This document shows, piece by piece, positions 1 to 35,618 of a stretch of 35,618 bases of DNA (the stretch's first letter is position 1; the number at the start of each line of letters is the position of its first letter). The translations under genes and the position numbers were made by a program. The stretch covers positions 1-35,618 of the forward strand of contig CALBFE010000026.1 of assembly GCA_937888825.1 (NCBI GenBank). The letters are read 5' to 3'. The notes under the pieces are model-generated. The model was not told the origin of the DNA, searched no databases, and saw only the letters and a program-made list of their open reading frames with translations. The stretch is from an uncultured Actinomycetes bacterium (GTDB lineage Bacteria; Actinomycetota; Actinomycetes; Nanopelagicales; Nanopelagicaceae).

Positions 1-44
1 CGAGGCTGCTTGCGGTCAGCGTTTTCATCCGAAGGGAATTGCAT
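1..44 (-). CDS. 5' fragment of an unidentified gene downstream of acnA
   Basis: An ATG at 42-44 on the minus strand opens a frame that runs off the window edge after 14 complete codons (it begins Met-Gln-Phe-Pro-Ser-Asp-Glu). A GGAAGAG sequence lies directly upstream and can serve as a Shine-Dalgarno site. The frame is closed by a stop just upstream, so this ATG is the only good start. It lies 23 bases after the aconitase stop on the same strand, so it is probably co-transcribed. Too little is visible to name a product. Confidence 0.4.
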   Translation of the reverse strand, partial: MQFPSDENADRKQP

Positions 45-67
45 CTCTTCCTTAACCTGTACTTAAG

Positions 68-2719
68 TTAGGCGTCTAAGAGCGAGCGAAGAACGTACTG
101 CATGATTCCACCGTGGCGGTAGTAATCGGCTTCTCCCGGGGTATCTATGCGCACAGTTGCAGCAAAACTCTTATTTCCAGCAGTAACTGTGAGCTCTTTT
201 GGAACTCCCCCAGTATTGAGAGCTGTGATGCCGCTAATTGAAAATACTTCCTCGCCAGTGAGGCCGAGTGACTGAGCGCTTTCACCATTTTTGAATTGAA
301 GAGGTAACACTCCCATTCCAATCAAGTTCGAGCGGTGAATACGTTCAAAACTTTCAGCAATTACTGCGCGAACACCAAGCAACGCAGTTCCCTTTGCAGC
401 CCAGTCACGTGATGAACCTGAGCCATACTCTTTACCGGCCAGAATAACCAACGGTGTTCCTGCGCTTTGATAAGCAACTGATGCTTCATAAATAGTTGAT
501 TGCGTGCCATCTGTTGCAAAGTTACGAGTAAATCCACCCTCAACGCCCTCTAGCAATAAATTCTTTAGGCGAATATTGGCAAAAGTGCCACGAATCATTA
601 CTTCGTGATTTCCTCGACGAGAGCCATAAGAGTTGAAATCTTTACGATCAATTCCATGCTCTGCCAAGTATTTACCTGCAGGTGAATCTGCCTTGATATT
701 TCCCGCAGGTGATATGTGATCAGTTGTTACTGAATCACCAAGCACAGCTAGAACTCGTGCACCAGAGATATCCACAACAGGAGTTGGCTCTTTTGGCATT
801 CCATCAAAGTAGGGAGGTTTTCTGACATAGGTTGATTTCGCATCCCATTCAAAAACTTTACCTACTGGAGTTGCCAATGACTTCCAGCGATGATCTCCGT
901 CAAAAACAGAGGCATAGTCTTTTGTGAACATCGCTGAAGAAATAGAAGAATCAATAACTGATTGGATTTCAGCAGGTGTTGGCCAAATATCAGCCAAGTA
1001 GACATCTTTGCCATTTTGATCTTTTCCAAGGGAATCCTTTTCAAAGTCATGATCCATAGTTCCTGCAATTGCATAGGCAACAACTAATGGAGGTGAAGCT
1101 AAGTAGTTCATCTTCACATCAGGACTAATACGACCCTCAAAGTTACGGTTGCCAGAAAGGACTGCAGTGACAGCCAAATCTGAATCATTGACGGCCTTAC
1201 TAATTTCAATTGGAAGCGGGCCTGAGTTACCAATGCATGTGACGCATCCATAACCAACTAAGTGGAAACCCAAAGCTTGCATGTATTGAGTTAAATCTGC
1301 ACGATCATAGTAATCAGTTACTACTTTGGATCCTGGAGCAAGAGTTGTCTTCACCCAAGGCTTCGATTTTAAGCCCTTTTCAACGGCCTTCTTAGCTAGA
1401 AGAGCTGCGCCAATCATCACTGAAGGATTAGAAGTGTTTGTGCAGGATGTAATTGATGCAATAACAACATCGCCATTTTTCACACGAGTAGAGCCCGCTT
1501 TTACTTCTTCTCTAGAGGTCTTGTCAGTGAAGTAAGTAGGCAAAATCTTTTCAAAAGCTAGCTTTGAATCACTTAATGAGATTCGATCCTGCGGACGCTT
1601 AGGACCAGCTATTGATGGCACAACAGTTGAAAGATCAAGTTCAACGTGCTCAGAAAAACGTGGCTCCACTAAAGGGTCATGCCACAAGCCTTGCTTCTTT
1701 GCATACTCTTCCACTAATGCAACTTGGTCATCACTTCGACCAGTTAGGCGTAAGTAACGCAGGGCCTCTTCATCGATAGGGAAAATCGCGCACGTTGAAC
1801 CGTATTCAGGGCTCATGTTTCCAATTGTTGTGCGATTAGCCATTGGAACAGAGACAACACCTGGACCGTAGAACTCAACGAACTTTCCAACCACGCCATG
1901 CTTGCGCAAGATTTCAGTGATGGTCAAAGCCATATCTGTTGCAGTTGTGCCAAGTGGAAGTTGACCAGTTAACTTGAATCCAACTACGCGTGGAATGAGC
2001 ATTGAAACTGGTTGGCCAAGAAGTGCAGCTTCGGCCTCAATGCCACCAACGCCCCAACCTAGAACTCCTAAACCATTAACCATGGTTGTGTGTGAGTCAG
2101 TACCAACGACGGTATCTGGGTAGGCACGTAATACTCCACCCACTGTGCGAGTCATTACCACACGGGCTAAATACTCAATATTGACCTGGTGAACAATTCC
2201 TGTACCAGGCGGCACAACTTTGAACTCATCAAATGCGGTTTGTCCCCAACGCAGGAAGCGATAGCGCTCTTGATTGCGCTCATATTCAATATCAGTATTT
2301 TTCTCAAAAGAATCCTTTGTACCAAAGACATCTGCAATAACTGAGTGATCAATTACCAGTTCAGCTGGGGCAAGTGGATTAACCTTTGATGGATCGCCAC
2401 CAAGATCAACAATTGCCTCTCGCATCGTTGCAAGGTCCACAATGCAAGGAACTCCAGTGAAGTCCTGCATAACAACACGGGCGGGAGTAAATTGAATTTC
2501 AGTATCTGGTTCTGCCGTTGGATTCCAATTAGCTAAGGCTTTAATGTGATCAGCGGTGATGTTTGCGCCATCTTCAGTTCGAAGAAGATTCTCTAATAGG
2601 ATCTTGAGCGAGAATGGGAGGCTAGATACACCTTCGATACTTGAGATATCAAAAATCTCATAACTCTTGCCCGCAACATCAAGGTTTTTCTTTGCGTTGA
2701 AAGAGTTCTTACTCATCAT
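68..2719 (-). CDS. acnA: Aconitate hydratase AcnA
   Basis: Interconverts citrate and isocitrate through cis-aconitate in the TCA cycle, using a cytosolic [4Fe-4S] cluster. The 883-residue product is full length for the AcnA/IRP1 family. The three cluster ligands are visible as Cys426 in SCTNTSNP and Cys492 and Cys495 in [12 protein letters not shown]. The C-terminal swivel domain carries the [12 protein letters not shown] substrate-binding motif. Two ATG codons follow each other at 2719 and 2716. The purine-rich AGGGGAG touches the first and is 3 bases from the second, so the second may be the one used. The gene starts 31 bases after the TRAM methyltransferase stop and is probably its operon partner, as in other actinobacteria where these two genes adjoin. 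No defect is seen. Function is very secure; only the start is open. Confidence 0.97.
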
Positions 2720-2750
2720 CTCCCCTAATAAATCTTCGCTTACTTAAGCG

Positions 2751-3965
2751 TCAAGATACCTTAGCCGGCTCAAACAGTGCAACACATTCGATGTGATGTG
2801 TCATTGGAAAGAGATCAAAAGCCCGCAATTTTACGAGTGAATATCCGCGATCTAAAAAGTAACCAGTATCACGCGCTAATGCCGCTGGATCACATGCCAC
2901 ATAGACAATTGTTCGTGGCTTAAGCCTGGCAATTTCACTGACCACTATTTTCCCAGCACCATCTCTAGGAGGGTCCAAGACCACAACATCTGCAGAATTG
3001 ATTCTTGGGAGATGCGTTGCTACATCGCCAGTAATTACTTTGAGATTTGAATTCTCTGCAAAATTTCGTGCCGCATCAGAAGTTGCGCTTTTACTGCCTT
3101 CAATTAATTCAATTCTTCCTTCGGAGCCAACGCTATCGATAAGTGCAGCAGCAAAAAGTCCAACACCGCCATACAAATCCAAAACATGGTCAGCATTCTT
3201 AACGCCAGCAAAATCTCGGACTACTTCGCTTAATAGATTAGGTGCGCTCACATGGCCCTGCCAAAAAGAATTGTTGCTAACCTCTAAAGTTTTATCTAAT
3301 ACTTTTTCATGCAGAATTGCAGGGCCTTCACTTAATCGTGACTTAGTTTCTCCACGAGTTGGCATGAGCGAGATAGAGCGCTCATCGCTATTTGATGCAG
3401 CAATCTCTACCCGCATATCCCCTTTCCATTTGCGATTGGCTAGTTCAGAAAAGCCGATCTCTTTTGCCGCAACCAAACAATTAGTTACCGGAACAACCGT
3501 ATGGCTTCGAGAGCCAATAAAGCCGAGTTGACCATTTCTATCGGTCGTAGAGTTGATTCGCGATCGCCAACCAAGTTCTGGTCCAACGCTTTCAACTTCA
3601 ATTGCAATATCCATCTTTGCAATACGTGCAAATTGTTCAGTAATGACATCGGCTTTCAGACTACGCTGGCGCGCAATACTCACATGCTGAAAATCACAAC
3701 CTCCGCACCCATGACGGTGGGAGTATTCACACGGTGCAACTACGCGGTCTTTAGATGCATCTATTACTTCAACAACATCTGCACGGTTAAAGGAGCTGCC
3801 GACCGAAGTGATTTCAATTCGGCATTTTTCGCCAGGAATCGCATGGCGCACGAAAATAACGCAGCCTTCGTGGCGGGCAATAAAATGGCCACCGTGGGCA
3901 ACCTTTTCTATTACTACCTCGATAACTTCGCCGACCACAAGGGTTCTTTTCATAGTTGGTGCCAC
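2751..3965 (-). CDS. TRAM-domain class I SAM-dependent RNA 5-methyluridine methyltransferase (TrmA/RlmD family)
   Basis: A 404-residue RNA m5U methyltransferase. Residues about 8-70 form a TRAM domain. Cys79, Cys87, Cys90 (CGGC) and Cys163 match the iron-sulphur ligands of RlmD-type enzymes. LDLYGGVGLF (262-271) binds SAM, LDPPRDGAG (330-338) is motif IV, and Cys358 in VYVACDP is the expected catalytic nucleophile, with Glu393 in HHIEC as the general base. Whether it acts on tRNA or rRNA cannot be told from sequence. The start is GTG at 3965. An in-frame ATG at 3953 is possible, but TAAGGT lies exactly 7 bases before the GTG, which favours a leaderless GTG start. The gene is divergent from ceoB and precedes acnA. 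In M. tuberculosis the equivalent (Rv2689c) is separated from ceoB by a permease that is absent here. Confidence 0.9.
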   Translation of the reverse strand: MAPTMKRTLVVGEVIEVVIEKVAHGGHFIARHEGCVIFVRHAIPGEKCRIEITSVGSSFNRADVVEVIDASKDRVVAPCEYSHRHGCGGCDFQHVSIARQRSLKADVITEQFARIAKMDIAIEVESVGPELGWRSRINSTTDRNGQLGFIGSRSHTVVPVTNCLVAAKEIGFSELANRKWKGDMRVEIAASNSDERSISLMPTRGETKSRLSEGPAILHEKVLDKTLEVSNNSFWQGHVSAPNLLSEVVRDFAGVKNADHVLDLYGGVGLFAAALIDSVGSEGRIELIEGSKSATSDAARNFAENSNLKVITGDVATHLPRINSADVVVLDPPRDGAGKIVVSEIARLKPRTIVYVACDPAALARDTGYFLDRGYSLVKLRAFDLFPMTHHIECVALFEPAKVS

Positions 3966-3997
3966 AGAACTAACCTTATGGGTGTAAGTTAATACAT
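3966..3997. promoter_or_regulatory. Back-to-back leaderless promoters of the TRAM methyltransferase and ceoB
   Basis: The whole gap between two divergent start codons is 32 bp. On the minus strand TAAGGT (3973-3978) ends 7 bases before the GTG at 3965. On the plus strand TAAGTT (3985-3990) ends 7 bases before the ATG at 3998. Both fit the TAnnnT -10 consensus of actinobacterial housekeeping promoters and would place transcription starts on the start codons. Neither has a clear -35 box or Shine-Dalgarno site. The two -10 boxes are 6 bases apart. Confidence 0.55.
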
Positions 3998-4666
3998 ATG
4001 CGCGTAGTCATCATGGGATGCGGTCGAGTCGGTTCTTCACTAGCCACTGATCTCGAAGCTGCTGGCCACACCGTTGCTGTCATTGACCAAGCACGTGAGG
4101 CTTTTCGCCGTTTAGGTCCAAACTTCAAAGGCAAGACCGTCACTGGCGTTGGCTTTGATCGAGATGTATTGCGTGAAGCTGGAATTCAAGATGCCGATGC
4201 ATTTGCCGCAGTTAGTAACGGTGATAACTCCAATATCTTGGCTGCACGTGTTGCTCGCGAAACATATGGAGTTCAAAACGTTGTAGCACGTATTTATGAT
4301 CCAGGGCGTGCTGAAATTTATCAGCGCTTAGGCATTCCAACTGTTGCCACAGTTCTTTGGGCAACAGATCAGATTCTGCGCAGATTGCTTCCAGAAGGTT
4401 CACGCTCTGAGTGGCGCGATGCCAGTGGAACTGTGCAACTCTGCGAAATGCATCCACACAATGATTGGTATGGACGCCAAATTCTGCTCATCGATGAGCT
4501 CACTCCTGCGCGTGTGGCATTCATTACGCGTCTTGGAGTTGGCCTAATTCCAGATCTTCACACAGTTTTGCAAGAAGGCGATCTAATCCACGTAATGGTG
4601 GACGATAAAGATATTGCCAAGGTTGAAATGATCCTTGCTAATTCACCAGATGGAGAGCGCCAATGA
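3998..4666 (+). CDS. ceoB: TrkA family potassium uptake regulatory protein (CeoB-like)
   Basis: A 222-residue cytosolic NAD(H)/nucleotide-binding RCK protein that gates a Trk/Ktr-type potassium channel. The N-terminus has the Rossmann dinucleotide motif GCGRVGSSLA (8-17) followed by an acidic Asp at the end of strand 2 (AVIDQ). The C-terminal about 80 residues form an RCK_C domain. It overlaps the next trkA-like gene by four bases (ATGA), so the two are translationally coupled and probably work together, as CeoB and CeoC are thought to in mycobacteria. No TrkH/TrkG membrane subunit is in the window. A TAAGTT box 7 bases before the ATG and no Shine-Dalgarno sequence suggest a leaderless mRNA. 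Confidence 0.9.
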   Translation: MRVVIMGCGRVGSSLATDLEAAGHTVAVIDQAREAFRRLGPNFKGKTVTGVGFDRDVLREAGIQDADAFAAVSNGDNSNILAARVARETYGVQNVVARIYDPGRAEIYQRLGIPTVATVLWATDQILRRLLPEGSRSEWRDASGTVQLCEMHPHNDWYGRQILLIDELTPARVAFITRLGVGLIPDLHTVLQEGDLIHVMVDDKDIAKVEMILANSPDGERQ

Positions 4667-5322
4667 GAGTTGCAATCGCTGGGGCGGGAAATGTGGGTCG
4701 AGCCATTGCGCGCGAACTTCTAGATAATGGACACCAAGTTTTACTCATCGATAAAGATCCTAAAGCCCTAAAACTTGAAAGCGTTCCAGATGCCGAATGG
4801 TTGATGGCAGATGCCTGTGAAATTACATCTTTAGATAATGCCCACCTCGATACATGCCAAGTATTAGTTGCAGCTACAGGCGATGACAAAGCAAATTTAG
4901 TTACATCTCTGCTTGGTAAAACTGAGTATGGCGTGCCACGTGTTGTCGCTCGAATCAATCACCCTAAGAATGAATGGCTCTTCGACTCTTCTTGGGGCGT
5001 GGATGTTGCTGTATCAACTCCTCGCATCATTGCTGCCCTTGTTGAAGAAGCTGTAAGTGTTGGAGACGTTGTTCGCTTATTCTCATTTAAAAAGGGTCAA
5101 GCAAACCTAGTTGAATTAACTTTGCCTGATGGCTCATCATGTATTGGAAAGACTGTAGAAGAGATCGAACTTCCAGAAGATGCAGCTCTTGCGGCCATTG
5201 TTCGTGATGGCCGTGTGATTACCGCTAAAGCTCATGATGTATTTGCAGCTGGAGATGAGCTTCTATTTGTAGCCTCATCAGATGCTGAAGCCCGCATTAA
5301 ATCCTGCTTTATTACTAGTTAG
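4663..5322 (+). CDS. ceoC: TrkA family potassium uptake regulatory protein (CeoC-like)
   Basis: A second RCK-type regulatory subunit, 219 residues. It has the Rossmann motif GAGNVGRAIA (7-16), LIDKD with the ribose-binding Asp, and a C-terminal RCK_C domain from about residue 140. It is a paralogue of the preceding gene and starts inside its stop (ATGA, 4663-4666). Its own stop overlaps that of the convergent DUF3159 gene by 8 bases. The pair probably forms a hetero-oligomeric gating ring for a potassium transporter encoded elsewhere. Family assignment is secure; the naming as ceoC rests on the tandem arrangement and synteny. Confidence 0.9.
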   Translation: MRVAIAGAGNVGRAIARELLDNGHQVLLIDKDPKALKLESVPDAEWLMADACEITSLDNAHLDTCQVLVAATGDDKANLVTSLLGKTEYGVPRVVARINHPKNEWLFDSSWGVDVAVSTPRIIAALVEEAVSVGDVVRLFSFKKGQANLVELTLPDGSSCIGKTVEEIELPEDAALAAIVRDGRVITAKAHDVFAAGDELLFVASSDAEARIKSCFITS

Positions 5323-5932
5323 ATTTAATAACAGGCGGAGCGGTTTTAATTACTAACCAACTTCCATAAGCAGCTGCGAAAAATAATGGATAGCCCATGG
5401 CTAAGTTAACTGTGCCAAGTAAGTTCACATTGCCACCACGATAAATCGGATATTGAACAGCAATACGTGAGAAGAACATGGCAACCCAAATCCAGCTTGC
5501 CTTGATATAAATCTTCTTGCGCTCCGGATTCTTTCGCCACTCAAAGTTTTCACCTAGCAATGGCCCTAATACGATTCCCAATAATGGCCATCCCACTAAA
5601 TTTGCAACTAGATAGGCAGTGCCATAAGCCAGATTTGTTAACAATTTAGGAATATAAAAATCAGAGGCATTACCCGAACGGTTAGCAAAGTAGGCACAGA
5701 TCAAAACACCCAATATTCCTGAGATGGAGTGCTGAATTGTGTCCTTTTTCGCCAAACGAAAAATTGCTAAACAAATAGAGAGAGTCAACGCTGCCACGAT
5801 AGCTTGTCGTAAGTCATTTCTAACATTGAAAGTAACAAGGAAAACAACTGCAGGAAGACCCGAATCAATCAGGCCTTTCTTGCCACCGAGTGCTTTAAGA
5901 ACTGTGTCTTTATCTTGATTGTGTTCGCTCAT
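5315..5932 (-). CDS. DUF3159 family membrane protein
   Basis: A 205-residue integral membrane protein of the actinobacterial DUF3159 family, function unknown. After a short charged N-terminus it shows about five hydrophobic segments: LPAVVFLVTF, IVAALTLSICLAIF, ISGILGVLICAYFA, a long GTAYLVANLVGWPLLGIVLG stretch, and a C-terminal segment rich in Phe and Ala. A basic loop (WRKNPERKKIY) separates the last two. It begins at an ATGA overlap with the dut stop and ends 8 bases inside the convergent ceoC gene. The dut-DUF3159-ceoBC neighbourhood is conserved in actinobacteria, but this gives no direct functional clue. Confidence 0.82.
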   Translation of the reverse strand: MSEHNQDKDTVLKALGGKKGLIDSGLPAVVFLVTFNVRNDLRQAIVAALTLSICLAIFRLAKKDTIQHSISGILGVLICAYFANRSGNASDFYIPKLLTNLAYGTAYLVANLVGWPLLGIVLGPLLGENFEWRKNPERKKIYIKASWIWVAMFFSRIAVQYPIYRGGNVNLLGTVNLAMGYPLFFAAAYGSWLVIKTAPPVIKSN

Positions 5933-6372
5933 GCCACGCCTGTTGATCCAAAGCCACCGCTGCCACGACCAGAGCCAGGCAGTTCTTCTACTTCGATGAA
6001 TTCTGCTTTTTCTACTTGTTGAACTACTAATTGAGCGATCCGATCGCCCTTCTTAAAGGAAATTGATTCCTTGGGATCAAGGTTAATCAAAATACACGCG
6101 ATTTCTCCCCGATAGCCCGCATCTATGGTGCCTGGAGTGTTCACTAACGTAACGCCATGCTTAATTGCTAAACCTGATCGAGGATGAACAAGTGCTACAT
6201 ATCCATCTGGAAGTGCAATTGATATTCCTGTTGGAATCAGTGCTCGCTCCCCCGGAGATAAAGTGAAATCCTTAGTTGTCACTAAATCAGCTCCAGCATC
6301 TCCACCTTTTGCATAGGTTGGAAGAGGAACTGAAGGATCCAATCGTTTGATTAAAACTTTAAGTTGGCTCAT
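5929..6372 (-). CDS. dut: Deoxyuridine 5'-triphosphate nucleotidohydrolase (dUTPase)
   Basis: Hydrolyses dUTP to dUMP and pyrophosphate, keeping uracil out of DNA and supplying dUMP for dTMP synthesis. At 147 residues it has the normal trimeric dUTPase length. All five motifs are visible in order: GDAGADL, PRSGLA, GTIDAGYRGEI with the catalytic Asp, RIAQLVV, and the glycine-rich C-terminal GSGRGSGGFGSTG that closes over the active site. The ATG follows the thioesterase TAG directly, with no spacer and no Shine-Dalgarno site, so it depends on coupling. Its stop overlaps the DUF3159 start (ATGA). Confidence 0.96.
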   Translation of the reverse strand: MSQLKVLIKRLDPSVPLPTYAKGGDAGADLVTTKDFTLSPGERALIPTGISIALPDGYVALVHPRSGLAIKHGVTLVNTPGTIDAGYRGEIACILINLDPKESISFKKGDRIAQLVVQQVEKAEFIEVEELPGSGRGSGGFGSTGVA

Positions 6373-6957
6373 CTAAGGATTAATCTCGAAATCAGGATCA
6401 ACAAAGGCAAGGATTTCAGGACTCTTAGAAATATGGTCTAAGTACTCCTTTGGCGCGTTATTGAGGAAGTGATCCATGGGAACTATGACAAACAAAGCTG
6501 CTGCGCGAACTGCAAGAGGACCATCTGGTGTATTTAAACGACCTTCAGCAGATGAATAAACCTTGCGATTTACTTGCCCAGTAATTTTTGCAGTGATGTG
6601 AATAGTTGAACCCATTGGAACGGGCTTTAAGAAATCGGTTTCTAGACGCGCCGTAACTGCAGGTGCGCGAAGTAACCACATTAATTTTCCAAGAGCTTCA
6701 TCAAAGGCTAAAGAAAGTAATCCACCGTGGGCCAAGCCAGGTGCTCCTTGATGATTTTCGGTGACAGTGAACTGGGCAGTGATGTCCGCACCTTCACCGG
6801 CGTATGCAACAAGATGTAATCCTGTGGGATGAAGTTCACCACAACCAAAGCAGTGACCGAAATGTGAAGGAATCTTTGAGCCAACTGGTGGAGCTTTTGG
6901 ATGTCGCGCCGGAATCACCGCACCCTGAGGTGGCACAGTCGAAGCGATACGGCTCAT
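6373..6957 (-). CDS. PaaI/4HBT-type hotdog-fold thioesterase
   Basis: A 194-residue protein with a single hotdog domain at about residues 35-160. The helix motif GLAHGGLLSLAFDEALG, with HGG and an acidic residue, is the active-site signature of PaaI/YbgC-like acyl-CoA thioesterases. FLKPVPMGS is the typical following strand. A CFGCGELHPTGLHL stretch before the domain is common in actinobacterial members next to dut. Substrate unknown. It heads a thioesterase-dut-DUF3159 operon. The ATG at 6957 has TAGTCT 7 bases upstream and no Shine-Dalgarno site, consistent with a leaderless mRNA from a promoter shared back to back with the DUF3093 gene. Confidence 0.82.
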   Translation of the reverse strand: MSRIASTVPPQGAVIPARHPKAPPVGSKIPSHFGHCFGCGELHPTGLHLVAYAGEGADITAQFTVTENHQGAPGLAHGGLLSLAFDEALGKLMWLLRAPAVTARLETDFLKPVPMGSTIHITAKITGQVNRKVYSSAEGRLNTPDGPLAVRAAALFVIVPMDHFLNNAPKEYLDHISKSPEILAFVDPDFEINP

Positions 6958-6988
6958 GAAGTAAAGACTATCCGATAGCGTATGACCT
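6958..6988. promoter_or_regulatory. Back-to-back leaderless promoters of the thioesterase and DUF3093 genes
   Basis: Only 31 bp separate the two divergent ATG codons. TAGTCT on the minus strand (6965-6970) ends 7 bases before the ATG at 6957. TAGCGT on the plus strand (6976-6981) ends 7 bases before the ATG at 6989. The two -10-like boxes are 5 bases apart. The geometry is almost the same as at 3966-3997. Confidence 0.55.
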
Positions 6989-7423
6989 ATGCGATACCGC
7001 GAAGTGATCCGTATGCCACTATGGCTACTCGCACTGATTTACTTCTTTTTTCTCTCATTTGTTCTCTCAGTGTGGGCAGCTCTAGGAAACTCCGCGGCGC
7101 TGATCAGTTTCCTTGTCCTCAGTGCCCTATTGGTTTTAATTGCTATGCGCACACGATTGATAATCCAAGTAACCCAGACCGAACTAATGGTTGGCCGTGC
7201 CCACATTGAGTTGAAATACATAGGTGAAGTAACCGAATTAGATAGTGCCGCAATGAGAAATATCAGATCTGGTGATGCTAATCCAATGGCATACCTAGGA
7301 ATTAGATTTTGGTCTTCCACTGGGGTGAAAGTGGAGCTGACCGATAAACGAGATGAAACGCCTTATTGGTTAATTACGAGTAATAAGGCGAATCAACTGG
7401 CTCAAGCTTTAAAAGTTAATTAA
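6989..7423 (+). CDS. DUF3093 family membrane protein
   Basis: A 144-residue actinobacterial membrane protein of unknown function. Two adjoining hydrophobic segments (about residues 10-31 and 33-52) are followed by a soluble, beta-rich region containing VGRAHIELKYIGEV and YLGIRFW. The DUF3093 gene lies next to dut and DUF4193 in many actinobacteria, as here. The ATG at 6989 is preferred over the out-of-frame ATG at 6982 because the 6989 frame gives the full family length and TAGCGT lies exactly 7 bases before it. Its stop overlaps the convergent DUF4193 stop by 3-4 bases. Confidence 0.8.
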   Translation: MRYREVIRMPLWLLALIYFFFLSFVLSVWAALGNSAALISFLVLSALLVLIAMRTRLIIQVTQTELMVGRAHIELKYIGEVTELDSAAMRNIRSGDANPMAYLGIRFWSSTGVKVELTDKRDETPYWLITSNKANQLAQALKVN

Positions 7424-7716
7424 CTACACTCTTTACAAACAGCTTTAGCACCTTCGCCTTTGGCAAGTTGCGTGATGTGATGAACAAGAAAACAACGTGA
7501 ACATGCGAATTCATCCACTTGCTTTGGTACCACTCGAACCGCTAATTCTTCACCTGATAAATCTGCACCAGGTAGTTCTAGACTTTCAGCAGCCTCTGCT
7601 TCATCAACATCGATCTGGCCGGATTGAGCATCGACGCGTTTAGCTTTTAATTCTTCTAACGACTCCGCATGTAGTTCTTCATCGGTCTTTCTGGGTGTGT
7701 CGTAATCTGTTGCCAT
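7420..7716 (-). CDS. DUF4193 family protein, C-terminal zinc-ribbon-like
   Basis: A 98-residue actinobacterial protein of unknown function. The family N-terminus MATDYDTPR is present and fixes the start at 7716, although the frame is open 16 codons further upstream. A GAGGTGAG Shine-Dalgarno sequence ends 4 bases before this ATG. The middle is acidic. The C-terminus holds four cysteines as two CxxC pairs (Cys72/75 in CSRC and Cys94/97 in CKEC), which probably bind zinc. It is convergent with DUF3093 and lies 95 bases after hflX on the same strand. Confidence 0.88.
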   Translation of the reverse strand: MATDYDTPRKTDEELHAESLEELKAKRVDAQSGQIDVDEAEAAESLELPGADLSGEELAVRVVPKQVDEFACSRCFLVHHITQLAKGEGAKAVCKECS

Positions 7717-7811
7717 TGCTCTCACCTCGATTCCATACTTGACTAGTTCCTGCGGGCGCATCATGGCGCATATCAGGCTTTCCCGTTGCTATAACGCACG
7801 GCGTGTCGGAG

Positions 7812-9278
7812 TTATTCCCCCCTCACTTGCACCTTTTCTATCGCAGCAGCCAGCGTTCCATCGACGCGGCCATGAATTGCTGTGCCAGCCTCTACATACT
7901 CCTCAGAGAAGATTTCTCCCCGCTCATGAATCTCATGCACCAAGTCACCGCGCTCATAAGGGATGATTGCATTGATCTCAACTGATGGCCGTGGCAATGA
8001 ACGTTCAATTGCATAAACCAGGCCCTCAACACCAAACCCAGTTCTTACAGAAAATGCATAACTATTAGGTTCTTTTCTTAAAATCTCCATAATAACTTCA
8101 GGTTTTGCAATATCAACTTTGTTAATCGCAATAATTTCAGGAATATCTCCCCCACCAATTTCTGCAATAACTTCACGCACTGCACGAATCTGTTCGAATG
8201 GATCTGGGTGTGATCCATCAACAACATGGACAATGACATCAGAGCCAGATACTTCTTCTAGGGTTGATTTGAAAGCATCAATGAGCTGGTGAGGTAGGTG
8301 ACGAACAAATCCAACAGTGTCACTTAAGGTGTAAACGCGACCATCACTTGTTTGTGATCTGCGCACAGTTGGATCCAAGGTGGCAAAGAGTGCGTTCTCA
8401 ACAAGGACCCCTGCATCTGTAAGACGATTGAGCAGGGAAGATTTACCAGCATTGGTATATCCAGCAATTGCAACGGAAGGAATATTAAAGCGGCGGCGCT
8501 CTTGGCGTTTGGTGTCACGCGAGATTTTCATCTCTGCAATCTCTTTACGAAGCTTTGCCATCTTGTCACGGATTTTGCGTCGGTCAGTTTCAATCTTTGT
8601 TTCACCCGGACCACGTCCACCAATACCAGCTCCACCTGCAGCACGGCCACCTGCCTGACGTGAGAGTGAATCTCCCCAACCGCGAAGGCGCGGTAACAAA
8701 TATGCAATCTGCGCAAGTTCAACCTGCGCTTTGCCTTCTTTACTCTTTGCGTGCTGAGCAAAAATATCTAAAATCAAAGCAGTTCTATCAACAACCTTCA
8801 CTTTGATTTTCTCTTCCAACTGGCGCAGCTGTGACGGTGAAAGTTCCCCATCACAAATTACCGTGTCAGCACCAGTTGCAACGACAATCTGCTTAAGCTC
8901 GGCAACTTTTCCTGAACCAATATATGTGGCTGGATCTGGTTTGTCTCGGCGCTGAATTATTCCTTCCATCACTTCAGAGCCTGCTGTTTCAGCTAGAGCT
9001 TTGAGTTCAGCTAAAGAATTCTCAGCCATCTCTGAAGTGCCCTCAGTCCAAACACCAACCAATACAACTTTTTCAAGTTGTAGTTCACGGTTTTCAACCT
9101 CTGTAATATCTTGAAGTTGTGTAGAAAAACCTTTTACACGTCTTAATGAATGACGCTCTGAAAGCTCTTGTGTTGGATCTACTAACTCATCCTCATCACT
9201 TGCATCGTATTCAGCTGCAACGCGCGCGCTTTCGGCAAGCAGAGCCTCAAACTCATCATCAAACTCTTTATCAGGCAA
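7812..9278 (-). CDS. hflX: Ribosome-associated GTPase HflX
   Basis: A translational GTPase that binds the 50S subunit and splits stalled ribosomes. The N-terminal HflX domain contains the ATYIGSGKV motif, followed by a glycine-rich GAGIGGRGPGETKIE linker. The G domain shows G1 GYTNAGKS, G2 near TLDPT, G3 DTVGF and G4 NKVD. Start choice: an ATG at 9302 gives 496 residues but overlaps dapF by 32 bases without a Shine-Dalgarno site. A TTG at 9278 has GGAG 7 bases upstream, overlaps dapF by only 8 bases and gives 488 residues, so I prefer it. The first 60 residues are acidic and poorly conserved. It is the last gene of the miaB-miaA-dapF-hflX operon. Confidence 0.95.
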   Translation of the reverse strand: MPDKEFDDEFEALLAESARVAAEYDASDEDELVDPTQELSERHSLRRVKGFSTQLQDITEVENRELQLEKVVLVGVWTEGTSEMAENSLAELKALAETAGSEVMEGIIQRRDKPDPATYIGSGKVAELKQIVVATGADTVICDGELSPSQLRQLEEKIKVKVVDRTALILDIFAQHAKSKEGKAQVELAQIAYLLPRLRGWGDSLSRQAGGRAAGGAGIGGRGPGETKIETDRRKIRDKMAKLRKEIAEMKISRDTKRQERRRFNIPSVAIAGYTNAGKSSLLNRLTDAGVLVENALFATLDPTVRRSQTSDGRVYTLSDTVGFVRHLPHQLIDAFKSTLEEVSGSDVIVHVVDGSHPDPFEQIRAVREVIAEIGGGDIPEIIAINKVDIAKPEVIMEILRKEPNSYAFSVRTGFGVEGLVYAIERSLPRPSVEINAIIPYERGDLVHEIHERGEIFSEEYVEAGTAIHGRVDGTLAAAIEKVQVRGE

Positions 9279-10074
9279 GTAGGAACTCCGAAATATCCAC
9301 ATCTTTGACTAGAACAGCGGGTCCGATCAATGTGGCGTTGGAATGTCCATCGATAGAAACCTCTAAACGCCCTCCTGGAGGATTAATGATCCAGTGCGAG
9401 GGAAGGCGATCCTTTGTATGAAGAGCGGCAGCAAACGCAACAGCGCACGTTCCCGTTCCACATGAGCGAGTTTCACCACTTCCTCGCTCGAATACTCGCA
9501 TGGTAACTTCATGATCTCCTGTTATCTGCACGAACTCTACGTTCACACCGTCAGGATATGTGTCTTTAGGCCGCACAATCGGTGCATCATCTAATGTGCC
9601 AACTTGCTCAATATCTTCAACAAATACAACTGCATGGGGATTACCAACATTGATGTTGTAACCATTCCAAATCTGCCCATTATTTGCTGCAGTAATTGCC
9701 ACCTCTTCATCAGTCACCTTGCCCATATTCACTGAAATATCACCATCCATTGGCACGCGTAAATGCTTCATTCCATCGCGTGTATTAATTCCAAAAATAC
9801 CTTCAGGCATATGCCCACGTTCAACTAAATATCTAGCCATCACCCTTATTCCATTGCCACACATCTCAGCTAATGAACCATCTGCGTTGCGATAGTCCAT
9901 AAACCACTTCTCATCGCGCTTGATGATTCTTATTAATCCATCGGCGCCGATTCCAGTCTGGCGGTTGCAAATTGCCGCAGTTTGGGCAGTTGTAATTGAT
10001 TGCTCATCTTGAGGGTCGAAAACGAGGACAAAGTCATTTTCGGTACCGTGACCATACGTTGCAATCATTGTCAT
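9271..10074 (-). CDS. dapF: Diaminopimelate epimerase
   Basis: Converts LL- to meso-diaminopimelate for lysine and peptidoglycan synthesis by a two-base cysteine mechanism without cofactor. The product has 267 residues from the ATG at 10074. Both catalytic cysteines are present: Cys72 in EMCGNGIRV and Cys205 in ETRSCGTGTC. The C-terminal NPPGGRLEV motif is intact. The frame continues upstream inside miaA, but the ATGA overlap with the miaA stop (10071-10074) and the conserved N-terminus (YGHGTENDFV) fix the start here; a second ATG two codons later is also possible. It overlaps hflX at its 3' end. Confidence 0.95.
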   Translation of the reverse strand: MTMIATYGHGTENDFVLVFDPQDEQSITTAQTAAICNRQTGIGADGLIRIIKRDEKWFMDYRNADGSLAEMCGNGIRVMARYLVERGHMPEGIFGINTRDGMKHLRVPMDGDISVNMGKVTDEEVAITAANNGQIWNGYNINVGNPHAVVFVEDIEQVGTLDDAPIVRPKDTYPDGVNVEFVQITGDHEVTMRVFERGSGETRSCGTGTCAVAFAAALHTKDRLPSHWIINPPGGRLEVSIDGHSNATLIGPAVLVKDVDISEFLLA

Positions 10075-10979
10075 AAGTTTATCTTCTCTAGATGATTCAC
10101 AACTGTTTCTAGACGTGGTTGGACTTGTGATATCCACTTGATTCGATCATCACGTGAAAACCAAGTCTCTTGGCGGCGTGCATATTGGCGCGTGGCGCGC
10201 TTTGTGTCTTCTTTGGCCTCTTCCTCACTTAATAGCCCATTTTTCATAGCTATGAGTTGCGAATAACCCAGAGCTAATTGCGCTGTGCGCCCAGAAGTAA
10301 TTCCATCTTTGAGCAGTTGCTCAACTTCTTCAACAAAGCCTAACTCCCACATTCGATCAACACGCGCGCTTATTTGCTCACTTAAATGATCGCGGTCCAT
10401 TACCAAACCGAATTGCACTGCATTGGGATAACGAGTACTAGCCTCGCGTGGCAAGTTGGCCGTAAAGGGTTTACCTGTAATTGCAATTACTTCAAGAGCG
10501 CGGATAACTCTGCGAGAGTTGGCCCGATCAATTGCAATTGCTGCGGCTGGATCTAGTTTTTCCAAACGCTCAAAGAGGGCATTCAAACCAATAGTTGCTA
10601 ATTCAAGTTCCAATGACGCACGAACGACTGGATCAGTGTCTGGAAAATTCAAATCATCCAATATTGCCTTGATATAGAGACCTGTTCCCCCAACAACAAT
10701 CACATCTTTTCCGCGGTTATGAATTTCAGTTACAGCGCTGCGAGCTTGTTCTTGATACCAAGCTACTGTTGAATCCTGCGTTACTTCCAAAACATCGAGC
10801 ATATGGTGAGTGATTCCTGCACGCTCACTCACGGCAAGCTTTGCTGTGCCAATATCCATACCTTTATATATCTGCATGGAGTCGGCATTGATAACTTCAG
10901 CGCCTAGATGCTGGGCCAGCGAAATAGCTAAATCACTCTTTCCAGTTGCCGTGGCCCCACAGATAACAATTAACTTCAT
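10071..10979 (-). CDS. miaA: tRNA dimethylallyltransferase
   Basis: Adds a dimethylallyl group to N6 of A37 in tRNAs reading UNN codons. The product (302 residues) has the P-loop GATATGKS at 8-15, the [17 protein letters not shown] substrate region with the catalytic Asp, and [10 protein letters not shown]. It overlaps miaB by ATGA at 10976-10979 and dapF by ATGA at its other end. Pairing with miaB is functional as well as positional: MiaB methylthiolates the isopentenyl adenosine that MiaA makes. Confidence 0.96.
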
Positions 10980-12397
10980 ACTTTTAACGTCGGCATTCCT
11001 AGTAATGTCGCCGATCTCTTCTTTTCTTCAATACGGGCAGCGTGAGCATCTCCCCCTCGCGTGGTCCTTACTAAGCCAGGTGTTCCAATTAAGTAGTGCG
11101 CTGATGCTTCGGTGATTGAAACTGCTACCTCATCACCGGGACGTGCCTCAATACTGTTTGAAAAATGTACTAGTCTGAAATCTTCACTGCGCCCAGTCAT
11201 GCGTGCTTGTGCTTCATCTCTGCGACCTTCATAATCGCCCACTAATACTTTGAAATTTTTACCTACTGCTTCTTGATTGACAGATAGTGAAATTGCCTGT
11301 TGATGGTTATGTAAGCGCGTATAACGCTCGCCAACAATTTCTGGTGAAACCTGATCTGGCATTGAAGCTGCCGGTGTTCCCGGACGCTTTGAGTATTGAT
11401 AGGTGTAGGCAGCTGCAAAGCGTGCCTGAGTACAAAGATCCATAGTTGCCTGGAAATCACTTTCAGTCTCACCTGGGAATCCAACAATGATGTCAGTTGT
11501 AATAGCTGCATGTGGCATTGCGCTGCGAACTCGATCAATAATGCCAAGGTAGCGATTGGTGCGATAAGAACGTCGCATCGCTTGCAAAATACTATTAGAA
11601 CCAGATTGCAACGGCATGTGTAGATGTGGCATGACATTAGCTGTGGTGGCCATTGCCTCAATAACATCATCGGTGAAATCACGTGGGTGTGGGGACATGA
11701 AGCGCACCCGCTCTAATCCATCAATCTCGCCACAATCTTTGAGTAAGTTGGCAAAAGCACTTCGATCACCAAAATCAACTCCATAGGCGTTCACATTTTG
11801 TCCAAGCAGTGTAATCTCAATGACGCCCTGATCAACCAAAGCGCGTACTTCATTCAAAATATCCTTCGCACTACGGTCTTTTTCAATTCCGCGCAAAGTT
11901 GGCACAATACAAAAAGTGCAGGTGTTATTGCACCCTACTGAGACTGATACCCAGGAAGAAAATGCTGACAAACGCCTGGCAGGAAGCGTTGATGGGAAAT
12001 GCTCAAGAGATTCAAGGATTTCTATTTGTGACTCTTCTTCAATGCGCGCACGCTCAAGTAAGACGGGAAGTGAGCCGACATTATGAGTTCCAAAGACCAC
12101 ATCCACATAAGGGGCCTTCTTTAAAATTGTTGCCTGATCTTTTTGTGCAAGACATCCCCCAACAGCAATCTGCATATGAGGGTTAGCTTTTTTGATTGGC
12201 GCTAAGAAAGATAAATTTCCATACAATTTATTATCTGCATTTTCTCGCACTGCACATGTGTTGAAAACCACAATATCTGCCTGCACACCCGGCTCAACTG
12301 GAGCGAAACCAGCTTCATCTAACAAACCGGCAATGCGCTCAGAATCATGCACGTTCATCTGGCAGCCGTAAGTTTCAACGGTATAGGTGCGGGTCAT
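10976..12397 (-). CDS. miaB: tRNA-2-methylthio-N6-dimethylallyladenosine synthase
   Basis: A radical-SAM methylthiotransferase acting on i6A37 of tRNA. Residues 1-120 form the UPF0004 domain with cluster ligands Cys12 (YGCQMN), Cys48 and Cys82. The radical-SAM CxxxCxxC is Cys156, Cys160 and Cys163. A C-terminal TRAM domain follows from about residue 375. The length of 473 residues is usual. It heads the miaB-miaA-dapF-hflX operon. The ATG has TACGAT ending 6 bases upstream and no purine-rich Shine-Dalgarno sequence at a normal distance, so a leaderless start is likely. Only 22 bases separate it from the upstream amidotransferase-fold gene. Confidence 0.97.
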
Positions 12398-12403
12398 GCA
12401 CCT

Positions 12404-12409
12404 ATCGTA
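12404..12409 (-). promoter_or_regulatory. -10 element of the miaB operon, leaderless geometry
   Basis: TACGAT on the minus strand ends 6 bases before the miaB ATG. It lies in the 22-base gap after the class II amidotransferase-fold gene, so miaB probably has its own promoter. Confidence 0.45.
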
Positions 12410-12419
12410 ATGGGGGAAA

Positions 12420-13160
12420 TTAGAGGTTGATTACGTCAATCTCAAAGGTTGAACGGTTAACGATGGCAGCATGGTGATTTTCTAAGGTGTGCCAGCCTGG
12501 TTGGTTCCAACCACTTGAAGCAAAGAGAACCCCATCGGCGCTTTTCTTGTATTTGATGACGTAATAGTCATCTGGCGCCCAGTTAGGTTTCTTTGCAGAG
12601 TCATGTTCGCTGCCAACAACAAAGCTCTCATTATTCATCAACATAAAATTAAGGGAAGTTGTCTTGCCGTGTTCTTTAATAATCGCAAGTGTTGTCTTGA
12701 TTCCATCAGCCAGACCAAGCTTTTCTATCTGAGTCATCATGAGATAGAAATAGCGCTCACTATCTGAGTCATCAACTATTAACTTCTTAAACTTCTCATC
12801 TATAAAGTCAGAAAATGAATCTGGCGGAAAAATTGATCCATTATGAATAAATGAATAGTCTCCGTAGACGAATGGGTGAGTGTTGTTCTCGCTTATTGAT
12901 ATGCCTTTAGTTGCCCAACGAAGATGTAGTAACGCCCCATCGGCTGCATTGTCAGCAATTACCTTTTGAAAGGTTGCACTCTCGGCTGCAGCTTCAACTT
13001 TTTTCTCTAGCACTGCATGTGCGTGATGTCTATCATTTGTTGAGATACCCCAGCCATCGCAGTGGACGGATGACAGGGCAATGAATTCTTCAAAATCTTT
13101 ACCCACTTGTGCGGGAAATGAAGATTCGCTCTGCGACACGTAGCCCATAAGACGGCACAT
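12420..13160 (-). CDS. Class II glutamine amidotransferase-fold (Ntn hydrolase) protein
   Basis: A 246-residue stand-alone class II amidotransferase domain of the YafJ/EgtC type (GATase_4-like). The frame is open 22 codons further upstream, but cleavage-type maturation needs Cys at position 2, and MCRLMGYV at 13160 supplies it. Other family features are [16 protein letters not shown] and NTHPF, followed by FIHNGSI. There is no fused synthase domain. It may therefore hydrolyse gamma-glutamyl amides, as EgtC does, and not pass on ammonia. That is inference, helped by the nearby gamma-glutamyl ligase and aldehyde dehydrogenase. TATTCT lies 5 bases before the ATG. The gene is transcribed away from the permease, towards miaB. 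Confidence 0.8.
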
Positions 13161-13272
13161 TTTTGAGAATACCCCTTCCATTTCAGTCACACTCTCGTGA
13201 AGAAAGACTACCTTGGCGCCCCTCACCGAACCAATACCAATCGCACTTTAGGTAACGATGCTTGAAGGGTGA

Positions 13273-13395
13273 ATGGCACTCAAGAAGGAGTACATCTGGG
13301 CAATAACAAATGAGGGTGAAAAACGTTTAGCAGAGCTTGGATATAAGCAAGAGTTAAATCGAAATTGGTCTGTCAACTCTGATCGCCTTACCTGA
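13273..13395 (+). CDS. Possible 40-residue small protein, unknown
   Basis: A 40-codon frame that starts ATG-GCA-CTC and ends TGA. GAAGGG lies 3 bases before the ATG. A five-codon frame (ATG at 13258) ends with TGA overlapping this ATG, so coupling is possible. The peptide is charged and contains ITNEGEKRLAELGY, which resembles the last helix and wing of winged-helix proteins, but it is too short for a full domain. It could be a small protein, the remnant of a regulator, or chance. I do not recognise a family. Confidence 0.3.
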   Translation: MALKKEYIWAITNEGEKRLAELGYKQELNRNWSVNSDRLT

Positions 13396-13434
13396 GTTTT
13401 TTGTCCAAAGATCTCTTCATTCTAAGATTTAGGC

Positions 13435-13557
13435 TTAGTATCTTTTGGCGGCAACCCTGCCTTGCGCGTCGCACATCGCCACTACGACAGTGTCAGTCGC
13501 ACCAACTGCGATTTTGGCTTCAAACTTTGACTTTGGTATGGCAAATTTTGGCTCCAT
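13435..13557 (-). pseudogene. Truncated glutamine synthetase-like N-terminus (40 codons)
   Basis: A minus-strand frame from ATG (13557) to TAA (13435-13437). Its second half reads DTVVVAMCDAQGR, then KRY and stop. The intact ligase at 15397 has DTVVVAMTDMQGR at residues 19-31, then LTGKRI. The match covers the first beta-strand and Gly-Arg-Lys-Arg turn of glutamine synthetase-type ligases; everything after it is missing, and the other frames beyond the stop do not continue the homology. TATTGT (13572-13577) lies 14 bases upstream, so it may still be transcribed. Most likely it is the relic of a second ligase gene; a retained microprotein is the alternative. Confidence 0.6.
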
Positions 13558-13686
13558 GCGCTCATTTTTACACAATAGGGTGAAAAAATCGCCCAAAACT
13601 AGGGGCAAAGGCTTCCAATCGCCTTTTTGCCGCTCTACTCTTATAAAAGACTTCTTCAAAATGAGGCAGCCGTCGAGAGGAAGTTT

Positions 13687-15135
13687 ATGGCGGAAAAAGG
13701 AATGCAAGGAGTTTCATACACCAAAGTATCAAGTGATTACTTTGAGAAACGAGGCTTAGAGCGTCATGCCGGATTACTAGCCCTATGGGGGTTAGGTGTT
13801 GCAGCAGTTGTCTCAGGAGATTTCTCTGGCTGGAACTTTGGTATCGCTGAAGCTGGTTGGGGCGGATTACTTATCGCAACCATCCTCGTAATAATAATGT
13901 ATTACGGAATGTTGTTTTCAATTGGCGAAATGGCAGCAGCCCTTCCTCACACTGGTGGAGCCTACTCTTTTGCCAGATCCTCAATGGGGCCTTGGGGTGG
14001 CTTTGTCACAGGCTTTGCCGAAACAATTGAGTATATTGCAACAACAGCCGTAATTGTCTTCTTCTCCGCATCCTATGCCGACGCAATTACTGAAGAGTTA
14101 TTTGGTCTATCAATGCCAGTATGGGTTTGGTGGATTATTCTCTATGCAATATTCCTACTCCTAAATATCTCAGGATCTGCAATCTCATTTAAGTTTGCAA
14201 TCTGGGTTTCATTTATTGCTCTAGGTGTTGTTGCTCTCTTCGCTCTTATGTCAATATTCAGCGGTAAGTTCTCATTTGATAACTTAACCAATATTGCACC
14301 AGAGGCTGGCAACTCAACTTTCTTGCCAATGGGTATTTGGCCAATTGTGGCGGCCATGCCATTTGCAATGTGGTTCTTCCTAGGAATTGAGGAGCTACCA
14401 CTTGCAGCAGAGGAAGCAAATAATCCAGCAAGAGATATTCCAAAAGCTGGTTTACGTGGTATGGGCACATTAGTTATCTCAGCTCTGTTGGTCTTGGTGT
14501 TAAATCCAGGAATATCAGGCGCTAAAGAGATCTCTGAATCTGGTGAACCATTACTAGATGGCTTTAGAACCCTCTTGCCTAACTCAGATGTAGCAGCAAT
14601 TCTGGCTGCATTTGCCCTAGTCGGACTCTTGGCATCATTGCAAGGAATTATGTTTGCCTACGGACGTAATATCTACTCATTATCTAGAGCTGGTTACTAT
14701 CCAAAGATGCTATCTCTAACTGGATCACGTAAGACTCCTTACACGGCCTTAATCGTTGGTGCCATTATTGGTTATGCAGCACTTTTGTGGGCCCAATACG
14801 GTGGAGAATCAGCAGGTGCGGTAGTGCTAAACATCGCAGTATGGGGAGCAGTAATCGCCTACTTCCTGCAGATGGTTTCCTACGTACTACTTAAGAAGAA
14901 TCTGCCAAATCTCGCTCGCCCTTACAAATCACCAGTAGGACTAGCAGGTGCATTTGTTGCAGGAGCATTGGCCCTTCTGATCTTTGTCGGTCAGGCAATA
15001 AATCCAGCGTTGACAACGGCTATCCAAGCGATTGCAATTGTTTATGTAATTGGATTGGTTGGATTTGGTCTATTTGGACGCAAAAAGCTAGTTCTCTCCC
15101 CAGAGGAGCAGGCCGCTGTGGATGGACACATATAA
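13687..15135 (+). CDS. APC superfamily amino acid/amine permease, ethanolamine permease type
   Basis: A 482-residue inner-membrane transporter with about 12 hydrophobic segments. The N-terminal YFEKRGLERHAG followed by VSGDFSGWNFG is typical of the ethanolamine permease branch (TIGR00908-like) of the APC superfamily. The conserved TM2-TM3 region GEMAAALPHTGGAYSFARSS is intact. The ATG at 13687 is chosen over upstream starts because AGAGGAAG precedes it at the right spacing. It is followed by a strong terminator and then by a ligase and an aldehyde dehydrogenase on the same strand, which suggests import of an amine that is then gamma-glutamylated. Substrate by homology only: ethanolamine first, putrescine or an amino acid less likely. 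Confidence 0.85.
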   Translation: MAEKGMQGVSYTKVSSDYFEKRGLERHAGLLALWGLGVAAVVSGDFSGWNFGIAEAGWGGLLIATILVIIMYYGMLFSIGEMAAALPHTGGAYSFARSSMGPWGGFVTGFAETIEYIATTAVIVFFSASYADAITEELFGLSMPVWVWWIILYAIFLLLNISGSAISFKFAIWVSFIALGVVALFALMSIFSGKFSFDNLTNIAPEAGNSTFLPMGIWPIVAAMPFAMWFFLGIEELPLAAEEANNPARDIPKAGLRGMGTLVISALLVLVLNPGISGAKEISESGEPLLDGFRTLLPNSDVAAILAAFALVGLLASLQGIMFAYGRNIYSLSRAGYYPKMLSLTGSRKTPYTALIVGAIIGYAALLWAQYGGESAGAVVLNIAVWGAVIAYFLQMVSYVLLKKNLPNLARPYKSPVGLAGAFVAGALALLIFVGQAINPALTTAIQAIAIVYVIGLVGFGLFGRKKLVLSPEEQAAVDGHI

Positions 15136-15172
15136 CCAATAGGTGAAGTCAAAAGAGAAAGATAGAAAGTAG

Positions 15173-15204
15173 GTTAAGGGGCTAGCACAGGCTAGCCCCT
15201 TAAC
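15173..15204 (+). terminator. Perfect 14-bp stem-loop after the permease
   Basis: GTTAAGGGGCTAGC (15173-15186), a four-base ACAG loop, and the exact reverse complement (15191-15204). The next bases are TATTTAATAAAT: A/T-rich but not a clean T run. It is the strongest inverted repeat I saw in the window and lies 38 bases after the permease stop, so it probably ends that transcript. Being symmetrical, it could work in both directions. Confidence 0.8.
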
Positions 15205-15384
15205 TATTTAATAAATAGATCAAAATTATAACTATGTGTCGCCGGCTTAGTTACACCTCGAGTTGGCTACCGAGTTCAGTCCCTTGCTAACATTGCCCCG
15301 ACTCTCAATGAGAACTCCAACTTCTGGGGTTCAGTTCAAAGGCAGTAGGGGTTTCTCCTTGTAGATTAAAGTCCAGGAACTAGA
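15205..15384. other. 180-bp interval upstream of the ligase gene, with an orphan open frame
   Basis: No complete gene. The plus-strand frame 15232-15348 is open for 38 codons, reads protein-like (it includes NIAPTLNENSNFWGS) and ends in TAG, but has no ATG, GTG or TTG. It may be the tail of a lost gene. The direct repeat CGAGTT-n6-CGAGTT (15249-15266) could be an operator half-site pair. AGTTGG near 15251 and CCAACT near 15316 can pair. I found no match to a known riboswitch. Because the ligase appears leaderless, this stretch is probably not its 5' UTR. Confidence 0.35.
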
Positions 15385-15390
15385 TAGCAT
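15385..15390 (+). promoter_or_regulatory. -10 element of the ligase-dehydrogenase operon, leaderless geometry
   Basis: TAGCAT ends 6 bases before the ATG at 15397. There is no Shine-Dalgarno sequence before that ATG (the spacer is CCCTTT). Confidence 0.5.
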
Positions 15391-15396
15391 CCCTTT

Positions 15397-16755
15397 ATGA
15401 AATCAATGTCGATTGAAGCGTTAAAAGCAGGCGTAGCCGATGGAACGATTGATACCGTCGTAGTCGCAATGACAGATATGCAAGGCCGATTAACTGGCAA
15501 GCGGATCCACGGTCAGTTCTTTTTAGATGAGGTCCTCAAGCACGGCACTGAAGGCTGTAACTATCTTCTAGCTGTCGATGTCGATATGAATACCGTTGAT
15601 GGGTATGAGATGTCCTCATGGGAACGTGGATACAGCGATTTCGCGTTGGTTCCAGATATGGACACGCTGCGCATGATTGATTGGCAAGAAGGCGCAGCAC
15701 TTGTTCTAGCAGATGTTCAATGGCTAGATCACACAGATGTTGTTGCATCTCCCCGCCAAATACTTCGCAAGCAAGTTAAGGCGCTTAAAGATGCCGGTAT
15801 GGAAGCCATGTGCGGCACCGAGCTTGAGTTTGTGGTTTATAAGGACACATATGAGGAAGCTTGGAACAAGGGCTATAAGAATTTAATTCCAGTGAATCAA
15901 TACAACGTGGATTACTCCATCATGGGTGGATCACGAATTGAGCCGCTCTTGCGCAGAATCCGCCTTGCAATGGCTAAAGCTGGGATGACGGTGGAGTCAG
16001 TCAAGGGTGAATGTAACTTTGGTCAGCATGAAATTGCCTTCAAGTACTCTGATGCACTTTCAAATTGCGATAACCACGTTATTTACAAAAATGGTGCAAA
16101 AGAGATTGCGGCTCAAGATGGATACGCACTAACTTTTATGGCTAAGCCAAATGAAAAAGAAGGTAACTCTTCACACATCCACCTTTCATTCCGTGGATTA
16201 GATGGTTCTCTGGTGATGGCTGATGATTCAGATAAAGAACAGGGCTTAAGTGATCTTGGACGTCAGTTCATCGCTGGCCAGATTGCACATATGCGCGAAA
16301 TGTCTTTGCTCTTTGCTCCAAATATCAACTCTTACAAGCGCTATGTCCCAGGTTCATTTGCTCCAACAGCAATCCGCTGGGGTCGCGATAACCGCACATG
16401 TGCACTGCGCTTAGTTGGAAAGGGCCAAAGCCTTCGCCTTGAAAACCGCGTTGCAGGCGGTGACGTCAATCCATACCTAGCTGTTTCAGGAATTATCGCT
16501 GCCGGACTAGATGGAATTAAGAACAAGATGGTTCTAGAGCCAGCATTTACTGGAAATGCTTACGCTTCCGATTCACAGCGCGTTCCTTCATCAATGAATG
16601 AATCACTTGCGCTATGGGAGGGCTCTGCTTGGGTTAAGGAAACCTTTGGCGCAGAAGTTCAGGCCCACTATGCAAATATGGCCAAGATTGAAATTGCTGC
16701 ATACGGCAAAGCAATCACCGATTGGGAATTAGTCCGCAACTTCGAAAGGTTCTAA
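15397..16755 (+). CDS. Glutamine synthetase-like gamma-glutamyl amine ligase (GlnA4/PuuA type)
   Basis: A 452-residue ATP-dependent ligase that joins glutamate to an amine through its gamma-carboxyl. Active-site residues of the family are visible: metal ligands Glu142/Glu144 (GTELEF), Glu205 and Glu212 (GECNFGQHE), His260/His262 (SSHIH), the NSYKRYVPG loop with Arg315, Arg333 in NRTCALR, and Glu349/Arg351 in RLENR. The NLYDLP adenylylation-site segment of housekeeping GlnA is absent, so it belongs with GlnA3/GlnA4/PuuA ligases. Next to an ethanolamine-type permease and an aldehyde dehydrogenase, ethanolamine is the most likely amine, by comparison with Streptomyces GlnA4; putrescine is the alternative. 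It is six bases upstream of the dehydrogenase gene. Confidence 0.85.
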   Translation: MKSMSIEALKAGVADGTIDTVVVAMTDMQGRLTGKRIHGQFFLDEVLKHGTEGCNYLLAVDVDMNTVDGYEMSSWERGYSDFALVPDMDTLRMIDWQEGAALVLADVQWLDHTDVVASPRQILRKQVKALKDAGMEAMCGTELEFVVYKDTYEEAWNKGYKNLIPVNQYNVDYSIMGGSRIEPLLRRIRLAMAKAGMTVESVKGECNFGQHEIAFKYSDALSNCDNHVIYKNGAKEIAAQDGYALTFMAKPNEKEGNSSHIHLSFRGLDGSLVMADDSDKEQGLSDLGRQFIAGQIAHMREMSLLFAPNINSYKRYVPGSFAPTAIRWGRDNRTCALRLVGKGQSLRLENRVAGGDVNPYLAVSGIIAAGLDGIKNKMVLEPAFTGNAYASDSQRVPSSMNESLALWEGSAWVKETFGAEVQAHYANMAKIEIAAYGKAITDWELVRNFERF

Positions 16756-16761
16756 ACAACA

Positions 16762-18120
16762 GTGTCAACTTCATACGATGTAATCAACCCTGCCACCGAA
16801 CAAATTGTTAAAAATGTTCCCCATTTAGATTTGGAACAAACTGATGCAGTCATCGCAAAGGCTGCCAAGGCTTTCCAGAGCTGGAAAAATGTTGCACCTG
16901 GCGAGCGTGCTCGATTGCTCCGTGCCTTCTCTCAAGTAGTAACTGATCATCGTGAAGAGTTAGCACAGTTAGAAATCACTAATGCGGGTCACACACGGGG
17001 CAATGCCCTCTGGGAAGCTGACAATGTTGCTAACACGCTGATGTATTACTCAGCGGCCCCTGAGCGCTTATTCGGTAAGCAAATTCCAGTTCCTGGCGGA
17101 GTAGATATAACTTTTAAAGAGCCAATTGGTGTTGTCGGAATCATTGTTCCTTGGAACTTCCCAATGCCAATTGCTGGTTGGGGCTTTGCCCCAGCGTTAG
17201 CTGCCGGAAACACCGTTGTTCTAAAGCCTGCTGAATACACACCATTAACCGCAATTCGCCTGGGCGAACTTGCATTACTAGCCGGAATTCCAGAAGGTGT
17301 TCTTAATATCTTGCCTGGTAAGGGAAGTGTTGTTGGAAATCGCTTTGTTACACATCCCCTAGTTCGCAAAGTCGGCTTCACCGGTTCTACCGAAGTCGGA
17401 AAGCAGATTATGGCTGGATGCGCCGATCAGGTGAAGCGCGTAACACTTGAACTAGGTGGAAAGAGTGCCAACGTAATCTTTGCTGATGCAGATATCGAAA
17501 AAGCAACAGCTGGTGCACCTGGTGCAGTCTTTGATAACGCTGGTCAAGATTGCTGCGCACGTTCTCGAATCCTTGTTCAAAAGTCCGCATTCGATAAGTT
17601 CATGGAGCACTTCGAGGTAGCGGTTAAAAAATTCCGTTGTGAAGATCCAAATCTTGCCACTGCTGAAATGGGACCACTGATTTCAAAGAAGCAGTTTGAT
17701 GTCGTTGAGTCTTACCTTGATGAAAAGATTGCTTTCCAAGGGTCAGCGCCATCTGGGCCTGGCTATTGGATGCCTCCAACAGTTTTGCTGCCAAAGAATG
17801 CTCAATCTAAGTCTTGGCGTGAAGAGATCTTCGGACCAGTTGTCTCTGTTCTTACTTTTGAAGATGAAGCAGAAGCAATTGCTTTAGCAAATGATAGTGA
17901 ATATGGATTATCAGGTTCTATTTGGACAAGAGATGTGGGCCGCGCTCTTCGTGTTTCTCGTGCAATTGAATCTGGCGCACTTTCGGTGAATTCAAATTCA
18001 TCAGTACGTTTCTGGACACCATTTGGTGGCTTTAAGCAATCAGGTCTTGGACGTGGTCTTGGACCAGATGCAGTTGATGCTTACACTGAATTAAAAAACG
18101 TATTTATCTCTAACGACTAA
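16762..18120 (+). CDS. NAD(P)-dependent aldehyde dehydrogenase
   Basis: Oxidises an aldehyde to an acid, probably a gamma-glutamylated aldehyde made from the product of the preceding ligase. The family residues are Asn132 in PWNFP, Lys155 in LKPAE, the general base Glu230 in LELGGKS and the nucleophile Cys264 in GQDCCARSR, with EEIFGPV near the C-terminus. At 452 residues it is some 20-40 shorter than typical members, because the loop between SYLDEK and GPGYWMPPTVL is short; the catalytic core is intact. The start is GTG at 16762, six bases after the ligase stop, with a weak AAAGG 12 bases upstream. It ends directly against the convergent amidotransferase stop. Confidence 0.9.
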   Translation: MSTSYDVINPATEQIVKNVPHLDLEQTDAVIAKAAKAFQSWKNVAPGERARLLRAFSQVVTDHREELAQLEITNAGHTRGNALWEADNVANTLMYYSAAPERLFGKQIPVPGGVDITFKEPIGVVGIIVPWNFPMPIAGWGFAPALAAGNTVVLKPAEYTPLTAIRLGELALLAGIPEGVLNILPGKGSVVGNRFVTHPLVRKVGFTGSTEVGKQIMAGCADQVKRVTLELGGKSANVIFADADIEKATAGAPGAVFDNAGQDCCARSRILVQKSAFDKFMEHFEVAVKKFRCEDPNLATAEMGPLISKKQFDVVESYLDEKIAFQGSAPSGPGYWMPPTVLLPKNAQSKSWREEIFGPVVSVLTFEDEAEAIALANDSEYGLSGSIWTRDVGRALRVSRAIESGALSVNSNSSVRFWTPFGGFKQSGLGRGLGPDAVDAYTELKNVFISND

Positions 18121-18849
18121 TTAGATTGTGCGGATTGGCGCGGTTGCGATGCGATCAAGAAATTGATCAACTAAATCGTAGCCGCGCTGATTGCTCTCTG
18201 CCTCAAGTTTTCTAGTCTCAGCACGCAACTGATCAACCACTACGCCTTCAGATTCAACCTCGGCGCATCCCCCATCCATTGCAAGCCACATATCTAAAAC
18301 TTCAGAGTCAATCTCTGGATGGAACTGCAGACCTAACGTGCGACCAAAGTGGTAGGCCTGGGGACAGAGTTCGGTTCGAGCAATCTCTATAGCCCCCGGT
18401 GGGACGGTGAAACGATCCCAGTGATATTGAAACCAAGGTCCCTTAGGAATAAAACTCTCATCATCACTATCTACTTCATACCAACCAAGTTCAGCGCGAG
18501 GTGAGCGTGAAACTGTTCCACCCAGCACGCGCGACATTAACTGTCCCCCGAAGCAAATACCTAGCACTGGAATTCCAGCATTGTGAACTTCGCGCATTTT
18601 TGCGACTTGTGGAATCAACCAATTACCAATTGCACCATCATCATAAGCGGCATAAGGAGCACCCATAACAACCACTACATGAAATGAAAGTAAGTCTGGC
18701 CATGCTGGAGTCACATTTGGCGCTTTGGCATGTTCTTCATCAACAATAATAAATCGAGATATTTCATAGCCGCGCTTTTCGAACTGCTTCCAGATCGGAC
18801 CACCAGCAGAAACATGGTCATGCTCGATGAAGAGAACGGGCTTGGGCAT
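18121..18849 (-). CDS. Class I (type 1) glutamine amidotransferase-like hydrolase
   Basis: A 242-residue class I amidotransferase domain of the GuaA-N-terminal-like family. The triad is Cys99 in LGICFGGQLMSRVLGG, with His177 and Glu179 in LQFHPEID. The C-terminal 40 residues are a charged helical tail. No synthase partner domain is fused. In gamma-glutamyl pathways a class I amidotransferase-fold enzyme (PuuD in E. coli) removes the glutamyl group; this protein could do that for the neighbouring ligase pathway, but it is convergent and sits in an operon with the desaturase, so the link is inference. ATG at 18849 is preferred; TTG at 18858 is an alternative. It follows the desaturase stop by 2-11 bases. 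Confidence 0.8.
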   Translation of the reverse strand: MPKPVLFIEHDHVSAGGPIWKQFEKRGYEISRFIIVDEEHAKAPNVTPAWPDLLSFHVVVVMGAPYAAYDDGAIGNWLIPQVAKMREVHNAGIPVLGICFGGQLMSRVLGGTVSRSPRAELGWYEVDSDDESFIPKGPWFQYHWDRFTVPPGAIEIARTELCPQAYHFGRTLGLQFHPEIDSEVLDMWLAMDGGCAEVESEGVVVDQLRAETRKLEAESNQRGYDLVDQFLDRIATAPIRTI

Positions 18850-18860
18850 GGTCGGCAACT

Positions 18861-19829
18861 CTACTTAATGATTCGCAGTGGTTCTTGTCCACGAGCTATG
18901 AGGCGCTCAAAATGTAGCTCACGCTTTTCATTAAAGCGGTTGGATTCATCGGTAGTCTTGGCCAAGAATGCTGCTAGTTCATCGCGCGCAGCTAAACCGT
19001 CACCACTAAGGTCTGTGCGATCAAATACGTTCCACGCGCGAAGCACTGGAGCAATCACCTCTTCTAAGTGTTGCTCCATGTCATAAATTCCTGCCAAAGC
19101 AATCTGCACCGCTTTTCGACCAAAGCCTGGCATGTTTGCACCTGGCATATCAAAGTTTGTTACTACATCGGCAATTGCTCGCATGGAGGCATTTGGTTCC
19201 ATATCAAGGGCTGCGCCTAATGTGTTGCGATAGAAAAGCATATGTAGATTTTCATCTAAAGAAACACGATGCAGCAGGGACTCTGCGATGGGATCGTCTG
19301 AGATCTTGCCCGTGTTGCGGTGTGAAATTCGGGTAGCTAACTCTTGGAAAGAAACGTAGGCAATAGTGTGCAGCATGTCGTTCTCATATGGCGTCTGATA
19401 ACCCAATGACATATGTGCCATACGTAGATCTTCAAGTTCATATGGATCAACTCCACGCGTTGCCATTAAATAATCTCGGATAACAATGCTGTGACGTGCC
19501 TCTTCTGCCGTCCAACGTTCAATCCAGGTTCCCCATGCACCATCGCGGCCCATTGAGAGCGAAATTTCGGTGTGGTAACTCGGCAAGTTATCTTCAGTTA
19601 AAAGATTGAGGATGAGAGAGTCTTGGGCAACGGGTGTAAGGCGTGAATCTTTTGCTTCCCATGCATCTCCATTGAGAGGTCCAGCAAAATCACGGCCTTC
19701 AGACCAAGGGACATACTCGTGGGGATACCAATTTTTTTGAACTTTAAGATGTCGATCGAGTTCAACGGCAACGACAGGCTCTAGATCTCGAATGAGTCGA
19801 GCTTGAATCTCTTCGCTGTCATACGTCAT
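18861..19829 (-). CDS. Acyl-ACP desaturase (di-iron, DesA/FA_desaturase_2 family)
   Basis: Introduces a double bond into acyl-ACP, giving monounsaturated fatty acids for membranes; soluble di-iron enzyme needing ferredoxin. The 322-residue product shows the ligand pattern Glu79, Glu110-x-x-His113 (EARH), Glu163 and Glu193-x-x-His196 (ENLH), as in plant stearoyl-ACP desaturase and mycobacterial DesA1/DesA2. The ATG at 19829 is chosen over one 21 bases upstream because TAGCGT ends exactly 7 bases before it, giving a leaderless start. The class I amidotransferase gene follows on the same transcript. Confidence 0.9.
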   Translation of the reverse strand: MTYDSEEIQARLIRDLEPVVAVELDRHLKVQKNWYPHEYVPWSEGRDFAGPLNGDAWEAKDSRLTPVAQDSLILNLLTEDNLPSYHTEISLSMGRDGAWGTWIERWTAEEARHSIVIRDYLMATRGVDPYELEDLRMAHMSLGYQTPYENDMLHTIAYVSFQELATRISHRNTGKISDDPIAESLLHRVSLDENLHMLFYRNTLGAALDMEPNASMRAIADVVTNFDMPGANMPGFGRKAVQIALAGIYDMEQHLEEVIAPVLRAWNVFDRTDLSGDGLAARDELAAFLAKTTDESNRFNEKRELHFERLIARGQEPLRIIK

Positions 19830-19836
19830 AGGCGTA

Positions 19837-19842
19837 ACGCTA
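19837..19842 (-). promoter_or_regulatory. -10 element of the desaturase gene, leaderless geometry
   Basis: TAGCGT on the minus strand ends 7 bases before the ATG at 19829. The same hexamer, TAGCGT, stands at the same distance before DUF3093 (6976) and coaD (34424). Confidence 0.5.
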
Positions 19843-19867
19843 CGGCACAACCTGGGTTACTCGCGAG

Positions 19868-20536
19868 TTAAAAATTGTCTTTTACACGCTCAATTGCTTG
19901 TGCCGCTCGCCACTTTGCGATTTCTCCGTGATTTCCACTTAACAAAATCTCCGGTACCGAAATATCGCGCCAGTTTTGTGGTTTTGTGAAGTTGGGATAT
20001 TCAAGATAACCCTGCTCATTATGTGATTCTTCAGCAAGTGATTCAGGATTTCCTAGAACACCTGGGATTAGACGGGTGATAGATTCAATCATCACAAGAG
20101 ATGCCACTTCACCCCCGCCTAAAACATAATCACCAATTGAGACTTCATGAACTCTAAAGTTCCTAGAGAGGTAGTGCTGGCGCACACGATCATCAATTCC
20201 TTCATATCGACCACAGGCAAAAACTAGGTGTGATGATTGTGAAAACTTTGCTGCCATTGGTTGATCAAAGCGCTTGCCTGCTGGTGTCAGAATAATTAAA
20301 TCTGTTTCGGCATCCATCAGTGGATCTAACGCCTGTCCCCATACTTCAGGCATCATCACCATTCCGGCGCCGCCACCATATGGTGTGTCATCGACTTGAT
20401 TATGAACATTTGTCGCAAAGGTGCGTAAATCGTAAATTCCAAACTCAACTAAACCTGACTCTTGTGCTTTACCCAAAAGAGAGAGTTTGAGCGGTGCGAA
20501 ATACTCCGGAAAAATAGTAACTGCATCAATTTTCAT
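19868..20536 (-). CDS. trmD: tRNA (guanine-N1)-methyltransferase
   Basis: Makes m1G37 in tRNAs with G36, which prevents +1 frameshifting; a SPOUT-fold dimer. The 222-residue product shows the trefoil-knot SAM site: GRYEGIDDRV, SIGDYVLGGGE with the catalytic Asp, and EYPNFTKP. The ATG overlaps the rimM stop by ATGA at 20533-20536. It is the last gene of the rpsP-khpA-rimM-trmD operon, the usual bacterial order except that rplS does not follow; the desaturase gene takes that place. Confidence 0.96.
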   Translation of the reverse strand: MKIDAVTIFPEYFAPLKLSLLGKAQESGLVEFGIYDLRTFATNVHNQVDDTPYGGGAGMVMMPEVWGQALDPLMDAETDLIILTPAGKRFDQPMAAKFSQSSHLVFACGRYEGIDDRVRQHYLSRNFRVHEVSIGDYVLGGGEVASLVMIESITRLIPGVLGNPESLAEESHNEQGYLEYPNFTKPQNWRDISVPEILLSGNHGEIAKWRAAQAIERVKDNF

Positions 20537-21036
20537 TTGATTTCTCCTGCAAGATCTGGCGGAATAATAACAACTTTACGCGCAGCGATATCGACAACTG
20601 GAACTAATTGGTGCACAAAAGGAATTAGAATTTCGCCGGACTCTGTCTTAATCGCTAGCAAATCTTGTCCCGGAAGATTAATCACATCAGTTACCTCACC
20701 AATGAGTTCACCGGACTCCAAATGAGCTGCGCAGCCGATAAGTTGTAAGACATGGTAATCATCTTCATCAGCACCTGGCTCATTGATATCCACATCGCAA
20801 TAGATCAAAGTATTGCGAAGCTTTTCAATACCATTGCGATCGGTTATGCCATTAAAACCCAGCAACAAAATGCCGTTATGGACGCGGCCAGAAGTAATTG
20901 TTAGCTCGCCATGGGTGTCAGTTTGAACTTTGTTCCCAATGGCAAAACGACGATCAGGTTCATCAGTTCGAACCTCAATCGTCGCTTCTCCAAGAATTCC
21001 GTGGGCGCGACCGATGCGCCCCACGAGTAAACGCAT
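20533..21036 (-). CDS. rimM: 16S rRNA processing protein RimM
   Basis: A 167-residue 30S maturation factor that binds uS19. The N-terminal RimM domain begins VGRIGRAHGILGE, the family signature, and the C-terminal PRC-barrel covers about residues 90-165 (LIGEVTDVINLPGQDLL). It starts 2 bases after the khpA stop and overlaps trmD by ATGA. Confidence 0.95.
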   Translation of the reverse strand: MRLLVGRIGRAHGILGEATIEVRTDEPDRRFAIGNKVQTDTHGELTITSGRVHNGILLLGFNGITDRNGIEKLRNTLIYCDVDINEPGADEDDYHVLQLIGCAAHLESGELIGEVTDVINLPGQDLLAIKTESGEILIPFVHQLVPVVDIAARKVVIIPPDLAGEIK

Positions 21037-21038
21037 TG

Positions 21039-21278
21039 CTATCGTGCTTCGTCGGTCTCGATGAGATCGACGCGAACAGTACGTCCTGCAATTGCACTCA
21101 CGACCGTGCGAAGTGCCTTCGCAGTACGGCCATTACGACCAATAACTTTGCCGATATCTTCAGGGTTCACACGAACCTCAAGAGTTGTTCCACGACGATG
21201 ATTCTTTTCAGCAACAACTACATCATCGGGATTATCAACAATTCCCTTTACTAAATGCTCTAGGGCTTCATCCATCAT
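21039..21278 (-). CDS. khpA: KH-domain RNA-binding protein KhpA
   Basis: A 79-residue protein made of a single KH domain with the GxxG loop in VIGRNGRTAKALR. In other bacteria KhpA, with KhpB/Jag, binds many RNAs and affects cell shape and division. The position between rpsP and rimM is the standard one. It has two consecutive ATG codons at its start (21278 and 21275) and lies 2 bases after the rpsP stop. Confidence 0.93.
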   Translation of the reverse strand: MMDEALEHLVKGIVDNPDDVVVAEKNHRRGTTLEVRVNPEDIGKVIGRNGRTAKALRTVVSAIAGRTVRVDLIETDEAR

Positions 21279-21280
21279 CG

Positions 21281-21823
21281 TTATTCGGCAGCCACTTCTT
21301 CTGCTGGAGTTTCAACAACTGCTTCTGCTGGAGTTTCAACAACTGCTTCTGCTGGAGTTTCAACAACTGCTTCAACAACTGCTTCTTCAACAACTGCTTC
21401 TTCAACAACTGGGTTTGCCTTTGCGGCTAACTTCTCTTGTGCTTTCTTCTTTAGAGTAGTTGCACCTTCTTTTGGTTCATCCATTGCTTGCTTCATAGCT
21501 GCTTCGTAAGCAACATGCTTGCCAACCTTAGGTGCTGCAACACGAAGAGTTCCTTCAGTTCCAGGTAGACCCTTGAATTTCTGCCAATCTCCAGTGACCT
21601 TCAGAAGAGCCTCTACAGCCTCTGATGGTTGTGCGCCAACACCGAGCCAGTACAGAGCACGCTCTGAGTTGATCTCAATCAGTGATGGTTCTTGTCCTGG
21701 AACATAACGACCAATTTCTTCAATTGAAAGACCGTTACGTGCCTTGCGTGAGTCTGTTACAACTACGCGGAAAAATGGTGTGCGAATTTTACCCATGCGC
21801 ATTAAACGAATTTTTGTAGCCAA
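21281..21823 (-). CDS. rpsP: 30S ribosomal protein bS16 with a long repetitive tail
   Basis: The first about 85 residues are bS16 ([11 protein letters not shown], then [15 protein letters not shown] and [10 protein letters not shown]). It binds 16S rRNA early in 30S assembly. The total of 180 residues is more than twice the E. coli protein; actinobacterial bS16 often has tails, but here the last about 45 residues are an acidic repeat built from VVETPAEA and VVEEA units encoded by tandem DNA repeats. The start is TTG at 21823, required by the conserved N-terminus; AGGAG lies 11 bases upstream. It heads the rpsP-khpA-rimM-trmD operon and has its own promoter. Confidence 0.95.
21300..21371. repeat. 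Three perfect 24-bp tandem repeats in the rpsP tail
   Basis: The unit TCTGCTGGAGTTTCAACAACTGCT occurs at 21300-21323, 21324-21347 and 21348-21371; as it is longer than 20 bases it is best read as (VVETPAEA) in three copies. It is followed to about 21413 by shortened copies containing TCAACAACTGCT. The unit is a whole number of codons, so copy-number changes keep the frame. Confidence 0.9.
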
Positions 21824-21856
21824 GTGAGGTTGTGCTCCTGTTTATGTGTGTCATAA

Positions 21857-21885
21857 AAATTAATCGCAGCGGGGTGCGCAATCAA
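21857..21885 (-). promoter_or_regulatory. Promoter of the rpsP operon
   Basis: On the minus strand TTGATT (21880-21885), a 17-base spacer and TAATTT (21857-21862) form a standard -35/-10 pair. Transcription would start near 21850, leaving a leader of about 25-30 bases that includes AGGAG. This is one of the few gene starts here with both promoter boxes and a Shine-Dalgarno site. Confidence 0.55.
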
Positions 21886-21909
21886 TTACATACAACTATC
21901 GGTCGTGGA

Positions 21910-21968
21910 TGTTGAACGGGGGTAGAGGGCCCCATCAACAGGTGCCCAATTCTGCCATCTAAGGGCAG
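21910..21968 (-). terminator. Two stem-loops between ffh and rpsP, probable ffh terminator region
   Basis: In the direction of transcription, CTGCC/GGCAG (21968-21964 with 21956-21952) comes first and can be replaced by TGCCC/GGGCA pairing (21967-21963 with 21947-21943). Then comes a longer hairpin, TGTTGA/TCAACA (21940-21935 with 21915-21910), with an inner GGGG/CCCC. Neither is followed by a T run. They lie just downstream of the ffh stop and upstream of the rpsP promoter. Confidence 0.45.
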
Positions 21969-21986
21969 TAAAGGTGAAATCGAGCT

Positions 21987-23423
21987 TTATTGCCCCTCTT
22001 CCAGAGCCCGTTTGGCTGGATTACCGGATTTGGACTTCTTCTTGGGCGCAGCGCTCTTAATCGCAGCCTTAGGCATTGCAGGAAGACCCATACCGGCCAT
22101 GGCCGCTGGCATTGCCCCGTTTCTCACCTGCTTCATCATCTTTTGAGCAGCAGAGAAGCGATCAACCAAATTATTCACATCAGATACTTTGCGGCCAGAA
22201 CCTAACGCTATTCGCGCACGTCTCGAGCCATTGAGAACTTTAGGATCACGTCGCTCAATTGGTGTCATTGATTGAACAATTGCTTGAGTGCGAACTATTT
22301 CGCCTTCATCAAAGTTTTCAAGCTGCTTTTTCATCTGCCCCGCACCTGGCAACATGCCCAACAATTTAGACATAGAACCCATCTTGGACATGGCTTGCAA
22401 TTGTTCTAAGAAATCTTCCAGTGTGAAATCTTCACCGCTTGCAAACTTAGCCTCCAGCTTTGCAGATGTATCACTATCAAAAGCCTTTTTGGCTTGTTCC
22501 GCAAGCGTTGCAACATCGCCCATACCCAAAATTCGAGATGCCATACGGTCTGGATAGAAAATATCAAAATCACTGAGCTTTTCTCCGGTGGATGCAAACA
22601 TAATTGGTCGCTTGGTAATTGACGCGATGGAAAGCGCAGCGCCACCACGTGCATCACCATCTAACTTAGTTAAAACAACACCGTCAAAGCCAACACCATC
22701 TAAAAATGCTTGCGAGGTTCTCACTGCATCTTGACCAATCATGGCATCGACAACAAAGAGAATCTCATCTGGATTTACAGCATCTCGGATATCAGATGCT
22801 TGCTTCATTAACTCTTGATCAACACCCAGGCGACCTGCTGTATCAACGATGACCATGTTGTATTGCTTGGATTTGGCGAAATCAATTCCACTCTTTGCAA
22901 CTTTGACTGGATCACCAACGCCATTTCCTGGCTCAGGTGCAAAAACTGGAACGCCAATACTTTCACCAACAACTTGTAGTTGGGTGACTGCATTTGGTCG
23001 TTGTAAGTCGGAGGCAACGAGTAGAGGCGTGTTTCCCTGCTCGGCATAGAACTTTGCAAGCTTTCCAGCCAAAGTTGTCTTACCTGCACCCTGCAAACCC
23101 GCCAACATAATTACTGTTGGAGGGTTCTTTGCAAAACGAACTCTGCGTGCATCTCCCCCAAGAATTTCAATAAGAGATGTGTTAACGATCTCAAAGATTG
23201 CTTGACCTTGGTTAGTGCCAGATTGCAAAGTGGGAAGAGCAGCCAAAGATTTTTCACGGATCTGTGCAATAAAGCTTTCCACCACAGATAGGGCAACATC
23301 TGATTCAAGTAAGGCCTGGCGAATTTCAAGGCAGGTTGCATCGATGTCAGCGCTGCTAATTTTGCCGCGTGAGCGCAACGTTGAAAAAGCGCTACTAAAT
23401 CGTGAGGTGAGTGACTCGAACAT
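21987..23423 (-). CDS. ffh: Signal recognition particle protein Ffh (SRP54)
   Basis: Binds 4.5S RNA and signal sequences and delivers ribosomes to FtsY. The 478-residue product has the N domain (1-90), a G domain with GLQGAGKTT near 109-117, DTAGRLGVDQ and TKLDGDARGG, and a C-terminal methionine-rich M domain (about 325-440) followed by a lysine-rich tail. It begins 12 bases after the glnD stop, with no Shine-Dalgarno site, and is probably co-transcribed with amtB-glnB-glnD; TAGTCT lies 9 bases before the ATG and could add an internal promoter. The SRP RNA gene is not in the window. Confidence 0.96.
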   Translation of the reverse strand: MFESLTSRFSSAFSTLRSRGKISSADIDATCLEIRQALLESDVALSVVESFIAQIREKSLAALPTLQSGTNQGQAIFEIVNTSLIEILGGDARRVRFAKNPPTVIMLAGLQGAGKTTLAGKLAKFYAEQGNTPLLVASDLQRPNAVTQLQVVGESIGVPVFAPEPGNGVGDPVKVAKSGIDFAKSKQYNMVIVDTAGRLGVDQELMKQASDIRDAVNPDEILFVVDAMIGQDAVRTSQAFLDGVGFDGVVLTKLDGDARGGAALSIASITKRPIMFASTGEKLSDFDIFYPDRMASRILGMGDVATLAEQAKKAFDSDTSAKLEAKFASGEDFTLEDFLEQLQAMSKMGSMSKLLGMLPGAGQMKKQLENFDEGEIVRTQAIVQSMTPIERRDPKVLNGSRRARIALGSGRKVSDVNNLVDRFSAAQKMMKQVRNGAMPAAMAGMGLPAMPKAAIKSAAPKKKSKSGNPAKRALEEGQ

Positions 23424-23435
23424 AAGGCGCTAAGA

Positions 23436-25709
23436 CTACTTGAGCAGTTGCAATAAACGCGAAGCAACCTCATTGGCCCGCTCATCACTTAAGGGGCCTC
23501 CCGTAAGTTCGGTCACATATAAAGTATCGATAGCTTCGGCTCCAAGGGTCGTAACAATTGCCGACCTAATATCGACCTTGGATTGTGTTATTCCAGCACC
23601 AATTCTAAAAAGCAATCCTGGCCTATCGTGACTTCGCACTTCAATAATCGTTGCATCGGTTGCCCCATCATTAAAGATTTCAACAATAGGATCTGGCACT
23701 GGAATTGATGGAATGGATGCATAGGCCTGTGCTCGTGCAATTAATCTATCCTCAATATGGGATGCATCATTGAATGCCTTTTCAATTTCATTGCGTAAGT
23801 TCTGCGCTGTCACAGCTGGCGCATGAGGTTCGGGAGTAACAATCCACTTCATTACCGCTGATGCGCCATGTGTCTTAGTTCTAGCAGAGCGAACATCCAA
23901 GCGAGACGTATTAATTACTCCAGCAACCAAAGAAAGTAGACCTGGTTTATCAGGGGAAATAATCTCAATCGAATAACCATTTTCACGTTGCTCCAGATTG
24001 ACTTGCAGCACACCGCTCTCAGCCACCTTCAACTGCTCTGGAGTTATCTCAGGTTGCGCAGCAAAAACGTTAGAGCCAGACATTGCCTTCTTAACACGTT
24101 TTACTAAATCAGAGACCAACGTGGCTTTCCAATCACTCCAGCCGGCGCTTCCTGTGGCCTCACCATCTGCAATGCTGAGCGCATGTAATAGTTCTAGAGT
24201 TGTTAAATCCGGGATTACCGCAAGGATTGATTGAATAGTTGCAGGATCATCTAGATCACGTCTTGTTGCCGTGGCAGATAAAAGTAAGTGGTGTTTTACG
24301 AGAGTCTTTATTACTTCCACATCCTCAGATGGAAAACCAATTCTTCGAGCCAATGGTTCAATTAATCGCTCTCCCCTGATTGAGTGATCTTCCACATCAC
24401 CTTTACCGATATCGTGGAAAAGAGCAGCGAAGAGAAGTAAATCCGGGCGGTGGACTTTTCGTGTTAGGGATGCTGCATGAACTGCCGTTTCAACCATATG
24501 TCTATCAACTGTATGGCGGTGCAAAGCATTTCTCTGTGGCAAAGAGCGCAATGCACGCCATTCTGGAATCCAGTGAAAAATAATCTCTTCTTGATCAAGG
24601 GCCTCAAAGATAGAAACCATTGATTCACCTGCACCAATAAGTGAGATCAAGTGTTCACGAGCTTCGCGAGGCCAAGGATTAGGAAGCAAGCCTTTGCCCT
24701 CATTAAGTGAGGCCGATAGAAGTGAATAGGACTCTAAAGAGATAGGCAGACCTAGCTGTGCCGCAGTTGCCGCTGCGCGAAGTCCTAACATCGGATCGCT
24801 CTGTAAATCAGTAAGTGGATTTATGACAATCTCTTTTTGGGAAACATTGAGATTCTTAGCAACGATATCTGTTCGCGGTTTGCGCAGGAATCGGCCAAAA
24901 CCATCTTTGACTTTTTGATCCAATTGGTGCCAAATAAATTCAAGTAAATAGTCAACTGATCGTGCCGCTTGCGCCACATCACTCATCAGCACATCAGCAT
25001 CGACGTATCCCAGCTCAAGTGCGACTGCATCTTGTTCCTGAAATAGTAATCTGTCTTTATTGCGTCCACTTGTTTGATGCAAAGTTTCTCGAACATCATT
25101 GAGCTTTGACTCAGCCCAGCTAATTCGCTCAAGCGGAACTGTGGTTGCACCTGATACTGAAATAGCACGCAAGGCATTTATATCCCTCAATCCTCCGCGT
25201 GCTTCTTTCACATCAGGTTCAAGCAGATAGGCCAACTCTCCTGCACGCTCATGTCGCTGCTCTAAAGATTTCTTAAGTTCGGGTAAACGATTACGAGCAT
25301 GCTTGCGCCACGAATCTAAGCTATCGCTTTGAACTGAAACAACTAAATCCGCATCACCTGCAATGAGACGAATATCTAGGAGCCCTAAGGCAACTTTCAA
25401 ATCACTTTCAGCTGCATCACGAGTTTCTGTACGGGTTCTCACGGAATGATCAACACTCTTGCTATCCCAAAGAGGATAAAGAAGATTATTTACGAACTCG
25501 CTCAAAGCGTTTTGTGAAAACTGGCCCTGATGCAAAATAACAATATCTAAATCTGAGCCTGGAGAAAGCTCTCCGCGGCCATAGCCACCCACAGCAGCTA
25601 CTGCTAGGCCCTTATTATTTTTTCCTGCTTTTTCTAAAGCTACATTAAAAAGCGAGAGAAGGAAGCGATCGCTCTCGTTCGATCGCTCCCTTCGCTCACG
25701 TGTACTCAT
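23436..25709 (-). CDS. glnD: PII uridylyl/adenylyltransferase GlnD
   Basis: Modifies and demodifies PII in response to glutamine. The 757-residue product has the nucleotidyltransferase motif GGYGRGELSPGSDLD (41-55), an HD-domain metal site HDIGKGD near the middle, and two C-terminal ACT domains (EIISPDKPGLLSLVAG and EVRSHDRPGLLFRIGAG). It is shorter than the roughly 890 residues of the E. coli enzyme, as usual in actinobacteria, where GlnD acts as an adenylyltransferase. It follows glnB by 9 bases. The ATG has no Shine-Dalgarno site; TAAGAT, which includes the glnB stop, ends 6 bases before it. Confidence 0.96.
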   Translation of the reverse strand: MSTRERRERSNESDRFLLSLFNVALEKAGKNNKGLAVAAVGGYGRGELSPGSDLDIVILHQGQFSQNALSEFVNNLLYPLWDSKSVDHSVRTRTETRDAAESDLKVALGLLDIRLIAGDADLVVSVQSDSLDSWRKHARNRLPELKKSLEQRHERAGELAYLLEPDVKEARGGLRDINALRAISVSGATTVPLERISWAESKLNDVRETLHQTSGRNKDRLLFQEQDAVALELGYVDADVLMSDVAQAARSVDYLLEFIWHQLDQKVKDGFGRFLRKPRTDIVAKNLNVSQKEIVINPLTDLQSDPMLGLRAAATAAQLGLPISLESYSLLSASLNEGKGLLPNPWPREAREHLISLIGAGESMVSIFEALDQEEIIFHWIPEWRALRSLPQRNALHRHTVDRHMVETAVHAASLTRKVHRPDLLLFAALFHDIGKGDVEDHSIRGERLIEPLARRIGFPSEDVEVIKTLVKHHLLLSATATRRDLDDPATIQSILAVIPDLTTLELLHALSIADGEATGSAGWSDWKATLVSDLVKRVKKAMSGSNVFAAQPEITPEQLKVAESGVLQVNLEQRENGYSIEIISPDKPGLLSLVAGVINTSRLDVRSARTKTHGASAVMKWIVTPEPHAPAVTAQNLRNEIEKAFNDASHIEDRLIARAQAYASIPSIPVPDPIVEIFNDGATDATIIEVRSHDRPGLLFRIGAGITQSKVDIRSAIVTTLGAEAIDTLYVTELTGGPLSDERANEVASRLLQLLK

Positions 25710-25718
25710 GTAGGTATC

Positions 25719-27358
<1,640 letters not shown>

Positions 27359-27459
27359 ATTTTCATCTGCTTTCGAGATTGATTGAAGAAAGATTCTCGC
27401 CTTTGAGATGGGTATACCTTCTCTAGCCCCAGTTACGAGCGATGATGTGAACTATTGCG

Positions 27460-27480
27460 GGGGCGTGACAATTTCGCCCC
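27460..27480 (-). terminator. GC-rich hairpin downstream of ftsY
   Basis: GGGGCG (27460-27465) and CGCCCC (27475-27480) pair around a 9-base loop. It lies 16 bases after the ftsY stop. There is no T run on either side, so termination is uncertain, and it may form part of the amtB control region. Confidence 0.4.
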
Positions 27481-27483
27481 TGT

Positions 27484-27499
27484 GTTACGTCTAGGTTAC
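27484..27499 (-). promoter_or_regulatory. Candidate GlnR-type binding site before the amtB operon
   Basis: On the minus strand GTAAC-n6-GTAAC, close to the actinobacterial GlnR box (gTnAc-n6-GaAAc). Related pentamers GTCAC (27465-27469) and GTAAC (27432-27436) occur in the same gap but not at the canonical spacing. The box overlaps the ftsY stop and is about 126 bases from the amtB ATG. No clear -35/-10 pair is visible; GTATAC at 27412-27417 is a possible -10. Confidence 0.45.
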
Positions 27500-28332
27500 G
27501 AAAGCAGCCCTTGGATATAGCTCTGGGCATCGAAGTGGGCAAAATCAGCCTCAGACTCCCCTGTGCCGATCCACTTGATAGGGATGTCGAGTTCTTTCTC
27601 AATCGCTAGCGCAACACCACCTCTGGCACTTCCATCAATCTTGGTCAAGATAATTCCAGTGACTTTTACTGCTTCGGTAAATATCTTGGCCTGCTGCAAA
27701 CCATTTTGTCCAGTAGTCGCATCAATTACTAATAGCACTTCGTTGATTGGGAAGACCTTCTCAACTACTCGCTTAACTTTTTCAAGCTCTGCCATCAAAT
27801 CATTTTTATTATGTAATCGCCCCGCTGTGTCAATGATTAAAAAATCAGCTTTGCTCTCTTGTGCCCTCTTAGCGCCATCAAATGCAACTGACGCTGGATC
27901 ACCATTGGCTTTACCTGAAACGACCTCAACGCCAATTCGATCTCCCCAGGTTTGTAACTGCTCAACTGCTGCAGCACGAAAGGTATCTCCCGCTGCCATT
28001 ACAACTTTTTTTCCACCGCTCTTTAGCTGAGCGGCTAGCTTTGCAACACTTGTTGTCTTACCTGTTCCATTAACACCAACAACCATGATCACAGTCGTTT
28101 CTTGACCCAGTAGAGCACCACGATCTTTAGTAGAAAGATGAGTGGATAAAATCTGAGACAAAGCTTCTTGGGCGTTCTCACTCTTAACCTTACGGGCTTG
28201 TTCTAAGAACTCTTTGGTCAATGATGGACCTAAGTCAGATAGAAGCAGTTCCTCTTCTAATTCTTTCCAATCAGCAGGTGCAAACCCATTTGTCCCTCTG
28301 ACTTTGGCGATGAACTTGCTAAATAAACCCAT
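27496..28332 (-). CDS. ftsY: Signal recognition particle receptor FtsY
   Basis: SRP receptor GTPase at the membrane. The 278-residue product consists of only a short N-terminal helix (MGLFSKFIAKVRG), the N domain and the G domain with GVNGTGKTT, DTFRAAAVEQL, DTAGRLHNK and TKIDGSARGG. The long acidic A domain of many FtsY proteins is missing, so the amphipathic first helix must anchor it. It starts 13 bases after the smc stop without an evident Shine-Dalgarno site. Confidence 0.96.
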   Translation of the reverse strand: MGLFSKFIAKVRGTNGFAPADWKELEEELLLSDLGPSLTKEFLEQARKVKSENAQEALSQILSTHLSTKDRGALLGQETTVIMVVGVNGTGKTTSVAKLAAQLKSGGKKVVMAAGDTFRAAAVEQLQTWGDRIGVEVVSGKANGDPASVAFDGAKRAQESKADFLIIDTAGRLHNKNDLMAELEKVKRVVEKVFPINEVLLVIDATTGQNGLQQAKIFTEAVKVTGIILTKIDGSARGGVALAIEKELDIPIKWIGTGESEADFAHFDAQSYIQGLLS

Positions 28333-28345
28333 AAGAAAGCTTTAC

Positions 28346-31300
28346 TTAACTTGCGTCAGATTCGCGCAAACGCTGAGAAATTACTTCAGAGACGCCATCG
28401 CCACGCATAGTTATGCCATACAAAGCATCGGCGATCTCCATGGTGCGCTTTTGGTGCGTAATGATAATCAGCTGAGAAGTTGCGCGAAGCTCTTCGAAAA
28501 TAACTAGTAATCGGCCAAGGTTGACGTCATCAAGGGCCGCTTCAACCTCATCAAGCACATAGAAGGGACTAGGACGTGCTTTAAAGATTGCAACTAACAT
28601 GGCAACGGCAGTCAATGATTTTTCTCCACCTGAAAGTAGGGATAAACGCTTAATGCGCTTTCCAGGTGGACGGGCTTCAACATCAACACCACTTGTTAAT
28701 GGATTATCAGGATCGGTCAAAATCAAGCGGCCATCACCACCAGGAAATAGTCGAGAGAAGATATCTTCAAAATGCGTTGCCGTTGCCTCAAAGGCTTCCA
28801 TAAAGATTGACTGAACACGATCATCAACTTCTTTGATGATGTCGAGCAAGTCTTTCTTCGTATTCTTCAAATCCTCTAATTGTTCAGCCAAGAACTTCAA
28901 TCGCTCTTCAAGGGAAGAGAACTCTTCAAGGGCCAGAGGATTAATCTTGCCTAGCAAAGTGAGTGAGCGCTCAGCTGAGGCAAAGCGCTTTTCCTGTTGA
29001 TCACGGCGATATGGGATGAGCTCGGTTGTGATGATTTCCCCATTTTCATTTTCAAAGAACGTTGGAACATCTTTGTCAGGACCGTATTCAGCAACTAGAA
29101 CCTGAGTGTCGATTCCAAACTCTTCCATCGTCTTGTTCTCAAGAGTTTCAATACGCATGCGCTGTTCTGCACGGGCAATTTCATCTTTATGAACACTAGA
29201 AGTGAGCTGTTCAAGTTCAGAAGTTAATTCACGGCCACGTGTGCGAACGGTGAGAGTTTCACCATCCCTAGCAGTTCGTGATCCTTCTAAACGCGCGCGC
29301 TCTGTTGCAGCTTTAGCAATTGAGCGTTCGATATGGATAAGAACCTCATAAGCAGATTCAGCAATAGCTTGAGATATCACTGCCGCGCGTGCTCGTGCAC
29401 CTCGACGAACAATGGCACGCTCTGATGCTTCACGTTCATTGCGTGCTGAATCTTCAAGGGCCTTAGCGCGTGCAGCTACTGAATCAACACGCTCTTCGAT
29501 TGTACGGACAGCTAAGCGTGCTTCAACTTCAGTTGTGCGAGCAAGTGAAACAGCGTTGCGTAAGTTTTCAGTGAATGTGTGATCAGGTTCTGCAACTACA
29601 CCTTGTTGATGCAGTTGATTCTGTGCAATTACAAGCTCGCCCTCATCGCGGCTTTTAGCCGAACTTGCTTCTTGAATAGAGGTATTGAGTCGCTCAACTT
29701 CAGCTAAAGCTGACTTCATATCTTGTCCAGAAACGGCTAGCTGCTCAGTAATTGAAGCAATACGTGCATCAGATTCGTTGAGCTTTGAGAGGGCAACATC
29801 AAATGAACTTTGACGATCGGCAACCTCAGTAGTTGCAGTTACAATCTCAAACTTTAAGCGATCGCAGGTGTGAGTGATCTCAGTGAGCTTGACTTCAAGG
29901 CTTTCAATGAGAGCCTTAATTTCAATAAGAGATGTTGAAGACTTAGAACCACCACGTGCACGAGCCTTAGTGATCACATCGCCATCACGCGTCACAACTG
30001 TCACTGATGGGTGGGAGCGAAGAATCGCTTCAGCATCACGAGCATTTTCAGCAACAACTGTTGAAGCAAGTAGGGATGAAATCAGATCACCAATTGAATG
30101 TGAGCGAATATGGGATGAGAGCGCATTTAATCCGGAAGGAATATTTGAATTTCCACTATTGCCGGCCTCATATACCAAGACATCGGCCTGGCCTAGATTT
30201 TGATCACGGAGAGTTGTTAGTGCTGTTACTGCTGAAGATAAATCTTGAACAACAATTGCATCAGCCAAAGTTCCAAGGGCTGCAGCAGCTGCTGATTCCC
30301 ATCCATTATCGATTTCAATGAGTGAGGCAACAGAGCCCAGGATGTGAACACCACGTGAATCGCGCATAAGGGCAGATGCACCATCGCGGTTTTGCGATGT
30401 CAATTTCATTGCTTCTAACTTGGCTTCAACGGCATTTCGCTCACGATCTGCCGCACGCTCAGAATCAACTAGTGCACCTAGCTTTGCCTGAGAGGCACCG
30501 AGTACAAACTTGGCAGTTTCAAATGCAGAATCAAGACCTAGTTCACCAGAATCAGCACTAGCAATTTCAAGTTCAAAGGATGCATATTCGCGTGATGCGC
30601 TATCAACGCGGTGTTGGGCATCATCACGGGCTTTAGTCAGACGTGCGATTTCCTCTGCGATTGCTTCAAGGCGGGCCTGAAGTGATTTGATATGGCCCTC
30701 TTGGCGCGCAGTTCCTTCACGGGCATCTGCGATAGCGCGCATTGCTGCAGCGATTTTATCTTCATCCATTTTCAATGCTTGTTCGGCAGTAGCAAGTGCA
30801 GTTGTCGCAGCAGCTAAGGCAGTACGGGAATTATTAATGTTAGTTCGTAGATCATTTTCCTCATTGCGCAGGACCTGTGCTTCTTTTTCTAGCGCTTCTG
30901 GGTCGCGACCAGCTGAGCGTGCCTCCTCTGCTTCTTCATTGAGAAAGCGTGAGCGCTCTTGTGCAAGGCTTTGTGTTCCACGAAATTTTTCACGTAGAGA
31001 ATTTAATTGGTAGTAAGTCTCTTGTGCTTGAACAAGTAATGGAGATTCAACTGCCGATTGGGCGTCGAGTACTTCTTCGCGAGAACGAATTGCTTCAAGC
31101 TCTCTATCGACTTCGGCGCGCTTTTGACGCAAAGCAGTTTCATCGGCGACCTCAGCATCTAAGGTTCGTGACATTGAAATAAAATCATCTGCAAACAAAC
31201 GCAGCTTTGCATCGCGTAAATCTGCCTGAATAGTTGCCGCCTTCTTGGCAACTTCTGCCTGCTTACCCAGTGGGCGAAGTTGGCGACGTAGCTCAACAGT

Positions 31301-31882
31301 TAAATCCTGAACACGTGCCATGTTGGCTTGCATTGAATCAAGTTTGCGTAGAGCTTTTTCTTTACGCTTGCGGTGCTTAAGAACACCCGCTGCTTCTTCA
31401 ATAAATCCACGGCGCTCTTCTGGTGTAGCCATCAATATTGCATCTAGTTGGCCTTGACCAACAATGACGTGCATTTCGCGGCCAATACCTGAGTCGCTGA
31501 GTAGTTCTTGAATATCAAGTAAACGAGATGCTTCACCATTGATTTGATATTCAGATTGACCATTGCGGAAAAGAATGCGAGAAATAGTTACTTCGGTGTA
31601 GTCGATTGGCAGTGCGCCATCAGTGTTATCGATTGTGAGTGAAACTTCTGCGCGACCAAGTGGTGCACGTCCGCTTGTTCCAGCGAAAATAACATCTTCC
31701 ATCTTGCCGCCGCGAAGGGATTTTGCACCCTGTTCACCCATAACCCAGGTGAGGGCATCAACAACGTTACTTTTACCTGAACCGTTTGGACCAACAACGC
31801 ATGTAATACCTGGCTCAAGACGCAATGTGGTGCTTGAAGCAAAGGACTTAAAGCCCTTGAGGGTCATGCTCTTGAGATACAC
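28346..31882 (-). CDS. smc: Chromosome segregation ATPase SMC
   Basis: A 1178-residue SMC protein, full length. Walker A GPNGSGKSN is at 31-39, a long coiled coil follows to about 480, the hinge covers about 490-650, the second coiled coil to about 1000, and the C-terminal head has the signature LSLLSGGEKS and Walker B YVLDEVEAALDD. With ScpA and ScpB, encoded elsewhere, it forms the condensin that organises the origin region. The start is GTG at 31882; TAGGTT ends 6 bases before it and no Shine-Dalgarno site is seen. In mycobacteria fpg lies between rnc and smc; here only 40 bases remain. Confidence 0.97.
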   Translation of the reverse strand: MYLKSMTLKGFKSFASSTTLRLEPGITCVVGPNGSGKSNVVDALTWVMGEQGAKSLRGGKMEDVIFAGTSGRAPLGRAEVSLTIDNTDGALPIDYTEVTISRILFRNGQSEYQINGEASRLLDIQELLSDSGIGREMHVIVGQGQLDAILMATPEERRGFIEEAAGVLKHRKRKEKALRKLDSMQANMARVQDLTVELRRQLRPLGKQAEVAKKAATIQADLRDAKLRLFADDFISMSRTLDAEVADETALRQKRAEVDRELEAIRSREEVLDAQSAVESPLLVQAQETYYQLNSLREKFRGTQSLAQERSRFLNEEAEEARSAGRDPEALEKEAQVLRNEENDLRTNINNSRTALAAATTALATAEQALKMDEDKIAAAMRAIADAREGTARQEGHIKSLQARLEAIAEEIARLTKARDDAQHRVDSASREYASFELEIASADSGELGLDSAFETAKFVLGASQAKLGALVDSERAADRERNAVEAKLEAMKLTSQNRDGASALMRDSRGVHILGSVASLIEIDNGWESAAAAALGTLADAIVVQDLSSAVTALTTLRDQNLGQADVLVYEAGNSGNSNIPSGLNALSSHIRSHSIGDLISSLLASTVVAENARDAEAILRSHPSVTVVTRDGDVITKARARGGSKSSTSLIEIKALIESLEVKLTEITHTCDRLKFEIVTATTEVADRQSSFDVALSKLNESDARIASITEQLAVSGQDMKSALAEVERLNTSIQEASSAKSRDEGELVIAQNQLHQQGVVAEPDHTFTENLRNAVSLARTTEVEARLAVRTIEERVDSVAARAKALEDSARNEREASERAIVRRGARARAAVISQAIAESAYEVLIHIERSIAKAATERARLEGSRTARDGETLTVRTRGRELTSELEQLTSSVHKDEIARAEQRMRIETLENKTMEEFGIDTQVLVAEYGPDKDVPTFFENENGEIITTELIPYRRDQQEKRFASAERSLTLLGKINPLALEEFSSLEERLKFLAEQLEDLKNTKKDLLDIIKEVDDRVQSIFMEAFEATATHFEDIFSRLFPGGDGRLILTDPDNPLTSGVDVEARPPGKRIKRLSLLSGGEKSLTAVAMLVAIFKARPSPFYVLDEVEAALDDVNLGRLLVIFEELRATSQLIIITHQKRTMEIADALYGITMRGDGVSEVISQRLRESDAS

Positions 31883-31888
31883 GCGGTA

Positions 31889-31894
31889 AACCTA
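31889..31894 (-). promoter_or_regulatory. -10 element of smc, leaderless geometry
   Basis: TAGGTT on the minus strand ends 6 bases before the GTG at 31882, within the 40-base gap after rnc. It supports GTG as the start of a leaderless smc transcript. Confidence 0.45.
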
Positions 31895-31922
31895 TCGCGC
31901 CGCGTGCTTGTTTTTGGCGATA

Positions 31923-32615
31923 TTACTGCTCGGGCAGCTCAGTTTTTAGAGTTTCATATGCAATTCGGGCAGCTACTTGCTCAGCCTCTCGCTTGCTTTT
32001 TCCGGTTCCCACCGCCACAGCGTTTCCAGCAACCATTGCCGTAGCCGTGAAATCTTTATCGTGATCTGGGCCTTGTTCAGTAACAACGTATTCCGGTGCA
32101 CCTTTTCCAAGGCTAGCCGCTAACTCTTGAAGGGCTGTTTTGCCATCTAAGCCAGCTCCACGTGCAACGGCTGAATCCATTGTTGATGCAATCAATCTGC
32201 GCACAATTTCCGTACATTTTTCAAAGCCACATTGAAGATAAACAGCTCCGATTAATGCTTCTAGGGCATCGGCAAGTAATGAGTTTTTATCGCGCCCATT
32301 TGTAACTTCTTCACCTTTACCCAGGCGAATATATTGACCAAGTTCTAATGTGCGCGCAATATCTGCGAGCGCACGCATGTTAACTACACCCGAGCGTAGC
32401 GGTGATAAACGTGATTCATCTAAATCTGGATAACGCTTATAGAGTTCCTCGGTAACAATTAACCCGAGAACTGAATCCCCAAGAAATTCAAGACGCTCGT
32501 TAGTTTCTTTACTCGCAGATTCATAAGCAAATGAGCGATGCGTAAAAGCTAACTCCAAAAGTGCGGGTTCAAGTTCAACCCCCAATGCTTTATTGAGCAT
32601 AGAACTAACGATCAA
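31923..32615 (-). CDS. rnc: Ribonuclease III
   Basis: Processes rRNA precursors and other double-stranded RNA. The 230-residue product has the catalytic signature ERLEFLGDSVLGL near residues 40-52, the second acidic cluster LLADALEALIGAVYL, and a C-terminal double-stranded RNA-binding domain (from TALQELAAS to KREAEQVAA). The TTG at 32615 overlaps the rpmF stop (TTGA) and follows AGAGG closely; the in-frame ATG at 32600 is the alternative. Order rpmF-rnc is the usual one. Confidence 0.95.
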   Translation of the reverse strand: MIVSSMLNKALGVELEPALLELAFTHRSFAYESASKETNERLEFLGDSVLGLIVTEELYKRYPDLDESRLSPLRSGVVNMRALADIARTLELGQYIRLGKGEEVTNGRDKNSLLADALEALIGAVYLQCGFEKCTEIVRRLIASTMDSAVARGAGLDGKTALQELAASLGKGAPEYVVTEQGPDHDKDFTATAMVAGNAVAVGTGKSKREAEQVAARIAYETLKTELPEQ

Positions 32616-32785
32616 ACCTCTAGAACTTGGCGGCGGTTATATGTACCGCATGTTGGACATGCTGTGTGTTGAAGCTTTGGAGATTGGCATTGTCCGCATG
32701 TTGCTAAAGAGGCAGCAGTTGTTTTCCACTGGCTACGGCGTGAGCGCGTCTTTGAACGCGACATTTTTCGCTTTGGTACTGGCAC
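32612..32785 (-). CDS. rpmF: 50S ribosomal protein bL32
   Basis: A 57-residue ribosomal protein. It starts PVPKRKMSRS, then a basic KTRSRRSQWK stretch, and has the zinc site as two CxxC pairs, CGQC and CPTC, followed by YNRRQVLEV at the C-terminus, all typical of the zinc-binding bL32. The start is GTG at 32785 with AGAGG 8 bases upstream; a 10-base palindrome GGTTCGAACC fills the space between. The stop overlaps the rnc TTG. The gene lies 91 bases after DUF177, its common partner. Confidence 0.95.
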   Translation of the reverse strand: MPVPKRKMSRSKTRSRRSQWKTTAASLATCGQCQSPKLQHTACPTCGTYNRRQVLEV

Positions 32786-32876
32786 GGTTCGAACCTCTTC
32801 TTATCTATTTCTAAAAGCAGCGGTGGCTGCAAGGGGTAAGTATCCCCCAAAAGGCCTAATTCTTGAAATCGGCCCC

Positions 32877-33443
32877 TTACTCCAGATCTAGCCCCTTCAA
32901 ACCCGCCCAACGGGCGTCAATAACCTCATGAGCGTGATCTCCAGGAAGCTCGGCCCACTTGCCACCACATTCAGGGCACAGCCCTGGGCAATCATCACTA
33001 CACAGTGGATTAACCGGAAGATCTAAAACGATGGCATCACGAATAGGTGGCTCTAAATCCATAATGTCACCATCCATCATCAGCTCATCATCTTCACCTA
33101 AATCATCTTCGTTATCAGCTTTTTTCTTCTTCTTTGGACGCTCTAACTTCTGGGCATAGTAATAAAGCTCTTGAACTTTTCGTTCGATTTCTACTTCTAC
33201 CGGATCAAGGCATCGGGTGCATTCACCTTTAGCAATGGCAAAGATTTCTGCAGTGAGCAAAATGCCTTCAGTCACCGATTCCAGGCGGGCATCAACTTCA
33301 ATTACTTCCCCAGCGGGAACGGATATGAGTTCGACTCCCACTTTTTCAAGGAGTTCAATATCGAGTTCGTATTCCTTCATCTCCCCTGCACGACGTGCAA
33401 GTTCATATGTATTTAACTTAAAAGGCTCCGGTAAGCGTGCCAC
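32877..33443 (-). CDS. DUF177 (YceD) family protein
   Basis: A 188-residue YceD-type protein, whose gene lies before rpmF in most bacteria; YceD has been linked to 23S rRNA accumulation. Four to six cysteines form zinc-like pairs: CTRC near 74-77, then CSDDC and CPEC with a typical LPVNPLC before them. A lysine run (KKKKK) followed by an acidic stretch near residues 103-125 is unusual and looks flexible. The start is GTG at 33443, five bases after the sepIVA stop, with no clear Shine-Dalgarno site. Confidence 0.9.
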   Translation of the reverse strand: MARLPEPFKLNTYELARRAGEMKEYELDIELLEKVGVELISVPAGEVIEVDARLESVTEGILLTAEIFAIAKGECTRCLDPVEVEIERKVQELYYYAQKLERPKKKKKADNEDDLGEDDELMMDGDIMDLEPPIRDAIVLDLPVNPLCSDDCPGLCPECGGKWAELPGDHAHEVIDARWAGLKGLDLE

Positions 33444-33448
33444 AGGTG

Positions 33449-33931
33449 TTAGTCCGCATCTGAGAGCTGGGACAGAACATCTTTATCATTTGCACCAGCT
33501 AAGCGTTCACGCCCACGTGCAACTGCATCTTGTGTCTTATTCAAAATTACTTCTAGAGTGGCCAAACGACCATCAATATATTCCTCGACCTCATGCTTTT
33601 CTTGTTCACCTAATGCGCGCGCTTCATCCAGAATCTTGCGCGCTTCATCACGTGCTATTTGAACAATAGAAGTTTGCTCAACCATTCTGGCTACATCTTC
33701 TCTAGCCATAGCAATCATCTGTTCGGCACTGATACGGCCTTCTTCAATTATCGCATCGCGAGCAGCGATAAGTTTTTGTGCAGATTCAAGATCGTTTGGA
33801 AGTGCTTCACGTGCCTCATCTAGCAGTTCTAGCATTTCACCGCGGTGGACAACACAGCTAGCAGAAAGTGGAACACCACGTGCTTCTTCAACCATAGTGA
33901 TTGCAGATGTTAACTTTTCAACTGAATCCAT
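33449..33931 (-). CDS. SepIVA-like DivIVA-family septation protein, short form
   Basis: A 160-residue, mainly coiled-coil protein. The segment EEARGVPLSASCVVHRGEML (about 15-34) and the C-terminal YIDGRLATLE...VARGRERL match the two ends of mycobacterial SepIVA, a DivIVA-domain protein needed for septation. The position between coaD-side genes and DUF177-rnc-smc also matches the mycobacterial gene (Rv2927c). It is far shorter than the roughly 245-residue mycobacterial protein, as the central coiled coil is reduced. Automated annotation may call it an ATP synthase subunit B-like protein. It starts 5 bases after the coaD stop with AAGGA upstream. Confidence 0.75.
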   Translation of the reverse strand: MDSVEKLTSAITMVEEARGVPLSASCVVHRGEMLELLDEAREALPNDLESAQKLIAARDAIIEEGRISAEQMIAMAREDVARMVEQTSIVQIARDEARKILDEARALGEQEKHEVEEYIDGRLATLEVILNKTQDAVARGRERLAGANDKDVLSQLSDAD

Positions 33932-33936
33932 AATCC

Positions 33937-34416
33937 TTACTTCCCGCCTACTCGAAGTTTGAGCGCTGCATTAATCGATGCTGGTACCATCGTTGAAACA
34001 TCTCCCCCGTAGTGGGCGAGCTCTTTAACTAATGATGAGGATAAGAATGAATGAACGGGTGATGTTGCCATAAACATGGTTTCAACTCCTGAGCCCTGCA
34101 GATTAACTTGAGCCATCTGAAGCTCGTAATCAAAATCTGTAACCGCGCGCAGACCCTTAACGATTGCCTGGATTGAATTACTCTTGCAGTAATCAACGAG
34201 TAAGCCTGACCATGAATCAACACTGACATTAGTTAAGTGGGCTGTGGTTTCACGGATCATTTCAATGCGCTCATCAACTGTAAAAAGTGATGATTTAGTT
34301 CGATTTTCAAGAACTGCAACCACCACATGATCAAAGTGAGCGCTGGCTCGAGAAATGATGTCGAGATGACCAAAAGTGATTGGATCAAAGGATCCAGGAC
34401 AAACCGCGCGTCTCAT
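33937..34416 (-). CDS. coaD: Phosphopantetheine adenylyltransferase
   Basis: Makes dephospho-CoA from phosphopantetheine and ATP, the fourth step of CoA synthesis. The 159-residue product has the nucleotidyltransferase motif GSFDPITFGHLD (8-19) with the T/HxGH His, and the SSSLVKELA motif near the C-terminus. Length is normal. The ATG at 34416 has TAGCGT ending exactly 7 bases upstream and no Shine-Dalgarno site, so a leaderless transcript is likely. It follows rsmD, its common neighbour, by 29 bases. Confidence 0.97.
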   Translation of the reverse strand: MRRAVCPGSFDPITFGHLDIISRASAHFDHVVVAVLENRTKSSLFTVDERIEMIRETTAHLTNVSVDSWSGLLVDYCKSNSIQAIVKGLRAVTDFDYELQMAQVNLQGSGVETMFMATSPVHSFLSSSLVKELAHYGGDVSTMVPASINAALKLRVGGK

Positions 34417-34423
34417 GGTCTAA

Positions 34424-34429
34424 ACGCTA
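34424..34429 (-). promoter_or_regulatory. -10 element of coaD, leaderless geometry
   Basis: TAGCGT on the minus strand ends 7 bases before the coaD ATG, in the 29-base gap after rsmD. It probably starts a coaD-sepIVA-DUF177 transcript. Confidence 0.5.
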
Positions 34430-34445
34430 GCAAGAGATGGGTCAG

Positions 34446-35024
34446 TTATCCATTCTCAGGCGTGTAATTGCCATAGAAAATCGTGGCCTGCCCATAGTTG
34501 CGTTCGCGCACTGCGCTAAAGCCTTCTGGCCATGAAAAATTTGAACGCTTTGCCGTGCGCTCAACTGCAATCACCGCATCATCTTTAAGGAAAGAGCCTG
34601 CATGTAACTTACTTAAAATCTCTTGAACCTCAATATCTGAAAAATCAAATGGCGGGTCAACATAAACAATGTGGTATTTCTCTTTAGGTGCATCAGTAAC
34701 AAATCTTTGGGCTGACATGGCGTAGAGATGAAACTTTCCTGCAGGCTTATTTTTATTGACCAGCTCATAGTTGTTCTCAATTGTCTTTTGCGCCTCGGGA
34801 TCTTTTTCAACGATATGAACAAGAGTTGCTCCGCGTGAAAGTGCCTCAAGTGCAATTGCTCCCGATCCTCCAAATAGATCTAGAACGTGAAGTCCCAGAA
34901 AATCACCAAACTCTGAAAGGAGGGAGGAAAACAAGCCTTCGCGCGCGCGATCTGAAGTTGGGCGTGTGGCACCGGCAACTGTGCCCAGAGTGCGACCTTT
35001 AGCAACGCCTGCAATGATTCTCAA
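34446..35024 (-). CDS. rsmD: 16S rRNA (guanine(966)-N2)-methyltransferase RsmD
   Basis: Methylates G966 of 16S rRNA. The protein begins RIIAGVAKGR and has the SAM-binding LDLFGGSGAIALEALSRGA and the catalytic DPPF (VYVDPPFDF). The frame is open to an ATG at 35063 inside recG, but the TTG at 35024 fits the family N-terminus, lies 4 bases after the recG stop and has AAGGG 9 bases upstream, so I use it (192 residues). Order recG-rsmD-coaD is the conserved actinobacterial one. Confidence 0.93.
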   Translation of the reverse strand: MRIIAGVAKGRTLGTVAGATRPTSDRAREGLFSSLLSEFGDFLGLHVLDLFGGSGAIALEALSRGATLVHIVEKDPEAQKTIENNYELVNKNKPAGKFHLYAMSAQRFVTDAPKEKYHIVYVDPPFDFSDIEVQEILSKLHAGSFLKDDAVIAVERTAKRSNFSWPEGFSAVRERNYGQATIFYGNYTPENG

Positions 35025-35028
35025 CGCA

Positions 35029-35618
35029 TCAACCCTTATCCAAATAATCCACGGCCATATCATTAGCCATAGCGCTTAATTCTTTCTTAAGGGCAGGATA
35101 ACTTGTTAAATCCAATGATGTCGCAATCAAATCCTGGGCAGCTGTTCTAGCCTTTTCGATTAACTCTTCATCGCGCAACACCCGAAGTAGGCGCAGATGT
35201 GACTGAGTTCCAGATTGAGATGCACCTAAAACATCTCCTTCTCGGCGCTGTTCTAAATCGATACGAGAGAGTTCAAATCCATCAACTGTGCCAGCCACGG
35301 CTACTAAGCGTTCGCGTGCGGGAGTTTCGGCAATGGCATTTGTTACTAGCAAGCAGAGCCCCGGAGAAGTTCCACGTCCCACACGACCGCGTAACTGGTG
35401 AAGCTGTGAAACACCAAACCGATCAGCATCCATAATCACCATAATCGTCGCATTTGCAACATCCACTCCCACTTCAATAACTGTCGTTGATACCAAAACA
35501 TCTATCTCACCTGCAGCAAAGGCCTTCATGGTGCTTTCTTTTTCTTCACTGCCAAGGCGCCCGTGCAGCATTGCAACGCGCAATCCTGCTAAATCGCCCC
35601 CATGTAGGCGAGGTGCAA
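35029..35618 (-). CDS. recG: ATP-dependent DNA helicase RecG, C-terminal part
   Basis: The last 195 codons of RecG, cut by the window edge; the frame stays open to position 35618. RecG remodels stalled forks and Holliday junctions. The visible part is helicase domain 2: HGRLGSEEKE, then VSTTVIEVGVDV (motif V) and QLRGRVGRG (motif VI) with its arginine fingers, followed by the RecG C-terminal domain with ERLVAVAGTVDGFELSRIDL and the RREGDVLG motif. The stop TGA is at 35029-35031, four bases before rsmD. Confidence 0.95.
   Translation of the reverse strand, partial: APRLHGGDLAGLRVAMLHGRLGSEEKESTMKAFAAGEIDVLVSTTVIEVGVDVANATIMVIMDADRFGVSQLHQLRGRVGRGTSPGLCLLVTNAIAETPARERLVAVAGTVDGFELSRIDLEQRREGDVLGASQSGTQSHLRLLRVLRDEELIEKARTAAQDLIATSLDLTSYPALKKELSAMANDMAVDYLDKG

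Follow-up and report, generated by a model that had tools for sequence, protein, structure and literature searches.

A 40-codon glutamine-synthetase-like frame as probable debris of a permease swap in an uncultured Nanopelagicaceae genome

The window, the whole stretch of 35,618 nucleotides analysed here, comes from an uncultured actinobacterium of the family Nanopelagicaceae (contig CALBFE010000026.1 of assembly GCA_937888825.1) and contains a gene cluster in which a short open frame faces a permease. A class-II glutamine amidotransferase (AMI; 12420–13226, minus strand; Pfam GATase_4, 2.6e-13) lies at the left. An APC-family permease (13687–15135), a glutamine-synthetase-like ligase (GS; 15397–16755) and an aldehyde dehydrogenase (ALDH; 16762–18120) follow on the plus strand, and all three are intact. 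The 40-codon frame (MEPKFAIPKSKFEAKIAVGATDTVVVAMCDAQGRVAAKRY, followed by the stop) is located on the minus strand at 13435–13557, with its ATG at 13557 and its TAA at 13435, as described in the initial annotation. An Rfam scan of 12300–15500 gave chance-level matches only.

The reference for this region is provided by three loci found in a different genus of the family: L046, from a 'BACL4' MAG, and L047 and L048, which are separate contigs of a single MAG (VGBN01). To judge by the BACL4 name, the family probably corresponds to the freshwater acI group. We refer to them as donor-type loci. Their gene order is ALDH and GS on the minus strand and permease and amidotransferase on the plus strand, with the amidotransferase following the permease. 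In L047 and L048 the complete GS is present and ALDH comes after it, while the L046 contig ends inside GS. Thus the second ligase gene that the initial annotation supposed to have been lost by deletion does exist as a full-length gene in relatives, at the same place and in the same orientation, in a genus other than that of the window. The donor GS diverges from the permease across 130–132 bp, and the gap between the ATG of the frame and the permease in the window is 129 bp.

The frame resembles the N-terminus of GS. A search of the window's genome with the GS N-terminus matched it at E = 3e-4 as the sole other site of this kind, and the frame used as query matched the intact GS of the window at E = 1.6e-4. 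The local BLOSUM62 score between the two is 75 over 27 residues, above the maximum of 50 among 5000 shuffles, which upholds the ligase likeness noticed earlier. The best relative of the frame is nevertheless the GS of the other genus, not the window's own. This match extends over 39 residues from Met1 with 59–62% identity and, for L048, reaches a score of 117 over 39 residues (maximum of 5000 shuffles, 49). As judged from these alignments, the frame is the N-terminus of a second GS-like gene and not a copy of the window's own GS at a distance of 1.9 kb. An origin from the own gene, by duplication of a part of it and inversion, would agree with this short distance and with a match at E ~2e-4, but it was rejected on the alignment scores (117 for the donor, 75 for the own gene), the donor match being both longer and stronger. 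Moreover, the ALDH pieces beside the frame favour the donor ALDH, and the gap and the intergenic sequence agree with those between GS and permease in the donor. We regard such a duplication as extremely improbable. The Pfam scan of the 40-residue product found no family, and it is powerless here because the intact GS itself reaches the N-domain model only below the cutoff. The catalytic domain (PF00120) is absent from the frame in Pfam, the frame ending after 34 GS codons.

Three elements make up the frame: GS codons 1–34, a stretch of ALDH in another frame, and a stop that arose by chance. The GS part (13456–13557, minus strand) is colinear from Met1 with L046 and L048, and 22 of its 34 residues are identical to the GS of these two loci. 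GS homology stops at about 13456 (codon 34). The last six codons are not GS: the tail, VAAKRY and the stop, comes from ALDH sequence outside its own reading frame. The KRY that had been counted as part of the ligase likeness is a coincidental match, because this stretch aligns with the ALDH gene in another frame (13405–13454). Two ALDH pieces come immediately after the GS part, both on the minus strand as in the donor and colinear with its ALDH. Piece 1 (13405–13454; ALDH nt ~1024–1073) is identical to the L048 ALDH at 38 of 44 nucleotides and scores 58 against it, with a shuffle maximum of 28; the alignment with the window's own ALDH scores 44 and reaches 13454. In this piece a Trp codon has become TAG. 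Piece 2 (13376–13409; ALDH nt 1160–1193) is identical to the L047 ALDH at 26 of 34 nucleotides. It scores 40 against the donor, which was reached by none of 2000 shuffles, and 18 against the own ALDH, which is no better than shuffles. The two pieces overlap by a TTTGG repeat that is present at both places in the donor ALDH, and a join of this form would be typical of slippage or microhomology deletion.

To the right of the frame, the sequence continues in donor-type order. The segment at 13558–13686 corresponds to the intergenic (promoter) region from which the donor cassette is divergently transcribed, being 74% identical to the GS/permease intergenic region of L047 (99 of 133 aligned columns). 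The permease that follows shares 88–90% amino acid identity with those of L046–L048 and groups with them in the permease tree with support 100/99. Among all models it matches the ethanolamine permease model TIGR00908 best, with 344.6 bits, under the cutoff of 381.75. It is followed by a segment at 15158–15261 (plus strand), which matches L046 and L048 at 78–79% over 92–102 nt and contains the terminator hairpin of the donor and, in decayed form, the beginning of its amidotransferase gene. The latter is reduced to its first codons, with MCRLLGY changed to MCRRLSY. Of the donor cassette, only the permease is intact in the window. For the next 85 bp (15262–15346), comparison with the donor amidotransferase, the resident permease and the own amidotransferase found no source. 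One frame in this segment weakly resembles the amidotransferase motif LHLRWATE, which suggests a further internal deletion, although the resemblance is only suggestive. Relatives of the window permease also occur at L049 and L052 (80% and 74%), and no GS or ALDH relatives were detected in the available flanking DNA of these two loci; the permease may therefore also travel or persist alone.

The sequences on both sides of this block are native. AMI, at the left border, is up to 95% identical to its counterparts in congeners and 44–50% identical to those of the donor genus. At the right border, 15347–15396 (plus strand) is the native leader of the native GS, with 89% identity over 45 nt to the congener locus L140, where the matching sequence sits just upstream of GS. 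The GS itself is 97% identical to congener GS and 78–80% to donor GS, and the native ALDH is 76–77% identical to donor ALDH. Taken as best identities to the donor genus, the values are 90% for the permease, 80% for the native GS and 50% for the native AMI. The permease is thus nearer to another lineage than its flanking genes are. Between AMI and the ALDH pieces lies a further remnant (13279–13372, plus strand), consisting of the leader and first ~31 codons of the native GABA-type permease that was replaced. It is 86–87% identical in nucleotides to the beginning of the complete permease gene found beside GS in congeners, and a protein match at 13282–13383 (74% over 34 residues) is the only one in the genome. 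The first ~31–34 codons of the resident permease are therefore found at 13279–13383 and nowhere else in this genome. A plus-strand frame of 40 codons is also present at 13273–13395 (MALKKEYIWAITNEGEKRLAELGYKQELNRNWS...), and it is the truncated start of the usual GABA-type permease of the genus.

The distribution within the genus was followed in 135 genomes, the window's genome and 134 others. The usual GABA-type permease occurs, whole or partial, in 66 of the 134, mostly directly upstream of GS, and the window permease in none of them. Matches to the frame are found in 71 of the 135 genomes. The strong ones are GS N-termini, all in long open frames except for a few contig-edge copies, and other short-frame matches are weak only (E >= 0.04). 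At this site the short frame was seen in none of the 134 other congeners, and the conservation that the initial annotation had named as a sign of a kept protein is not found. No genome of the genus was found in the intermediate state, with an intact foreign GS. One congener, G115, was considered as a parallel replacement and rejected, since it is simply without a permease between GS and the amidotransferase. In G115 this permease is gone (L163, G115:C2, ~2444–2667; L164, G115:C13, 1159–1332), and a 57-codon remnant of it lies elsewhere, beside what appears from its sequence to be an IS3-type transposase pair. Literature searches on lateral replacement among these actinobacteria found no publication that deals specifically with this locus.

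The mosaic is known from one genome, and its assembly is fragmented into 108 contigs, as might be expected if two community members had been joined during assembly or binning. The features of the locus argue strongly against such a chimera. The remnants are diverged from every available source, and they contain internal deletions and a nonsense mutation, whereas the sequences joined in a recent chimera would be intact. In addition, neither a full resident permease nor a second GS is present elsewhere in the bin, and both flanks are native. A chimera is accordingly considered highly unlikely.

The GS stub shows relaxed codon constraint, in a small sample of 34 codons. Against L046, it differs at 11, 7 and 14 sites at codon positions 1, 2 and 3, compared with 63, 19 and 163 for the permease; the contrast gives a Fisher p of 0.018 (L046; range 0.018–0.029), based on 34 codons only. 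NG86 dN from the fragment to the donors is 0.26–0.32, compared with 0.09 for these codons between intact donor GS copies and 0.07–0.08 for the permease. The permease itself is probably under selection, which its own codon-position pattern supports. Only 34 of ~450 GS codons are left, while full-length counterparts occupy the same position in L047 and L048. In simulations of random substitution, the 34 codons stay stop-free in 60–82% of cases, and the start codon is also kept in 31–66%. Selection is thus not required to explain an open frame that still has its ATG, as simulated decay often keeps both.

These data bear directly on the proposal that the frame was kept as a 40-residue microprotein poisoning or regulating the assembly of the native GS, as the initial annotation had suggested. 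The N-terminal domain of GS takes part in oligomer contacts. The stub covers part of this domain, and both its ATG and its frame are intact, which would suit such a role. Its 34 GS residues, though, are a fraction of the N-terminal beta-grasp domain, the frame is in no congener, and the six codons at its end derive from ALDH read out of frame. An elevated dN and differences spread almost evenly over the three codon positions indicate relaxed constraint. We therefore do not retain the microprotein and consider it very unlikely. The more specific possibility that the GS stub with its out-of-frame ALDH tail is expressed as a protein from the divergent promoter and modulates the native GS in a dominant manner is less probable still. 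The 40-codon frame is best read as a genomic leftover that documents a transporter swap, and not as a working small protein.

We propose the following history, with a probability of about 0.93 for the whole of it: cassette transfer, permease swap, deletion of passenger genes and a functionless 40-codon frame left behind. A block of a related actinobacterium of the same family, with ALDH and GS on the minus strand and permease and amidotransferase on the plus strand, would have recombined into the corresponding cluster of the recipient, entering between the recipient's own amidotransferase and GS and displacing the resident permease. The foreign permease would have been retained, and the foreign copies of ALDH, GS and amidotransferase would have been removed piecemeal by deletions and decay because they were redundant with the native copies. 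One deletion of ~2.3 kb would have fused GS codon 34 to ALDH codon ~341 and created the 40-codon frame; the size is taken from the distance between GS nt 102 and ALDH nt 1024 in the donors (2295–2299 bp). The earlier idea of a lost second ligase is amended accordingly in its details: the gene would have been laterally acquired, it left 34 rather than ~40 GS codons, and the deletion ran into the next gene. The observed source identities, order and orientation of the remnants, together with the absence of the permease from congeners, underlie this history, from which we infer the direction of the transfer, a single event and the arrival of the whole block. The start codon of the stub and the sequence upstream of it would have survived owing to their position next to the divergent promoter region of the permease that was kept, since this permease probably still needs the shared intergenic region. 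The intact ATG and upstream box, considered odd for old debris in the initial annotation, are unsurprising for the same reason.

The locus is a relic of an ordinary kind, but one whose history can be read unusually well. It would represent the amine or amino-acid utilisation cluster of a small-genome actinobacterium in which the transporter was swapped by importing a relative's cluster and the duplicate enzymes were then deleted, and the swap predicts a changed imported substrate in the window's species. More generally, an open frame that is short, has an intact start and borders a divergent promoter can be what is left of a passenger gene and not a microprotein.

The gene set has a known parallel in the ethanolamine/gamma-glutamylation cluster of Streptomyces, which contains glnA4, an aldehyde dehydrogenase, a putative ethanolamine permease and a glutamine amidotransferase (PMC6529630), and where a comparable gene set serves ethanolamine use via GlnA4 (PMC6529630). 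The donor-type locus likewise has an ALDH, a GS-like ligase, an ethanolamine-type permease and a glutamine amidotransferase. Unlike the Streptomyces cluster, the foreign copy in the window is broken, with the permease, itself below the TIGR00908 cutoff, as sole survivor. Matches to the models of PuuA, the gamma-glutamylputrescine synthetase (NF045547), and type III glutamate-ammonia ligase (TIGR03105) cover most of the window GS, but they stay below both cutoffs (199 versus 650 bits and 230 versus 470 bits, respectively). The locus as a whole resembles relics of lateral replacement (non-orthologous displacement), in that a foreign gene sits inside a native cluster beside foreign genes that are truncated, and the native gene at the junction is truncated as well. 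Nothing essential differs from such relics; what is unusual is that a source can be given for almost every base of the left junction.
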